Shown: one piece after another, positions 1 through 64,000 of the stretch
Layout of the letters: the number at the start of each line of letters is the position of its first letter
How positions within the stretch are numbered: the first letter of the stretch is position 1
NCBI RefSeq assembly: GCF_900142575.1
Contig: NZ_FRBI01000002.1
Coordinates: 248,001-312,000 of the forward strand
Direction of reading: 5' to 3'
DNA length: 64,000 nt
Source: Actinacidiphila paucisporea
GTDB taxonomy: Bacteria; Actinomycetota; Actinomycetes; Streptomycetales; Streptomycetaceae
The notes under the pieces: generated by a model
What the model saw: the letters and a program-made list of their open reading frames with translations, nothing else
What the model was told of the DNA's origin: nothing
Databases searched by the model: none
Program-made: the position numbers and the translations under genes

Positions 1-33
1 ATACGATCGTGACCGGCCCGGACGCGGGTCCGC

Positions 34-438
34 TCAGCCGGGGGTGTTCACCATCGAAGCCGCGGCATACACCAGGTAGTCCCACAACTGCCGCTCGTGT
101 TCGGGTGCGAGGTCCAGCTCGTCGACCGCCGCGCGCATGTGGCGCAGCCAGGCGTCGTGCGCGGCCCTGTCGACCTGGAAGGGCGCGTGGCGCATCCGCA
201 GCCGCGGGTGGCCGCGCTCGTCGCTGTACGTCCGCGGGCCGCCCCAGTACTGCGACAGGAACAGCCGCAGCCGCTCCTCCGCCGGGCCGAGGTCCTGCTC
301 GGGATACATCGCGCGCAGGTCGGGGTCGCCCGCCACGCCCTGGTAGAAGCGGTGCACGAGCCGGCGGAAGGTGTCCTCGCCGCCGACCAGCTCGTAGAAC
401 GTCTGCTGCTCGACCGTGCCGTGCGGGATCTCAGTCAC
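34..438 (-). CDS. glbO: Group II truncated haemoglobin (GlbO/trHbO type)
   Basis: A 134-residue globin of the compact 2-over-2 fold, thought to bind O2 or NO or to handle oxidative and nitrosative chemistry in the cytoplasm. Visible haem-pocket residues fit trHbO: Tyr32 in FYQG (B10), Tyr45 in MYPEQDL (CD1), the proximal His84 in RMRHAPF (F8) and Trp97 in HDAWLRHM (G8). Its length matches the family. The start is GTG (VTEIPHGT), just downstream of the divergent methyltransferase promoter region. It is a single gene transcribed away from that neighbour. The family call is secure; the physiological ligand cannot be read from sequence. Confidence 0.93.
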
Positions 439-511
439 CCCACCATGGTCGCAGACGGCCCGGCCGAGGACCCGGGTCGTAGGACCCCTGCCGCGGAGGC
501 ACGATGGAGGG

Positions 512-1432
512 ATGGCAGGGTCGGCTCAGGACCAGCGTTTCCGGGCGGCGGCCGCCGCGCTGCGGCACCGGATGGTGCGCCGCATCGTCTCCGGCGGCGG
601 GCTCGCCGACCCGGCCTGGCGGGCCGCCTTCGCCGAGGTGCCGCGGCACCTGTTCGTGCCCGAGTACTACCGCGGGGTCGCCGACGGCGGATACGGGCGC
701 TACGCCGCGGACGAGCCCGACGCGCGGCGGCGGCTGCGCTGGCTGACGGGCGCCTACTGCGACCAGCCGATCGCCACGCACGTCGAAGGCGGCGAGCTGG
801 TCTCCTCCAGCAGCCAGCCGTCGCTGATGGCGCTGATGTGCGAGGCGCTCGACGTCCGCGAGGGCCAGCGGGTGCTGGAGATCGGCGCGGGCACCGGCTA
901 CAACGCGGCGCTGCTCGCGCACCGGCTCGGCGGTACGGGCGCGGTGACGACCGTCGACCTGGACCCGGCGATCACCGCCTCCGCGCGCGAGCACCTGGCC
1001 GCGTACGGCACCCCGGAGGCCCTGTCGGTCACCGTCGTCACCGGCGACGGGGCGCTCGGCTGGCCGCCGGGGGCGCCGTACGACCGGGTGATCGCGACCT
1101 GCGAGCTGCCCGCGGTGCCGCCGGCCTGGACCGGGCAGTGCCGGCCGGGGGCGCGGATCCTGGCGCCCTTCGCGGCCGGCCTCGTGCTGCTGACCGTGCT
1201 GGGGCCCGGCAGGGCCGAGGGGCGCTTCCTGCCCACGCCGGCCTATTTCGTGCCGCTGCGCGGCCGGGGCGCGGGGATCCCGCCGCCCGCGGTGGGCGGC
1301 GACTCCTCGCTGCCCGACCGGCACCCGTCGCGCAGCCGCTTCGGGCTGACCGTCGAGGGCCGCCGCCAGTGGATCTGGCTCGACAGCCCGCAAGGGCCGG
1401 ACACCTGGCCGGTACCGGCCGCTCGGGGGTGA
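512..1432 (+). CDS. PIMT-like (protein-L-isoaspartate O-methyltransferase family) methyltransferase
   Basis: A 306-residue SAM-dependent methyltransferase. The glycine-rich SAM loop reads [16 protein letters not shown], and the N-terminal part has the PIMT-type segment [12 protein letters not shown] followed by the substrate-loop-like [16 protein letters not shown] enzymes methylate isoaspartyl residues in damaged proteins. This protein is longer than classical PIMT (about 210 residues), resembling the actinobacterial PIMT-like subgroup whose members modify peptides or have unknown substrates. An upstream in-frame ATG at 416 would lie inside the divergent globin gene, so the ATG at 512, preceded by GGAGG, is preferred. 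It converges on the FHA gene with 12 bp between them. Confidence 0.85.
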
Positions 1433-1444
1433 GCCACGGGCCTG

Positions 1445-2398
1445 TCAGATGCGGTGCAGGGTGATGGTCGTCCAGGCGCCGACGTGGACACGGTCGCCCT
1501 CGGCCAGCGGGATCGGGGTGTAGGCGGGGATCGGGTCCTCGGCGAGGTTGACCGTCGTGCCGTTGGTCGAGTCCTGGTCGACCACCGACCAGGAGCCGTC
1601 GGGCTGCTGGACCAGCACCGCGTGCTTGTGGGAGACGCCCGGGTCCTCCGGGGCGCGTGACAGGTCGATGTCGGGCGCCTCGCCCGTGCTGTGCCGCTGC
1701 CGGCCGATGGTGATCTGGTGGCCGGTCAGCGGCAGCTCGAACTCGGGGGAGAAGGCGGGGAAGTACAGGCCGCTCGCGTCGGGGCCGCTGCGGGCCATCA
1801 CCGCGGTGAAATACTCCCGGTCGGCCGCGATCACCGCCAGCCAGGCCGTGCCCCTGCCCGGTGCGGCCGCCGGCGGCGAGGCGGCCGCGGACGTGCCGGG
1901 ACCGTGCGGCGGGGCGGGGGCGGCCGTCGCCGCGCTCGGCGGGTCGAGCAGGAAGTCGCCCGAGCCGGAGGTCACCGTGACCGACTCCGACGGCAGCGGT
2001 TCCGCGGGCCGGTTGACCCGGGAGGGCCGCGACAGCTGCGAGTCGTAGCGCTGGTAAGGCGGCCCGTCCGGTGCGGTCGGGGCGATGTGTGGCGCCTGCG
2101 GGACGAAGGTGGTGGCCGAATGCGTATGGAAGTTGTAGCGGCACTCCTCGCAGAACAGCGCCATGCCCTCCCGCGGCGTCCCGCACGCCGGGCACAGCTG
2201 CGCCGGCCCCTGGCCTCCGGCGCCCGCCGGGTCGTAGCCGAAGGCCGGCTGCGGCGAGACCGGCGGCGTCGAGGAGGAGGACGCCGCCGACGACGGAGGC
2301 CGCGAGCTGTACGACGAGGACGGCGGCGCGGGCATCCGCATGCCGCAGGTCTCGCACCAGTCGGTGGCCGTGGACTCGTGGCCGTTAGGACAAAGCAT
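1445..2398 (-). CDS. Zinc-ribbon and FHA domain protein
   Basis: A 317-residue protein, last gene of the kinase/phosphatase run. The N-terminus has two likely zinc ribbons: Cys3/His7/Cys15/Cys18 and Cys69/72/83/86. A Ser/Pro/Ala-rich linker (about 90-180) follows, then a C-terminal FHA domain with Gly232-Arg233, Ser256-His257 and Asn279 (the GR, SH and N signature). FHA domains bind phosphothreonine, so this is the likely reader of phosphorylation by the upstream PknG-like kinase. It is not an obvious GarA/OdhI orthologue: it is about twice as long and I see no N-terminal ETTS phospho-motif. The start ATG at 2398 follows a GGGGGAG ribosome site. Confidence 0.88.
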   Translation of the reverse strand: MLCPNGHESTATDWCETCGMRMPAPPSSSYSSRPPSSAASSSSTPPVSPQPAFGYDPAGAGGQGPAQLCPACGTPREGMALFCEECRYNFHTHSATTFVPQAPHIAPTAPDGPPYQRYDSQLSRPSRVNRPAEPLPSESVTVTSGSGDFLLDPPSAATAAPAPPHGPGTSAAASPPAAAPGRGTAWLAVIAADREYFTAVMARSGPDASGLYFPAFSPEFELPLTGHQITIGRQRHSTGEAPDIDLSRAPEDPGVSHKHAVLVQQPDGSWSVVDQDSTNGTTVNLAEDPIPAYTPIPLAEGDRVHVGAWTTITLHRI

Positions 2399-2488
2399 CG
2401 TGCCGGCTCCCCCTCCGCCCCCCGGGGCGGATCCACAGGTTGTGCGCGAAGCTGCTGCGTGACGCCGCCCTCGGGCGCCCCTCCTGCG

Positions 2489-3832
2489 CTATTTCTTCAC
2501 CCGCACGGTCTTCGTCGACCGTGTCTCCAGGGTCATCTCGTCGGCGTCGGCGACGCGGGCCTTGAGCCGCACAGTACCGCTCGCCGCGTCGACGACGTCG
2601 ACCACCTTCGCCAGCAGCTTGGCGGTGTCCTCGTTGCCCGAGGCGCTGGCCAGCTGCACCGCGCGGCCCAGTTTGGCCGTCGCGCCGTCCATGTCACCGG
2701 ACTTGCGCGCCTCCAGGCCCTGCTGGATGACCTGGGCCAGCTCCGCCTGCCCGGTGTAGTGCGCGACCTGCGGGTTGATACGAGTGGACGCCGCCATGTC
2801 GTCGGTCCACAGCGCCCGCACCAGGCCCTGCGCCAGCACCTGCGGGGTGCCGTCGGGCTGCGGCAGCACCAGGGACAGCCGGGCGGCGAGCATCTCCTGG
2901 CCGACGCCGGCGTTGGGCACCCGGACGCACACGTGGTAGTCGCGGGACTCGTCGCCCCACGAACCGGTCGGGTAGTCGCCGGCCCGCGGACCCGCCTCGG
3001 TACGGCGGCCGGTGAGGTCCTCCACGACCGGGGCGACCTGTTTGACGAAGGCGATCTCGGAGCCCTGCGGGGTCCACAGCCGCAGGCTGACGTCCGCGAC
3101 CTCCTTGCCCATCGCCTTCTCCATCATCGCCTGGAAGTCGGCCGCCAGGCCCGCGGGGTCGGCGACGATGTCCACCGAGCCGAGCAGCGCAGAGGCGATC
3201 CCGGTCAGCTCCTTGACCTCCCAGTCGGTGCCCACACCGCGGGCGTCGCAGGTGAAACGGCCCGCGCAGATGTCGAGGGCGGACCGCAGCTCCTCCGGCT
3301 TCTCGTGCTCGTTGCGGCCGTCGGTCAGCAGGATCCCGTGGCGTATTGCCGCGTCGCCCGACGACAGCAGCTTGTCGGCCAGCCGCAGCCAGGTGCCGAT
3401 CGCGGTGCCGCCGCCGGCGGTCAGCCGCCGCAGCGCCTGCTTGGCCTGGGCGCGGGTCTCGGGACCGGCCACCGCCAGAGCGCCGTTGGCCGGGTAGACC
3501 TCGCGCGCCACATGGGTGCCGGCGATGACGGCGAAGGCGACGCCGTCGCGTATGGCGTCGATCGCGACGGCCGTCGCGTCCCGCGCGTTGCGCATCTTGG
3601 TCGGCGGATACTCCATCGACCCCGAGCAGTCGACCATGATCACCACGCCTGCGTCCGGCGCGCTCCGCCCGCCGGTCGCGGCACCGGGCAGAGGGTGGCC
3701 GCCGGTGGTGCCGCCGCCGGTCGAGGTGACCGTGACGATGGCGTTGACCTCCCGGCCGCCCTCCGGCAGGTATTCGTTCTGATAGACGTCGACCGAGAAC
3801 TGCGGCACGTTCGACTTCGAGAGAATGGCCAT
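2489..3832 (-). CDS. von Willebrand factor type A (VWA) domain protein
   Basis: A 447-residue cytoplasmic protein. The VWA domain carries a complete MIDAS metal site: DCSGS at 68-72, Thr143 in GGGTAIG and Asp171 in LLTDGRNE. The C-terminal 200 residues look like a beta-sandwich region followed by a helical tail (residues about 340-420), typical of bacterial chloride-channel-like VWA proteins. VWA domains mediate metal-dependent protein assembly. Lying between the PP2C phosphatase (56 bp upstream) and the FHA protein (90 bp downstream), it probably scaffolds the complex. No signal peptide is seen. The exact partner is unknown. Confidence 0.88.
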   Translation of the reverse strand: MAILSKSNVPQFSVDVYQNEYLPEGGREVNAIVTVTSTGGGTTGGHPLPGAATGGRSAPDAGVVIMVDCSGSMEYPPTKMRNARDATAVAIDAIRDGVAFAVIAGTHVAREVYPANGALAVAGPETRAQAKQALRRLTAGGGTAIGTWLRLADKLLSSGDAAIRHGILLTDGRNEHEKPEELRSALDICAGRFTCDARGVGTDWEVKELTGIASALLGSVDIVADPAGLAADFQAMMEKAMGKEVADVSLRLWTPQGSEIAFVKQVAPVVEDLTGRRTEAGPRAGDYPTGSWGDESRDYHVCVRVPNAGVGQEMLAARLSLVLPQPDGTPQVLAQGLVRALWTDDMAASTRINPQVAHYTGQAELAQVIQQGLEARKSGDMDGATAKLGRAVQLASASGNEDTAKLLAKVVDVVDAASGTVRLKARVADADEMTLETRSTKTVRVKK

Positions 3833-3888
3833 CGCTTCCTGCGCTCCTTAAAGCCCGTTCACAGCCCCGCCCAGCTTTTTTCCGGAAG

Positions 3889-5142
3889 CTACGCGGGGGG
3901 GAATCCTGCCCGGGACACGGTGGCCGGGAACGGCAGCACCGCGACCGTTACGTTGTCGTGGCCGCCGCCGTCCAGCGCGACACCCAGCAGGGTGCGCGCG
4001 CTGTGCAGCGGGCGGCTGCGCGCGTCGACCGGGATCGCCTCGGCCATCTCGGCGGGCGACTCGGCGTAGTTCCACAGCCCGTCGGTGCACACCACGATCA
4101 CCCCGGGGCCCTCCGGCTGGAAGGCGGCCACGTGCGGGTCGACCTCGACGGCGTCCGCACCCAGCCAGCCGGTGATCGCGTGCGCCCGCTCGTCGGCGTA
4201 CGCCTCCGCCTCCGACATCAGGCCCGCCGCGACCATCCTGGCCGCCCATGAGTCGTCCTCGGTCAGCCGCGCGGCGGGCAGCGTGCGGTCGTCGGGGATC
4301 CAGTACGCGCGGCTGTCGCCGATCCAGCCCACCGTGAAGACCGGTCCGGTCACGACCGCGCTGACGCAGGTGCAGGCCGGGGCGTTGTGGTGCGGAACGC
4401 CGCCCGGCGGCTCCTCCTCGGCGGCCAGCGCGGTCACCGCCTCGAAGGCCGACATCAGGGCCGCGCGCATCGCGTCCTCCGCCGGGGTGCCGCGCTCCAG
4501 CGCCGCGAGCAGCGACGCGCGGCCCGCGGCGGACGCGGCCGCCGAGGCGTCGTCGGGGCGGTAGGCGGTGGACACGCCGTCGCACACCACCGCGGCCACC
4601 GCGGGGGTGCCGTCCGGCAGCGAGGCCGTGGCCACCGCGAAGGCGTCCTCGTTGCGGTGGTGGCGCAGCCCGCGGTCGCTGACCGCCGCCACGCCCTCCA
4701 ACTCCTGCTCCTGGTGGTCGCGCTGGCGCGGCTGGGCGTGCCCGCAGTGCTCGCAGTAGCCGTCGTCGTCCACCCCGCCGAGCCCGCACGCCACGCACAC
4801 CGGTCCGTCGGGCACCTGCGGCTCCTCGCGGGGGTCGGCCGGCCGGGCGCCGGGCAGCACGACGCCGAGGGCGAGGGTCCCGCCGTCGTCCGTCGCGGGC
4901 GCCCTGGCCGGCTTGGGCGGTGCCAGGACGAAGGCGTCGGTCGCCGGGCCCTGCCCGTCGGCGTCCGCCCCGCCGGACGGCTCGGGAGCGGACGGCGCCG
5001 CGGCCGCCGGCGGCGGCGCGGTCACGTCGAGACCGCAGCTCCCGCAGTAGCGGTCGTCCGCGTCCAGCGGGTCCGCGCAGTTGGGGCACAGGGACGGCGT
5101 GACGGACTGCGTCGCCCGCGCCGACTCGGGGAGTGGTGGCAT
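3889..5142 (-). CDS. Zinc-ribbon PP2C-family Ser/Thr protein phosphatase
   Basis: A 417-residue PPM/PP2C phosphatase. Two N-terminal zinc ribbons (Cys19/22/33/36 and Cys116/119/130/133) are separated by an Ala/Pro-rich stretch. The catalytic domain runs from about 150 to the end. It has the metal-binding motifs RNEDAF (Asp166), VVCDGVS (Asp188), GWIGDSRAYWI, VVCTDGLWNY and GGHDNVTVAVL, so it should be active. The ATG lies only 4 bp after the pknG-like stop codon with no obvious ribosome site, suggesting translational coupling. The expected role is removing phosphates placed by the adjacent kinase. Confidence 0.93.
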   Translation of the reverse strand: MPPLPESARATQSVTPSLCPNCADPLDADDRYCGSCGLDVTAPPPAAAAPSAPEPSGGADADGQGPATDAFVLAPPKPARAPATDDGGTLALGVVLPGARPADPREEPQVPDGPVCVACGLGGVDDDGYCEHCGHAQPRQRDHQEQELEGVAAVSDRGLRHHRNEDAFAVATASLPDGTPAVAAVVCDGVSTAYRPDDASAAASAAGRASLLAALERGTPAEDAMRAALMSAFEAVTALAAEEEPPGGVPHHNAPACTCVSAVVTGPVFTVGWIGDSRAYWIPDDRTLPAARLTEDDSWAARMVAAGLMSEAEAYADERAHAITGWLGADAVEVDPHVAAFQPEGPGVIVVCTDGLWNYAESPAEMAEAIPVDARSRPLHSARTLLGVALDGGGHDNVTVAVLPFPATVSRAGFPPA

Positions 5143-5146
5143 CTGG

Positions 5147-7825
5147 TTACACCCACGTCCTGGGGCGGAAGCGGTTGGCGCGTTCCACCAGTTCGATCCT
5201 CGTACTGCCCTGCTGGGCGAGCCTTGCCAGGACCCGGTACGAGCGTTCGAGGCCGAACCGCAGGCCCCGCTCGGTCATGTCGGCGCCGAGCACGTTCTGG
5301 GCGCCGGATGCCGACGACGGTACGCCCGCGGGCGCCGCGGTGTGCTCCCCGACACGGCCGGCGAGCACCCAGTCCAGTGCGCTGCCGAGCACCTCGGTGA
5401 CCAACTGCTCGCGCCGGTCGGAGTCCAGGCCCTGCCGTTGCAGCGCCTCGACCTGCAGACCCGCGGCCCGCAGATCGGTCAGCAGCGGCTCGTGCGGCGA
5501 ACGGTCCCGCAGCCGGGCTCTGATGGCGGCGACCCGCGCGGCCGTGTAGTGGATGGAGGACTCCGGCACCGACTCGAGCGCGGCGACCGCGCCCGCCCGG
5601 TCGCCGGACGCCAGCAGCACCCGGGCCAGGCCGAAGGCGGCGCTGACGTAGCTGTGGTCGCTGATCCACACCAGCCGGTAATATTCCGCGGCATTGTCCA
5701 ACTGGCGCAGCACCTCGGCGCATACGCCCAGCGCCAGCTTCGGCGCCGGCTCGCCGGGGAAGGCGTCGTAGACCGCGTCGAAGCTCAGCGCGGCCGTCTC
5801 GTGGTCGCCGGTGCACAGCGCGACGAGGCCGCGGTGCCACACCACCCGCCAGTCCGCGTTGTCGTCGGGGTCGGCGAGCGAGCCGAGCACCTGCTGGGCG
5901 CCCTGGGCGTCGCCGAGTTCGAGCCGGGCGCGGACCTCGCGCAGCCGCCGCTCGACCGAGTCGACCGTCGCCGACCGCAGGGCGGTGACCATCTCGCCGG
6001 GGGCCGCGGCGGAAAGCCCGGCCAGGAAACCCGCGTTGGGGTCGCCGGGGTCGACGTGCGGCACGGGCAGCGCGAGGACGGCCGCGGTGGTGTCGAGCCG
6101 CGCGACCACCGGGAGCCGCGGCGGCCCCCACGACGGGGCGGGCGCCGCCGCCGGATACCCGCCGGGGCCGGGCAGTTGCGCGGGCACCGCGCCGGGCGGC
6201 AGACCCGCTCCCATTGCGGAGCCCGCTCCCATTGCGGAGCCCGCGCCTATTGCCGAGCCGTTCGCCCCCGCGCCGTTCGCCCCGCCAGGTGCCGCGGACT
6301 GCGCACCGGCCCTGTCGCGGCGTCTGGCGGCCTTCTCCAGCGCCCGGTCGGCGCCGAGCGCAGAGGCGTCACCGGCCACCGCGCGTACCAACTCGGTGTC
6401 CACCACCCGCAGTTCCGGGCCGAACAGGGTGGACAGGGCGGGCCGCTGCACCCCGGTCTCCAGGGCGACGACCTCCCGCAGCACCCCGAGCAGCTGGTCG
6501 GACATCTCCTCGGCGGAGGCGAACCGCTTCCCGGGGTCGGGGTCGGTGGCCCGCACCAGGAGCCGGTAGAAGGACTCGTAGCGGGAGAAGACCTCGATGT
6601 TGCCCGGGTCGGGCAGGCTGTCGACGAAGACGTTCGTGTAGCCCTGGAAGTCGAAGGTCAGCACGGCGAGGGTGCGGGCGACGGTGTAGAGGTCGGAGGC
6701 GACCGACGGGCCGACCTCGGCGACCTCCGGGGCCTGGTAGCCCACCGTGCCGTAGATCGCCGACTCGGTGTCGTCCATGCGGCGGACCGCGCCCATGTCG
6801 ATGAGTTCGAGCCGGTCCTCGGTCTGGATGGCGTTGTCGACCTTGAAGTCGCAGTAGAGCAGGTTGCGGCTGTGCAGGTGGCCCAGCGCCTCCAGCGCCT
6901 CGATGGCGAAGGCGATGGCCTGCGCGACCGGCAGCGGGGCACGCCTGCCGTCGGGGGCGCGGCGCTCGTTGGCGATCTCCTTGAGCGACTTGCCACCGAC
7001 GTAGGCCATCACGATGTAGCCGTCGAGGGTGCCGGTGCGCTGGTCGAGGTGCTCCACGAAGTTGTAGATCCGGACGATGTTGGGGTGCTCGATCTCGGCC
7101 AGGAAGCGCCGCTCGGAGACCGCCGCGGCCAGCGCGTCCTCGTCCCCCGTGTCGAGCAGGCCCTTGAGCACCACCCAGCGGTCGGAGACCGCGCGGTCCA
7201 CGGCCAGGTAGATCCAGCCGAGGCCGCCGTGCGCCAGGCAGCCCACCACGTGGTACTGCCCGTGCACCACGTCGCCGGGGCGCAGCTTGGGCGAGAACGA
7301 GTACGGGTGCCCGCACTTGGTGCAGAAGCCCTCGGTGCGCCCCGGGCGGTCACCGCGGCTGCGGCCCACCGGCGCCCCGCAGTCGCCCTTGCTGCAGAAC
7401 CGCTTGCGCTCCGGCACCTCGGGGTTGGCCAGCACCGCGGCGGCCGGGTCGGGCCGCGGCACGGTGGGGACGCTGACCAGGCCGGCGCCGAGCTTGCCGC
7501 GCCCGGAACCGGCCGAGCCGCTGCGGCTGCTGCGCACCGACACCGAGCGGCCGGTGGCGGACCCCGCGAGCGCCTGCGAGAGTCGGCCCGACACCGAGCG
7601 CCGCGAGGCCCGGGAGGACGACTTCGAGGACCGCGAGGAGGTGGAGGTGGACGTACGCCCCGAGTCGGCGCCCGGCGCCCGCGGCGGCTGCGCGGGGGAC
7701 GAGGCGTGAGCGGGCGGCGCGGCCGCGGCCGCCAGAGGTGCGAGGCCGCAGGTGTCGCAGTACAGCTCGCCGCCGCCCATGTCCTCCAAGGTCCCGCCGC
7801 AGCCGGGCCGTTGGCACTTGCTCAC
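5147..7825 (-). CDS. pknG: PknG-type serine/threonine protein kinase
   Basis: An 892-residue soluble kinase with PknG architecture. An extra N-terminal zinc ribbon (Cys4/9/23/26) is followed by a Ser/Arg-rich linker (about 55-108) and the rubredoxin-like metal domain (Cys144/149/168/171). The kinase domain has glycine loop AHGGLGW, Lys221 in VVLKGLL, catalytic loop YCDFKVDN (Asp326) and IDMG (Asp343) in place of DFG. A helical TPR-like C-terminal region follows. Mycobacterial and corynebacterial PknG controls 2-oxoglutarate dehydrogenase through an FHA protein and is fed by GlnH/GlnX; both neighbours occur here. The GTG at 7825 is chosen because GAGGGGG precedes it. A GSAM repeat tract lies at 6204-6257. 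Confidence 0.93.
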   Translation of the reverse strand: MSKCQRPGCGGTLEDMGGGELYCDTCGLAPLAAAAAPPAHASSPAQPPRAPGADSGRTSTSTSSRSSKSSSRASRRSVSGRLSQALAGSATGRSVSVRSSRSGSAGSGRGKLGAGLVSVPTVPRPDPAAAVLANPEVPERKRFCSKGDCGAPVGRSRGDRPGRTEGFCTKCGHPYSFSPKLRPGDVVHGQYHVVGCLAHGGLGWIYLAVDRAVSDRWVVLKGLLDTGDEDALAAAVSERRFLAEIEHPNIVRIYNFVEHLDQRTGTLDGYIVMAYVGGKSLKEIANERRAPDGRRAPLPVAQAIAFAIEALEALGHLHSRNLLYCDFKVDNAIQTEDRLELIDMGAVRRMDDTESAIYGTVGYQAPEVAEVGPSVASDLYTVARTLAVLTFDFQGYTNVFVDSLPDPGNIEVFSRYESFYRLLVRATDPDPGKRFASAEEMSDQLLGVLREVVALETGVQRPALSTLFGPELRVVDTELVRAVAGDASALGADRALEKAARRRDRAGAQSAAPGGANGAGANGSAIGAGSAMGAGSAMGAGLPPGAVPAQLPGPGGYPAAAPAPSWGPPRLPVVARLDTTAAVLALPVPHVDPGDPNAGFLAGLSAAAPGEMVTALRSATVDSVERRLREVRARLELGDAQGAQQVLGSLADPDDNADWRVVWHRGLVALCTGDHETAALSFDAVYDAFPGEPAPKLALGVCAEVLRQLDNAAEYYRLVWISDHSYVSAAFGLARVLLASGDRAGAVAALESVPESSIHYTAARVAAIRARLRDRSPHEPLLTDLRAAGLQVEALQRQGLDSDRREQLVTEVLGSALDWVLAGRVGEHTAAPAGVPSSASGAQNVLGADMTERGLRFGLERSYRVLARLAQQGSTRIELVERANRFRPRTWV
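6204..6257. repeat. Three 18-nt tandem repeats within the pknG-like gene
   Basis: Three consecutive 18-base units of the form CCCGCTCCCATTGCGGAG (6204-6221, 6222-6239, 6240-6257; the third has four changes). On the coding strand they give a Gly-Ser-Ala-Met/Ile-Gly-Ala hexapeptide repeat between the kinase domain and the TPR-like region. The core CCATTGC(C/G)GAG recurs in the repeat tract at 40804-40911. Confidence 0.85.
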
Positions 7826-8011
7826 TGTGTCCCCCTCAGCCTTTCCCCTGATGTGCCACCGCCGCCGGACCCGGATCCGGCGCCCTCGCGCGAACTGCTC
7901 ACGACCCCGTCCCGACCGGCGGGACCGGGTCCCCACCGGCTACGACGGTCGTACCGTACGCGACGGTTGCGCATCCCGCGGGAACCGCGGGCGACACCCG
8001 CGGGCACCGGA
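7826..8011 (-). promoter_or_regulatory. 186-bp gap upstream of the pknG-like gene, probable promoter region
   Basis: This is the widest gap inside the signalling run, where the other gaps are 4-90 bp or overlaps. It may hold a second promoter that lets the kinase, phosphatase, VWA and FHA genes be expressed apart from the sensor genes. An inverted repeat ACGGT-CGT-ACCGT sits at 7945-7957. No convincing -10/-35 pair could be fixed by eye. Confidence 0.3.
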
Positions 8012-9292
8012 TCAACGCCGGTCCTGGGGCGGGCGCTGGGCGCCGCTCTCGGCCACCGCCTGCTGGTAGCGCTGCACGGTCCGCTCCGCCGCCGCCAGGT
8101 CGCAGGGCGCGCTCCACAGCAACCGCCGCGCCTGGTCGTAGCGTTCGATCAGCAGCGGGTCCTCGGCCATGCCGAGCCTGGCGACCTTCGCGCGGTAGGC
8201 GTCGAGCCGGCCGCGCAGCTCGGCGCGCACCGCCAGCGGTGCGGTCACCGCGGTCAGCGACTCCCTGGCCCGCAGCAGCTCGTCGTCGGCGTGCTGCTCC
8301 AGGCTGTCGAGCAGCGGCGAGAGCCGGTGCCACTGCGCGGACCTGGTGAATTCCTCGGCCATCGCGAGCCGTTCGTGCAGGACGGACGCCGGGCCGCTGA
8401 CCGCGGGCACGTCCGAGGCGAGGATCTTCGAGAGCACCTCCACGCGGGCGCTGCGCGCCTCGGTCAGGGTGCGGTCCGCGCGGGACAGCACATCGCGCAG
8501 CCGCCCGAGCCGGTGCTTCGCGTCGTCCCTGACGTGCATCACCGCCTCGACTTCGCGGCGGATGCCGTCCAGCTGCCGGCCGGCCTCCTCGTAGCGGGAG
8601 GTGTCGGGGCGGCCTGGCGCGGGCCGGGCCCGCCAGAAGGCCAGCGGGTCGGACACGGACTGCGCGCGCAGCTCGGTCAACTCCGCGATCAGCTCCTCCA
8701 GTTCGTCGCCCGACGGGTGCGCCCCCGGGCGCACCCCCACCGCGTGGGCCAGCGAGCGCACCCGCTGCGTCTCGGCGGCCAGCAGGTCGATCCTGGCGGG
8801 CAGCGCCGACCACACGGAGTCGGCGGCGGCGACGGTCTCCATGGCCTGCTCGTACCAGGTGTTCATCCGGGCGAGCAGCTGCTCCAGGCTGTACCGCTCG
8901 GTCAGCCGGGCGGGGCCCGTCAGCGAGCGGGCGGCGTCCGGCACGGCCTCGCCGGTCACGCTGACGCCCTCGCCGCGCAGCAGCTCGGTGAGCTGCCGCA
9001 GCTCGGTCTGGGTCGGCCAGCGGCGGCGGGAGCGGATCTCCCGGGCGGTGGCGAGGGCGTCGGTGTACGCCTCGAAGTGCGTCCACAGCGCGGTGATCGC
9101 CGCGTCGGTCGCCGCCCAGCGCTCCTTGGTGACGCCGGTCAGCTCCGCGCCCTCCAGCAGCCGGCGGCCGGAGTGGTCCTGGAGGGAGAGCAGCGAGGAC
9201 TCGATCGCCTCGTGCTCGGTGGCCAGCCGTGCCAGGGCACGGTCGACGTCCTCGCGTCCCATCACCGGCCCGGAAGGTCCAGCGACCGCCAT
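8012..9292 (-). CDS. Helical protein of unknown function in the PknG/GlnX/GlnH locus
   Basis: A protein of about 426 residues with no recognised domain. It is very rich in Ala, Leu, Arg and Glu, has one Cys, no signal peptide and no membrane segment, and reads as a chain of long amphipathic helices and coiled coils. Examples are REDVDRALARLATEHEAIES near the start and RLDAYRAKVARLGMAEDPL near the end. It lies 30 bp after the GlnH-like gene and 186 bp before the kinase. A role linking the membrane sensor to the kinase is an inference from position only. The start may be ATG 9292 or GTG 9295, both just after GAGAGGG; ATG 9310 has weaker support. Confidence 0.8.
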   Translation of the reverse strand: MAVAGPSGPVMGREDVDRALARLATEHEAIESSLLSLQDHSGRRLLEGAELTGVTKERWAATDAAITALWTHFEAYTDALATAREIRSRRRWPTQTELRQLTELLRGEGVSVTGEAVPDAARSLTGPARLTERYSLEQLLARMNTWYEQAMETVAAADSVWSALPARIDLLAAETQRVRSLAHAVGVRPGAHPSGDELEELIAELTELRAQSVSDPLAFWRARPAPGRPDTSRYEEAGRQLDGIRREVEAVMHVRDDAKHRLGRLRDVLSRADRTLTEARSARVEVLSKILASDVPAVSGPASVLHERLAMAEEFTRSAQWHRLSPLLDSLEQHADDELLRARESLTAVTAPLAVRAELRGRLDAYRAKVARLGMAEDPLLIERYDQARRLLWSAPCDLAAAERTVQRYQQAVAESGAQRPPQDRR

Positions 9293-9322
9293 CACGCCCT
9301 CTCTTCCCACCTGCCCCCGGCC

Positions 9323-10348
9323 CTATTTGTACAACGGCACGGGCGGCTTGATGCCCGGTAGATCGGCCTCCAGCCAGTGGTGGTAGGAGGCCTGCCACGA
9401 ACCGTCGGCACGATAGGCGTTGAGCACCTTGTTGACCCGCCGCACCAGGTCGGTGTCGGCCAGGTTCATGGCCACACCGTACGGCTCGTCGGTGACGGTC
9501 TTTCCCACCAGGTGCACCGCCGGGTCCTGGGCGGCCTGTCCGGCGCCCAGCGCGTTGTCGGTGAAGACCGCGTCGGCCAGGTGGAGTTGCAGCTGCACCA
9601 GGCAGTCGAGCTGGTTGGCCACCAGCATCACGTCGGCACCGTGGCGGTCGCCCTGCAACTTCTTCTGGCCCGTCGAACCCGTCGCGGTGCAGACCGTCCT
9701 GCCCCGCAGCGAGTCGTCGAAGCCGGTGATCGAGGACCCGCCCGAGGTCAGGATCTGCTGGCCGGCGGTGAAGTAGGCGGTGGAGAAGGCGACGTCCTTG
9801 AGCCGCTCGCAGTTGATGGTCATCGTGCGGACGACCATGTCGACCGCGCCCGACTTGATGTCCTTGATCCGGTCGGCAGTGGGCACCGTCAGGTACTGCA
9901 CCGCGTTCTCGTCGCCCAGGATGTCCTTGGCTATGGCCTTGACCAGGTCGATGTCGAAGCCGGCGAGGTCGCCGGTGGCCGGGTCGCGGAAGCCCCAGAG
10001 GTAGCTGTTCTGGTCGACGCCGACCTTCAGCTTGCCGTACTTCCTGATCCGGGCCACCGCGGCGCCCGTGGTGCTGCCCAGGTTCGGGTCGAGGCTGCGC
10101 TCGGGCTGGGTACAGGTGCCGGAGCCGTCCTGCGTCGCGGCGTACTGCGCCCAGGTCACCTGTGCGGGGCGGCCCGCGGACAGGGGCGCAGGGTCGTCCT
10201 GCAGCGGGACGAGTGCGCCGAGGAGGGCCAGCGTGCAGGCCGCCGCCATGCCCGCGACTCCGCCCCAGCCGCGCCGATGTCCGCCCACCGTCCGTCTCCT
10301 TCCCGCTCGCGCCGCGTCCGTGCGCGGTGTCGCCGGCACCCCGGTCAC
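9323..10348 (-). CDS. glnH: GlnH-like amino-acid-binding protein, membrane anchored
   Basis: A 341-residue family 3 solute-binding protein (glutamate/glutamine type). It has a single N-terminal hydrophobic anchor (about 30-49) and then the ligand-binding fold: KLKVGVDQNSYLWGFRD, GFDIDLVKAIAKDILG, and the motif TVPTADRIKDIKSGAVDMVV. In mycobacteria GlnH binds Asp/Glu outside the membrane and signals through GlnX to PknG rather than serving transport. No ABC permease or ATPase accompanies it here, which supports a sensory role. Its ATG overlaps the stop of the upstream membrane gene (ATGA, 10345-10348). The Cys at 38 lies inside the hydrophobic segment, so this does not look like a lipoprotein. 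Confidence 0.88.
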   Translation of the reverse strand: MTGVPATPRTDAARAGRRRTVGGHRRGWGGVAGMAAACTLALLGALVPLQDDPAPLSAGRPAQVTWAQYAATQDGSGTCTQPERSLDPNLGSTTGAAVARIRKYGKLKVGVDQNSYLWGFRDPATGDLAGFDIDLVKAIAKDILGDENAVQYLTVPTADRIKDIKSGAVDMVVRTMTINCERLKDVAFSTAYFTAGQQILTSGGSSITGFDDSLRGRTVCTATGSTGQKKLQGDRHGADVMLVANQLDCLVQLQLHLADAVFTDNALGAGQAAQDPAVHLVGKTVTDEPYGVAMNLADTDLVRRVNKVLNAYRADGSWQASYHHWLEADLPGIKPPVPLYK

Positions 10349-11796
10349 CGGTATTCCGACAGCCGGCGGCCGATGCCGAGCAGCGCGCCCGCCGCGGCGA
10401 TCACCGCGAGGGCCGCCGCTCCGTACGGCAGCAGGGTCAGGGCCCCGCGACCGCTGTCCGCGGCGGACTTGAACTCGTCCTGTTCGTGCGCGACCGCGGT
10501 CTGCAGGCTCGTGTCGACCGCGTCGAAGCAGGAGCCGGTCGTCTGGTCCACCGTCTTGCCGCTGCTGTCCTTGCCGCCGATGACCTTGGCGACGGCCGTG
10601 GTGTAGTCCCCGGCCTTGTCGCTCGTGCGCTCGGCGGTGTGCCGGGCGCGCCAGGTCTGCACGCCGGTGATCGCCGCGTTGACGGGGGCGCTGCCCGCCG
10701 AGTCGTCCGCCAGCCGCAGCGCGTCGGCCAGCTCGCCGCCGACACCCTTGGGGTCCTTGCCGGCCAGCAGGGTCATGCCGTCGGCGAAGTTGTTCTCGTA
10801 GTCGTCACCGGACCCGCGGGCCACCAGCGTCAGGTTCTCGTCGCCACGGGCCTGCAGGACGCTGATCCGCGCGTTGTTGAGCACCTGCATCGAGCGGGCG
10901 CCGTGCGCGGCGGAATTCTCCAGCTCCGCGCGGGCCACGGTGTGCCCGGCGACGAGCCACAGCAGCACCACCGCGGAGGCCGCGCTGGCGGCCAGCATGC
11001 CGTGGTTGAACACCCGGTTGGTCCGCCGGTAGTGGCGGCGCTGAGCCCACAGCAGGGCGCCCAGCGCGACCGCGCCCAGCCCCCAGGAGACGTAAGGCAG
11101 CGCCTTGGCACGGGTGTAGTCGCGGCCGAGGCGGTCGTTCTCGATCTGGTAGAGCCGGTCGGCCGAGGACAGCAGGCCGTGGGGCTTGCGCATCTGGCTG
11201 TTGGCATAGCGCAGGTAGGCGCCGCCGACCGGCAGGCCCTGCCGGTTGTTGGTCTGCGCCGCGGTCACCAGCTCGACGTATTTGGGCAGTTGCCAGTTGA
11301 GTGCGGCGATCTCCGCGCGGGCCTGCGGGGAGCCCTCGCTGTTGGCCGCGGCCTCGGTGATCAGCTTGGAGGCGTGGGTGATGTCGTTCTCGTAGCGGTC
11401 GGAGACCTTCTCGGGCAGCTCGCCGCCGACCAGGAAGCCGCCGGTGACGGTGGCGTCCGCGTCGGCGAGCGAGCGGTAGATCTCCGCGGCGGTCGCGCTG
11501 AGCGGGGCGCTGTGCTTGACGACGTTGTCCGCCGCGGTGGAGCGGTCGGTGACCTGATACGCGGTGGTCGCGCCGAAGGCCACCACCAGCACCGCGAGCG
11601 CGGCGCCGATGATCCGCAGCCGGCCGGGCTCGGTGGTGGCCGCGGCCCGCAGCCGGGCGGCGGACTCCACCCAGGCACGCCGCCGGCCCGGGCCGGGAGC
11701 ACCGGGCGGCGGCGCGGGCACGGTGCCCCGCGGCGCGGGCCCTCCCGCGCCGATGCGCACGTCAGGGCCCGCGCTCCCGGTCGGCGTGTGCGTCAC
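10345..11796 (-). CDS. glnX: GlnX-like four-helix membrane sensor protein
   Basis: A 483-residue integral membrane protein, first gene of the run. A Pro/Gly-rich cytoplasmic N-terminus (1-60) leads to TM1 (about 60-80), then an extracytoplasmic helical domain (80-232), TM2 (233-252), TM3 (264-286), a second extracytoplasmic domain (about 290-450) and a C-terminal TM4 ending GIGRRLSEYR. The two similar helical ectodomains resemble sensory four-helix bundles. Location beside glnH- and pknG-like genes is the main argument for GlnX. The chosen start is GTG 11796, preceded by GGGGGAGG; an upstream in-frame start at 11883 lacks a ribosome site. Confidence 0.85.
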   Translation of the reverse strand: MTHTPTGSAGPDVRIGAGGPAPRGTVPAPPPGAPGPGRRRAWVESAARLRAAATTEPGRLRIIGAALAVLVVAFGATTAYQVTDRSTAADNVVKHSAPLSATAAEIYRSLADADATVTGGFLVGGELPEKVSDRYENDITHASKLITEAAANSEGSPQARAEIAALNWQLPKYVELVTAAQTNNRQGLPVGGAYLRYANSQMRKPHGLLSSADRLYQIENDRLGRDYTRAKALPYVSWGLGAVALGALLWAQRRHYRRTNRVFNHGMLAASAASAVVLLWLVAGHTVARAELENSAAHGARSMQVLNNARISVLQARGDENLTLVARGSGDDYENNFADGMTLLAGKDPKGVGGELADALRLADDSAGSAPVNAAITGVQTWRARHTAERTSDKAGDYTTAVAKVIGGKDSSGKTVDQTTGSCFDAVDTSLQTAVAHEQDEFKSAADSGRGALTLLPYGAAALAVIAAAGALLGIGRRLSEYR

Positions 11797-11983
11797 ATAC
11801 CCTCCCCCGGGTCCGACTTGCCGCCATGCGGAAGTCACGCTTGTCAGGCAGCAGTATGGCCGCAGTCGATGCCGTACCTCCACCGGCCCGGTGATCTCGG
11901 CCGGTCACTACCCGCCTCCGCCTGATCACACGCGTCCCGTACGGGTTCGGTTCCGCCGCCGCCCGATCCCTTCCGGCAGCGGC

Positions 11984-13033
11984 TCAGCCGTAGTGCGCCC
12001 GCAGGGTGGCGTGCGCCTGCGGCGGCGCCGCCAGCTGGTCGAGGCCCAGCAGGGCCGCGCCCAGCACCGGCGGCGCGGTCACCACCTTGGTCCGCGCCTT
12101 GGGGGCGCGCGCGGTGAGCCGCTCGGCGAGGGTGTCCATGAGATACGGGTTGCGGGCCGTCATCACCCCGCCGCCGAGCACCACGTCGGCCTCCTCGCCG
12201 AGCAGGTCGAGGCGGCCGAGCGCGACCACGGCGAGCGCCGCGATCTCCTCGGCCTGCCGGGCCAGGATCGTCCTGGCCACCGGGTCGCCGGCGTCCGAGG
12301 TCGCGAAGAGCACCGGCGTCAGCTCGTACTTCCGCTCGGCCGGCAGCACTTCCAGGTGCAGCGCCTCGATCAGCGCGTACATCGACCCGAGGCCGAAGTG
12401 CGCGGGCAGCGTACGGGCGAGGTCGGTCGGTTCGCCGCGGCCGTCCTCGGCCCTGGCGGCGTACCACAGCGCCTCGTCGGCCAGTCCTGAACCGCCGCCC
12501 CAGTCACCGGATATCTTGCCGATGGCCGGAAACCTGGCGGTGCGTCCGTCCGGCAGCATGCCGACGCAGTTGATGCCCGCGCCGCACACCACCGCCACGC
12601 CGCGCGGCTCGTCGACGCCGGCCCGCAGGATCGCGAAGGTGTCGTTGGCGACCCGGGTGGTGTGCGCCCAGCCGCGGGCGTGCACGGCCGCCTCCAGGCG
12701 CTGCTCCTCGACGGGCAGGTCGGCGTTGGCCAGGCACGCCGAGGTGTACGCGACCAGCGGCCGTCCGTCGCCCGCGCCTTCCGGGGTGTCGAGCCCGGCG
12801 TCCGCCGCCGCCCGCGCCACGATCTCGGCGACCGCGGCCACGGCGGGGCCGACACCGACCACGGGCGGCTGGAAGCCGCCGCCGCGGGCGGCGCCGAGCA
12901 CCCGCCCGTCGGCGGCCACCAGCGCCACGTCGGTCTTGCTGTTGCCCGCGTCGATGGCGAGCACGCCGCCGGGGACCAGCGGCGGCTGGGGGGCCCTCCC
13001 AGGCCGATGGCTCTGGGGGATGTTCAGGCCCAC
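11984..13033 (-). CDS. BadF/BadG-type sugar kinase (N-acetylglucosamine kinase-like)
   Basis: An ASKHA-fold ATP-dependent sugar kinase. The phosphate-1 loop is LAIDAGNSKTDVAL, with later glycine-rich signatures VVCGAGINCVG and GKISGDWGGGSGLADEAL, and DVVLGGGVMTARNPYL. Relatives phosphorylate GlcNAc or related sugars at O6. It is the last gene of the sugar operon. Two starts are possible: GTG 13033, inside the end of the GH4 gene and preceded by GGGAGC (349 residues), or GTG 12964 (326 residues) just before the conserved domain. I list the first because of its ribosome site. The substrate is uncertain; together with GH4 it could phosphorylate an imported disaccharide. Confidence 0.85.
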   Translation of the reverse strand: MGLNIPQSHRPGRAPQPPLVPGGVLAIDAGNSKTDVALVAADGRVLGAARGGGFQPPVVGVGPAVAAVAEIVARAAADAGLDTPEGAGDGRPLVAYTSACLANADLPVEEQRLEAAVHARGWAHTTRVANDTFAILRAGVDEPRGVAVVCGAGINCVGMLPDGRTARFPAIGKISGDWGGGSGLADEALWYAARAEDGRGEPTDLARTLPAHFGLGSMYALIEALHLEVLPAERKYELTPVLFATSDAGDPVARTILARQAEEIAALAVVALGRLDLLGEEADVVLGGGVMTARNPYLMDTLAERLTARAPKARTKVVTAPPVLGAALLGLDQLAAPPQAHATLRAHYG

Positions 13034-14301
13034 GCGAAGTGCTCCCGGTTGTGCGCGATGAGACGGTCGGTCAGCTGCTCGGCCAGGTCGTACTGCCCGA
13101 TCAGCGGGTGGGCGAGCAGCGCGGTGAAGACCCGGTCCCTGCCGCCGCGCAGGGCGGCGTCCAGTGCCAGGTCCTCGTAGGCGGTCACGTTGGCGATCAG
13201 CCCGGCGTAGAGCGGCTCCACCGGTGGTACCGGCAGCGGCTCCGCGCCGTCGCCGTTCACCGTGGCGGGCACCTCGATGACGGCGTCGTCCGGCAGGAAG
13301 GGCAGGGTGCCGTTGTTGTACGTGTTGACGACCTGGACGTCGCCGGACGCGGGAACGTGCGCGGCCCGCAGCAGGGACGAGGCGAGGTCGACGGCGGCCT
13401 CGGAGTAGAAGGCGCCGCCGCGCTTGGCCAGTAGCGCCGGCTTCTCGTCGAGCGTCGGGTCGCCGTACATCTCCAGCAGTTCCTTCTCCATCGCGGCGAC
13501 CTGCGAGGCCCGCGAGGGCGTCGTCCGCAGCTCGCGCACCACCTCGTCGTGGGCGTAGTAGTAGCGCAGGTAGTACGACGGTACGACGCCGAGGCGGTCG
13601 AGGACCGGGCGCGGCAGGTGCAGGTCGGCGGCAATGGCGTCGCCGTGCTCGGCGAGCAGCTTGGGCAGCACGTCCTCGCCGTCGGGTCCGCCGATGCGCA
13701 CCCCCCGCTCCCAGGTCAGGTGGTTGAGCCCGACGTGGTCCAGGTGCACCTGCTCGGGCGCCACGCCGAGCTTCTCGGCGAAGCGGCGCTGGAAGCCGAT
13801 CGCCACATTGCACAGCCCGACGCTTCTGTGCCCGGCCTGGAGCAGCGCCCGGGTGACGATGCCGACCGGGTTGGTGAAGTCGATGATCCAGGCGTCCGGC
13901 GCGGCCCGCCTGACCCGCTCGGCGATGTCCAGCACCACCGGCACCGTACGCATCGCCTTCGCGAGCCCGCCCGCGCCGGTGGTCTCCTGGCCGACGCAGC
14001 CGCACTCCAGCGGCCAGGTCTCGTCCTGGTTGCGCGCGGCCTGGCCGCCGACCCGCAGCTGCAGCAGCACCGCGTCGGCGCCGGCCACTCCCGCCTCCAG
14101 GTCGGAGGTGGTGACGATACGGCCGGGGTGGCCCTGCTTGGCGAAGATCCGCCGGGCCAGCCCGCCGACCAGGTCCAGACGGTGCGCGTCCGGGTCGATC
14201 AGCGCCAGCTCCTCGACGGGCAGGGTGTCGCGCAGCCGCGCGAACCCGTCGATCAACTCGGGGGTGTACGTGGACCCGCCGCCCACGACTGCCAGTTTCA
14301 T
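13024..14301 (-). CDS. 6-phospho-beta-glucosidase-like enzyme, glycoside hydrolase family 4
   Basis: A 425-residue GH4 enzyme. These use NAD+ and a divalent metal to cleave 6-phosphorylated glycosides by an oxidation-elimination mechanism. The NAD loop is at the N-terminus (KLAVVGGGSTYTPELI), the metal ligands are in GLCNVAIGFQ (Cys) and HVGLNHLTW (His), and SYYLRYYYAHDEVV carries the family tyrosines. Length is normal. The ATG overlaps the upstream permease stop (ATGA, 14298-14301). GH4 needs a phosphorylated substrate, yet no PTS is present; the adjacent kinase may supply the phosphate. Confidence 0.93.
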   Translation of the reverse strand: MKLAVVGGGSTYTPELIDGFARLRDTLPVEELALIDPDAHRLDLVGGLARRIFAKQGHPGRIVTTSDLEAGVAGADAVLLQLRVGGQAARNQDETWPLECGCVGQETTGAGGLAKAMRTVPVVLDIAERVRRAAPDAWIIDFTNPVGIVTRALLQAGHRSVGLCNVAIGFQRRFAEKLGVAPEQVHLDHVGLNHLTWERGVRIGGPDGEDVLPKLLAEHGDAIAADLHLPRPVLDRLGVVPSYYLRYYYAHDEVVRELRTTPSRASQVAAMEKELLEMYGDPTLDEKPALLAKRGGAFYSEAAVDLASSLLRAAHVPASGDVQVVNTYNNGTLPFLPDDAVIEVPATVNGDGAEPLPVPPVEPLYAGLIANVTAYEDLALDAALRGGRDRVFTALLAHPLIGQYDLAEQLTDRLIAHNREHFAWA

Positions 14302-15203
14302 CCCTTGACTCCCGTCAGGGTCACGCCTTCGATGAAGGCCCTTTGCGCGAAGAAGAAGACCACGATCACCGGGGCCATCACCAGGACGGTCGCGGCCATT
14401 GTCAGGTTCCAGTTGGTGTGGTGCGCCCCCTTGAAGGACTCCAGCCCGTAACTCAGTGTCCAGGCGGCCGGGTTGGAACTGGCGTAGATCTGCGGGCCGA
14501 AGTAGTCGTTCCAGCAGTAGAAGAACTGGAAGAGCGCGACCGCGGCGATGGCCGGGCGGATCATCGGGATGATCACCGTGACCAGGGTGCGCAGTTCACC
14601 GCAGCCGTCCACCCTGGCCGCCTCGGTGTACTCCTTGGGGATGGTCAGCAGGAACTGGCGCAGCAGGAAGATCGTGAAGGCGTCGCCGAAGGCCATCGGG
14701 ATGATCAGCGGCCACAGGGTGCCGTCCATGCCGAGCTGCTTGGTCCAGAACAGGTACATCGGGATGATGATCACCTGGGGCGGCAGCATCATCGTGGAGA
14801 TGACCAGCACCATGATCAGGTTGCGGCCGCGGAAGCGGAACTTGGCCAGCGCGTACGCCACCGGCAGCGAGGACACCACGGTCAGCACGGTGCCGGACAC
14901 CGCGTAGACCAGGGTGTTGCGCCACCAGGTGAGGAAGCCCGGGGTGTCCCAGACGGTACGGAAGTTGGACCACTGCCAGGAGTGCGGCCACAGGTCCCTG
15001 GTGAGGGCCTGGTTGTCGCTCATCACCGCGGTGAGGAAGACGAAGACGAAGGGCAGCACGAAGAAGGCGGCGGCGGCCAGGCCGAGCGAGTGCACGGCGA
15101 TCCAGTGCAGCCGCGCCTTGCGGCGCGCGGTGCGCCGGGCGCGCGCGTCGACCGGGCGGCCGGGCGCGGGCGCGGCGGGGGCGGTCAGGGTCGCTTGGGT
15201 CAT
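14298..15203 (-). CDS. Carbohydrate ABC transporter permease (MalG-like, CUT1)
   Basis: A 301-residue inner membrane permease. About six hydrophobic segments are visible, beginning with LGLAAAAFFVLPFVFVFLTA. The cytoplasmic EAA loop that docks the ATPase reads EYTEAARVDGCGELRTLVTV. It pairs with the MalF-like permease 3 bp upstream. No ATP-binding gene lies in the cluster, as is usual for Streptomyces sugar importers that share the ATPase MsiK encoded elsewhere. Confidence 0.93.
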   Translation of the reverse strand: MTQATLTAPAAPAPGRPVDARARRTARRKARLHWIAVHSLGLAAAAFFVLPFVFVFLTAVMSDNQALTRDLWPHSWQWSNFRTVWDTPGFLTWWRNTLVYAVSGTVLTVVSSLPVAYALAKFRFRGRNLIMVLVISTMMLPPQVIIIPMYLFWTKQLGMDGTLWPLIIPMAFGDAFTIFLLRQFLLTIPKEYTEAARVDGCGELRTLVTVIIPMIRPAIAAVALFQFFYCWNDYFGPQIYASSNPAAWTLSYGLESFKGAHHTNWNLTMAATVLVMAPVIVVFFFAQRAFIEGVTLTGVKG

Positions 15204-15206
15204 GGT

Positions 15207-16157
15207 TCAGTCCTCCGCTGACAAGAAGCCGTTGCGCCGGCGCATCAGCAGTGCGGTGAAGGCCATCGCGAGCACGAAGAGCACCAGGGCGATGACGCAC
15301 GCGGAGCCGTAGTCGAAGCGCTGGAAGCCGCGCTCGTAGACCAGTTGCGGCAGGGTCAGGGTCGACTTGTCGGGGTAGCCGGGCTCGAACTGCTGGCCTG
15401 AATTGCCGATGATCCCGGAGGCGACCTTTCCCGCCACCAGCGGCTGCGTGTAGTACTGCATGGTCTGGATGACCCCGGTGACCACCGCGAACATCACGAT
15501 CGGCGAGATGTTCGGCAGCGTGACGTACCGGAACCGCGCCCACGCTCCCGCGCCGTCCAGTTCGGCGGCCTCGTACTGCTCCTTGGGCACGTCGAGCAGT
15601 GCGGCCATGAAGATGACCATCAGGTCGCCGATGCCCCACACCGCCAGGATGGTCAGGGCGGGCTTGGACCAGTGCGGGTCGGTGAACCAGCCCGGGGTGG
15701 GGATGCCGATGTCGCCCAGGACATGGTTGACCGGGCCGGTGCCGGGGTTGAGCAGGAAGACGAAGGCCATCGTCGCGGCGACCGGCGGGGCGAGGTAGGG
15801 CAGGTAGAAGGCGGTGCGGAAGAGCCCGGCGCCGGTCTTGATCTTGGTGATCAGCAGGCCCACGCCCAGGCCGAAGACGACCCGGAGCGTGACCATCACC
15901 ACGACCAGCCACAGGGTGTTGCGCAGCGCCGGCCAGAACAGCGGGTAGTCCTTGAAGACGTAGGACCAGTTCTTGGTGCCGGTCCAGGTCGGCGGATTCA
16001 CCCCGTTGTAGTGCATGAAGGAGAAGTAGACGGTGGACAGCAGCGGGTAGGCGAAGAAGACGCTGAAGCCGATGATCCAGGGCGACAGGAAGGCGAGGTT
16101 GCGCAGCGCCGCCTTGCGGCGTCTGGCCCTCAGCAGGGGGTGGACCGCGGCGCTCAT
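15207..16157 (-). CDS. Carbohydrate ABC transporter permease (MalF-like, CUT1)
   Basis: A 316-residue permease with a short basic N-terminus (LLRARRRKAALRN) followed by LAFLSPWIIGFSVFFAYPLL as the first membrane helix and an EAA loop EQYEAAELDGAGAWARFRYV. It forms the translocation channel with the following MalG-like protein. The start ATG at 16157 overlaps the stop of the binding-protein gene by one base (TGATG). The long in-frame extension upstream is a shadow of that gene. Confidence 0.92.
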   Translation of the reverse strand: MSAAVHPLLRARRRKAALRNLAFLSPWIIGFSVFFAYPLLSTVYFSFMHYNGVNPPTWTGTKNWSYVFKDYPLFWPALRNTLWLVVVMVTLRVVFGLGVGLLITKIKTGAGLFRTAFYLPYLAPPVAATMAFVFLLNPGTGPVNHVLGDIGIPTPGWFTDPHWSKPALTILAVWGIGDLMVIFMAALLDVPKEQYEAAELDGAGAWARFRYVTLPNISPIVMFAVVTGVIQTMQYYTQPLVAGKVASGIIGNSGQQFEPGYPDKSTLTLPQLVYERGFQRFDYGSACVIALVLFVLAMAFTALLMRRRNGFLSAED

Positions 16158-17488
16158 CACTTGGCCTGCGCGATGTCCTTGTCGACCTGCTTGTCGACGC
16201 CCTGCAGTCCGCTGACGAGGTCCTTGGACTTGCCTGACTCGTAGGCGTAGCCGAAGTCCTGCAGTGTCACCTGGTAGGCGCCGCCGTTGACGCTCGGCGG
16301 GGTGGTGGTGCTGTTCGGGTTCTGCGCGATGTCCAGGAAGGTCTTGAAGGACGGGTCGGGGTCGAGCTTCGGCGACTTCAGGGCGGCCAGCGTCGAGGGC
16401 ACGTTGTGGATGGCGTTGGCGAAGGAGACGACCGCGTCGGTGTCGGTGGTCATGAACTTCACCAGCTCCCAGGCCGCGTTCTTCTTGGCGCTGGTGTTGG
16501 CGATGCCGATGATCGTGCCGGACAGGTAGCCCTTGCCGTAGGTGGCCACCTGGTCGTCGGGCACCGGGAAGGGCGCCACGGCCAGGTCCTTCATCCCGGC
16601 GTCCTTGGCCATGCCCGCACGCCACTCGCCGTCGATGCCCATGGCGACCTGGCCGGTCTGCAGCGGGTTCTTGGCGCCGAACTCGTCACCGAAGGCGGAG
16701 CGGTACTTCTCCAGCTTGCCGAAGCCGCCGAGCGCCTTGACCATGTCCTGCTGCCACCCGAACATCGCGGCGAACCCGGGGTCCTTGGCGACCTGCGACT
16801 TGCCCGATGCGTCGAAGTACTTCACGCCCCACTGCGCGGCAATGTGCATCGGCGTGGACTCGTAGCCGTGGAAGTTCGGCATGAAGCCGAGCTGTGAGTA
16901 GGAATCGCCGCTGGACTTCGTCAGCTTGACCGCGTCCTGCTTGAACTCGCTGAGGGTCTTCGGCGGCGACGCGATGCCCGCCGCGGCGAATTCCTTGGTG
17001 TTGTAGTACAGCCCGTACGCGTCGCCCAGCAGCGGCAGCGAGCAGCGCTTGCCCTGGAACTGGGTGTATTCCAGCATCGGCTCGGGGAAGGTCGCGGCCG
17101 GGTCGATGTGCGACTTCTGCAGGAAGGGCGCGAGGTCGGCGAAGGTGCCCGAGGAGCAGAACTGGCCGACGTTGTCGGTGGTGAAGGAGGAAACGACGTC
17201 CGGCGCCTTCGAACCGCCGGCCCGCAAAGCCTGGTTGATCTTGTCGTCGGTGATGTTGCCCTGCACCTTGACGTGGATGTTGGGGTGCGCCTTCTCGAAC
17301 CTGGTGACGTTGTCGTTGATCGCCTTCAGCTCGTTGGGCGCCGACCAGCCGTGCCAGAAGGTGATGGTGACGTCCTTGCCGGCGTCGTCGGCGGCCGAGG
17401 TGGTGCTCTGGCCGGTGCACGCGCTCGCGAGCAGGGTGATCGCGGCGCTCGCCGCCACGGCGGCTGCCGCCTTGCGTATACGGGACAC
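16157..17488 (-). CDS. Sugar-binding lipoprotein of a CUT1 ABC importer
   Basis: A 443-residue extracellular solute-binding protein (family 1). The signal peptide ends in lipobox LASAC, so the mature protein would be lipid-anchored at the resulting Cys and would capture oligosaccharide for the two permeases that follow. The family signature region VTITFWHGWSAPNELKAIND begins the mature domain. It follows the ROK regulator gene by 97 bp. The sugar cannot be read from sequence; a beta-linked disaccharide is inferred from the GH4 gene in the same operon. Confidence 0.92.
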   Translation of the reverse strand: MSRIRKAAAAVAASAAITLLASACTGQSTTSAADDAGKDVTITFWHGWSAPNELKAINDNVTRFEKAHPNIHVKVQGNITDDKINQALRAGGSKAPDVVSSFTTDNVGQFCSSGTFADLAPFLQKSHIDPAATFPEPMLEYTQFQGKRCSLPLLGDAYGLYYNTKEFAAAGIASPPKTLSEFKQDAVKLTKSSGDSYSQLGFMPNFHGYESTPMHIAAQWGVKYFDASGKSQVAKDPGFAAMFGWQQDMVKALGGFGKLEKYRSAFGDEFGAKNPLQTGQVAMGIDGEWRAGMAKDAGMKDLAVAPFPVPDDQVATYGKGYLSGTIIGIANTSAKKNAAWELVKFMTTDTDAVVSFANAIHNVPSTLAALKSPKLDPDPSFKTFLDIAQNPNSTTTPPSVNGGAYQVTLQDFGYAYESGKSKDLVSGLQGVDKQVDKDIAQAK

Positions 17489-17585
17489 TGCTCTTTGCCT
17501 CCGGGGTACGAGGGTGGGCGAGGGTGTGCGGTGCCGTCGGAGCGGCGCTGGGAGGCCGTTCCGCCGGGCGGTGGGGGTGGTGCGG

Positions 17586-18812
17586 TCAGCGCGAGGTGTC
17601 GAACACCTCGTCGCGGGTGGTGGCGAGCGCGCTCTCCAGCGCGCCGCTCAGGACGGGGTGCATCTCGACGGTGCCGAGCACCAGCCGCGGCCGGGGCACG
17701 GCCAGTTCGGCCAGCTCCGACTGGATGAGGGCGCGCAGCGGTTCACCGCCCGCGACGGCGACATCGCCGGCCAGCACGATCAGCTCCGGGTCGAGCACGG
17801 CGACCACCGAGGCCAGGCCGACCGCCATGCCGGTGGCGCAGCGGGCGAGCAGTTCCGCTGACGGACCCGTGCCGCCCTGCCCGGACGCGTCGTGGGCGGC
17901 CGCGGCCTTGCCCAGCACCATGGCGGCGGCGTCCGGCAGCGGGGCGTCGGGGATGTCCAGGCCCAGCTCCCGCGCGTGCCGCAGTACGGCGTTGCAGCCG
18001 GCCAGCTCCTGGAAGCCGCCGTTGTTGGTCCTGGTCACGTTGCGGACCAGCGGGGTGCCGGGCACCGGCAGGAAGCCGACCTCGCCGGCGCCGCCGGTCC
18101 ATCCGCGGTGCAGCCTGCCGCCGATCATCAGGGCGGCGCCGATGCCCTCCTCGTTCCACAGCAGGACGAAGTCGTCGTGGCCGCGGGCGGCGCCGATCCG
18201 CTGCTCGGCGACGGCGGCGAGGTTGACGTCGTTGTCGTACTCCAGCGGCATCGGCAGCGCGGCGGCCAGCTCGTCGAGGAGCGCGGGGGAGTGCCAGCCG
18301 GGCAGGTGGCTGGCATAGCGCAGCCGTCCGGTGCTGGGGTCGAAGGCGCCCGGTGTGCCGATGACGCCGCGGTGCAGGTCGGAGCGGCTGAGGCCGGCGG
18401 CCTTCACCGCGCCGTCCAGGGCCTGGACGACCTGTTCGACCGCGCTGCCCGCCCGGTGGTGCGGGGTGGGCAGCCGGAAGGAGCCGACGGTGCGGCCGGT
18501 GATGTCGGCGACCGCGGCCCTGATGCGTTCCGTGGTCACGTCGAGGCCCGCGACGTGGGCGGCGGCCGGGTTGACCGAGTAGAGCTGGGCGTTCGGCCCC
18601 GGGCGGCCCGCGGTGGTGCCGGTGGCCAGCACCAGCCCGGCCGCCTCCAGCCGCGCCAGCAGCTGCGAGGCGGTGGGCTTGGACAGGCCGGTGAGCTTGC
18701 CGATCCGGGTCCGGGAGAGCGTGCCGTGCTCCAGCAGGAGGTCGAGCGCGGCGCGGTCGTTCATGGCGCGCAGAACGCGCGGCGTACCAGGTGTGCCAGG
18801 GGTGCCAGCCAT
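17586..18812 (-). CDS. ROK-family transcriptional regulator
   Basis: About 408 residues. The N-terminal winged helix-turn-helix (GTLSRTRIGKLTGLSKPTAS) is followed by a ROK sugar-kinase-like domain containing PGPNAQLYSVNPAAAHVAGLD and GGAGEVGFLPVPG. It probably represses the downstream transport operon and itself, with a sugar as inducer. The usual ROK zinc motif (CxCGxxGCxE) is absent: the matching region reads NGGFQELAGCNAVLR with one Cys. The second ATG at 18812 is preferred, since GGGAGG lies 9 bases before it and directly abuts the first ATG at 18821. A perfect palindrome stands upstream at 18840-18854. Confidence 0.9.
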   Translation of the reverse strand: MAGTPGTPGTPRVLRAMNDRAALDLLLEHGTLSRTRIGKLTGLSKPTASQLLARLEAAGLVLATGTTAGRPGPNAQLYSVNPAAAHVAGLDVTTERIRAAVADITGRTVGSFRLPTPHHRAGSAVEQVVQALDGAVKAAGLSRSDLHRGVIGTPGAFDPSTGRLRYASHLPGWHSPALLDELAAALPMPLEYDNDVNLAAVAEQRIGAARGHDDFVLLWNEEGIGAALMIGGRLHRGWTGGAGEVGFLPVPGTPLVRNVTRTNNGGFQELAGCNAVLRHARELGLDIPDAPLPDAAAMVLGKAAAAHDASGQGGTGPSAELLARCATGMAVGLASVVAVLDPELIVLAGDVAVAGGEPLRALIQSELAELAVPRPRLVLGTVEMHPVLSGALESALATTRDEVFDTSR

Positions 18813-18839
18813 GCGCGCCATCCTCCCTCAGTTCACTGT

Positions 18840-18854
18840 TAGGAAAGTTTCCTA
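18840..18854. promoter_or_regulatory. Perfect inverted repeat, likely operator of the ROK regulator
   Basis: TAGGAAA-G-TTTCCTA, two 7-base arms around one base, 28 bp upstream of the regulator start. AT-rich palindromes of this sort are typical ROK operators in Streptomyces, and AT-rich sequence stands out here. It suggests autoregulation. I found no second copy in the 97-bp gap before the binding-protein gene. Confidence 0.7.
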
Positions 18855-18933
18855 TTGGCAAAACGAAAGGTAGGCCCGCCGTCAGGGGAGCGTCAAGGGG
18901 TGCAGAAGGCCGTGCGGCCAAGTCGTTATCTAC

Positions 18934-18967
18934 CCGGTGGGGGCCGCCCGTAGACGGCCCCCACCGG
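18934..18967. terminator. Hairpin terminator after the mscS-like gene
   Basis: A perfect 13-bp stem, CCGGTGGGGGCCG pairing with CGGCCCCCACCGG, around an 8-base loop. No U-tract follows, as is common in Streptomyces. It separates the MscS gene from the ROK regulator. Confidence 0.7.
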
Positions 18968-19000
18968 TGAAGTCGGGGCGTGCCTGCGCCCCGGGTCGGC

Positions 19001-19060
19001 GGTGGTACGGGCGCGGGCGGCGTGCGCCCCGGGTGGTACGGGCGCGGGCGGCGTGCGCCC
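19001..19060. repeat. Two-copy 29-bp direct repeat
   Basis: The 29-base stretch from 19001 to 19029 (beginning GGTGGTACGGGCGCGGGCGG) is repeated exactly at 19032-19060. It lies in the non-coding gap between the terminator and the mscS-like stop codon. It is probably a local duplication; no function is evident. Confidence 0.7.
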
Positions 19061-19078
19061 GCGGTGGCGGCGCGCGCC

Positions 19079-20125
19079 TCAGCGCTCGCCGGCGGCCGGC
19101 GGCGGTACGGACGCGGCGCGCTGCTCGGGCGCCGGGCCGTTCTCCTCGGCGCCGTCGGCGACGGGCGCGCCCTCGGCGGCCACCGCCGCGGGATCGGTCA
19201 CCGTCGCGGCGGGGGAGCCGCCGGTGATCACGATGCCCTCCCGGTCGAAGGCCCGCTTGATCCGCCAGCGCAGCTCCCGCGCCACCGGCGCCGCCTGCCC
19301 GGGCATCGTCCTGGCCTGCACCTGGAGCACCACGAAATCCGAGCCCACCGACTCCAGGCCGAGCAGCTGCACCGGCTCCCACAGGAACTCGTCCCACGGG
19401 TCTTCCTTGCTCATGGTGTCCCCGGTCTCCACGATCACCGCACGCGCCCGGTCCATGTCCTCGCCCGCGCCCACCTGGACGTCCACCACGGCCGTGGCCC
19501 AGCCCTGGCTCAGATTGCCGATCCGCTTGACCTCGCCGTTGCGCACGTACCAGATCTCGCCGTTGTCGCCGCGCAGCTTCGTCACCCGCAGGCCCACCTC
19601 GACGACCGTGCCGGAGGCCACGCCGGCGTCGATGACGTCGCCGACGCCGTACTGGTCCTCCAGGATCATGAAGACGCCGGACAGGAAGTCCGTCACCAGG
19701 TTGCGGGCGCCGAAGCCGATCGCGACCCCGGCGACGCCGGCGCTGGCCAGCAGCGGCGCCAGGTCGATCCGCAGCACCGACAGGATGGTCAGCGCCGCCG
19801 TGCCCAGGATGACGAACGACGCCACGCTCCTGAGCACCGAGCCGATCGCCTCGCTGCGCTGCTTGCGCCGCTCCGCGTTGACCAGCAGCCCGCCCAGCGC
19901 CGTCGCGGCCGCGGCCTCGGCACCCCGGTTCATCCGCTCGATCAGCCGGCTGATGGTGCGCCGCACGGCCGTGCGCAGGACGATCGCGATCACCAGGATC
20001 AGCAGGATCTGCAGCCCGGCGTTCAGCCAGCTGGCCCAGTTGTCGTCCACCCAGCTGCCTGCCTGGGAGGCCGTGCGGGACACGCTGTCGAGGGGGGCGG
20101 CGGCGGGGGGCGTCGCGGTGGACAC
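19079..20125 (-). CDS. mscS: Mechanosensitive ion channel, MscS family
   Basis: A 348-residue small-conductance mechanosensitive channel that would open under membrane tension to release solutes after osmotic downshock. Membrane helices are NAGLQILLILVIAIVLRTAV, VASFVILGTAALTILSVL and the pore-lining helix LLASAGVAGVAIGFGARNLV. The beta domain with DVIDAG follows, and then a variable Ala/Glu-rich tail. The GTG start at 20125 is chosen because CCGGAGG precedes it; earlier in-frame codons lack a ribosome site. Confidence 0.92.
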   Translation of the reverse strand: MSTATPPAAAPLDSVSRTASQAGSWVDDNWASWLNAGLQILLILVIAIVLRTAVRRTISRLIERMNRGAEAAAATALGGLLVNAERRKQRSEAIGSVLRSVASFVILGTAALTILSVLRIDLAPLLASAGVAGVAIGFGARNLVTDFLSGVFMILEDQYGVGDVIDAGVASGTVVEVGLRVTKLRGDNGEIWYVRNGEVKRIGNLSQGWATAVVDVQVGAGEDMDRARAVIVETGDTMSKEDPWDEFLWEPVQLLGLESVGSDFVVLQVQARTMPGQAAPVARELRWRIKRAFDREGIVITGGSPAATVTDPAAVAAEGAPVADGAEENGPAPEQRAASVPPPAAGER

Positions 20126-20382
20126 GGTCGGGAACCTCCGGAGTGTGCGAAGCCTCCACAGTAACGAAGGACCGATGCTGTTCCGTTGCCCGTTCGAGGA
20201 GCGGAAAGCCGCCGGGCGGGGGAGAAAGGGAGGAGTGGCGCCTGATGGAAGAGCAGCAGTGTGGTCCAAAACACCCTCGGTCCGTTACCCGGGCATGGTG
20301 GCGCCGAGCCCCGCCTTCCGGAGAGACTGAGACAGATCGTCCCGGCGCGAGCCACGCGCCGCCGGCGTTAAAGGAGGCATCC

Positions 20383-20919
20383 GTGCCGCATGTCCTGGTC
20401 CTGAACGCGTCGTACGAGCCGCTCGGCGTCGTACCGCTCCGCCGCGCGCTCGTCCTCGTGCTCAACAACAAGGCCGTATGCCTAGAGGAATCCGGCGCCT
20501 ATCTGCACAGCGAGACGCAGGCGCTGCCGGCGCCCAGTGTCGTGAAGCTCACCAAATTCGTCCGCGTCCCTTTTCGCGGCACCGTTCCGCTGACCCGCAG
20601 GGCGCTCTTCGCCCGGGACGGCGGCAGGTGCGCCTACTGCGGGGCCGCCGCCACCAGCGTCGACCATGTCATCCCGCGCAGCCGGGGCGGCCAGCACGCC
20701 TGGGAGAACGTGGTGGCGGCCTGCAGGCGCTGCAACCACGTCAAAGCCGACCGCCATGTCGCCGAACTGGGCTGGCGGCTGCGCCATCAACCGGCCCCGC
20801 CCTCGGGACTCGCCTGGCGGATCATCGGGACCGGGCACCGGGACCCGCGCTGGCTGCCATATCTGCAACCTTTCGGCGCGGATGACGCCCTGGCCCGGAT
20901 CGACGGCATATCAGCCTGA
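20383..20919 (+). CDS. HNH endonuclease family protein
   Basis: A 178-residue protein with a C-terminal HNH nuclease domain. Its core reads CAYCGAAATSVDHVIPRSRGG, then ENVVAACRRCNHVKADR, giving a Cys4 zinc site plus the catalytic His and Asn. The N-terminal half begins with VLVLNASYEPL, typical of a widespread actinobacterial housekeeping HNH protein of unknown cellular role. The GTG start follows a strong AAAGGAGG. It stands alone, divergent from mscS, and ends at a large palindromic terminator. Confidence 0.92.
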   Translation: MPHVLVLNASYEPLGVVPLRRALVLVLNNKAVCLEESGAYLHSETQALPAPSVVKLTKFVRVPFRGTVPLTRRALFARDGGRCAYCGAAATSVDHVIPRSRGGQHAWENVVAACRRCNHVKADRHVAELGWRLRHQPAPPSGLAWRIIGTGHRDPRWLPYLQPFGADDALARIDGISA

Positions 20920-20937
20920 GATTCGGGCCTTCGTGCG

Positions 20938-20979
20938 TCACGGGGTGACCCGCCCGCCGGCGGGCGGGTCACCCCGTGA
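20938..20979. terminator. Perfect 42-bp palindrome, bidirectional terminator
   Basis: TCACGGGGTGACCCGCCCGCC is followed immediately by its exact reverse complement, a 21-bp stem with no spacer. It lies 18 bp past the HNH stop and includes the last codons and stop of the convergent GH84-like gene, so it probably terminates both transcripts. Confidence 0.8.
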
Positions 20980-23900
20980 CCGCGTATGCCTCGATGCCGT
21001 ACAGCGAGTAACCGTAGGTGGTGGCCCTGCGTACTCCCTGCACCCGGATGAAGGCGGTCCGCCCGGCGCCGTCCAGCCATACGGCCTCCCGGCCGCCGCC
21101 GCCGGCCGCCACGGTGGCCGCGGTGTGCCAGGTCACGCCGTCGGCGGAGGTCTGCACCTCGTAGCGCGCCGCGTACGCGTCCTGCCAGTGCAGCACCACC
21201 TCGCCGACCCGCACGGGGGCCGCGAGCCGCACCTGCACCCAGGCCGCGTCGTCCACCGGTGAGGACCAGCGGGTCGCCGGGTCGCCGTCGGCCACCGCGG
21301 CGGCCGGGAAGTCCGGGGTCTCGTCGCCCGACGAGGAGGCGAGAGCGCCGGGCACCAGATCGGGACCGCCGGTCGGCAGGCGCACCCGCACGGTGACGAT
21401 CCGCTCCACGGTCCGGCCCGCGACCGTGCAGCGCACCGGCACCGCGTACGTCCCGGGAGCGGTGCCGGGCGCCACCGACACGGTCAGCGGCAGCCGTACG
21501 GTGCCGCCGCGGGGCAGGGGCAGCTTCCCGGGCACCCGCACGGCGACCGGGCCCCCGGCCGGCCCCCCTGCGGACGCCGACACCACGAGGTCCCTGGGCA
21601 GCCCCGAGGCCACCGAGGCGGTCACCTTCACCGCCGGTCCGCCCGCGGCCGCGTCGACCTGCGGGGCGTCCAGGGTGACGCGGGGCGGGCCGGCGAACCA
21701 CGGCACGACCTCGTACACCCCGCGCCCGTCGGACAGGCGTACGGCGTCCACCAGCGCTCCGACGTGCAGCTCGGTCCAGTCCCCGGCCAGCACGCCGACC
21801 CGCCGCCAGCCGCCGCCCGGGGTGTGCGCCTCGACCGAGGCGGGCCCGGCCGGGGGCGGCGTGCCCGGGACCTGCGCGGGCACTCCGGTGGCGGCGACCG
21901 TGAGCGTGTCCAGCTGCCGGGCGCCGCCGAAGTCCACGGTCAGCGGGCCGCTGCCGGCGGCCGTCGACAGGTCGCCGTCCACCGCGGCCGGCGCGTGGCC
22001 GGGTCCGGTCGCGGACCCGGCCTCGGCGCCGCTCACCGCCACGGCGAATTCCCGTACGGTCACCGCGCCCGGCTGGCCCCCGACGGCCCGCAGCCGCACC
22101 CGGCGCACCTTCGTACCGGCGGGGAATCGCGCCGTGACCACCGGCCGGCCGTGGTATTCGCCGACCCGGCGCCAGCCGCCGCCGTCGTCCGCGGCCACCT
22201 CGAGGACCGCGTCGTGCAGGAAGTCGTCGGAGCCGCTGCCGTCGCCCATCGTGACCCGCACCGAGGCGATGTCCCTCGCCGTCCCCAGGTCCACGCCGAA
22301 GGCGTCGTCGGGGCGCGGCGGCGCGTCGCTCGACCAGGCCGTGGCGTCCTTGCCGTCGGCCATCGCCGCGGGGTCGGTGCCGCGGCCCGAGGCCATCGAC
22401 GTGGTCGCCGTGCGGCCGTCGGCGCCCAGCCCGGCCCAGGCGTCGGAGCCGTCCACCGCGCCTGTCAGGAAGTCGTGGAGCACCGGGCCGCCGACCGTGA
22501 CGGTGCCCTCCGCGAGCGCCGCGCGGTCGCCGTCCAGCGCCCGCCGGGCTTGCCAGGCCGCCGTCCCGTCACCGCGGGCCTGCGCCGACAGCAGGTCCAC
22601 CGCGTGCTCGCCCGCCGCTCCGTACAGCGACAGCCGGTCCAGCCAGGGCCGCACCTCGTCGCCGAAACCGCCGCCCGCCAGGGCGTCGAGGCGGCCGGGC
22701 GCGGTACGCATCACGGTGAAGGCCGCCCGCAGCTTCCGCGCCGCGGCCGGCAACTGCCGCCCGCCCGCCGCCGCCGGCTCCGCGAGCGCGGCGCGGAAAG
22801 CGGCGATCAGCGGGCGCAGATACGCCGAGTCCTCGCCGCCGAGCGCCGACGACGACTCGTTGCCGGCCAGGGCGCGCAGCGCCGCCCTGGCCGGCTCGTC
22901 GGGGCCCGCCAGGTCGTCGATCGCCGCCTGCCAGGACGCCTGCGGGTCGTAGCCGGCCGGATTCCAGGCGAAATCCGCGGCAGTGAACAGCGCGATACGC
23001 GAGGCGGCGGGCTGCTGCATGGCGCTCGCCAGCAGGCCGGCCGACACCGTCGCCACGGCCGGCTGCCTCCCGGTGTACGGGCCGAGGAAGAGCCGGTCCG
23101 CCGCGAAGTCGTTGACCGGGTAGTTGTCCACGGTCAGCAGCGGGTGGCGCAGCGCGGCGTCCGCGGCCGCCACCTGGCCGCCGGTGATCCGCTCGGGCAC
23201 CACCCCGACGCCGGTCCACGCCACCTCGACCCGCGGGTCGAGCGCTTTCGCCAGCGCCGTGCGGTAGTCGGTGGCGCCGTCCTGGTAGAACTCGGTCGGC
23301 AGCAGCGACACCGCGGCCGCCGCGCCGTGACGCCCGGTCAGATACGCCGCCGCCGCGTTCGTCACCTCCGCCTGCGCCCGGGCGGCGGCCTGCGGCCCGG
23401 TGCCGAAGGCGCGGGAGTCGGCGGAGCAGTGCCACTCGCTGTAGCTGACGTCCGGGAACTGGAGCTGGAAGGCGCGGATGCCCAGCGCCCACATCGCGTC
23501 CAGCTTGCGCCCGAGCGCGCGCCGGTCGGCGGCCGAGGAGAAGCACAGGTTCTGACCCGGGGCCAGCGCCCAGGCCAGGGTGACGTGGTCCTCGGCAGCG
23601 CGGGCCGCCAGCGCCCGGAAGTCCGCGCGCCGGGCGGCCGGGTAGGGCTCGCGCCACCGCTCCCGGCGGTAGGGGTCGTCGCCGGGGGAGTACAGGTAGC
23701 GGTTCTGCTTGGTCCGCGCCATGAAGTCCAGTTGCGCCAGGCGCTGGTCCTGCGTCCAGGGGACGCCGTAGAAACTCTCCGCGACACCCCGGACCGGGGC
23801 GTTGGGCCAGTCGCGGACGACGACCGGCGCGAAGCCGGTGTCGCTGCCTCGGGTGGCCGTCAACTGGCGCAGCGTCTGCGCGGCGTGGAAGAGTCCGTCG

Positions 23901-24385
23901 GCGCCGGCGCCCCGCAGGGCGACGGTGCCGCCGCTGACGGCCAGCCGGTAGCCGCCGCCCGGCAGGTCGCCCGCGGGCGCGGCCCCGAGGGCGGCGAGCC
24001 GGCTCTCCGCGGGGGCGCCGGCGTAGACCGTCAGGCCGGGGCCGGGGCCCGCCGCGCGGACGACGTCGCGGGCGCCCGCCGAGTGGAGGGTCCGCTCGAT
24101 CAGGTCGAGGGCGTACGGGTCGGCGGTCGCGTCCGCCACGAGGGTCACCTGCGCGGTGACCCAGGCGAAGTCGCCCTGGCGGCGCAGGGACTGGGGCCTG
24201 GGAGAGACGGCCGCAGTGGCGTCCGCAGTGGCGTCCGCAGTGGCGTCCGCGCGGGCGACCGGGCTGGAGACGGGCGACGCGGGGGCGGGCGGCAGCGGTG
24301 TCGGCTGGGCGAAGGCGGGGGCCTGGCCGAGCCAGCCGCCGACGACGGTGGCCGCCAGGGCGACGGCCGAAGTCCTACGCAGCAC
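20969..24385 (-). CDS. Secreted GH84-like beta-N-acetylglucosaminidase with carbohydrate-binding modules
   Basis: A 1138-residue secreted protein. Its order is: signal peptide ending near AFA-QP (about 26); a GH20-like N-terminal domain (about 60-190); a GH84 (hyaluronidase/O-GlcNAcase-like) catalytic domain starting at VRGVAESFYGVPW (198-210); a helical region; an F5/8-type (CBM32-like) module; a NEW3-type domain; and a C-terminal F5/8-type module. GH84 enzymes normally have adjacent catalytic Asp-Asp; here the strand reads FQLQFPDVSYSEW with Pro311-Asp312. Chitin or glycan breakdown outside the cell is likely, but activity is uncertain. The GTG start follows GGAGGAGG. Confidence 0.87.
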   Translation of the reverse strand: MLRRTSAVALAATVVGGWLGQAPAFAQPTPLPPAPASPVSSPVARADATADATADATAAVSPRPQSLRRQGDFAWVTAQVTLVADATADPYALDLIERTLHSAGARDVVRAAGPGPGLTVYAGAPAESRLAALGAAPAGDLPGGGYRLAVSGGTVALRGAGADGLFHAAQTLRQLTATRGSDTGFAPVVVRDWPNAPVRGVAESFYGVPWTQDQRLAQLDFMARTKQNRYLYSPGDDPYRRERWREPYPAARRADFRALAARAAEDHVTLAWALAPGQNLCFSSAADRRALGRKLDAMWALGIRAFQLQFPDVSYSEWHCSADSRAFGTGPQAAARAQAEVTNAAAAYLTGRHGAAAAVSLLPTEFYQDGATDYRTALAKALDPRVEVAWTGVGVVPERITGGQVAAADAALRHPLLTVDNYPVNDFAADRLFLGPYTGRQPAVATVSAGLLASAMQQPAASRIALFTAADFAWNPAGYDPQASWQAAIDDLAGPDEPARAALRALAGNESSSALGGEDSAYLRPLIAAFRAALAEPAAAGGRQLPAAARKLRAAFTVMRTAPGRLDALAGGGFGDEVRPWLDRLSLYGAAGEHAVDLLSAQARGDGTAAWQARRALDGDRAALAEGTVTVGGPVLHDFLTGAVDGSDAWAGLGADGRTATTSMASGRGTDPAAMADGKDATAWSSDAPPRPDDAFGVDLGTARDIASVRVTMGDGSGSDDFLHDAVLEVAADDGGGWRRVGEYHGRPVVTARFPAGTKVRRVRLRAVGGQPGAVTVREFAVAVSGAEAGSATGPGHAPAAVDGDLSTAAGSGPLTVDFGGARQLDTLTVAATGVPAQVPGTPPPAGPASVEAHTPGGGWRRVGVLAGDWTELHVGALVDAVRLSDGRGVYEVVPWFAGPPRVTLDAPQVDAAAGGPAVKVTASVASGLPRDLVVSASAGGPAGGPVAVRVPGKLPLPRGGTVRLPLTVSVAPGTAPGTYAVPVRCTVAGRTVERIVTVRVRLPTGGPDLVPGALASSSGDETPDFPAAAVADGDPATRWSSPVDDAAWVQVRLAAPVRVGEVVLHWQDAYAARYEVQTSADGVTWHTAATVAAGGGGREAVWLDGAGRTAFIRVQGVRRATTYGYSLYGIEAYAVTG
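24213..24248. repeat. Three exact 12-nt tandem repeats in the GH84-like gene
   Basis: GCAGTGGCGTCC occurs three times in tandem just after the signal peptide region, encoding Asp-Ala-Thr-Ala repeats in the linker of the secreted protein. It is in frame, so copy-number change would not disrupt the gene. Confidence 0.85.
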
Positions 24386-24579
24386 GGGGTCCTCCTCCGG
24401 CCTTGTGCGCGACGCCGGACAGCGAGCCCATCACTCCCGCCCGCCCCGTGTCAACGGGTCTCCCGCGTGTCCGGGACCGCCGGTGCGGGGGTGCCGGTGA
24501 GTTATCCACAGGCTTCCGCGAGGGGCGGGGGTGACGTGCGAGGATGGGCGTCTCACCTGACGAGAAGGAGTGGGCCACC

Positions 24580-27150
24580 GTGCCTGGTACGAACCTCACG
24601 CGCGAGGAGGCGCAGCAGCGGGCGGCTCTGCTGACTGTGGACGGCTATGGGATCGAGCTTGACCTGAGCGGCGCCCAGCAGGGCGGCACGTTCCGGTCGC
24701 GGACCACGGTGCGGTTCGACGTGGCCGGGGACGGTGGGGCGAGCTTCATCGACCTGGTGGCGCCCGAAGTGCTCGAAGTGGTGCTCAACGGGAAGTCGCT
24801 CGATCCGGCCGAGGTCTTCAAGGACTCGCGGATCGCGCTGGACTCGCTGCGGGGCGGGAGCAACGAGCTGCTGGTGGTGGCGGACTGCGCGTACACCAAC
24901 ACCGGCGAGGGACTGCACCGCTTCGTCGACCCGGTGGACAAGCAGGCGTATCTGTACACGCAGTTCGAGGTGCCGGACGCGCGCCGGGTCTTCGCGAGCT
25001 TCGAGCAGCCTGACCTGAAGGCGACGTTCGCCTTCACGGTGAAGGCGCCGCAGGGCTGGACGGTCATCTCCAACTCGCCGACGCCCGAGCCGTCGGCCGA
25101 CGGGGTGTGGACCTTCGAGCCGACCCCGCGGATGTCGTCGTATGTCACCGCGCTGATCGCCGGTCCGTACACCTCGGTGCACGGCAGCTGGGAGGGCGAC
25201 GGCCGCAGCGTGCCGCTGGGCGTCTACTGCCGGCCCTCGCTGGCCGAGCACCTGGACGCTGAGGCGATCTTCGAGGTCACCCGGATGGGCTTCGACTGGT
25301 TCCAGGAGAAGTTCGACTACGCCTACCCGTTCGCGAAGTACGACCAGCTGTTCGTGCCGGAGTTCAACGCGGGCGCGATGGAGAATGCCGGCGCGGTCAC
25401 CATCAGGGACCAGTACGTCTTCCGGTCAAAGGTGACCGACGCGGCGTACGAGATGCGGGCCGAGACGATCCTGCACGAGCTGGCCCACATGTGGTTCGGC
25501 GACCTGGTCACCATGGAGTGGTGGAACGACCTGTGGCTGAACGAGTCGTTCGCCACCTACACCTCGATCGCCTGCCAGGCGCACGCCGAGGGCTCCCGCT
25601 GGCCGCACTCGTGGACGACGTTCGCCAACACGATGAAGACCTGGGCCTACCGGCAGGACCAGCTGCCCTCGACGCACCCGATCATGGCGGAGATCAACGA
25701 CCTGGAGGACGTGCTCGTCAACTTCGACGGGATCACGTACGCCAAGGGCGCCTCGGTGCTCAAGCAGCTGGTCGCGTACGTCGGGATGGACGAGTTCTTC
25801 GCCGGCGTGCAGGCCTACTTCAAGCGGCACGCGTGGGGGAACACCCGGCTGACCGACCTGCTGGGCGCGCTGGAGGAGACCTCAGGGCGCGACCTCAAGG
25901 CCTGGTCGAGGGCATGGCTGGAGACCGCGGGCATCAACGTGCTGCGGCCCGAGGTCGCGGTGGACGCCGACGGCATCCTGACGTCGTTCGCGGTCCGGCA
26001 GGAGGCGCCCGCGCTGCCCGCCGGGGCCAAGGGCGAGCCGGTGCTGCGGCCGCACCGCATCGCCGTCGGGCTCTACGACCTGCGCGACGGCGTGCTGGTG
26101 CGCACCGACCGCATCGAGCTGGACGTGGACGGCGAGCTGACCGACGTGCCGTTCACCGCGGGCGCCCGCCGCCCCGACGTGATCCTGCTCAACGACGACG
26201 ACCTGTCCTACGCCAAGGTGCGGCTCGACGAGCAGTCGCTCGCCGTGGTCCGCGACCACGTGGGCGACTTCACCGAGTCGCTGCCCCGCGCGCTGATCTG
26301 GGCGTCGGCCTGGGACATGACGCGGGACGGCGAGCTGGCCACCCGCGACTACCTGGAGCTGGTGCTGCACGGCATCGGCAAGGAGTCCGACATCGGCGTG
26401 GTGCAGTCCCTGCACCGCCAGGTGAAGCTGGCCCTCGACCTGTACGCCGACCCGGCGTGGCGGGAGACCGGGCTGGCCCGCTGGACCGCCGCCGCCCAGG
26501 AGCACCTGGCCGCCGCGGCCGGCGGCAGCGACCACCAGCTGGCGTGGGCCAGGGCGTTCGCCGCGACCGCCCGCACCCCCGAGCAGCTGGACGTCCTCGC
26601 CGGGCTGCTGGACGGCACGGTCACCTACGAGGGCCTGGCCGTCGACACCGACCTGCGCTGGGCGCTGCTCAACCGGCTCGCCGCGACCGGGCGCGCGGAC
26701 GACCGGGCGATCGAGGCGGAGCTGGCCCTCGACCCGACGTCCGCGGGCGAGCAGCACGCCGCCGCGGCGCGGGCCGCCCGGCCGACCGAGGCGGCCAAGG
26801 CCGAGGTGTGGGCCACGGTCGTCGAGGCCGACACCCTGCCGAACGCGATGCAGGAGGCCGTCATCGGCGGCTTCGTGCAGACCGACCAGCGCGACCTGCT
26901 CGCGCCGTACAGCGAGCGGTATTTCGCCGCGATCAAGCAGGTGTGGGCGGACCGCAGCAACGAGATGGGCCAGCAGATCGTCGTCGGCCTCTTCCCCACG
27001 CTCCAGGTCTCGCAGGCCACCTTGGACGCGACCGACGCGTGGCTGGCGAGCACCGAGCCGGTGCCGGCGCTGCGCCGGCTGGTCGTCGAGGCGCGCGCGG
27101 GCGTCGAGCGCGCGCTGCGCGCCCAGGCCGCGGACGCCGCGGCCGGCTGA
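24580..27150 (+). CDS. pepN: Aminopeptidase N (M1 metallopeptidase)
   Basis: An 856-residue zinc aminopeptidase that removes N-terminal residues from peptides in the cytoplasm. The substrate-anchoring GAMEN motif is at 265-269 and the zinc motif HELAH at 299-303, with the third ligand in LWLNESFA. An ERAP1-like helical C-terminal domain follows. There is no signal peptide. The GTG at 24580 is preferred over the ATG at 24544 because AAGGAG lies 9 bases before it. A paralogue of similar size lies at 41900-44527. Confidence 0.95.
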   Translation: MPGTNLTREEAQQRAALLTVDGYGIELDLSGAQQGGTFRSRTTVRFDVAGDGGASFIDLVAPEVLEVVLNGKSLDPAEVFKDSRIALDSLRGGSNELLVVADCAYTNTGEGLHRFVDPVDKQAYLYTQFEVPDARRVFASFEQPDLKATFAFTVKAPQGWTVISNSPTPEPSADGVWTFEPTPRMSSYVTALIAGPYTSVHGSWEGDGRSVPLGVYCRPSLAEHLDAEAIFEVTRMGFDWFQEKFDYAYPFAKYDQLFVPEFNAGAMENAGAVTIRDQYVFRSKVTDAAYEMRAETILHELAHMWFGDLVTMEWWNDLWLNESFATYTSIACQAHAEGSRWPHSWTTFANTMKTWAYRQDQLPSTHPIMAEINDLEDVLVNFDGITYAKGASVLKQLVAYVGMDEFFAGVQAYFKRHAWGNTRLTDLLGALEETSGRDLKAWSRAWLETAGINVLRPEVAVDADGILTSFAVRQEAPALPAGAKGEPVLRPHRIAVGLYDLRDGVLVRTDRIELDVDGELTDVPFTAGARRPDVILLNDDDLSYAKVRLDEQSLAVVRDHVGDFTESLPRALIWASAWDMTRDGELATRDYLELVLHGIGKESDIGVVQSLHRQVKLALDLYADPAWRETGLARWTAAAQEHLAAAAGGSDHQLAWARAFAATARTPEQLDVLAGLLDGTVTYEGLAVDTDLRWALLNRLAATGRADDRAIEAELALDPTSAGEQHAAAARAARPTEAAKAEVWATVVEADTLPNAMQEAVIGGFVQTDQRDLLAPYSERYFAAIKQVWADRSNEMGQQIVVGLFPTLQVSQATLDATDAWLASTEPVPALRRLVVEARAGVERALRAQAADAAAG

Positions 27151-27158
27151 CCGCGGGC

Positions 27159-27188
27159 GGAGTCCCGGGCGTCGCGGCCCGGGACTCC
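27159..27188 (+). terminator. Hairpin terminator after pepN
   Basis: A 12-bp stem, GGAGTCCCGGGC and GCCCGGGACTCC, around the 6-base loop GTCGCG, beginning 9 bases after the pepN stop. No clear T-run follows. Confidence 0.75.
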
Positions 27189-27512
27189 CGCCGCCGTTGG
27201 CGGGGTCCCAGATCCCGCCCTGACGTCCGGTGTCGTGCCGACGGCACCCGGCGTCGATGGCTGGACCTGCGTCCGTCCGGGGGCGCGGCGGGATATGGAC
27301 GGCGAGTCGACGTGTGACCGGTGCGACGGTGATGTGTGGTGGGCGGCGTCGGGTAAGAGGGCGGCGAAGGCGGCAGAAAAGGGCGGCCGACTGTTTCCGG
27401 CCCGCCGGCCCGCTCGTTGACCAGCCGTCCCTACCCGCCCACGGCGCCTCCCCGGAAGAGTTCCGGAGGGTCCGTGACGAGGACCCGCACCGAAGCTCAG
27501 GGAGGGACGTCC
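27189..27512. other. Non-coding stretch between pepN and the phospholipase gene
   Basis: Apart from the terminator just before it, this gap holds only the presumed promoter of the following gene. TTGACC at 27417-27422 resembles a -35 box but no matching -10 is clear. A 61-codon ORF at 27235-27420 has no ribosome site or recognisable features and is not called. Confidence 0.4.
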
Positions 27513-28928
27513 ATGGCCGGGCCGACGCGCCGCAGACTCCTCGGATCGGCGGCCGGCGCCGCGGCGCTGACCCTGCTGCCCCCCAGTGTGCAGGCCGCCG
27601 TCGCCGCCGGGCCGCCGCGGCGCGGCTCGCTGCGCGACATCGAGCACGTCGTCCTGCTGATGCAGGAGAACAGGTCCTTCGACCACTACTTCGGCACGCT
27701 GTCCGGCGTGCGCGGCTTCGCCGACCCGCACGCCAAGCGGCTGTCCACCGGCCGCTCGGTCTTCCACCAGCCCGACGCGGTCAACCCCGACGGCTACATG
27801 CTGCCCTTCCACCTGGACACCAGGTCCACCAGCGCCCAGGCGATCCCGTCCACCAGCCACGCCTTCACGGTGCAGCACCAGGCGTGGAACAACGGCGAGA
27901 TGGACCAGTGGCTGCCCGCCCACCGCAAGGCGGACGGCGTGAACGGCCCCTACGTGATGGGCTATTACACCCGCGAGGACATCCCCTTCCAGTTCGCCCT
28001 CGCCGAGACCTTCACCGTCTGCGACAACTACTTCTGCTCGGTGATGGGCCCCACCTGGCCGAACCGGCTGTACTGGATGACCGGCACGGTCGACCCCGGC
28101 GGCACCAGGGGCGGCCCGGTGATCTCCAACTCCGCGCCCGTGCCGTACACCTGGACCACCTACGCCGAGCGCTTGCAGGCGGCCGGCGTCGACTGGCGGG
28201 TCTACCAGCAGGCCGACAGCTACGGCACCAACATGCTGGCGCAGTTCCAGCGGTTCAGGGACGCCAGACCGGGCGATCCCCTGTACGACCGCGGGATGGC
28301 CGCCCGGCCCGAGGGCACCTTCGAGGACGACGCCCGCAACGGCCGGCTGCCGGCCGTCTCCTGGATCCTGCCGACCAGCTACCAGTCCGAGCACCCCGAC
28401 TACCTGCCCGCCGCCGGAGCGGACTTCGTGGCCGCCAAGCTGGAGGCCATCGCCTCCCACCCCGAGGTGTGGGCCAAGACCGCCTTCATCCTCAACTACG
28501 ACGAGAACGACGGCCTGTTCGACCACGTCGTGCCGCCCACCCCGAAGGCCGGCACCCCCGACGAGTTCGTGCGCGGCGTGCCCGTGGGCGGCGGTTTCCG
28601 GGTCCCGGCGATCGTCGTGTCGCCGTGGACGGTGGGCGGCTGGGTCGCGGGCGAGGCCTTCGACCACACGTCCGTGCTGCAGTTCCTCGAACGCTTCACC
28701 GGCGTCGAGGAGCCCAACATCAGCCAGTGGCGCCGCCGCACGTTCGGCGACCTGACCTCGGCCTTCCGCTTCCACGACGAGCGGCCGCGGCCGCCGCGGC
28801 TGCCCGCCGGCACCGCCGAGCAACTGGCCGAGGCCGAGCGGGAGGTCGCCACGCTCCCGAGGCCGGCGCTGCCCGGGGCGGACCAGTCCTTCCCGCACCA
28901 GGAACCCGGCCGCCGCCCGCACACGTGA
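27513..28928 (+). CDS. Tat-exported phospholipase C / phosphoesterase family protein
   Basis: A 471-residue exported hydrolase of the non-haemolytic phospholipase C and acid phosphatase superfamily. The N-terminus is a twin-arginine signal (GPTRRRLLGSAAGAAALTLL). The family hallmark HVVLLMQENRSFDHYFGTLS follows at about residue 45, with later metal-binding segments NYDENDGLFDHV and EAFDHTSVLQFLE. Members hydrolyse phosphatidylcholine or other phosphoesters outside the cell. The ATG at 27513 follows GGGAGGG; in-frame upstream sequence would bury the Tat motif. It is convergent with the MFS gene, 7 bp apart. Confidence 0.9.
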   Translation: MAGPTRRRLLGSAAGAAALTLLPPSVQAAVAAGPPRRGSLRDIEHVVLLMQENRSFDHYFGTLSGVRGFADPHAKRLSTGRSVFHQPDAVNPDGYMLPFHLDTRSTSAQAIPSTSHAFTVQHQAWNNGEMDQWLPAHRKADGVNGPYVMGYYTREDIPFQFALAETFTVCDNYFCSVMGPTWPNRLYWMTGTVDPGGTRGGPVISNSAPVPYTWTTYAERLQAAGVDWRVYQQADSYGTNMLAQFQRFRDARPGDPLYDRGMAARPEGTFEDDARNGRLPAVSWILPTSYQSEHPDYLPAAGADFVAAKLEAIASHPEVWAKTAFILNYDENDGLFDHVVPPTPKAGTPDEFVRGVPVGGGFRVPAIVVSPWTVGGWVAGEAFDHTSVLQFLERFTGVEEPNISQWRRRTFGDLTSAFRFHDERPRPPRLPAGTAEQLAEAEREVATLPRPALPGADQSFPHQEPGRRPHT

Positions 28929-28935
28929 GTCCCCC

Positions 28936-30273
28936 CTAGCCGTGCGCGGCGGTGCGGGGCACGGCCGGCGGGGCCGGTGCGGGTCGCGCCGCGGTGTGCG
29001 GGCGGTCCTGGCCGGCGGGCGGCCGGCCCGGGAGGTTGACGGCCTCGGCGGGCAGCACCCGCTCCAGGCGGAGCAGCAGTGCCGCGGCGGTCAGCGCCGT
29101 GCCGACCAGCAGCAGCCAGGGGAGCCGGGCGTCGGCCGCGGTCAGCGCGGTGAACAGGGACGGGGCCAGGATCGAGGCCAGCGACCAGGACAGCTGGTAG
29201 GCGGCCATGTAGCGGCCGCGCAGCGACTCGGGGGCCGCCGCGACGGCCAGCGAACCCGCCGCCGGGTTGTGCACCGTCTCGGCCACCGTGTAGAGGGTGA
29301 CCAGCGCGAGCAGCAGGCCCGCCGTGGCCCAGCCGGCCTGCGGCCGTACGGTCGCGAGCAGCGCGAGCCCGGCGAAGGAGGCCGCGAAGATCAGCGCGCC
29401 CAGTGCCGCCGCCCGGGTGCGGCGGGCGCCGCTGCGGCGGCCCAGCCGGGCGATGTGGACCCCGCCGGCCGCGCACAGCACGGTGTTGAGCGTGAAGGCG
29501 GCGCCGGTCAGCGACTGGGCGCCGTGCAGCGGCCCGGCGATGAAGAGCGGGAAGAGCACCGACAGGGCCGAATAGCCCAGGGCGGTGAGGAAGTTGGCGC
29601 CGGTCAGGGCGAGGAAGGGGCGGTCCGCGAAGACCACGCGGTAGCCGGCCCCGGCCGTGGGCGCCTGCTGCGCCGCCTGGCGGGCGGGCGCCTTCACCCG
29701 CCGCATCAGCAGCCAGGCGACGGCGAAGCTCGCCGCGTTCAGCCAGGCCGCGGCGACGAAGCCGCGGTCGCCGGCGACGGTGACCACCAGGGAGGCCAGC
29801 AGCGCGCCCGCGCCGAGGCCGCCGTTGCGCAGCGCACGGGAGGCGGCCTGCAGCCGGTCCCGGTCCGCGCCGGCGGCGACCTCGCCGATCCAGGACTGCT
29901 GCACGGCGGGGAAGGCGCGGTCGCCGAAGGCCGTGCCGAGCGCGACGGCGGCGAAGGCGGGCAGCGCCGTGGCGAGGGGGTAGAGCGCGAAGCCGGTGCC
30001 GCGCACCCCGTAGAGCACCAGCTGCACCCGCCGGGCGCCGTATCTGTCCACGGCGGCTCCCGCGAGGGGCAGCGCCGCCATGCCGATCAGCCCGACGGCG
30101 GTGAGCACGGCGCCGACCACGGCGAAGGACAGCCCGGTGATGTGGTGGAAGAAGACCAGGCTGAACGGGACGTACATCCCGGAGCCGACCGCGTCCACGG
30201 CCATCGCGCCGAGCATGGCCTTCTCGCCCGGCAGGCGGTCGGTGGCGGTGGCGGGTGTGCGCTTCGGCAGCAT
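28936..30273 (-). CDS. MFS transporter, probable drug or metabolite exporter
   Basis: A 445-residue major facilitator protein with about twelve hydrophobic segments and the loop 2-3 motif GAAVDRYGARRV. It begins after a short polar N-terminus (MLPKRTPATATDRLPGEK). The divergent MarR-type gene and shared operator region suggest an exporter under MarR control. The substrate cannot be predicted. The start ATG at 30273 follows GGGGGA. Confidence 0.88.
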   Translation of the reverse strand: MLPKRTPATATDRLPGEKAMLGAMAVDAVGSGMYVPFSLVFFHHITGLSFAVVGAVLTAVGLIGMAALPLAGAAVDRYGARRVQLVLYGVRGTGFALYPLATALPAFAAVALGTAFGDRAFPAVQQSWIGEVAAGADRDRLQAASRALRNGGLGAGALLASLVVTVAGDRGFVAAAWLNAASFAVAWLLMRRVKAPARQAAQQAPTAGAGYRVVFADRPFLALTGANFLTALGYSALSVLFPLFIAGPLHGAQSLTGAAFTLNTVLCAAGGVHIARLGRRSGARRTRAAALGALIFAASFAGLALLATVRPQAGWATAGLLLALVTLYTVAETVHNPAAGSLAVAAAPESLRGRYMAAYQLSWSLASILAPSLFTALTAADARLPWLLLVGTALTAAALLLRLERVLPAEAVNLPGRPPAGQDRPHTAARPAPAPPAVPRTAAHG

Positions 30274-30308
30274 GGCGGTCCCCCGTTAAGTAGGTCAGCG
30301 GTAACTAG

Positions 30309-30320
30309 CTTAGTGCTAAG
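30309..30320. promoter_or_regulatory. Inverted repeat CTTAG-TG-CTAAG in the MFS/MarR intergenic region
   Basis: A 12-base palindrome with two central bases, in an AT-rich island that breaks the local GC bias. A half-site CTTAG recurs at 30324-30328. It is probably a binding site for the adjacent MarR protein or part of the MFS promoter. Confidence 0.6.
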
Positions 30321-30331
30321 TGGCTTAGCGT

Positions 30332-30346
30332 CAAGCAAGTTGCTTG
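30332..30346. promoter_or_regulatory. Perfect inverted repeat CAAGCAA-G-TTGCTTG, likely MarR operator
   Basis: Two exact 7-base arms with a 1-base spacer, 33 bases before the MarR start and near the MFS promoter side. CAAGCAA/TTGCTTG arms are typical of MarR-family operators, so it may repress both genes. Confidence 0.7.
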
Positions 30347-30378
30347 CGACCGAGCGGGCAGCGGCCGATACTGGGGGA

Positions 30379-30867
30379 ATGGACGCGGATGCGGTGGATG
30401 CGATCACCGGGCAGTGGGCCGTGGAGCGGCCCGAGATCGACACTCTCGCCATGGCCGTCTTCGGCCGGGTCTACCGCATCGCGCGGGCGATGGGGGACCG
30501 GATGGAGGCGGAGTATCTGCGGTACGGCATCGGGCGGGGCGAGTTCGACGTCCTCGGCACCCTGCGGAGGGCGGGGGCGCCCTACACGCTGTCGCCGCGC
30601 GAGCTGTCCGCGACGCTGATGCTCACCACTGGGGGGATGACGGGGCGGCTGGACAAACTGGAGCGCGCCGGGCTCCTGGTGAGGGCACCCGATCCCCACG
30701 ACCGGCGCGGGCTGCGGGTCTCGCTCACCGAGCGCGGCATAACCGTCGTCGACGAGGCGCTGGTGGCCGGGCTCGCCGTTCAGCAGGCCGCGCTGTCCGC
30801 GCTGGAGCCGGACGAGGCGGAGGCGCTCGACGCGCTCCTGCGGCGGCTGCTTGCCGCGTCCCAGTGA
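30379..30867 (+). CDS. MarR-family transcriptional regulator
   Basis: A 162-residue winged-helix repressor. Helices include GEFDVLGTLRRAG and the recognition region ATLMLTTGGMTGRLDKLERAGL, then the wing VRAPDPHDRRGLRVSLTERG. Length is typical. It is transcribed divergently from the MFS gene across 105 bp holding two palindromes. GATACT, 6 bases before the ATG, resembles a -10 box and would give a leaderless or near-leaderless mRNA; GGGGGA also abuts the start. Confidence 0.92.
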   Translation: MDADAVDAITGQWAVERPEIDTLAMAVFGRVYRIARAMGDRMEAEYLRYGIGRGEFDVLGTLRRAGAPYTLSPRELSATLMLTTGGMTGRLDKLERAGLLVRAPDPHDRRGLRVSLTERGITVVDEALVAGLAVQQAALSALEPDEAEALDALLRRLLAASQ

Positions 30868-30891
30868 GACCCGGGCGGGCGGCTGCCGCCT

Positions 30892-30960
30892 GACACGCCG
30901 TCCCGGCCGAACGCACGGTTCATCGCGCGGGACGCGCCGTCCCGGCCCAACGCGCTGTTC
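30892..30960. repeat. Imperfect 30-bp direct repeat
   Basis: 30892-30921 and 30931-30960 match at 26 of 30 positions (core CGCCGTCCCGGCC). It lies in the gap between the MarR gene and the small membrane protein gene, and looks like a decayed local duplication. No hairpin or coding role was seen. Confidence 0.55.
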
Positions 30961-31026
30961 CCCGCGTCCCCGAAAGGTGCCCTCGCGGGCGGTGGGGGAG
31001 CGGGGAGGGTCGCGCGGCCGGGAGGG

Positions 31027-31269
31027 TCAGCCCTGCTGCTGCTTGCGGGTCTTGTCCGTGGCCATGACCAGGCCGGCGATGACGCCGAAGAGCACCAGGG
31101 GAATGGCGACGAAAAGGCCGAGGGTCTGGATGACGCTCAGACCCGGGCCCGGGTCGTCGCCGTCGTCGCGCGTCAGGGCGAACGCGGGGGACGACAGCAG
31201 GAGCATCACGGTGGTGGCCGCGGTGACGACGCCGGCGCGCATGACCTTCTTGTTGAGCATCTTGTCCAC
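31027..31269 (-). CDS. Small membrane protein of unknown function
   Basis: An 80-residue protein. It has an N-terminal signal-like segment (RAGVVTAATTVMLLLSSPAFA), a short acidic extracytoplasmic loop (RDDGDDPGPG) and one membrane helix (LFVAIPLVLFGVIAGLVMA), ending in a basic tail DKTRKQQQG. The start may be GTG 31269 or ATG 31260; neither has a good ribosome site. It lies 48 bp after malQ. Two hydrophobic segments and coherent topology support a real gene. The function is unknown. Confidence 0.7.
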   Translation of the reverse strand: MDKMLNKKVMRAGVVTAATTVMLLLSSPAFALTRDDGDDPGPGLSVIQTLGLFVAIPLVLFGVIAGLVMATDKTRKQQQG

Positions 31270-31317
31270 GTGGCCAATGTAGTGACCGGCTCGGGAGCCC
31301 GCTCGCCCGGGGGTGCT

Positions 31318-33372
31318 TTAGGGTTCGCCGGCCGGGTCGAGGGCGCGGCGGACCTCGTCGGCCAGGGTGTGCAGGCGGCGGGAGGCGGCGAGCTGTTCGA
31401 GGGTGAGGGGATTGCCCTCGGGGTCGGCCACCGGGAGCCGCCAGTTCGGATACTGGTCCCAGGTGCCCGGCAGGTTCTGCGGGCGGCGGTCGCCCACCCC
31501 GTCGGGCAGCCACACGCCGACCATCCGGGCCGGGGTGGCGGCCAGGAAGCGGTGCACGGCCTTGACGACGGCCTCCTCGTCGGCCGCGCCCTCGGGCAGC
31601 AGGCCGAGCCGGCCCAGCAGCGCGATCCACTCGGCGACCTCGGCGGCGTCCTCCGTCTGCTCCTGCTCCAGCGGCCGGGTGAGCAGCCCGAGCCGGTGCC
31701 GCAGCTCGACGTGCTCGCCGGTGAGCCGGGCGGCGGTGCTCGGCAGGTCGTGGGTGGTCGCGGTGGCCAGGCAGGCCTCGCGCCACTTCTCCGGCGGCAG
31801 CGGGCGGCGGTCGGCGTGCTCGCCCTCGTAGTCGCGCTCGAACCACAGGACGGAGGTGCCGAGGATGCCGCGGTCGGAGAGCTGCCGCCTGACCCCGGGC
31901 TCGACCGTGCCCAGGTCCTCGCCGATGACGACCGCGCCGGCCTCGTGCGCCTCAAGGGCCAGCAGGCCGAGCATCGCCTCCGCGTCGTAGCGCACATACG
32001 TGCCCTCGGTGGGCGGGCGGCCCTCCGGCACCCACCACAGCCGGAACAGTCCCATCACATGGTCGATCCGCAGCCCGCCGGCATGCCGCAGCATCCGGGC
32101 GATCAGGTCGCGGTAGGGGGCGTAGCCGGTGGCGGCGAGCGCGTCGGGGCGCCAGGGCGGCAGGCCCCAGTCCTGGCCGCGGGCGTTGAAGGCGTCCGGC
32201 GGCGCCCCGGTCGACATGCCCCTGGCCAGCACGTCCTGCATCGACCAGGCGTCGGAGCCGGCCGGGTGCACGCCGACCGCCAGGTCGTGCACCACGCCGA
32301 TCGGCATCCCGGCGTCCCGCGCGGCCCGCTGGGCGGCGGCCAGCTGGCTGTCCGTCAGCCAGCTCAGCCAGCAGTGGAAGTCGATCCGCTCCAGATGCCG
32401 GCTGCGCAGCCTGGCCACCTGGGTGGAACGCGGGTCGCGCAGCGCCGCCGGCCACTTCTGCCAGTCGGGCCCGTGCAGTTCGGCCAGCGTCGACCAGGTG
32501 GCGTGGTCGTCGAGCGCCTGGCCCTGCGCGGCCAGGAAGTCGGCGTACGCGGCCCGCCGGCCGGGGCTGAGCGGCACCTCGCGCAGCACTTCGAGGGCCT
32601 GGGCCTTCAGCTCCCAGACCGCGTCCCGGTCGATGAGCATGCCCTTGAGCAGCACGTTGTCCCGCAGGGCCGCGGCTTTCGCCAGCAGCCGGCCGACCCG
32701 CTCGCGGGCCTCGCCGGACAGATACGCGTACTCCGGGACCTCCTCGATCCGCAGATACACCGGGTCGGGGAAGCGCCGCGAGGAGGGGCGGTACGGCGAC
32801 GGGTCGGTGGGGTGTCCCGGCACCGCCGCGTGCAGCGGGTTGATCTGGAGGAAGCCGGCGCCCAGCGCCCGCCCCGACCAGGCCGCCAGCTCCGCCAGGT
32901 CGCCCAGGTCACCCATGCCCCAGGACCGCTGGGACAGCGTCGAATACAGCTGCGCCATGAAGCCGAACGTCCGCTCCCGCGGCCCGCCGACCCGCTCCGG
33001 CGCCACCACCAGGTCGCCCCTGGCGGCCCGGCCGTCCGGGGCCGCCGCCCGCAGCACGTAGCGCCCTGGCGCCCGCGGCACCCCCTCCAGGCGCTCGCCC
33101 GCCGCCGTCTCGACGCTGATGTCGGTGCCCTCCGGCAGGCCGGTCAGCGGCTGCCCGGCGCGCAGCACCGTGCAGGGCGCCAGCAGGCGGTGGGCGGTAC
33201 GCAGTTCGTACGCGGCCAGGGCGTCCCGCACCGCGTGGGGCGTCGAGGCGTCCACGCCCAGGGCGGCCAGCACCGCCACCACCGTCTCCTCGGAGACCTT
33301 GACCTCCTGCCCGGGCGCCGGGTGGTACGTCACATCCACGCCGTGCAGCGTCGCGAGCCGTGCCCGGTCCAT
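31318..33372 (-). CDS. malQ: 4-alpha-glucanotransferase (amylomaltase)
   Basis: A 684-residue GH77 enzyme that transfers alpha-1,4-glucan segments and releases glucose during maltodextrin or glycogen metabolism in the cytoplasm. GH77 motifs are visible: LRIDHVMGLFRLWWVPEG (nucleophile Asp), VIGEDLGTVEPGVRRQL (acid/base Glu) and TTHDLPSTAARLTGEH. An N-terminal extension of about 150 residues is usual for actinobacterial MalQ. The ATG at 33372 is chosen since GGCGGAGG lies 4 bases before it; ATG 33399 would give 9 more residues. Confidence 0.94.
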   Translation of the reverse strand: MDRARLATLHGVDVTYHPAPGQEVKVSEETVVAVLAALGVDASTPHAVRDALAAYELRTAHRLLAPCTVLRAGQPLTGLPEGTDISVETAAGERLEGVPRAPGRYVLRAAAPDGRAARGDLVVAPERVGGPRERTFGFMAQLYSTLSQRSWGMGDLGDLAELAAWSGRALGAGFLQINPLHAAVPGHPTDPSPYRPSSRRFPDPVYLRIEEVPEYAYLSGEARERVGRLLAKAAALRDNVLLKGMLIDRDAVWELKAQALEVLREVPLSPGRRAAYADFLAAQGQALDDHATWSTLAELHGPDWQKWPAALRDPRSTQVARLRSRHLERIDFHCWLSWLTDSQLAAAQRAARDAGMPIGVVHDLAVGVHPAGSDAWSMQDVLARGMSTGAPPDAFNARGQDWGLPPWRPDALAATGYAPYRDLIARMLRHAGGLRIDHVMGLFRLWWVPEGRPPTEGTYVRYDAEAMLGLLALEAHEAGAVVIGEDLGTVEPGVRRQLSDRGILGTSVLWFERDYEGEHADRRPLPPEKWREACLATATTHDLPSTAARLTGEHVELRHRLGLLTRPLEQEQTEDAAEVAEWIALLGRLGLLPEGAADEEAVVKAVHRFLAATPARMVGVWLPDGVGDRRPQNLPGTWDQYPNWRLPVADPEGNPLTLEQLAASRRLHTLADEVRRALDPAGEP

Positions 33373-33460
33373 CAAGCCTCCGCCTTCTTCGGGCTTCATG
33401 CGGTCGATCCCAGAGCCCTACCCCCTCCGGGATGTGCCACACCCGGCGCGCTCGGTGACG

Positions 33461-33476
33461 GTGGGGTTGTCCCCAC
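33461..33476. promoter_or_regulatory. Inverted repeat GTGGGG-TTGT-CCCCAC upstream of the ABC transporter genes
   Basis: Six-base arms with a 4-base spacer, 60 bases before the ATPase start and on the promoter side of malQ. TAGCGT at 33523-33528, 7 bases before the ATG, resembles a -10 box. The repeat is placed like an operator; the cognate regulator is unknown. Confidence 0.45.
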
Positions 33477-33535
33477 CCCTGGGAGGGCGGCGGGCGCCAT
33501 GGTTCACCCGGTCGGCACTCCGTAGCGTCGTGCAC

Positions 33536-34303
33536 ATGGCGACAACCGGCACCTCTGCTGTGGAGCTCCGCTCCCTGACCCGCACCTATGGCCGCGGCGA
33601 AGCGGCCGTCCACGCGCTGCGCGGGATCGACCTCGCGCTGCCCCGCGGCAGCTTCACCGCGGTCATGGGCCCGTCGGGCTCGGGCAAGAGCACCTTCCTG
33701 CAATGTGCGGCCGGCCTGGACCGGCCGACCGGCGGCGAGGTCCTGCTCGGCGGCGAGCCGATCACCCACCTGAACGAGAACAAGCTGACCAAGCTGCGGC
33801 GCAGCCGCGTCGGCTTCGTCTTCCAGTCCTTCAACCTGCTGCCCTCGCTGACGGTCCAGCAGAACGTGCTGCTGCCGCTGCGGCTGGCGGGCGCGAGCCC
33901 CGACCGGCGCCGCGCGCAGGCGCTGCTCGCCGACGTGGGCCTCGACGGCCACGGGCGGCGCCGCCCCGGCCAGCTGTCCGGCGGCCAGCAGCAGCGCGTC
34001 GCCATCGCCCGGGCGCTGATCACCCGCCCCGAGGTCATCTTCGCCGACGAGCCGACCGGCGCGCTCGACACCGGCACCGCCCGCGACATCCTCGACCTGC
34101 TGCGGCGGGCCGTGGACACCATGTCCGCCACCGTCGTGATGGTCACCCACGACCCGGTCGCCGCCTCCCGCGCCGACCGCGTCCTCTTCCTCGCCGACGG
34201 CCTCCTGGCCGGCGAACTCCACACCCCGACCCCCACCGCCGTAGCCGACCGCATGGTCACCCTGACCGCCCGCGGCGGCACTTCCCTGGGGGCCGCCGCA
34301 TGA
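33536..34303 (+). CDS. ABC transporter ATP-binding protein (MacB/LolD type)
   Basis: A 255-residue nucleotide-binding subunit with Walker A GPSGSGKST, Q-loop VFQSFNLLP, signature LSGGQQQRVAIARAL, Walker B VIFADEPTGALD and H-loop MVTHD. The NENKLTKLRRSRVGFVFQ stretch is characteristic of the LolD/MacB/FtsE group, which pairs with FtsX-like permeases such as the next gene. Such pairs export peptides or lipids, or confer antibiotic resistance. No Shine-Dalgarno precedes the ATG. The substrate is unknown. Confidence 0.93.
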   Translation: MATTGTSAVELRSLTRTYGRGEAAVHALRGIDLALPRGSFTAVMGPSGSGKSTFLQCAAGLDRPTGGEVLLGGEPITHLNENKLTKLRRSRVGFVFQSFNLLPSLTVQQNVLLPLRLAGASPDRRRAQALLADVGLDGHGRRRPGQLSGGQQQRVAIARALITRPEVIFADEPTGALDTGTARDILDLLRRAVDTMSATVVMVTHDPVAASRADRVLFLADGLLAGELHTPTPTAVADRMVTLTARGGTSLGAAA

Positions 34304-34383
34304 GGCGCCCCACCGTGCCGGCCGCACACCCCGGCGCCCGCGTGCCCGCGGCGCCCTTCACCCCGGGAGGGGTCCACCTATGA
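34300..34383 (+). CDS. Possible 27-codon coupling ORF between ABC ATPase and permease
   Basis: A short ORF (begins MRRPTVPAAHP). Its ATG overlaps the ATPase stop (ATGA, 34300-34303) and its TGA overlaps the permease start (ATGA, 34380-34383). It may serve as a translational bridge carrying ribosomes to the permease. The peptide has no recognisable features, so the product itself may be meaningless. It contains the permease ribosome site CGGGAGGGG near its end. Confidence 0.3.
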   Translation: MRRPTVPAAHPGARVPAAPFTPGGVHL

Positions 34384-36881
34384 ACGGGCTGGCCCGCGCG
34401 TCCGTGCGCTTTCGGCCTGCGTCCTTCGCCGGGAGCTTCGTCGCGCTGCTGTTCGCCGCGGCCATGGTCATGGCGTGCGGCACCCTGCTGCAGACCGGGG
34501 TGACCGCGCATGTCGCGCCGGTGCGGTACGCCCACGTGCCGGTCGTCGTCGCGCCCGATCCCGACGCGCGGATCACCGTCGGGCACGGGGAGGACCGGGA
34601 AACCGAGGGCGAGCCGCTCACCGACACACCGCGGCTGTCCGCCGCGTTCGCACCGCGGATCGCCGCGGAACCGGGCGTGGCCGCCGCCGTACCCGACATC
34701 GCCTTCCCCGTGCAGGGCGCCGGGCTGACCGCGCTGACCGGCCGGAACTGGGACGCCCGCGCCGTCGAGGGCGTCGCCGCCGCCCAGGGGCACGCGCCCG
34801 CGGCCGGGGAGGTCGTCCTCGACCCGGGAAGCGCGCGGGCCGCGCACACCGGCGTCGGACGCACCGTCACGCTGACCGCGCCCGGCGGCACCGCCACATA
34901 CCGGGTCGCGGGACTGACCGCGCCGGGGACCGCCGCCACCGCCTACTTCGCCGAATCCGCCGCGCCCCGGCTGTCCGGCCACCCCGGGCTCGCCGACGCC
35001 GTCGCCGTCCTGCCCCGCCCCGGCGTCAGCACCGCCGAGGCCGCCGACCAGGCCAGGCACGCCGTGGGCCGCGCCGCGGACGTACGCACCGGGGACGGCC
35101 GCGGGGCCGCCGAGCAGCCGCGGCTCGCCGGCGCCAAGGAGATGCTCACGGCCATCGGCGGGTCCTTCGGCGGCATCGCGGCCGCCACCGCGGTCTTCGT
35201 CGTGATGGGCACCGTCGCGCTCGCCGTCGGCCAGCGCCGCCGGGAGATCGCGCTGCTGCGCGCCATCGGCGCGACCCCGCGGCAGATCCGCCGCACCGTC
35301 GCCACCGAGGCCGTACTCGTCGCCCCGCTCGCCGGGCTCGCCGGACTCCTGCCCGGCGTCGCGCTGGCCCGGTGGTGGCTCGACCAGCTGGTGCGCAGGG
35401 ACGCGGTGCCGCACGGGGTGACCCTGGCGGTCGGCTGGATACCGATGGTCGTCGCCGTCGGCGCCGGGCTGCTCGCCGCGCTGGTCGCGGGCCTGCTGGC
35501 CGCCAGGCGGCCGTCGAAGGCCAGGCCAAGCGAGGCACTCGGCGAGGCCGCCGTCGAGCGGCGGCGGCCCGGCGTGATCCGTACGCTGCTCGGCACGGTC
35601 GCCGTCGCGGGCGGCGTCGTACTGGCCGCGGTCGCCGCGCACACCACCGGCGACGACGCCGCCTCGATCGCGCTCGCCGTCGTCTTCTGCTTCATGGCCG
35701 GCGTCGCCTTCCTCGGCCCCGTGGTCGCCTGGCTCGCCGCCGCCATCCTCGGGCTGCCGCTGCGGGCCGGCGGCGCGCCCGGTGCGCTGGCCGCCGCCAA
35801 CACGCGCGCCAACGCCCGCGCGCTCGCCTCCGCGATCACCCCCATCGTGCTGGTCACCGCCTTCGCCGGAACGCTGCTGTGCATGCAGAGCTCGCTCCAG
35901 CACGAGTCGTCCCGGCAGATCAGGGACGGCGTCGTCGCCGACCAGGTCATCGGCTCCGCCGGGGCCGGGGTGCCGGCCGGCACGGCCGCGCGCGCCGCGC
36001 GGGTCGAGGGCGTCGCCGACGCGGTGGGCGTGCTGCGCAGCGGCGCCCTCTACCGCGCGAGCGGTGCGCTGAACTCCACGAGCGTGCTCGGCGTCGACGG
36101 CGACCCGGCCCAGCTGCCCGGCGTGCTCGCACTCGGCCTGCGCACCGGCTCGCTCGCCGGCCTCACCCGCGACGGCCGCACCGTCGCCGTCGACACGCTG
36201 CTCGCCGCCACGGCCAAGGTCCACGTCGGCGACCGCATCTCGCTGTGGCTCGGCGACGGTACGGCGCTGCGGCCGCGCGTCGTCGCCACGTACAGCCGCG
36301 GGCTGGGACTCGGCTCGCTGCTCCTGCCGCGCGCCGTGCTCGCCCCGCACGCGGCGAGCGCCTTCGATACGGAGGTGCTCGTGCACGACGGGCCCGGGGC
36401 CGACGCGGGTGCCGTACGGCGGGCGCTCGCCGACCGGCTCGGCGTGCCGGGCCTGCGGGTCACCGACCGGGCCGGCTACCGCGCCCAGGCCGACCGCGAC
36501 CTCGAACTCAACGCCTGGGCCAACCGGGTGATGGCCGCGGTCCTCGGCGGGTTCGCGGCGGTCGCCGCGGCCAACACGCTGGTCATGACGGTGCTCGACC
36601 GGCGGCGCGAGGTCGCGCTGCTGAGGCTTGCCGGGACCACCCGGCTGCAGGTTCTGCGCATGCTGCGCGGCGAGGCGGTGCTGGTGGCTGTCGCCGGTCT
36701 GGCGATCGGTTCGGCGATCGCGTGGATCACGCTGGTGCCGATCGCTCGCGGCCTCACCGGGGCCGCTCCCTATCTGGCCCCGCGGACCGCGGCCGTTCTG
36801 GCGTGCGCCACGCTCCTCCTGACCCTCACCGCCACCACCCTCCCGGCCCGAGCCCTCCTCCGCGACGCCCGCGGCGCCTAA
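34380..36881 (+). CDS. FtsX-like ABC transporter permease
   Basis: An 833-residue membrane protein. One N-terminal helix (SFVALLFAAAMVMACGTLLQ) and a large extracytoplasmic domain precede two FtsX-type cores. These are around IAAATAVFVVMGTVALAVGQRRREIALLRAIGATP and, at the C-terminus, VMAAVLGGFAAVAAANTLVM with the matching EVALLRLAGTTRLQVL segment. Two such repeats plus about ten helices is the usual large FtsX permease plan. It works with the ATPase just upstream. The ATG follows CGGGAGGGG. Confidence 0.93.
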   Translation: MNGLARASVRFRPASFAGSFVALLFAAAMVMACGTLLQTGVTAHVAPVRYAHVPVVVAPDPDARITVGHGEDRETEGEPLTDTPRLSAAFAPRIAAEPGVAAAVPDIAFPVQGAGLTALTGRNWDARAVEGVAAAQGHAPAAGEVVLDPGSARAAHTGVGRTVTLTAPGGTATYRVAGLTAPGTAATAYFAESAAPRLSGHPGLADAVAVLPRPGVSTAEAADQARHAVGRAADVRTGDGRGAAEQPRLAGAKEMLTAIGGSFGGIAAATAVFVVMGTVALAVGQRRREIALLRAIGATPRQIRRTVATEAVLVAPLAGLAGLLPGVALARWWLDQLVRRDAVPHGVTLAVGWIPMVVAVGAGLLAALVAGLLAARRPSKARPSEALGEAAVERRRPGVIRTLLGTVAVAGGVVLAAVAAHTTGDDAASIALAVVFCFMAGVAFLGPVVAWLAAAILGLPLRAGGAPGALAAANTRANARALASAITPIVLVTAFAGTLLCMQSSLQHESSRQIRDGVVADQVIGSAGAGVPAGTAARAARVEGVADAVGVLRSGALYRASGALNSTSVLGVDGDPAQLPGVLALGLRTGSLAGLTRDGRTVAVDTLLAATAKVHVGDRISLWLGDGTALRPRVVATYSRGLGLGSLLLPRAVLAPHAASAFDTEVLVHDGPGADAGAVRRALADRLGVPGLRVTDRAGYRAQADRDLELNAWANRVMAAVLGGFAAVAAANTLVMTVLDRRREVALLRLAGTTRLQVLRMLRGEAVLVAVAGLAIGSAIAWITLVPIARGLTGAAPYLAPRTAAVLACATLLLTLTATTLPARALLRDARGA

Positions 36882-36885
36882 CCCA

Positions 36886-36939
36886 ACTGCCCCGTGCGGT
36901 GCGCCCCTCGCAGGCGAGGGGCGCACCGCACGGGGCAGT
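36886..36939. terminator. Strong bidirectional terminator hairpin
   Basis: A perfect 25-bp stem, ACTGCCCCGTGCGGTGCGCC and onward, around the 4-base loop CAGG. It lies 4 bp after the permease stop and faces the convergent subtilisin gene 69 bp away, so it can serve both. Confidence 0.85.
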
Positions 36940-37008
36940 CTCCCGCCGGGCCCCGGGGGCACGGGCTCGGGTGCGGACCCGTACCCGTCCCCCCGGAAGC
37001 CACCCCGG

Positions 37009-40000
37009 CTAGGGAGTCGTCGAGGTGATGATGACGCTTCCCGTGCCGGCGGCGGTGCCGCCGGCGGTGAGGAGCTGGACCTGTCCGAAGAGCTGCCGCC
37101 CCGCAGGGGCTTGCGCGGCGGCGAGGACGGTCGCGGAGATCGGCGCCGTGGCGCCGTGCGCGAGGTTGACGGGGGCGGACGTGTCGACCGTGACCTGGCC
37201 GAGGGCGGCGGAGTAGTAGACGTCCTCGTAGGAGTAGGTCGTGGAGCCGGACGGCACCGAGTATCCGTCCACCTCGAAGGTGTACGTGCCGGGTGCCGGG
37301 TCGGTGAGGCTGACCGACTCCTCCGCGTCACCGTCGGCGGACTGCCCGATGAGCACGCCGTCGCGGTAGACGTAGAGGTCGAGGTCGGCCTGCTGGTCGG
37401 AGGGCGATCCGATGGAGACGTCGAGACGCGAGGCACCGGCGCCGAGCGTCAGCGTCGTCGTCTGGGAGTCGCCCTCGGCGATGGTCGGCGTGGCCGTGAG
37501 GGCCGAGCCGAGCGGCCCGCCGCTCAGCGAGCCGCCGGTGATCGCCGCGAAGCGGTTGGTGACGTTCCAGCTGACCGGCGCCGGGGCGCCGACCTTGGCG
37601 GAGGGCACCGTCTGCACGGCCGGGTCGAAGGCGGCTCCGAGGACGGAGACGGTCAGCACGTACGGGTTGTCGAGCTGCGGCGAGGTCCGCCGGGCCTCGA
37701 CCTCGATCTCCCACACGCCCGGCAGCGGGTCGGCGTAGGAGCGCAGGTCGGGGCGGCAGGTGTTGGCGGGGTTGTTGTAGTTGGGGTAGCAGTTGGGGGT
37801 CTGGGTCGAGTCCAGCGGCACACCGTAGGGGTGCATGGTCACGAACCGGGTCTGGCTGCCCGCCGCGAGGCCGCCCATGGCGACTTCGAGGGAGGTCGCG
37901 CCGGCCGGGACGGTGAGGAAGTACGAGCGGGTGCTGTTCCGCTGGATCGTCCCGGAGCGGGTCAGCGTGTAGGACGGGCTCGCGATCGGCGTGGAGACGA
38001 CGACGGCGGCCGCGATCTGCGTGTCGGTGCCGCGGGTGAGCGGGTCGTCGACGTTCAGCAGGGCGCTGTGCACGCCGGCGGTCCGCGGCTTGGCGGTGAC
38101 CTTCACGGTGACCGGCTTGTTCAGCGGCAGCGCCACCAGCGGGCTCGCGACCGAGAAGGTGCCGTCGTTGTGCGCCCAGGTCAGGGTGTGCAGCTGGGCG
38201 TAGGCGGGCCCGCCGGTGCGGGTGACGGTGACGCTGTACGTGCGCTGCTGACCGGTCGCCAGGCCGCCTTCGCGGTCGTAGACCCCGGTGCCGTACCCGG
38301 GGGTCTGCAGGAAGCTGGACAGCGCGGTGTCGACCGGCGCCTTGACGGTGTACGTGTCGGTGGTGCCGCCGTGCCGCAGCAGGTCCCAGGCGGGGCCGAC
38401 GGCGACGAGGCCGGCGCCCTGGTCGACGGTCTGGAAGCCGGGGATGTTCCTGGCGGTGCTGATCAGCGCCGTGCGCAGCTGCGCCGGGGTGACCGTCAGG
38501 TGCTGCGCCTTGGCGGCGGACAGCAGCAGGGCGGCGGCTCCGGTGGCCTGCGGTGAGGCCATCGAGGTGCCCTGGAGCATGGCGTAGCCGGGCGGCAGGG
38601 TGTAGCCGGCGTCGGCGACGGGCGAGCCCGGCTCCCAGGTCGGCACGGAGTTGATGGCGGCGCCGGGCGCGGTGATGACGGGCGCGAGGCCGCCGTCCTC
38701 GCGCGGGCCGCGGGAGGAGAAGGGCAGCAGCGAGTACGGCACGGTGGTCTGCGAGCCGTAGTTGGCGGCCCAGGTCTCACGGGAGATGGACGCGCCGACG
38801 CTGAGGACGTGGTCGGCCAGGCCGGGGTCGCCGATGGTGTTGACGCCGGGGCCGTCGTTGCCCGCGGAGATCACCAGCTGCACCCCGTAGGTGTCGATGA
38901 GCTGCTTGTAGAGCAGGTCGCGGGCGCTGGCGCCGTCGTTGAGGGCGCCGAGGCCGCCGATGGACATGTTGACGACGTCGACATGGTGGTTGACCACCAG
39001 GTCGGTCATGCCCTCGGTGAGCGCGATGTTGGTGCAGCCGCCGCTCCAGGTGCAGGCCCGGGAGGAGACGATCTTGGCGCCGGGTGCGGCGCCGCTCATC
39101 TTGCCGCCGAAGAGCCCGTTGGCGGCGGTGATGCCTGCGACGTGCGTGCCGTGCTCGGACTGCACGAGGCCGATGTTGACGAAGTCGGCCTTCTTGCCGA
39201 CCCAGGTGCCCCCGTAGGGGTCCATCGGGACGTCTTTGCGGATCTCGATGGTGAACGGGATCGACTCGGAGATCGGCGTGGCCGGGTCGTCGGTGCCGAA
39301 GTGGCCGATCTGGAAGCCGTCCTTGTACGGCTTCATGGCGGTGTCGTCGCCGAAGTCGCCGTTGCTGTTCAGGTCCACCCGGACGGTGCCGGCGGCCGGG
39401 TCGTAGAGCACGCCCCACACGTCGGTGGTGTCGCCGTCGCGGTTGAGGTCGCCGAGCATGTCGCCGCCCTTGGTGGCGGCCTCGGCGAAGGTGCTGAAGA
39501 GGTAGCTGCCGGCGGGCGCGGTCCAGGCGCGGCCGGCCGCGGTGAAGGACGGCCCCGTGACGCCGGTGACCATGGGCCGCCAGGTGGCGTCGGCGTCGAG
39601 TATCGGGTCGGTCGCGGTGACCCAGTCGATGATCTTCCGCTCGCCCGTGGTGGTCTTCTGCAGCGCCGGGTGGCCGACGTCGACGCCGGAGTCCAGGATG
39701 CCGATGGTGATGCCGCGGCCGTCGGCGGCGGGGTGGTCCTTGACGAAGTCCACCGCGCCGGTCTCGAAGGCGGGCTCGTACGGGTTCTTGGCGGGGGTGT
39801 GCTGGTCGGGGCCCGGGTAGGTGGTCGCGGGCTCGGCCGGGTGGTGCGACGCGGCGGCGGTGGTGTCGGCGGCCGGCGTCGGGTCGTCCAGCTTGACCTC
39901 CTGCTTGAGGTCGATGGCCAGCACCGAGGGCAGCTTCTGGGCCGCGCCGATCGCCGCGTCCGCCTTCGCGGTGGGCACGGTGGCGCGGACGTAGCCGAGC

Positions 40001-40347
40001 TGGTCGTAGGTCCGGCCGACGCTGGCGCCCTGGGCGTGCAGCCGGGAGGTGATCTCCGCGGTGCTGCCGGGCTTGCCGGCGATCATGAAGGTGACGTTCT
40101 TGTCGCCGTCCGCCTTGGCCTTGGCCAGCAGGGTGGCGTCGGCGGAACCGAGCTTGTCCGCCGCGTCCTTGCCGGGATCGGCGGGGGCGTCCGAGCCGGT
40201 GGCGGGAGCCGTGGTGGGCGCGGTGGGCGCGCTGTCGGCGACCGCCAGCGCGGGACCTGCGGCCGTCAGCGCGGCCACCAGGCCCGCGGCGAGCGCGAGC
40301 CGGGCCGTGCGTCTCGTGCCTGGTATGTGAGCGAGTGGCATGGGCAT
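37009..40347 (-). CDS. Large secreted subtilisin-like serine protease (S8)
   Basis: A 1112-residue secreted protease. A signal peptide (about 1-36, ALTAAGPALAVADS) is followed by an inhibitor-like propeptide (about 60-150). The S8 domain has the full triad: Asp219 in ITIGILDSGVDVGHPAL, His399 in SEHGTHVAG and Ser595 in GTSMASP, with oxyanion Asn497 in SAGNDGPG. About 450 further residues form beta-rich modules, including a prepeptidase-type C-terminal segment (SDQQADLDLYVYRDG). It likely degrades extracellular protein. Start ATG 40347 or 40341; both have weak ribosome sites. It is transcribed singly. Confidence 0.93.
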   Translation of the reverse strand: MPMPLAHIPGTRRTARLALAAGLVAALTAAGPALAVADSAPTAPTTAPATGSDAPADPGKDAADKLGSADATLLAKAKADGDKNVTFMIAGKPGSTAEITSRLHAQGASVGRTYDQLGYVRATVPTAKADAAIGAAQKLPSVLAIDLKQEVKLDDPTPAADTTAAASHHPAEPATTYPGPDQHTPAKNPYEPAFETGAVDFVKDHPAADGRGITIGILDSGVDVGHPALQKTTTGERKIIDWVTATDPILDADATWRPMVTGVTGPSFTAAGRAWTAPAGSYLFSTFAEAATKGGDMLGDLNRDGDTTDVWGVLYDPAAGTVRVDLNSNGDFGDDTAMKPYKDGFQIGHFGTDDPATPISESIPFTIEIRKDVPMDPYGGTWVGKKADFVNIGLVQSEHGTHVAGITAANGLFGGKMSGAAPGAKIVSSRACTWSGGCTNIALTEGMTDLVVNHHVDVVNMSIGGLGALNDGASARDLLYKQLIDTYGVQLVISAGNDGPGVNTIGDPGLADHVLSVGASISRETWAANYGSQTTVPYSLLPFSSRGPREDGGLAPVITAPGAAINSVPTWEPGSPVADAGYTLPPGYAMLQGTSMASPQATGAAALLLSAAKAQHLTVTPAQLRTALISTARNIPGFQTVDQGAGLVAVGPAWDLLRHGGTTDTYTVKAPVDTALSSFLQTPGYGTGVYDREGGLATGQQRTYSVTVTRTGGPAYAQLHTLTWAHNDGTFSVASPLVALPLNKPVTVKVTAKPRTAGVHSALLNVDDPLTRGTDTQIAAAVVVSTPIASPSYTLTRSGTIQRNSTRSYFLTVPAGATSLEVAMGGLAAGSQTRFVTMHPYGVPLDSTQTPNCYPNYNNPANTCRPDLRSYADPLPGVWEIEVEARRTSPQLDNPYVLTVSVLGAAFDPAVQTVPSAKVGAPAPVSWNVTNRFAAITGGSLSGGPLGSALTATPTIAEGDSQTTTLTLGAGASRLDVSIGSPSDQQADLDLYVYRDGVLIGQSADGDAEESVSLTDPAPGTYTFEVDGYSVPSGSTTYSYEDVYYSAALGQVTVDTSAPVNLAHGATAPISATVLAAAQAPAGRQLFGQVQLLTAGGTAAGTGSVIITSTTP

Positions 40348-40515
40348 CCTGTTCGGACCGTCGGGCGGGTGTTCGGAAAACGGAACCGTACGCCCCGTCA
40401 CCCTGCCGGGAAAAGCCTCTCTTTGTGGTGCGTTGACCTTCCGTTGGGCCGTCGGTGACGTGTTTACGCCAGTGCCGGACCACCGCAAAACCGCCCAAGA
40501 GCCGCGGGGTCGAGC

Positions 40516-41730
40516 TCAGCGCGGGGAAACCACGACATAGGCGGCGGGCAACTGGTCCGCCGCGGCCACCAGGGCCGTACGCACCACGGCCGCCTGCTGC
40601 TCGGCCGCGTCGCGCAGCTTGGCCGCGGTGACGTGCACGAGCGTGATGCCCAGCGCTTCGAGCCGCTCGCGCTGCCGTACGCAGCGCGCCCACACCTCGT
40701 CGTCGCCGAACTCCGCCACCGGCAGGCAGGTTTCGCCGCCGTTCCCGCGGTAAAGGGCGTCGCCGAACGGATCGGCGTAGACGTCGCCGAGCCCGCGGGC
40801 GCCGTCCATGGCGGAAACGCCGTCCAGCGCCGGGCCGCGGTCCGTGGCGAAGCCGCCGTCCATTGCCGAGTGCTCGTCCATTGCCGAGCCGTGGCCCATT
40901 GCCGAGCCGCCCGGCGGCCGCCCGGCCCGCGGGTCGATGGCCAGGGCCACCGCGTGCTCGGGCCAGTAGGCGTCCACGGCGCCCAGCGGCGGCCCGCTCG
41001 GCAGCCGCAGCTCCACGTTCCATACCGGGTCGGGCAGTTGCTGGTCGCGCACCATCGCGTAGAGCCGCTGCTCCGCCATGGCGCGCTCGGCGCCGTGCAG
41101 CGCCGCGACAGCCGCGGCCACCTGCGGGCGCCCCAGCAGGCCCGCGCCGGCCAGTTCGCGCAGGACGGCGCCGGCGTCGCAGTGCCCGCCGCGTACGGCC
41201 TCGGTCAGCAGCCGCCGTACGGTCACGGCGTCGTCCAGGTCCGCGACCGCGTCGGCCAGGGCGCGCGGCACCGGGGCGCAGGGCAGGCCGGCCACCTCCT
41301 GCGGGCGGGGCAGATCGCGGGCGCGGTGGATGGACACGTCGCCGGCGTCCCGCAGCCGCCGCTGGCGCGGCACCAGGATGTCGATGCGCGCCAGCCCCGG
41401 CAGCGGCGGCACGCACGAGAAGCGGTGCAGGGCGAGCGCGGCCAAGCCCGTCACCATGGCCTCCCGGCCGCCGCCGCGCGGGCCGTGCGCGTGCGGGGCG
41501 CGGCCGGCGTAGAGCAGCGCGGCCTGCAACCGCTGCCGGCTCGTCGGCCGCCCCGAGTGCAGCAGATACACCTGGGGGAGCACCTGCCGCCAGGGTCCGC
41601 CCGGCCGGCAGCGGGCGGCGACGGCGGCCGCGCTGACGCCGAGGCCACGCAGTTGGTGGAGGGTCAGGACCTGCTGCTGCGCGGGCAGTCGGCGGTCCAG
41701 CGCGCGGGGGGTGCGGGAGTTCGTGTTCAT
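40516..41730 (-). CDS. Hypothetical protein with AbiEi-like N-terminus, nuclease-like C-terminus and hexapeptide repeats
   Basis: A 404-residue cytoplasmic protein. The N-terminal part (QQVLTLHQLRGLGVSAAAVA then PGGPWRQVLPQVYLLHSG) resembles the transcriptional-regulator-like N-terminus of AbiEi/DUF559-type proteins. A segment such as VDAYWPEHAVALAIDPR, and the end LEALGITLVHVTAAKLRD, look like the very-short-patch-repair/DUF559 nuclease-like fold. The run of Gly/Ser/Ala/Met/Asp hexapeptides at 40804-40911 interrupts this domain right after the AIDP strand, where the catalytic region would continue. I cannot assign a function. It could be inactive. Confidence 0.75.
   Translation of the reverse strand: MNTNSRTPRALDRRLPAQQQVLTLHQLRGLGVSAAAVAARCRPGGPWRQVLPQVYLLHSGRPTSRQRLQAALLYAGRAPHAHGPRGGGREAMVTGLAALALHRFSCVPPLPGLARIDILVPRQRRLRDAGDVSIHRARDLPRPQEVAGLPCAPVPRALADAVADLDDAVTVRRLLTEAVRGGHCDAGAVLRELAGAGLLGRPQVAAAVAALHGAERAMAEQRLYAMVRDQQLPDPVWNVELRLPSGPPLGAVDAYWPEHAVALAIDPRAGRPPGGSAMGHGSAMDEHSAMDGGFATDRGPALDGVSAMDGARGLGDVYADPFGDALYRGNGGETCLPVAEFGDDEVWARCVRQRERLEALGITLVHVTAAKLRDAAEQQAAVVRTALVAAADQLPAAYVVVSPR
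40804..40911. repeat. Six degenerate 18-nt tandem repeats in the hypothetical gene
   Basis: Units start at 40804, 40822, 40840, 40858, 40876 and 40894. The best preserved is GTCCATTGCCGAGCCGTG (40876-40893). They encode variations on a G-x-SAMD hexapeptide. Three units on one side are close copies, while the other three are decayed, suggesting growth from one end. The CCATTGCCGAG core also occurs in the pknG-like repeats at 6204-6257. Confidence 0.8.
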
Positions 41731-41899
41731 GGCGACGTCGTTCCCGCCGCCCGGGTGGTCACTAACCGCTGTTACCTACTCGTCGACAAAACAGGACAAG
41801 ACCGGGCTAAAGTCCAGGTGTTCGGACGCCGATCAGCGGATTTCCCCCGTTCGGGTGACGAGGGGCCGCCCACCAGGCGGGACGGCCCGTGGCCCGTCG

Positions 41900-44527
<2,628 letters not shown>

Positions 44528-44704
44528 GGGCGGCTCCTTCGTCTATGACCCCCGGAAACGGACACGCAACGCCCCGCATCCTTCCACGGTGGTACGACAG
44601 GACCGCGCCGACCAGCGCGTACGGTGGCGCCGCGGCGGGAATGCCGCCGCGCAGGCACCGCGTTGTCCGTTCAGGAGTGCCATGCCACGACCGAGGAGTA
44701 CGCA

Positions 44705-45352
44705 GTGACCGCGACCGCCCCCGAGACCACCACCACACCGGCCGACTTCTGGTTCGACCCGCTGTGCCCCTGGGCATGGATGACGTCCCGCTGGATGCTG
44801 GAGGTCGAGAAGCTCCGCCCCATCACGGTGCGCTGGCACGTGATGAGCCTGGCCGTGCTCAACGAGGACAAGCTCGACACCCTCCCCGAGGGCTACGCCG
44901 ACTTCCTGCGGGAGGCCTGGGGGCCGGTCCGGGTGGTGATCGCCGCACAGCAGCTGCACGGCGACGAGGTCGTCGGCCCGCTCTACGAGGCGCTCGGCAC
45001 CCGCTTCCACAACCAGGAGCAGCCCAGGAACAAGGAGACCATCGCCGCCGCGCTCGTATCGGTCGGGCTGCCGGCCGAGCTGGCCGACTACGCCGACAAG
45101 GACACGTACGACGCCGAACTGCGCGCCTCCCACAAGGAGGGCATCGACAAGGTCGGCCAGGAGGTCGGCACCCCGGTGATCGCGGTCCCCGGCTCCGACG
45201 GCGAGCAGATCGCCTTCTTCGGCCCGGTCGTCACCCCCGCCCCCAAGGGCGAGGACGCGGCGAAGCTGTGGGACGGCACGCTCCTGGTGGCGTCCATCCC
45301 CGGCTTCTACGAGATCAAGCGCACCCGCACCGCCGGGCCCAGCTTCGAGTAG
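44705..45352 (+). CDS. DsbA-family thiol oxidoreductase, Rv2466c-like (mycothiol-dependent nitroreductase family)
   Basis: A 215-residue thioredoxin-fold protein with inserted helical domain. The active-site region FWFDPLCPWAW gives a CPWA motif. Mycobacterial Rv2466c has CPWC and uses mycothiol, while many Streptomyces relatives keep only the first Cys, as here. The cis-proline side is at VGTPVIAVPG. It probably acts as a cytoplasmic mycothiol-linked reductase or transferase. The GTG start at 44705 follows GAGGAG. It is 14 bp upstream of a VOC gene, probably one operon. Confidence 0.88.
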   Translation: MTATAPETTTTPADFWFDPLCPWAWMTSRWMLEVEKLRPITVRWHVMSLAVLNEDKLDTLPEGYADFLREAWGPVRVVIAAQQLHGDEVVGPLYEALGTRFHNQEQPRNKETIAAALVSVGLPAELADYADKDTYDAELRASHKEGIDKVGQEVGTPVIAVPGSDGEQIAFFGPVVTPAPKGEDAAKLWDGTLLVASIPGFYEIKRTRTAGPSFE

Positions 45353-45366
45353 AGCGGTCGGGAACC

Positions 45367-45753
45367 ATGGCACACCTGGGTCTGGTGTCCCTCGTCGTAC
45401 GGGACTACGACGAGGCCGTCGCCTACTACACGCACGCGCTCGGCTTCGAGCTGCGCGAGGACACCGCGCGGGAGGACGGCGGCCGCTGGGTCGTCGTCGC
45501 ACCGCCCGGCGCCCGCGAGACCGGCCTGCTGCTCGCGCTGGCCACCACCCCGGCGCAGACCGCCAGGGTCGGCGACCAGACCGGCGGCCGGGTCGGGCTC
45601 TTCCTGAACACCGAGGACTTCGACGGCGACTACAAGCGGATGGTCGCGGCCGGCGTCGTCTTCGAGGAGGAGCCGCGCTACGAGCCGTACGGCGCGGTGG
45701 TCGTCTTCCACGACCTCTACGGCAACAGGTGGGATCTCATCCAGCCCGCCTGA
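45367..45753 (+). CDS. VOC (glyoxalase/bleomycin resistance/dioxygenase) family protein
   Basis: A 128-residue protein of the vicinal oxygen chelate fold. It has the N-terminal HLGLVSLVVRDYDEAVAYYT repeat module and a C-terminal metal-site-like end VVFHDLYGNRWDLIQ, with conserved His and Glu positions partly changed. These small proteins act as lyases, isomerases or drug-binding proteins. The specific reaction is unknown. It follows the thiol oxidoreductase by 14 bp and ends before a strong hairpin. Confidence 0.88.
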   Translation: MAHLGLVSLVVRDYDEAVAYYTHALGFELREDTAREDGGRWVVVAPPGARETGLLLALATTPAQTARVGDQTGGRVGLFLNTEDFDGDYKRMVAAGVVFEEEPRYEPYGAVVVFHDLYGNRWDLIQPA

Positions 45754-45777
45754 GTTGGCGGAACCGCACAGGACGAG

Positions 45778-45816
45778 ACGACCGGGGCGGATCCCGTACG
45801 CACCCGCCCCGGTCGT
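45778..45816 (+). terminator. Hairpin terminator after the VOC gene
   Basis: A perfect 13-bp stem, ACGACCGGGGCGG with CCGCCCCGGTCGT, around a 13-base loop, 24 bp after the VOC stop. Confidence 0.75.
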
Positions 45817-45822
45817 GGCCGC

Positions 45823-45840
45823 GCGTGACGTGGGTCACGC
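45823..45840. promoter_or_regulatory. CRP/FNR-type palindrome GCGTGAC-GTGG-GTCACGC
   Basis: Seven-base arms with a 4-base spacer. It fits the GTG-N6-GNCAC pattern reported for Streptomyces Crp. It stands 145 bases before bioY and just after the VOC terminator. Possible control of bioY is an inference. Confidence 0.45.
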
Positions 45841-45985
45841 GACCTGGTCAAACGGCTCCGCGCCCGAGCGCGGGAGTCTCCAAGCGGATGATCACGGCTT
45901 TGTCGGGGTCCGACGATGAAGGGGGCGCGACGGCTGGGTTAGCGTCACGGTGTCCCCCCGATCACCCCCAACCCGCGGAGAACCG

Positions 45986-46585
45986 ATGAGCGCCACAGCT
46001 GCCCCCGGCCGGGCCGGAACCGTACTCGCCGACCTGCTTCCCGCGTCCTCCGCCGGCCGCGCCCGGCTCAGGGACGCCGCCCTGGTGGCCGGCGGCGCCG
46101 TGCTCACGGGGCTGGCCGCCCAGCTGTCCGTGCCCGTGCCGGGCTCCCCGGTCCCGGTCACCGGCCAGACCTTCGCCGCGCTGCTCGTCGGCTCGGCGCT
46201 CGGCGCGCGCCGCGGTGTCGCCTCGCTCGGCCTGTACGCCGCCGCCGGCGCGGCCGGCCTGCCGTGGTTCGCCGGCGGCGCGTCCGGCTGGTCCATGCCG
46301 AGCTTCGGCTACATCCTCGGGATGCTCCTCGCCTCCGGCGTGGTCGGTTTCCTCGCCCGCCGCGGCGGCGACCGCACCGTGCTGCGCACCGCCGGCGTCA
46401 TGGCCCTCGGCTCCGCCGTCATCTACGCCGTCGGCGTCCCCTACCTGGCCTGGTCCGCCCACCTCTCGTCCCACCAGGCGCTGACGCTTGGCCTGCGCCC
46501 GTACCTGCTCGGCGACGCCCTCAAGGCCGCCCTCGCGATGGCGGCCCTCCCGGCCGCCTGGCGGCTGAGCCGGCCCTCCGCATAG
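45986..46585 (+). CDS. bioY: Biotin ECF transporter substrate-binding subunit BioY
   Basis: A 199-residue membrane protein of the BioY family, the S-component that binds biotin for uptake. It has six hydrophobic segments. The hallmark region VPVPGSPVPVTGQTFAALLV is followed by GSALGARRGVASLGLYAAAGAAGLPWFAGG. No energising BioM/BioN genes are adjacent, so it either uses a shared ECF module or works alone. The ATG at 45986 follows GCGGAG; a start at 45950 is less likely. Confidence 0.94.
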   Translation: MSATAAPGRAGTVLADLLPASSAGRARLRDAALVAGGAVLTGLAAQLSVPVPGSPVPVTGQTFAALLVGSALGARRGVASLGLYAAAGAAGLPWFAGGASGWSMPSFGYILGMLLASGVVGFLARRGGDRTVLRTAGVMALGSAVIYAVGVPYLAWSAHLSSHQALTLGLRPYLLGDALKAALAMAALPAAWRLSRPSA

Positions 46586-46648
46586 GGGGTCCGCCTCGCC
46601 CGGCGGGGTGCGGGCGGGGCGGACGGCCGGGGGTGGAAGACTGGGGGC

Positions 46649-47137
46649 ATGCGCGTGTACCTCGGCTCGGATCATGCCGGCTTCGAACTCAAGAACCACC
46701 TCGTCGAATGGCTGACAGGCAACGGGTACCAGCCCGTGGACTGCGGCCCGCACATCTATGACGCGGTGGACGACTACCCGCCCTTCTGCCTCCGCGCAGC
46801 GGAGCGCACCGCCGCCGACCCCGGCAGCCTCGGCGTCGTGATCGGCGGGTCCGGCAACGGCGAGCAGATCGCCGCGAACAAGGTGCGCGGTGTCCGCGCC
46901 GCCCTGGCGTGGAGCGAGCAGACCGCCGCACTGGCCCGCGAGCACAACGACGCCAACGTGCTGAGCATCGGCGGCCGGATGCACTCCCAGGAGGACGCGG
47001 TGAAGTTCGTCGAGCTGTTCTTGACGACGCCGTATTCGCACGAGGAGCGCCACCAGCGCCGGATCGACATGCTCACCGCCTACGAGGCCACCGGCGAGCT
47101 GCCGCCGATCCCGGCGAACCACCCCCGGCAGGACTGA
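46649..47137 (+). CDS. rpiB: Ribose-5-phosphate isomerase B-type protein
   Basis: A 162-residue RpiB/LacAB-family isomerase, interconverting ribose-5-phosphate and ribulose-5-phosphate in the pentose phosphate pathway. The N-terminus MRVYLGSDHAGFELKNHLVEW carries the family Asp-His pair, and GVVIGGSGNGEQIAANKV is the catalytic loop. In this actinobacterial form the usual Cys of the GTGIG loop is replaced (GGSGNG). AAGACT 6 bases before the ATG hints at a leaderless start. It is 7 bp upstream of the DNA glycosylase gene. Confidence 0.93.
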   Translation: MRVYLGSDHAGFELKNHLVEWLTGNGYQPVDCGPHIYDAVDDYPPFCLRAAERTAADPGSLGVVIGGSGNGEQIAANKVRGVRAALAWSEQTAALAREHNDANVLSIGGRMHSQEDAVKFVELFLTTPYSHEERHQRRIDMLTAYEATGELPPIPANHPRQD

Positions 47138-47144
47138 CCGGGCG

Positions 47145-47951
47145 ATGCCCGAAGGCCACACGATCCACCGGCTGGCCGCCGACCACGACGAGCGGTTCCG
47201 CGGCCGGACGGTGCGGGCGAGCAGCCCGCAGGGCAAGTTCTCCGACGGCGCCGCGCTGGTCGACGGCCGGGTGATGACCGGGGCGCAGGCGCACGGCAAG
47301 CACCTCTTCCTCGGCTTCGGCGACACCGGCTGGGTGCACGTCCACCTGGGGCTGATCGGGAAGTTCGGCTTCGGTGACGGCCCGGCGCCGCCGCCGGGCG
47401 ACACCGTGCGGCTGCGTATCGCCACGCCGTCGCATTACGCCGACCTGCGCGGCCCCGCCGCCTGCGCGCTGATCACCGATCCCGACAAGCAGGCGATACA
47501 CGACCGGCTCGGCCCCGACCCGCTGCGCCCCGGCGACGACCCGGGGCGCGTCCACGCCAGGATGGCCAGGTCCCGGATCAGCGTGGCCGCGCTGCTGCTC
47601 GACCAGAAGGTCGTCGCGGGCGTCGGCAACGTCTACCGCGCGGAAGTGCTCTTCCGGCACGGCGTGGACCCCTTCCTGCCCGGCCGCGACCTGCCGCGGC
47701 CGGTGTGGGACGCGATGTGGGCCGACCTGGTGGCGCTGATGCGCGAGGGCGTGCGCACCAACCGGATCGACACCGTGCGCCCCGAGCACGAGCCCGAGGC
47801 GATGGGCCGCCCGCCGCGGGTGGACGACCACGGCGGCGAGGTCTACGTCTACCGCCGAACCGGGCAGCCGTGCCTGGTCTGCGGCACCGCCGTCCGCACC
47901 CGGCCGCTGGACGCCCGCAACCTCTTCTGGTGCCCCACCTGCCAGTCCTGA
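47145..47951 (+). CDS. Fpg/Nei-family DNA glycosylase (endonuclease VIII type)
   Basis: A 268-residue bifunctional DNA glycosylase/AP lyase for oxidised bases. The mature N-terminus PEGHTIHRLAADH has the catalytic Pro2 and Glu3 and is Nei-like (PEGH rather than PELP). The helix-two-turn-helix segment includes LLLDQKVVAGVGNVYRAEVL. The C-terminal zinc finger is CLVCGTAVRT with FWCPTCQ. Motifs are complete. It is probably co-transcribed with the rpiB-like gene. Confidence 0.94.
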   Translation: MPEGHTIHRLAADHDERFRGRTVRASSPQGKFSDGAALVDGRVMTGAQAHGKHLFLGFGDTGWVHVHLGLIGKFGFGDGPAPPPGDTVRLRIATPSHYADLRGPAACALITDPDKQAIHDRLGPDPLRPGDDPGRVHARMARSRISVAALLLDQKVVAGVGNVYRAEVLFRHGVDPFLPGRDLPRPVWDAMWADLVALMREGVRTNRIDTVRPEHEPEAMGRPPRVDDHGGEVYVYRRTGQPCLVCGTAVRTRPLDARNLFWCPTCQS

Positions 47952-47964
47952 GCCCGCACGTCTC

Positions 47965-49194
47965 CTAGAAGCCGTGCGGCAGCCACGGGTCCAGGTCGGA
48001 GCGGAAGGCGGCCGACGCCTCGGCCAGCGCGCCGGGGCGCAGTTCGGCGACCAGCCCCGCACCGGCCAGTGCCCGCAGGCCGTGGCCGCCGAGATAGGCG
48101 GTGCCCAACTCCCGCGCTCCCAGGGCGAGGTCGGCCGGGTCAGAGGTCCGCACGCAGCTCGCCCCCGTGGCGTCGCCCGCCAGCCGCCAGCGCCCGGTGT
48201 TCCACGGGCAGAAGGCGTCCTCGACGTCGAGGACCACGTCGACCGGCGCGGTGTAGGCGCGCGCCGCGAGGGCGGCGGGCAGGTCCACCAGGCGTACGTA
48301 CAGCCCGTCGCGCCAGCCGAAGTCGCAGCGCCGGATGTCGGAGACGATCTGCTGCACCGGATCGTCGACCGGGCGGTTGTGGAAGGTCAGCCGGGCGGCC
48401 AGGTCGATCTCGGTGAGGTAGCGCCACAGGGCCGCGTACGTCACCGGATCGAGTGCTTCGACGTCCCGCAGTTTGACGGTGCTGTCGGGCACGCCGAGCC
48501 GGGTGCCGCCGGCCTTGACGCTGTAGCGGGCGTAGCCGCGCACCTCGCCGTCGACCTCCGCGAGCACGCACAACCGCGCGCCGAAGCCGCCGCGGGCGCT
48601 GGGCGGGTCCATCAGCGGCAGCCGCTCCCACTGCGGCTGCCTGGCCAGCATGCCGGGCCTGGTGGGCACCAGGCGGGCGTAGACCGCCTCGCAGGCCGCC
48701 ACGCCCTCCGCCGGGGTCACCAGCCGCAGCCGCACCGCGTCGGCGCCCGGCGGCACCGCCACCGAGACCCGGGTGGTGTCGATCAGCCCGTGCAGCTGCC
48801 GGGTGGCGGCGCCGTAGCCGAACCGGCCGTAGATCGACGGCTCGGAGGCGGTCAGCAGCGCCACGGTGAGGCCGCGGTCGCGGAAGTCGTCCAACTGCCG
48901 GCGCATCATCGCGGTGAGCACGCCACGGCGGCGGTGCGTCGGCTGGACGCTGACCATGGTGACGCCGGCCGCGTCGAGCAGGGTGCCGCCCGGCACGGTC
49001 ATCCGGAAGTCGAAGGCGCCCGCGGTGCCGACGATCCCGCCGTCGGCCCAGGCGGCGATCGACCGCTCGAACGGCAGGAAATCCCGCCACATCGCCATTT
49101 CCTCGGGGTCCTCGGCATCGCCGAAGGCCCGCTCGAGGCGGAGCGCGAACTCCTCCCAGTCCTCGGCCGCAAGCACCCGCAGATCGATCTTCAT
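47965..49194 (-). CDS. Eis-like GNAT N-acetyltransferase
   Basis: A 409-residue protein of the Eis family. It has an N-terminal GNAT domain with the acetyl-CoA loop VQPTHRRRGVLTAMM, a second cryptic GNAT region, and a C-terminal SCP2-like domain that normally ends with the catalytic carboxylate. It terminates in LDPWLPHGF, matching the family's aromatic C-terminus. Eis proteins acetylate amines, including aminoglycosides and peptide lysines. The substrate here is unknown. It is convergent with the DNA glycosylase gene (13 bp). Confidence 0.92.
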   Translation of the reverse strand: MKIDLRVLAAEDWEEFALRLERAFGDAEDPEEMAMWRDFLPFERSIAAWADGGIVGTAGAFDFRMTVPGGTLLDAAGVTMVSVQPTHRRRGVLTAMMRRQLDDFRDRGLTVALLTASEPSIYGRFGYGAATRQLHGLIDTTRVSVAVPPGADAVRLRLVTPAEGVAACEAVYARLVPTRPGMLARQPQWERLPLMDPPSARGGFGARLCVLAEVDGEVRGYARYSVKAGGTRLGVPDSTVKLRDVEALDPVTYAALWRYLTEIDLAARLTFHNRPVDDPVQQIVSDIRRCDFGWRDGLYVRLVDLPAALAARAYTAPVDVVLDVEDAFCPWNTGRWRLAGDATGASCVRTSDPADLALGARELGTAYLGGHGLRALAGAGLVAELRPGALAEASAAFRSDLDPWLPHGF

Positions 49195-49368
49195 GTCCTC
49201 TGCCTACCAGGACGACCCGCTGCGGGGATACATATTTTCCCCGGGCGGTCCCGCTGGTTTCCCGCGGCGGCCCCGTGGGCATCATCGGCCCCGTAACAGC
49301 TCACCCGGACGGCTCACAACCCATCCGGCCTGCACGGCAGGGCCATCCGTGGATAGGGTCGCCGGAAC

Positions 49369-50511
49369 ATGGCGAAGACGGTGGTGGGCGAGGGGCCTCG
49401 GCTCAGGTGGCGCAGAAGACTGCACCGGGCCCGCCTCGGCGTGCGCAAGTCCGCCGTCGACTACTTCCGCGGCGGCGCCTCCGACTGGGCCGGCCTCGGC
49501 GTCCTGATCGCGATGATCCCGATCCTGGCGTACACGACCGTGGTCACGTCCGAATGGTGCCCGCCCAGCGCCCTGGTGCTGCCGATCCTGGCCGGCGGGC
49601 TGCTGCTGCGCCCCTCCAGCCTGCTGCTGGTCTACGCGGCCTCCGCCGTCGCGCTGATCGCCGAGTCGGCCGCGCTCGGCCCCTACCGCGAGGGGCCCGC
49701 CCGGGTCACCCCCGGCACGGTGCTCGTGGTGACCGCGGTGGCCCTGACCGGCCTGATCATCGCCCAGTTCAGGGCCAGGGTCGGAGTGCCGTGGCGGGGC
49801 GGCCACACGATGCTGTTCGACCTCAGGGAAAGAATCCGCGTGCAGAGCAGGCTGCCGCGGCTGCCCGGCGGCTGGCACGCCGAGATGTCGCTGCGGCCGG
49901 CCGGCGGCCAGTCGTTCTCCGGCGACTTCGTGGTCGCCACCCGCAGTTCGGGCGGCCGGGTGCTCGAAGCGGTGCTCACCGACGTGTCGGGCAAGGGCAT
50001 GGACGCCGCCTCGCGCTCGCTGCTGCTGTCCGGCGCCTTCGGCGGCCTGCTCGGCTCGCTGCCGCCGCACGCCTTCCTCACCGCCGCGAACGGCTACCTG
50101 CTGCGGCAGAACTGGGAGGAGGGCTTCGCGACCTCCGTGCACCTGGTGCTCGACCTGGAGAGCGGCGACTACGAACTGCTCTCCGCGGGCCACCCGCCGG
50201 GCGTCCAACTGCACGCCGGCAGCGGGCGATGGGAGGAGAAGGCCGCGGAGGGGCCGCTCCTGGGCGTCTACGACGGGGCCGAATTCCACGGCGTCAAGGG
50301 CACCTTGCGGTCCGGTGACGTGCTGATGCTGTTCACCGACGGGCTGGTGGAGACCGCGGAGCGGGACATCGCCGAGGGTATGGACCGGCTGATCGGCGAG
50401 GCCGACCGCTTCGTGGCCACCGGATTCCGCGGCTCCGCCTGGCGGTTGATCGAGGCGGTGGCCAAGGACGTCAACGACGACCGTGCGCTGCTGGTGGTGT
50501 GCCGCGACTAG
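49369..50511 (+). CDS. Membrane-anchored PP2C/SpoIIE-type protein phosphatase
   Basis: A 380-residue phosphatase. Residues about 35-135 hold three or four membrane helices (GLGVLIAMIPILAYTTVV, ALVLPILAGGLLL, LLLVYAASAVALIAESAAL, VLVVTAVALTGLIIAQF). A cytoplasmic SpoIIE-type domain follows with FSGDFVVATR, LTDVSGKGMDAA and MLFTDGLVETAERD. Such proteins dephosphorylate anti-sigma-factor antagonists and so release sigma factors. No sensor domain beyond the membrane helices is visible. No partner kinase or antagonist lies nearby. Confidence 0.92.
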   Translation: MAKTVVGEGPRLRWRRRLHRARLGVRKSAVDYFRGGASDWAGLGVLIAMIPILAYTTVVTSEWCPPSALVLPILAGGLLLRPSSLLLVYAASAVALIAESAALGPYREGPARVTPGTVLVVTAVALTGLIIAQFRARVGVPWRGGHTMLFDLRERIRVQSRLPRLPGGWHAEMSLRPAGGQSFSGDFVVATRSSGGRVLEAVLTDVSGKGMDAASRSLLLSGAFGGLLGSLPPHAFLTAANGYLLRQNWEEGFATSVHLVLDLESGDYELLSAGHPPGVQLHAGSGRWEEKAAEGPLLGVYDGAEFHGVKGTLRSGDVLMLFTDGLVETAERDIAEGMDRLIGEADRFVATGFRGSAWRLIEAVAKDVNDDRALLVVCRD

Positions 50512-50649
50512 CCCACGGGAATGGGACTATGGGCCGTGTGTCGTACGGGCGTTGATTGCCGGTCACCGGTGGCACGATGGGTACGGGCGAGGCGGGGGCG
50601 CGGCGTGGTCCCCGGACCGGCAAGGAACCGAAAGAGGAAGTGATCCGCT

Positions 50650-50844
50650 GTGGTTATCTCCCTGTCCGCCGCACTGTTGCTCGCGATCGTCCTGGTGGTG
50701 ATGATCCGGAGCAAGACGATAAAGGTCGGCCCGGCGATCGTCGCCGCCCTGTTCGGCTTCTTCCTCGCGTCCACGAACATGGCGCCGGACATCAACCGGT
50801 TCCTGAACTCAGTGGCCGACACCATCAACCAGATAAAGATCTGA
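50650..50844 (+). CDS. Small membrane protein of unknown function
   Basis: A 64-residue protein. A first hydrophobic helix (SLSAALLLAIVLVVMI) is followed by a basic turn RSKTIKVG and a second helix AIVAALFGFFLASTNMA, with an amphipathic tail DINRFLNSVADTINQIKI. GTG start; AGAGGAAG lies about 12 bases upstream. Its last 36 bases overlap the end of the convergent asparaginase gene. It resembles short Streptomyces membrane proteins of unknown role. Confidence 0.75.
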   Translation: MVISLSAALLLAIVLVVMIRSKTIKVGPAIVAALFGFFLASTNMAPDINRFLNSVADTINQIKI

Positions 50845-51837
50845 CGCGGGCGCCGCCTCGGGGGCGGCGTCCAGGATCCGGCGCAGCCCCGCTCCGGCTC
50901 CCGTGCCCTCGTCCGCCAGCAGCGCGGCGAGCACCGCGATACGGGCCTGCCCCGGCTTGAGCGTGCCGGTCAGCAGGGCGCCCGCCGCGGCCAGGTCGAC
51001 CGCGCCGCCGCCGGTGTAGAGCGGCGCCACGGCGCCGGCGGCCACCCGGGTGCTGACCGCGACGTGCACCCCGGCTGCGACGGCCCGGCGCACGGCGTCG
51101 GCGATCTCCGGGTTCGCGTTGCCCGCGCCGGTGCCGACCAGCACGATGCCGCGGGCGCCGGCCCCGACCGCCGCGTCGAAGAGCACCGAGTCGGCGTCGC
51201 TGTGGTGCATCACGATGTCCACCCGGGGGGTGGCGCTGCCGCGCTCGGGCAGCGGCAGCGGCGCGCGCCGCGGCTGCCGGCGCCCCCAGCTCACCCGGCC
51301 GAACTCGACCCGGCCCAGCGGCTGACCGTCCGGGGCGCCGAAGGCCCGGGCGTCCACGGTGTGCCGCTTGACCGTGCCGCGGGCGGCGAAGACCTGCCCG
51401 GCGAAGACGATCACGGCGCCGATGTCCCGGCCGGAGACGGCCGTCAGCAGCGCGTCGTACAGATTGCCCGCCGCGTCGCCGTCCGCCGCGTCCAGCGGCT
51501 GCTGGGCGCCGGTGAAGACCACCGGGCGCCGGTCGCCGTGGAAGAGGTCGACGAAGAAGGCGGACTCCTCCAGCGTGTCGGTGCCGTGGGTGACCACGAC
51601 GCCGTCCACCTCGGGGTCGGCGAGCGCGTCGTGCACCGCGTGCAGCAGCCGCAGCTGGTGGTCGGTGGTCAGCCGCGAGCTGTTGACGGTGAAGAGGTCC
51701 ACTACCCGCACCTCGACGTCCTCGGGCACCGCGCCGGCCTCCAGGACCTCCTGCCCGGCGGCCTCCGCCGCGTAGCCGTCGCCCTGCCATCGGCTGGCGA
51801 TGGTGCCTCCGGTACTGATGACCACGACGTGCCGCAC
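50809..51837 (-). CDS. L-asparaginase (type I/II family)
   Basis: A 342-residue amidohydrolase that converts asparagine to aspartate and ammonia. Both catalytic threonine regions are visible: VVVISTGGTIAS (Thr12) at the N-terminus and VVTHGTDTLEESA. The GTG at 51837 is chosen because GGAGG precedes it; the longer form starting at 51963 would begin with non-conserved sequence through the regulatory region. No signal peptide, so it is probably cytoplasmic. It is divergent from the Lrp/AsnC gene, with operator-like palindromes between. Confidence 0.93.
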   Translation of the reverse strand: MRHVVVISTGGTIASRWQGDGYAAEAAGQEVLEAGAVPEDVEVRVVDLFTVNSSRLTTDHQLRLLHAVHDALADPEVDGVVVTHGTDTLEESAFFVDLFHGDRRPVVFTGAQQPLDAADGDAAGNLYDALLTAVSGRDIGAVIVFAGQVFAARGTVKRHTVDARAFGAPDGQPLGRVEFGRVSWGRRQPRRAPLPLPERGSATPRVDIVMHHSDADSVLFDAAVGAGARGIVLVGTGAGNANPEIADAVRRAVAAGVHVAVSTRVAAGAVAPLYTGGGAVDLAAAGALLTGTLKPGQARIAVLAALLADEGTGAGAGLRRILDAAPEAAPASDLYLVDGVGH

Positions 51838-51936
51838 GATGCCTCCGCCTCCACTGCTGCCGATGTGCCGACCGCGCCCGGCGGTGCCGCCGATACCGAT
51901 GAGGGCATGGCGGGACAGCGGTGCCGGATCGCTACT

Positions 51937-51971
51937 GCAATGATATGCGCGTAGACCCGCCATATGATTGC
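51937..51971. promoter_or_regulatory. Long inverted repeat between asparaginase and Lrp/AsnC genes
   Basis: GCAATGATATG (51937-51947) and CATATGATTGC (51961-51971) match as inverted arms at 10 of 11 positions across 13 bases. The AT-rich arms in a GC-rich gap suit an Lrp/AsnC site that controls the asparaginase and perhaps the regulator itself. Confidence 0.65.
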
Positions 51972-51972
51972 T

Positions 51973-51988
51973 AATACCGGCTGGTATT
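51973..51988. promoter_or_regulatory. Inverted repeat AATACC-GGCT-GGTATT at the Lrp/AsnC promoter
   Basis: Perfect 6-base arms. With GATACT at 52005-52010 as a -10 box, the right arm coincides with the expected -35 position, so binding would repress the regulator. Confidence 0.6.
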
Positions 51989-52004
51989 TGGGTGAAACCT
52001 GGCT

Positions 52005-52010
52005 GATACT
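52005..52010 (+). promoter_or_regulatory. Probable -10 box of a leaderless lrp-like transcript
   Basis: GATACT is 6 bases before the ATG at 52017 and no Shine-Dalgarno is present. Transcription would start at or next to the ATG. Confidence 0.5.
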
Positions 52011-52016
52011 GCTGCG

Positions 52017-52469
52017 ATGGACGCCATCGACAGAAGCATCTTGCGCGAACTTCAGGCAGACGGCCGGCTCACCAACCAGGAGCTGGCCCAGCGCGTCGGC
52101 CTGACCCCCTCCCCCTGCCTGCGCCGGGTGCGCCAGCTGGAGGACGACGGGGTGATCCAGACCTACCGCGCGGTGGTCGACCCGGCGGCCGTCGGACGCG
52201 GCTTCGAGGTCTTCGCCTCGGTCGAGGTCCACCGCGACCGCGACTCCGTCGCCGCCTTCGAGGCCCAGGTCCAGTCCACCACCGACGTCGTCGAGGCCTA
52301 CCGCCTCTACGGCGCCCCCGGCTGCCTGCTGCGCATCGCGGTGGCCGACTCCGACGCCTACGAGCGCTTCTGGACCGAGAAGCTCATCGCCCTGCCGGGC
52401 GTCAGCGACGTCAACTCCCAGATGATCATGCGCCGCATCAAGTCCCCCCAGGGCATCCCGGTCGACTGA
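52017..52469 (+). CDS. Lrp/AsnC-family transcriptional regulator
   Basis: A 150-residue regulator: N-terminal helix-turn-helix (MDAIDRSILRELQADGRLTN, then AQRVGLTPSPCLRRVRQLE) and a C-terminal RAM ligand-binding domain. It is divergent from the asparaginase gene, which suggests that it senses an amino acid such as asparagine, aspartate or a branched-chain amino acid and controls that gene. Its length is typical. The ATG has no ribosome site and probably begins a leaderless mRNA. Confidence 0.93.
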   Translation: MDAIDRSILRELQADGRLTNQELAQRVGLTPSPCLRRVRQLEDDGVIQTYRAVVDPAAVGRGFEVFASVEVHRDRDSVAAFEAQVQSTTDVVEAYRLYGAPGCLLRIAVADSDAYERFWTEKLIALPGVSDVNSQMIMRRIKSPQGIPVD

Positions 52470-52540
52470 CCCCGCCCCGCCCGCCCCGCAACGAAAAACG
52501 CCCCCGGTCACCGGGAACGAACCCGGGCCGGAGGCCGAAG

Positions 52541-52611
52541 AGCGGGCGACGGGAATCGAACCCGCGTAGCTAGTTTGGAAGACTAGGGCTCTACCATTGA
52601 GCTACGCCCGC
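52541..52611 (-). tRNA. tRNA-Gly (anticodon TCC)
   Basis: A 71-nt cloverleaf on the minus strand. The acceptor GCGGGCG pairs with CGCCCGC. The anticodon arm is CTAGT-CTTCCAA-ACTAG, giving anticodon TCC, and the T-loop region is GGGTTCGATTCCC. CCA is not encoded. It converges on the Lrp/AsnC gene. Confidence 0.95.
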
Positions 52612-52722
52612 AGCGCCTCAGATTCTGGCACACCGTGCGGTTGTCGGTCGAACCGGATGAGGGGCGGGGCGAAAAGCGGCTGCCCACGGTCGACGGTGCA
52701 TGTACTCTACGTGTCGCACCAG

Positions 52723-52799
52723 CGGGGTGTGGCGCAGCTTGGTAGCGCGTCCGCTTTGGGAGCGGAAGGCCGTCGGTTCGAATCCGGCCACCCCGACCA
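52723..52799 (+). tRNA. tRNA-Pro (anticodon TGG)
   Basis: A 77-nt cloverleaf: acceptor CGGGGTG with CACCCCG, D-arm GCGCAGCTTGGTAGCGC, anticodon arm TCCGC-TTTGGGA-GCGGA (anticodon TGG) and T-arm CGGTTCGAATCCG. The 3' CCA is encoded. It lies 191 bp upstream of tig, the usual position in Streptomyces. Confidence 0.96.
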
Positions 52800-52990
52800 G
52801 ACAGTTCCGCGCGGGCCGGCGCATACGGTGGCGGCGGCCGGGGGCTCTCGTCCGGCCCCGCCCGGCGGGCTTTGTGGTACCGGTAGGATGGGCCGCTGGC
52901 GACCGGGCACGCGGCCAGGCCGAGTGCCGGACGTACGACTCGTACCGAAGGTCCGCCCCCATCAACGTAAAGCCCCAAGGAGACCCAACC

Positions 52991-54400
52991 GTGAAGAGCG
53001 CCGTCGAGACTCTGAACCCGACCCGGGTTCGACTCACTGTCGAGGTGCCCTTCGAGGAGCTCAAGCCCAGCCTCGACGCGGCGTACAAGAAGATCAACGA
53101 GCAGGTCACGGTGCCGGGCTTCCGCAAGGGCAAGATCCCTGCGCGCGTCATCGACCAGCGGTTCGGCCGTGGCGCGGTCCTCGAAGAGGCCATCAACGAC
53201 GCGCTGCCGAAGTTCTACACGGAGGCGGTCAGCGAGGGTGAGCTGAACGTGCTCGGGCAGCCCGACGTCGACATCACCGAGTTCAACGACGGCGACGAGC
53301 TGAAGTTCACCGCCGAGGTGGACATCCGGCCGGCCATCGAGATCCCGGACTACTCCGGCATCGAGGTCACCGTCGACGCCGTCGAGGTCACCGACGAGGA
53401 CGTCGAGAAGTCGCTGGAGCAGCTGCGCGACCGCTTCGCCTCGACCACCACCGTGGACCGCCCGGCCGCCGAGGGCGACGTCGTCGTGGTCGACCTGGAG
53501 GCCTCCGTCGACGGCGAGGTGCTCGCCGACGGCATCGCCTCGGCCGTCAGCTACACCATCGGCTCCGGCCAGCTGCTCGACGGCATCGACGAGGCCGTCA
53601 CCGGCCTGTCCGCGGGCGGCTCGGCGACCTTCACCTCCGAGCTGAAGGGCGGCTCCGCGGCGGGCCGGCCGGCCGAGGTCAAGGTCGACGTCTCCGACGT
53701 GCAGGAGCGCGAACTCCCCGCGCTGGACGATGACTTCGCCCAGCTGGCGAGCGAGTTCGACACGCTGGAGGAGCTGCGGGCGGACAGCCGCAAGCGCCTC
53801 GAGTCGATGAAGCAGTACGACCAGGCCACGGCCGCCCAGGAGAAGGTCCTCGACGCGCTCATCGAGCTCACCGAGGTGCCGATCCCGGAGAAGCTGCTCA
53901 AGGACGAGATCGAGACCAGGACGCACAACCTGGAGCACCACCAGTTCCCGCAGATGGGGCTGACCTGGGAGACGTACCTGGAGCGCGAGGGCAAGACCCG
54001 CGAGGAGTACGACGCGGAGCTGGAGACCCAGGCGGTCAAGGGCATCAAGACCCAGTTCATCCTCGACGAGCTGGTCAACAAGGAGAAGCTGTCGGTCAAC
54101 CAGGAGGAGCTCACCGAGCACCTCATGCGGCGGGCCGCGTCCTCCGGTATGAGCCCCGACCAGTTCGCCCAGGCAGTCGTCGAGGGCGGCCAGGTCCCGA
54201 TGCTGGTCGGCGAGGTCGCCCGCGGCAAGGCCCTCGCGGTCGTCGTGGAGGCCGCCAAGGTCACCGACACCAACGGTGAGGTCGTGGACCTCGCCGACGA
54301 GGACGAGGACGAGGACGCGGCCTCCGAGGACGCCTCCACGGACGCCTCCACCGAGGACGCCCCCGCCGAGGGTGACGCCGCCGAGCCCGAGCAGGCCTGA
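52991..54400 (+). CDS. tig: Trigger factor, ribosome-associated chaperone
   Basis: A 469-residue chaperone and peptidyl-prolyl isomerase acting at the ribosome exit tunnel. The ribosome-binding signature [19 protein letters not shown] is in the N-terminal domain. The FKBP-like domain spans roughly 160-245 ([18 protein letters not shown]), followed by the helical C-terminal arms. The protein ends in an acidic tail rich in Asp, Glu, Ala and Ser, common in actinobacteria. The GTG at 52991 follows AAGGAG. It is upstream of clpP1-clpP2-clpX. Confidence 0.97.
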
Positions 54401-54508
54401 CGCCTCGCCCCTCAGGGGCGCCTGGGGGTGCCCCCACGCGCGCCTGGGGGGCACCCGGGAGCGTGGGGGGCGCCCTCGCCCCCATGTCGGGGCGACATGG
54501 AGGCCATG

Positions 54509-54522
54509 CGCTGACAGCGAAC
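54509..54522 (-). promoter_or_regulatory. ClgR-type box upstream of clpP1
   Basis: On the minus strand the sequence reads GTTCGC-TGTCA-GCG, matching the GTTCGC-N5-GCG box described for ClgR, the activator of clpP1, clpC and lon in Streptomyces. It sits about 150 bases before the clpP1 start. Confidence 0.7.
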
Positions 54523-54668
54523 AGGTGGCCGTACAGGATTCTCGGCCACCACCCGCGCGTTAGGGTCCGTAAGGAGAAAGGGTGCGGTTCCCGCGAGGGG
54601 GCGGTACCCGGCCCAGACGAAGACCCTGTGACGGCATGTCTACCGTCCGACAACGAGCAGGTGGAAAC

Positions 54669-55289
54669 GTGACGACTCCGATGCCTTCCGCCGCCGGCGA
54701 CCCGAACCCCGGTGGACTCGGCGACCAGGTCTACAACCGACTGCTCGGCGAGCGAATCATCTTCCTCGGCCAGGCGGTCGACGATGACATCGCCAACAAG
54801 ATCACCGCGCAGCTGCTGCTGCTGGCCGCTGAGCCGGACAAGGACATCTTCCTCTACATCAACAGCCCCGGCGGTTCGGTGACCGCCGGCATGGCGATCT
54901 ACGACACCATGCAGTTCATCCAGAACGACGTCGTGACCATCGCGATGGGCATGGCCGCCTCGATGGGGCAGTTCCTGCTCACCGCGGGCACCCCCGGCAA
55001 GCGGTTCGCGCTGCCGAACACCCGGATCCTGATGCACCAGCCCTCCGCGGGCCTCGGCGGCTCCGCCACCGACATCAAGATCCAGGCGGAGCAGCTGCTG
55101 CACACCAAGCGCCGGATGGCGGAGCTGATCGCGCAGCACTCCGGCCAGACCTTCGAGCAGATCACCAAGGACTCCGACCGGGACCGCTGGTTCTCGGCCG
55201 AGGAGGCCCAGGAGTACGGCCTGCTGGACGGGGTCATGCTCTCCGCCGCGCATGTGCCCGGCGGCGGCGGCACCGGTGCGGCCTCCTGA
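54669..55289 (+). CDS. clpP1: ATP-dependent Clp protease proteolytic subunit 1
   Basis: A 206-residue serine peptidase subunit. Catalytic Ser98 is in [10 protein letters not shown], His123 in ILMHQPSAG, and the Asp lies in the KDSDRDRW motif. It forms the barrel protease with ClpP2 and works with ClpX or ClpC, controlling development and protein quality in Streptomyces. The GTG start at 54669 gives an N-terminus like known ClpP1 (MPSAAG then [17 protein letters not shown]). An upstream ATG at 54636 is less likely. It is 57-63 bp before clpP2. Confidence 0.96.
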
Positions 55290-55352
55290 GCCCGGGCGCC
55301 CTGCCGAGCAGCCCCTGATCACTCGAAGCTCCTCATCACCAGGACGGTGGAC

Positions 55353-56036
55353 GTGAATCCCTTGAACTTCCCCGGCAGCGGCCTGTACGAGCGCACCGAG
55401 GCCGAGCGGCCCGGCGTGTTCGGCGCCGAGGCCCGCTACGTCATCCCGCGCTTCGTGGAGCGCACCTCGCAGGGCGTGCGCGAGTACGACCCGTACGCGA
55501 AGCTCTTCGAGGAGCGGGTGATCTTCCTCGGCGTGCAGATCGACGACGCCTCCGCCAACGACGTCATGGCGCAGCTGCTGTGCCTGGAGTCGATGGACCC
55601 CGACCGGGACATCTCGGTCTACATCAACAGCCCCGGCGGCTCGTTCACCGCGCTCACCGCGATCTACGACACGATGCAGTTCGTGAAGCCGGACATCCAG
55701 ACGGTCTGCATGGGGCAGGCGGCGTCCGCCGCGGCCGTCCTGCTGGCCGCCGGCAGCCCCGGCAAGCGGATGGCGCTGCCGAACGCCCGGATCCTGATCC
55801 ACCAGCCGTACAGCGAGACCGGCCGCGGCCAGGTCTCCGACCTGGAGATCGCGGCCAACGAGATCATCAGGATGCGGCAGCAGCTGGAGGAGATGCTGGC
55901 CAAGCACTCCACCACCCCGATCGAGCAGATCAGGGAGGACATCGAGCGGGACAAGATCCTGACCGCCGAGGAGTCCCTGGCGTACGGTCTGGTCGACCAG
56001 ATCGTCTCCACCCGCAAGACCTCTGTGAACGTCTGA
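55353..56036 (+). CDS. clpP2: ATP-dependent Clp protease proteolytic subunit 2
   Basis: A 227-residue ClpP paralogue with catalytic Ser125 in [10 protein letters not shown] and His150 in [11 protein letters not shown]. It has a longer N-terminus than ClpP1 (propeptide up to about [20 protein letters not shown]). In actinobacteria ClpP1 and ClpP2 form mixed rings. Start GTG 55353 is favoured because AGGA lies about 9 bases upstream; GTG 55347 adds two residues. It is the second gene of the clpP operon, with clpX following after 163 bp. Confidence 0.95.
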
Positions 56037-56199
56037 ACCACCCGGCAGGCGGCGCCGGCCCACGTGCGGTCCCCCGGACCCGGATGAGCGAGTACGTCCA
56101 AGGGGGACCCACACGGGGGTCGCGGCAAGGTACCGTCGATGAGAGAAGCACCAGGCTCCGTTGAAGGCCGGCGGAACCCAGGCGAAGGGGAAAGACCTC

Positions 56200-57483
<1,284 letters not shown>

Positions 57484-57504
57484 CCGCACGCGCCGCACGG
57501 CACG

Positions 57505-57543
57505 AAGGGGGCGCCCCCGGTCCGGGACCGGGGGCGCCCCCTT
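57505..57543. terminator. Bidirectional terminator after clpX
   Basis: A 19-bp stem, AAGGGGGCGCCCCCGGTCC with GGACCGGGGGCGCCCCCTT, around a 1-base centre. It sits between clpX and the convergent membrane protein gene 24 bp away. Confidence 0.85.
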
Positions 57544-57566
57544 GGCGTGCGGAGGACCGGGGGTGC

Positions 57567-58580
57567 TTACGTGAGCGGCACCCGGGTGTCCTTGCGGACC
57601 TTGGACAGCAGGTCCGCGGCGTCGTCGACGGACAGGGCGGTACCGGAACCGCCGGTGCCGGTCGCCGCCGCGAGGTCGATCGGGATGGCCGTACCCAGCG
57701 TGCTGTAGTCGGCCCACAGGCAGATGGTCACCGGAACGGCCTTGCCCGCCTGGGACGTGTCGGTGATCTTGGCCTGCTGGCACTCGACCACCGCGTCGTC
57801 CGCGCCGGCCGGGTGCACCGTCTGGACGTCACCGACGAGTTCGGTCTTGGTGTTGTCCTTGCTGGGCTTCGCCGCCTGCTTGCGCAGGTCGGCCATCATG
57901 CCGTCGGCGAGCTTCTTCGGGTCCGCGATGTGCCCGTAGGAGCCGCTGAATTCGAGCAGGGTGCCGGATGTCATGGCGCCCTTGATGTAGCCGGCCTGAG
58001 CCTGCGTCGGGTTGGTCATGCCGAGCGACTTCATCAAGGTGAGGTCGCTGCTGTCGAAACCCGCGCTGTCGTCGCCGGACACCTCGGCGTTCTTCTTGTA
58101 GTCGGTGGCGACCGTCTCCGGGGTGATCAGCTTGTACTTCTTGCCGTCGTCCTTCAGGCCGCCGCTGCCGGAGCCCTTGGTGGCGAAGAAGACGCCGGCG
58201 GCGACCGCGACCAGCGCCACGACGACGCCGGCGATGATGGCGGTGCGCTTGCCGTTGCCACCATCCTGCGGGGCGGCCGGCTGGCCGTAGCCGTATCCGG
58301 GCTGCTGCGGCGGCACCTGGCCGTACGCCGGCTGGCCGGGCTGGCCCTGCTGCGGGTAGCCGTAACCCGGCTGCTGCTGCGGCTGCTGGCCGTATCCGGG
58401 CTGCTGCGGCGGCTGGCCGTACGCCGGCTGCGCGGGCTGGCCCTGCTGCGGGTAGCCGTAACCCGGCTGGTCCTGCTGCGGGTAGCCGTAGCCGGGCTGC
58501 TGCTGCTGCTGCGGCTGCTGGCCGTACGGGTTGGGCGGCTGCTGCCCGTAAGGATTCGGCGGCGGCTGGTTGTTGCTCAT
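57567..58580 (-). CDS. Membrane protein with Pro/Gln/Gly/Tyr-rich repeats and an extracytoplasmic domain
   Basis: A 337-residue protein. Residues 1-108 are low complexity, with repeated QPGYGYPQQ and QPAYGQ units. One membrane helix follows ([21 protein letters not shown], about 112-132). A 200-residue domain outside the membrane begins [28 protein letters not shown]. The topology (disordered cytoplasmic tail, helix, outside domain) is common in Streptomyces proteins of unknown function. The outside domain has two Cys residues (in VECQQAK and ICLWADY) that could pair. It is not related to the Clp genes by function as far as I can see. Confidence 0.85.
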
Positions 58581-58734
58581 CGGAACGAGGTCCCCTCCGT
58601 TGACATGGTCGGTCCATCTTCGCGGACGCGGTGCCCCCCTTTCACCGAGGGGGCTCGATCGGCGTGCGCCCCGACCCTTCGGCCTCGCCTACCCTGTGGG
58701 GGCAACTGATTCGTAACAGCCCGGCACGCCACCG

Positions 58735-58740
58735 TAGAAT
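58735..58740 (+). promoter_or_regulatory. Probable -10 box of valS, leaderless transcript
   Basis: TAGAAT lies 6 bases before the valS GTG and no Shine-Dalgarno is present, so the mRNA probably begins at the start codon. A convincing -35 was not found. Confidence 0.5.
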
Positions 58741-58746
58741 CGGCCC

Positions 58747-61395
58747 GTGACCGACAACACTCAGCGCCCCCACGACGGGCCGAACAGCAACCCCGGACTG
58801 CCGACGACCTATGCGCCGGCCGACGTAGAGGGGCCGCTGTACGAGCGCTGGGTGGAGCGCGGCTACTTCGAGGCCGACGCCAAGAGCGACAAGCCGCCGT
58901 ACACGATCGTCATCCCGCCGCCGAACGTCACCGGCAGCCTGCACCTCGGCCACGCCTTCCAGCACACGCTGATGGACGCCCTCACCCGCCGCAAGCGGAT
59001 GCAGGGCTACGAGTCGCTGTGGCTGCCGGGCATGGACCACGCCGGCATCGCCACCCAGAACAAGGTCGAGCAGCAGCTCGCCGAGGAGGGCAAGTCCCGG
59101 CACGACATCGGCCGTGAGGCCTTCGTCGAGCGGGTGTGGCAGTGGAAAGAGGAGTACGGCGGGCGGATCCTCGGCCAGATGCGCCGCCTCGGTGACGGCG
59201 TCGACTGGTCCCGCGAGCGCTTCACCATGGACGAGGGCCTGTCCAGGGCCGTCCAGACCATCTTCAAGAAGCTGTACGACGACGAGCTGATCTACCGGGC
59301 CGAGCGGATCATCAACTGGTGCCCGCGCTGCCTGACGGCCATCTCCGACATCGAGGTGGACTACCAGGACGACGACGGCGAGCTGGTCTCGCTGAAGTAC
59401 GGCGAGGGCGACGAGACCGTCGTGGTCGCCACCACCCGCGTCGAGACGATGCTCGGCGACACCGCGGTCGCCGTCCACCCGGACGACGAGCGCTACGCGC
59501 ACCTGGTCGGCAAGCGGATCAAGCTGCCGCTGACCGACCGCACGATCCCGGTCGTCGCGGACGCCCACGTCGACCCGGAGTTCGGCACCGGCGCGGTCAA
59601 GGTGACCCCGGCGCACGACCCCAACGACTTCGCCATCGGCCAGCGGCACGGCCTGCCGTCGCTGACGGTCATGGACGAGCGTGCCGTCATCACGGTGCCC
59701 GGGCCCTTCGAGGGGCTCGACCGCTTCGAGGCGCGCTCCGCGATCGTCGCCGCGTTGCGCGAGCAGGGCCGGATCGTCGCCGAGAAGCGGCCGTACGTCC
59801 ACTCCGTCGGCCACTGTTCGCGCTGCAGGACCACCATCGAGCCGCGGTTGTCGCTCCAGTGGTGGGTCAAGGTCGAACCGCTCGCGAAGGCCGCCGGTGA
59901 CGCGGTCCGCGACGGGCGGGTGCGGATCCACCCGCCGGAGCTGTCGAAGCGGTATTTCGACTGGGTCGACAACATGCACGACTGGTGCATCTCGCGGCAG
60001 CTGTGGTGGGGCCACCGCATCCCGGTCTGGTACGGCCCGGGCGGCGAGCAGGTCTGCGTCGGACCCGACGAGCAGCCTCCCGCCGGCGAGGGCTGGACGC
60101 AGGACTCCGACGTCCTCGACACCTGGTTCTCCTCCGGGCTGTGGCCGTTCTCCACGCTCGGCTGGCCGGAGCGCACTCCTGACCTGGAGAAGTTCTACCC
60201 GACCGACGTCCTGCTGACCGGCCACGACATCATCTTCTTCTGGGTCGCCCGGATGATGATGTTCGGCCTGTACGCCATGGACGGTGTCCCGCCCTTCCAC
60301 ACCATCGCGCTGACCGGCCTGGTCAGGGACGAGTTCGGCAAGAAGATGTCGAAGTCCAACCCCAACTCGGTCGACCCGCTGGACTGGATGGACGCCTACG
60401 GCTCCGATGCCGTCCGCTTCACCCTGGCCACCGGCGCCAACCCCGGCGCCGACGTGCCGATCGGCGAGGACTGGGTCAAGGCCTCCCGCAACTTCGCCAA
60501 CAAGGTGTGGAACGCCACCCGGTTCGCGCTGATGAACGGCGCCACCGTCGACGGCCCGCTGCCCGAGCCGGGCGACCTGCCCGCCGCGGACCGCTGGATC
60601 CTGTCCCGGCTCAACGCCACCGTCGCGGAGGTCGACGCCTTCTACGACGACTACCAGTTCGCCAAGCTCAGCGACTCCCTCTACCACTTCGCGTGGGACG
60701 AGGTCTTCGACTGGTACGTCGAGCTGTCCAAGACCGTCTTCTTCGCCGGCGGCGAGGGCGCCCGGGTCTCCGGGCGGGTCCTCGGCGAGGTCCTCGACGT
60801 GCTGCTGCGGCTCCTGCACCCGGTCATCCCCTTCGTCACCGAGACGCTGTGGACGACGCTGACCGGCGGCGAGTCGCTGGTCGTCGCGGACTGGCCGAAG
60901 GACAGCGGCTTCCGCGACCCGGCGGCCGAGGCGGAGATCGCCGAGGTCCAGCGGGTCGTCACCGAGGTCCGCCGCTTCCGCGCCGACCAGGGGCTGCAGC
61001 CCGGCCAGAAGGTCCCGGCCCGGCTCGTCCTGGACGCCGCCGCCGGCGGGACCGCCTCCGCGCTGGCGCCGCACGAGGGCGCCATCAGGCAGCTGCTGCG
61101 GCTCCTGCCGGCCGCCGACGGCTTCCACGCCACCGCGTCGCTGCCGGTGGCCGGCGTCACCGTGGAGCTGGACCTGTCCGGCACCATCGACGTGGCCGCC
61201 GAGCGCAGGCGGCTCACCAAGGACCTCGGCCTGGCCGAGAAGGAGATCGCCGACGCGGGCCGCAAGCTCGGCAACGAGGCCTTCCTGGCGAAGGCGCCGG
61301 AGAAGGTCGTGGCCGGCATCAGGGCCCGGCTGGCGTCGGCCGAGGCGGACGTCGAGCGGATCACCGCCCAGCTGGGCGCCCTGCCCCAGGGCTGA
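58747..61395 (+). CDS. valS: Valyl-tRNA synthetase
   Basis: An 882-residue class I synthetase charging tRNA-Val. The HIGH-type motif is in [20 protein letters not shown] and the KMSKS loop is [20 protein letters not shown]. The CP1 editing domain lies between them, with [22 protein letters not shown]-terminal coiled coil ([20 protein letters not shown]) is the tRNA-binding arm. Length is normal for bacterial ValS. It begins at GTG with no ribosome site. folC follows after 120 bp. Confidence 0.97.
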
Positions 61396-61502
61396 CGCCC
61401 GAGGCGGGCGCAAGCACCGGCGGACACGGGGGAGCCGATCGGCGTACGGATGAGCACAGATGAGCGTGGTGGCCCTGGCCGTGAGGCCGGGGCCGCCTTC
61501 CG

Positions 61503-61508
61503 TAGACT
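61503..61508 (+). promoter_or_regulatory. Possible -10 box of folC
   Basis: TAGACT is followed 7 bases later by GTG at 61516 with no Shine-Dalgarno between. This is the same arrangement as at valS and supports the 61516 start. Confidence 0.45.
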
Positions 61509-61515
61509 GGACCCC

Positions 61516-63042
61516 GTGACCGACCTCCCCCCGAACGGCGACACCGCGGACGATCCGCACCCCGACGAAGCCGACGCCGACCCCGCCACCGGCGCGGGGC
61601 CGCGCGAGGTGGACATGGCCGTCATCGAGGCGGGCAGCCGCACGCTGCGCGCCGGCATCAGCCCCGCCGCGGCCGACGACGTACCGTCCCGGCCCGCCGA
61701 CCCGGCGGTCGACCGCGAGCTGCGGGAGGTCGAGGAGGAGCTGCTCGGCCGCTGGCCCGAGACCAAGCTGGAGCCGTCGCTCGACCGGATGGCCGCGATC
61801 ATGGACGTGCTGGGCGAGCCGCAGCGCGCGTACCCGGCGATCCACATCACCGGCACCAACGGCAAGACCAGCACCGCCCGGATGGTCGAGCGGCTGCTGC
61901 TCGCCTTCGAACTGCGCACCGGCCGCTACACCAGCCCCCACGTGCAGTCCGTCACCGAGCGGATCAGCCTGGACGGCACCCCCATCAGCGCCGAGCACTT
62001 CATCGAGACCTACCGCGACCTGCAGCCGTACATCGGGATGGTCGACGCGGCCCAGCCGTACCGGATGTCGTTCTTCGAGGTGCTCACCGCGATGGCCTAC
62101 GCCGCCTTCGCGGACGCGCCGGTCGACGTCGCCGTGGTCGAGGTCGGCATGGGCGGCAGCTGGGACGCGACCAACGTGGTCGACGGGCAGGTCGCCGTGG
62201 TCACCCCGATCGCGCTGGACCACACCGACCGGCTCGGCTCCACACCCGGCCAGATCGCCGGTGAGAAGGCCGGCATCATCAAGAAGGACGCCACCGCCGT
62301 GCTGGGCAGGCAGCCCGTGGACGCCGCCCAGGTGCTGCTCAAGCGCGCCGTCGAGGCGGACGCCACGGTGGCCCGCGAGGGCATGGAATTCGGCGTCGCC
62401 CGGCGCGAGATCGCCATCGGCGGGCAGCTGCTGACGCTGCGCGGCCTCGGCGGCGAGTACGACCAGGTCTTCCTGCCGCTGCACGGCGAGCACCAGGCGC
62501 AGAACGCCGCGGTCGCGCTGGCCGCCGTCGAGGCCTTCTTCGGCATCGGCCGGATGCACCAGCGCACGCTGGACGTGGACACCGTGCGTACCGCCTTCGC
62601 CTCCGTCACCTCGCCCGGCCGCCTGGAGGTGGTCCGCCGCAGTCCCACCGTGGTGCTGGACGCGGCGCACAACCCGGCGGGCGCGCTGGCCACCGCGGCG
62701 GCGATCAGCGAGGTCTTCGACTTCACCCATCTGGTCGGCGTGATCGGCCCGAGCGGGGACAAGGACGTGCGCGGGCTGCTCGAAGCCTTCGAGCCGGTGC
62801 TCTCCGAGGTCGTGGTGACCCGCAACTCCACCCGCCGCGGGATGGACGTGGACGAGCTGGCGGCACTGGCCGTCGAGGTCTTCGGCGAGGACCGTGTCCA
62901 GGTCGAGCCGCGGCTCGACGACGCCCTGGAGGCGGCCATCACCCTGGCCGAGGACGAGGGCGTGTATTCGGGTGCCGGTGTGCTGGTCACCGGTTCCGTC
63001 ATCACCGTGGGAGAGGCCCGGCTGCTGCTGGGCCGCAAGTAA
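61516..63042 (+). CDS. folC: Folylpolyglutamate synthase / dihydrofolate synthase
   Basis: About 508 residues. FolC adds glutamate to dihydropteroate and to folates in an ATP-dependent reaction. The Mur-ligase P-loop is HITGTNGKTSTARMVERLL, and the second conserved segment TPIALDHTDRLGSTPGQIA gives the catalytic and metal residues. The N-terminal 80 residues are acidic and variable, as in other Streptomyces FolC. GTG 61516 is preferred over ATG 61450 because of the -10-like TAGACT just upstream. It is followed by the usual DUF4233 and ndk genes. Confidence 0.95.
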   Translation: MTDLPPNGDTADDPHPDEADADPATGAGPREVDMAVIEAGSRTLRAGISPAAADDVPSRPADPAVDRELREVEEELLGRWPETKLEPSLDRMAAIMDVLGEPQRAYPAIHITGTNGKTSTARMVERLLLAFELRTGRYTSPHVQSVTERISLDGTPISAEHFIETYRDLQPYIGMVDAAQPYRMSFFEVLTAMAYAAFADAPVDVAVVEVGMGGSWDATNVVDGQVAVVTPIALDHTDRLGSTPGQIAGEKAGIIKKDATAVLGRQPVDAAQVLLKRAVEADATVAREGMEFGVARREIAIGGQLLTLRGLGGEYDQVFLPLHGEHQAQNAAVALAAVEAFFGIGRMHQRTLDVDTVRTAFASVTSPGRLEVVRRSPTVVLDAAHNPAGALATAAAISEVFDFTHLVGVIGPSGDKDVRGLLEAFEPVLSEVVVTRNSTRRGMDVDELAALAVEVFGEDRVQVEPRLDDALEAAITLAEDEGVYSGAGVLVTGSVITVGEARLLLGRK

Positions 63043-63054
63043 GGGGCTGGGTCC

Positions 63055-63390
63055 ATGCGGACGCTCTGTTCGAGCACGCTGATCGGCGAGTTCTTCGTCA
63101 TCGGCTTCGCCGGGCTGGTCGCGATGAAGAATCCCGACCTGTCGATGGGCACCGTGTGGACGGTGTCCGGTGTCGCGATGGCGCTGTGCGTCCTGCTGTG
63201 CGGCTACCTGGGCAGGCCGGGCGCCCTGGTCGTCGGCTGGGCGCTGCAGGTCGGCCTGTTCGCGAGCGGCTTCGTGGTCGGTACGATGTTCTTCCTCGGG
63301 CTGGTCTTCGGCGGGCTGTGGTGGGCGGCGATCCACTACGGCCGCAAGGTCGACGAAGCCAAGGCGAGGAACGCGGCGCAAGCAGCCTGA
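63055..63390 (+). CDS. DUF4233 small membrane protein
   Basis: A 111-residue membrane protein with about three or four helices (LIGEFFVIGFAGLVAM, VWTVSGVAMALCVLLCGYL, GALVVGWALQVGLFASGFVV, GTMFFLGLVFGGLWWAAIHY). DUF4233 proteins occur between folC and ndk in many actinobacteria; their function is unknown. It starts 12 bp after the folC stop, probably in the same operon. The C-terminus is basic and cytoplasmic (GRKVDEAKARNAAQAA). Confidence 0.9.
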   Translation: MRTLCSSTLIGEFFVIGFAGLVAMKNPDLSMGTVWTVSGVAMALCVLLCGYLGRPGALVVGWALQVGLFASGFVVGTMFFLGLVFGGLWWAAIHYGRKVDEAKARNAAQAA

Positions 63391-63455
63391 GAGCCGCCTT
63401 GTAGGCTCGTCGTACCAGCGTTCACCGTCTTCCCGTATGCAGCAGGAGCCGCACC

Positions 63456-63869
63456 GTGTCCCAGCGCACCCTCGTCCTTCTCAAGCCCGACGCAGTACGC
63501 CGTGGCCTGGTCGGTGAGATCCTCGGCCGCATCGAGCGCAAGGCGGGCTGGACGATCGGCGCGCTGGAGATGCGGACCCTGGAGCGCGGCATCCTCGAAC
63601 AGCACTACGCCGAGCACGTCGGACGCCCGTTCTACGAGCCGCTGGTGGAGTTCATGGAGTCCGGCCCCTCGGTGGCACTGGTGGTCGAGGGCGAACGGGT
63701 CGTCGAGGGGCTGCGCGCCCTGGCCGGCCCGACCGACCCGATTGCAGCAGCGCCCGGCTCCATCCGGGGGGACTTCGGCACGATCGTCCGGGAGAACCTG
63801 GTGCACGCCTCGGACTCGCAGGAGTCCGCGGACCGCGAGATCAAACTGTTCTTCCCCGGTCTGGCCTAA
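63456..63869 (+). CDS. ndk: Nucleoside diphosphate kinase
   Basis: A 137-residue NDK that transfers phosphate between nucleoside triphosphates and diphosphates. The active-site His117 is in NLVHASDSQESA; the family N-terminus TLVLLKPDAVRRGLVGEIL is intact. GTG start with CAGGAG upstream. TAGGCT at 63402-63407 may be the -10 of its own promoter. Confidence 0.97.
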   Translation: MSQRTLVLLKPDAVRRGLVGEILGRIERKAGWTIGALEMRTLERGILEQHYAEHVGRPFYEPLVEFMESGPSVALVVEGERVVEGLRALAGPTDPIAAAPGSIRGDFGTIVRENLVHASDSQESADREIKLFFPGLA

Positions 63870-63961
63870 CACCCCCGCCGGACCGGGCATATGTCGCGAT
63901 CGATCGGGAACCAAACATCCCGACACGACGTCACCATTACCGAGGTCCGCTGTGTGTTCTG

Positions 63962-64000
63962 ATGACAATGACGTCGGAACCCCGACTCCGCGCCGCTCCG
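63962..64000 (+). CDS. Possible 5' end of a gene cut by the window edge
   Basis: Thirteen open codons from ATG (begins MTMTSEPRLRAAP) run off the window after the 92-bp gap behind ndk. There is no good ribosome site, so this is a weak call. Confidence 0.2.
   Translation, partial: MTMTSEPRLRAAP

Follow-up and report, generated by a model that had tools for sequence, protein, structure and literature searches.

What is the role of a gene of 426 codons that stands between the sensor and kinase genes of a PknG operon, at a place where model PknG loci have none? The GlnH-GlnX-PknG-OdhI/GarA pathway is established in Corynebacterium and Mycobacterium (accessible portions of PMC9769921, PMC6069109 and PMC8546545). 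A direct GlnX-PknG contact via the TPR domain has been proposed (PMC8546545, accessible portion), its mode is termed still elusive (PMC9769921, likewise), and short GlnX tails are noted in the accessible part of PMC6069109. The window, i.e. the whole stretch of 64,000 nucleotides of the Actinacidiphila paucisporea genome analysed here, contains the same sensor and kinase genes on the same strand and in the same order, and between the glnH-like and pknG-like genes an additional gene that we call X. The first-pass annotation had suggested that its product could be the missing cytoplasmic link from the membrane sensor to the soluble kinase.

The PknG operon in the window

The operon reads glnX-glnH-X-pknG-PP2C-vWA-FHA on the minus strand. 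The GlnX-like membrane sensor (10345–11883) has no Pfam match and matches the genes at the GlnX place of other families' PknG loci; its start is uncertain, and three TM segments exceed a simple hydropathy threshold, compared to four in 13 relatives. X (8012–9292) is indeed wedged, as had been reported, between a GlnH-like solute-binding protein (9323–10348; SBP_bac_3, E 2.7e-27) and a PknG-like kinase (5147–7825). The latter combines rubredoxin, kinase and TPR parts (PknG_TPR with E 5.4e-87, plus rubredoxin and kinase matches) with a zinc ribbon recognised by eye; its reading frame is open to 7936, the likely start being a GTG at 7825 (VSKCQRPGC, by eye). When aligned with Mtb PknG (2pzi), it keeps the catalytic Lys and two Asp residues. 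PADLOC matches of this protein covered the kinase domain only and were taken as generic.

A PP2C-type phosphatase with an N-terminal zinc ribbon follows (3889–5142; PP2C_2, E 3.2e-11; Zn_Ribbon_1, 25.3 bits at a cut-off of 25), in which metal-site motifs are seen by eye, then a vWA-domain protein (2489–3832; VWA_3_C, E 7.4e-23) and an FHA-domain protein (1445–2398; FHA, E 7e-13) with zinc-ribbon-like Cys pairs, the zinc-ribbon matches being below cut-off. The FHA protein is a candidate PknG substrate or reader besides the known GarA/OdhI. A sigma-70/terminator scan was uninformative, with no promoter-like site and one terminator-like site versus 1.4 in shuffles.

On the 5' side of glnX, positions 11984–14301 comprise a BadF-type ATPase domain and, by eye, a minus-strand gene of GH4 type; gene starts of similar appearance are present near X in three other loci (L166, L167 and L175). 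Downstream of the operon lies a bacterial-type globin gene (34–438, minus strand; Bac_globin, E 6.3e-34). Among named relatives, A. cocklensis and A. bryophytorum are nearest to the window genome (93% identical).

X and its predicted fold

X extends over 426 codons from an ATG at 9292 to a stop codon ending at 8012, and hence lies on the minus strand, which the first-pass annotation had left out. The plus strand of 8012–9292 is likewise free of stops, but relatives conserve the minus frame and the plus-strand reading was dismissed. Because X is present in 40 of 41 Streptomycetaceae genomes and shows a dN/dS of 0.16 versus a close relative, it is, judged by conservation, a real gene and no chance ORF.

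No recognisable domain could be assigned to the X protein of the window (P0002), in agreement with the initial impression: it matches nothing in Pfam, NCBIfam or PADLOC at E ≤ 0.01 and reaches no Pfam or NCBIfam cut-off. Among 39 family members aligned over their full length (set A1), ten weakly match Myosin_tail_1 (best E 0.00029), and Phage_lysis, SMC (SMC_prok_B), Rad50 and a nucleosidase model are matched by one member each; we took all these as generic helical or chance matches. P0002 itself scores E 0.029 and 12.6 bits with Myosin_tail_1, below the cut-off of 38.1. TPR models gave no match for P0002 at E ≤ 1 nor for the 39 members at E ≤ 0.01, and Pfam EAD models none among the 39 at E ≤ 0.01. 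Assignment to an enzyme family was rejected on the negative Pfam and NCBIfam result and on a best PDB-sequence match of the X profile at E 0.085. Nor did Foldseek point to an unrelated enzyme family, finding nothing at E ≤ 0.001 for the model of whole X (best E 0.57) or of its C-terminal domain (best E 0.47).

The earlier description as stacked helices agrees with structure prediction for X alone, according to which the protein is all-helical and soluble, with no TM segment predicted from hydropathy. The best of five AlphaFold2 models of whole X (12 sequences) is nearly all helix (mean pLDDT 80.7, pTM 0.56), the remaining four having a mean pLDDT of 71–73. For the C-terminal domain alone (residues 226–426; 8012–8617, minus strand), five helices are predicted in the best of five models (pLDDT 91.3, pTM 0.75), with the other four at 70–75. 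Since these other models score only 70–75, the best scores overstate the certainty of both folds. EzrA forms the top VIA row for whole X (Z 11.6, rmsd 4.1, 177 aligned) as well as for the C-terminal domain (Z 10.6, rmsd 3.7, 165 aligned). With VIA, helical matches exceed the common arrangement only from a Z of roughly 13, and we took these rows of the predicted models as helical generalities.

The N-terminal helical region (residues 1–226; 8615–9292, minus strand) contains the best-conserved Ser/Thr of X, T55, kept in 28 of 35 diverse sequences (27 T, 1 S, 5 gaps), followed in conservation by T102 (S/T in 22) and S394 (in 21). T55 lies where a predicted helix begins and may have a structural role instead of being a phosphosite. 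A second weak X match in the window's genome (G000:C28, E 0.029; L002) was not reproduced by phmmer and was dropped.

Distribution of X and linkage to PknG

Besides X in 40 genomes, the 41 Streptomycetaceae include 39 with a PknG_TPR match; for the genus sample of 150 genomes the numbers are 148 for X and 139 for PknG_TPR. X occurred in 13 of 396 genomes of the phylum sample, all 13 with a PknG_TPR match, and 14 further genomes of this sample, from family f3, have PknG_TPR without X. We infer that f3 corresponds to the Mycobacterium/Corynebacterium-type family and g9 to Streptomyces. In the class sample (345 genomes), X was found in 73, PknG_TPR in 118 and both in 70; thirty of the 118 belong to f3, and a single one of these 30 (G676) has X. 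A Fisher test of this co-occurrence (p 5.5e-37) ignores phylogeny and was not relied on. X and PknG_TPR are thus found together in many genomes, and X stands beside PknG in several actinobacterial families besides the Streptomycetaceae.

The class scan misses weak versions of X. For 16 of the 19 non-f3 genomes that were negative for X and positive for PknG, the loci were searched directly. Five proved to have X or its C-terminal domain at their primary PknG locus (L135, L146, L149, L152 and L153) and L158 gave a weak match, while G643 has a trypsin-type version at a second locus (L165). In the f89/f90 loci L136 (which begins within the PknG frame), L141, L143–L145, L151 and L186, no X was found next to PknG. 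Five loci of other families (L140, L155, L159, L160 and L161) likewise gave no match to X, which could reflect true absence or strong divergence.

Ten f3 loci were considered (L138, L170, L171 and L177–L183), and X is absent from nine of them; one of the nine, L177, is a PknG without GlnX/GlnH. In the other eight (L170, L171, L178–L183), which have three genes each, X, PP2C, vWA and FHA genes were undetected. That model PknG loci have nothing between glnH and pknG therefore holds for these eight and for a published three-gene operon (accessible portion of PMC6069109). The tenth locus, L138 of G676, is a whole operon with X. As the same genome holds two X-less glnX-glnH-pknG copies (L182 and L183), the X-bearing operon looks like the result of horizontal transfer.

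Of the 40 X genes in the Streptomycetaceae sample, 35 have a PknG_TPR match within 5 kb. In G021, G034 and G039, X is close to a contig end and PknG is located on a separate contig; the remaining two X genes belong to G011 and G012, genomes without a PknG_TPR match. Outside the Streptomycetaceae, the class sample has 48 X places, 41 of them linked to PknG_TPR (within 5 kb). The seven unlinked places are five that precede PP2C-vWA genes (L212–L216), one on a contig that ends 192 bases after X (G536:C438) and one contig end judged from coordinates only (G718:C264).

Altogether 95 loci, most of them chosen by a PknG or X match, were compared (L140 and L204 overlap and are one locus), and 64 contain X or its C-terminal domain. 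Except for the contig-end locus, X or the domain is followed in all 64 by a same-strand PknG, PknG remnant or PP2C, with one gene intervening between the C-terminal-domain gene and the following module gene in L163 and L219. No X place with linkage worked out was shown to fall outside the PknG/PP2C gene module. The gene order of the window is shared by the Streptomycetaceae, f90 and f7, and the order X-pknG-PP2C-vWA-FHA-glnX-glnH is found in f89 and Nonomuraea gerenzanensis. As glnX-glnH can thus be at either end, X goes with pknG and not with glnH. Regarded as an accessory gene of the PknG operon, X is on the same strand as pknG, adjacent to it and conserved across genera; in L134 the two show an apparent stop/start overlap. 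In one single-contig genome a frame change splits X (L172; G009:C1:3203133-3204468), either by sequencing error or by a true break.

The C-terminal domain at second PknG loci

X carries a conserved C-terminal motif, R-x-E-L-R-G-R-L...G...A...L-W-x-A-P-C-D-L. In four loci obtained from weak secondary matches (L044–L047) a protein matches X in its C-terminal part, in all four cases directly upstream of a PknG-like kinase and a vWA gene. The second loci were then compared in 21 stretches around PknG matches (L165, L169 and L193–L211), of which L200–L203 hold the same genes as L044–L047 and L204 is a primary locus. With vWA present, 12 of 14 have an X-type C-terminal domain directly upstream, versus none of the seven without vWA. 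Eleven of the twelve domains were also recovered by an X-only profile at E ≤ 1e-3, and the one of L198 only by the mixed profile A3. Separately built alignments of the X C-terminal domain and the second-locus proteins match each other with an hhalign probability of 99.6 (E 1.8e-23); in the control, the second-locus alignment against the N-terminal part of X gave E 0.46.

The domain is common to X, trypsin-like proteins and one EAD1 protein. Trypsin_2 was present in all nine second-locus proteins tested; the N-terminal region of X is unmatched by the trypsin-type profile. At L162:4897-5694, an EAD1 domain (E 1.2e-14) precedes the X-type C-terminal domain, again directly upstream of a PknG-like kinase. 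At the limits used, no Pfam domain was recognised in other, short f90 versions (L163, L164, L217 and L219). The trypsin-type second loci contain kinase and vWA, with PP2C undetected, and most second PknG-like loci with the domain have no GlnX/GlnH match nearby. The window's genome has a second cluster of its own outside the window (L169, G000:C45:482000-498000), consisting of a protein with an X-type C-terminal domain (trypsin-like by eye), a PknG-like kinase (at G000:C45:489016) and vWA; matches to GlnX, GlnH, PP2C and FHA are absent there.

X after loss of kinase and sensor

Six genomes with PknG lost or in decay were inspected (G011, G012, G671, G703, G405 and G817; loci L166, L167, L168, L175, L192 and L225). 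No PknG_TPR match was obtained in G011 and G012 (E ≤ 1e-8) or in G671 and G703 (E ≤ 1e-10), short C-terminal pknG leftovers being present at the locus in G011 and G671; in G405 and G817, pknG is reduced to C-terminal stubs. Where seen, the leftovers derive from the C-terminal TPR part. At the loci of G011, G012, G671 and G703, vWA, glnX and glnH were undetected, and in G405 and G817 they are fragmentary or missing. Searching seven whole genomes for GlnX gave full genes in the two controls, a fragment in G405 and no match in G011, G012, G671 and G703. In contrast to the link model, by which X should be lost along with PknG and GlnX, all six genomes have X and PP2C intact and keep the FHA gene (in G817 as two matches within one 417-aa frame).

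The X frame is free of internal stops in five of these genomes, and G817 has an almost full-length match in one open frame (L225). Nei-Gojobori dN/dS of X was 0.24–0.55 in pairs including a loss genome (the five without G817) and 0.16–0.32 in three kinase-bearing pairs. Intact frames and the values of the loss pairs suggest that selection on X persists after kinase loss, perhaps in relaxed form.

Kinase-less variants are also found in f90: four loci have X-PP2C-vWA-FHA and no kinase match, of which L213, L214 and L216 also lack sensor matches and L215 retains glnX/glnH remnants. For L213 and L216, X or PP2C is split over frames, possibly by assembly error, and L214 offers just 1.7 kb upstream of X. 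L212 had been regarded as kinase-less on the basis of the TPR model, an assignment that we withdrew: a kinase with a PknG rubredoxin/kinase match and no TPR match (L212:4975-6546) lies between X and PP2C, with no GlnX/GlnH match nearby.

Widespread loss of PknG in the genus sample was likewise rejected as mostly an assembly artefact, PknG running into contig ends. This applies to nine of ten loci inspected, namely those of six of the 11 PknG-negative genomes (G740, G765, G831, G865, G868 and G877) and of three with a weak PknG_TPR match (G769, G850 and G861); the tenth, L225 of G817, is a case of true decay. The other five PknG-negatives are the loss genome G671, two genomes without X and PknG (G739 and G844), and G746 and G834 (X partial), which are not counted among the loss genomes.

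Possible roles of X

The idea that X links GlnX to PknG, docking on the TPR domain and relaying the sensor state, has several points in its favour. X is uncharacterised, helical and PknG-associated as proposed, its gene separates glnH from pknG in the window, as it also does in other families, and the GlnX-PknG contact that it would explain is the one termed elusive (PMC9769921, accessible portion). Moreover, the cytosolic loops of GlnX are tiny (TM2–TM3 9–17 aa and C-tail 7–14 aa in the 13 GlnX proteins for which four TMs are predicted). The specific link role is not supported. A link is predicted to fall with sensor and kinase, yet X, PP2C and FHA stay in all six loss genomes, which weakens this model. 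X also occurs without GlnX and PknG in L213, L214 and L216, and in L212 it adjoins a kinase without TPR match in a neighbourhood without sensor genes. In f89 and Nonomuraea, X is at pknG while glnX-glnH is at the opposite operon end, and the C-terminal domain recurs beside second PknG-like kinases that mostly lack GlnX/GlnH nearby. In mycobacteria and corynebacteria the chain functions with no X mentioned (accessible portions of PMC6069109, PMC8546545 and PMC9769921). At loci lacking X, the loops and C-tails of GlnX are just as short, and a larger cytosolic GlnX part replacing X was not seen there (13 GlnX proteins; N-terminal tail lengths hinge on uncertain start codons). We thus consider a dedicated link quite improbable; X may be a scaffold that also touches PknG.

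A dedicated regulator or adaptor of PknG, acting on its activity, folding or substrate choice, would account for the tight linkage to pknG, second and transferred copies included, and for the apparent X/pknG overlap in L134. Post-loss copies would then serve other kinases or slowly decay, with which the slightly raised dN/dS after loss is consistent. This is unlikely in view of the intact X in six of six loss genomes, where vWA, glnX and glnH have vanished or are broken, four of them (G011, G012, G671 and G703) having no PknG_TPR match beyond the short leftovers in G011 and G671, and in view of the X-PP2C operons without kinase. Still less credible, and indeed very improbable, is a structural helical protein (spectrin/EzrA-like, acting in polarity or at the septum) encoded by a mere passenger gene of the operon. 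The models of X may resemble EzrA (4uxv, 4uy3) in their long-helix, spectrin-like arrangement (Z 10.6–11.6), EzrA topping VIA for both whole model and C-terminal domain. However, both Z values are below roughly 13 and within the common helical range, Foldseek gave no better than the E values stated above, X has no PDB sequence match at E < 0.08, and hydropathy predicts neither a TM segment nor an N-terminal membrane anchor, different from EzrA. The confinement of X to the gene module, as far as linkage was worked out, also speaks against a passenger.

Since X survives the loss of kinase and sensor, it is probably a hub and not a wire between the two: glnX, glnH, pknG and vWA vanish together while X, PP2C and FHA stay. 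We propose, with about even confidence, that X is the cytosolic helical hub, i.e. scaffold or phospho-client, of a kinase/phosphatase/FHA module. Its C-terminal domain would dock into the kinase/phosphatase/FHA assembly. PknG, as one input, would phosphorylate X or a partner held on X, and where PknG is gone another Ser/Thr kinase would do so; PP2C would reverse this phosphorylation, and the FHA protein would read the phosphorylation state. The long N-terminal helices of X might provide a platform or output. GlnH-GlnX-PknG would thereby gain an in-operon output besides the known OdhI/GarA branch.

Some observations from sequence comparison count against such a hub. No one partner is common to every variant detected, because trypsin-type loci are without detected PP2C and kinase-less loci have PP2C and FHA. 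X is not found at some PknG loci (f89, f90 and other families), and the raised dN/dS after PknG loss may reflect relaxed selection.

Relation to known systems and significance

X is a new component of a known pathway and not a new kind of system. The operon differs from the GlnH-GlnX-PknG-OdhI/GarA loci of f3 in X, PP2C, vWA and FHA, and the X gene is unmentioned in the accessible portions of PMC9769921, PMC6069109 and PMC8546545. A second point of comparison are GAP1-N2 systems, in which kinase, PP2C and vWA genes are linked (Kaur et al. 2020, PMC7159879, accessible portion). In that portion an active zinc-ribbon kinase, PP2C and vWA appear as actinobacterial neighbours, and trypsin and EAD1 among the system parts. 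The kinase of the window, however, is a PknG with TPR, and the window was compared on kinase, PP2C and vWA; the same portion does not describe X or its C-terminal domain, and "PknG" has 0 occurrences in the paper. In the accessible text of the open-licence literature, we found no description of X or of its C-terminal domain.

More tentatively, and with somewhat less than even confidence, the C-terminal domain of X could represent a new type of docking domain that serves actinobacterial PknG/PP2C/vWA/FHA modules in general and accepts varied outputs. If so, the output would be a long helical platform in the amino-acid-sensing operon, and paralogous loci would use a trypsin-like protease or an EAD1 adaptor. 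Metabolic signalling through PknG would then represent a single branch of wider phospho-controlled effector systems, in which the constant core is X and not the kinase. The locus in any case ties PknG to trypsin-like and EAD1-bearing proteins, kinds that are found in predicted conflict systems.

The Streptomyces-type PknG operon thus carries a conserved helical partner together with its own phosphatase and an FHA protein. Natural gene loss has separated X from sensor and kinase, which provides a ready set of genomes. The finding bears on how GlnX talks to PknG and on PknG targets beyond mycobacteria and corynebacteria, and the X module offers an alternative output, accessible to experiment, of a pathway that in antibiotic producers is connected with nitrogen metabolism.
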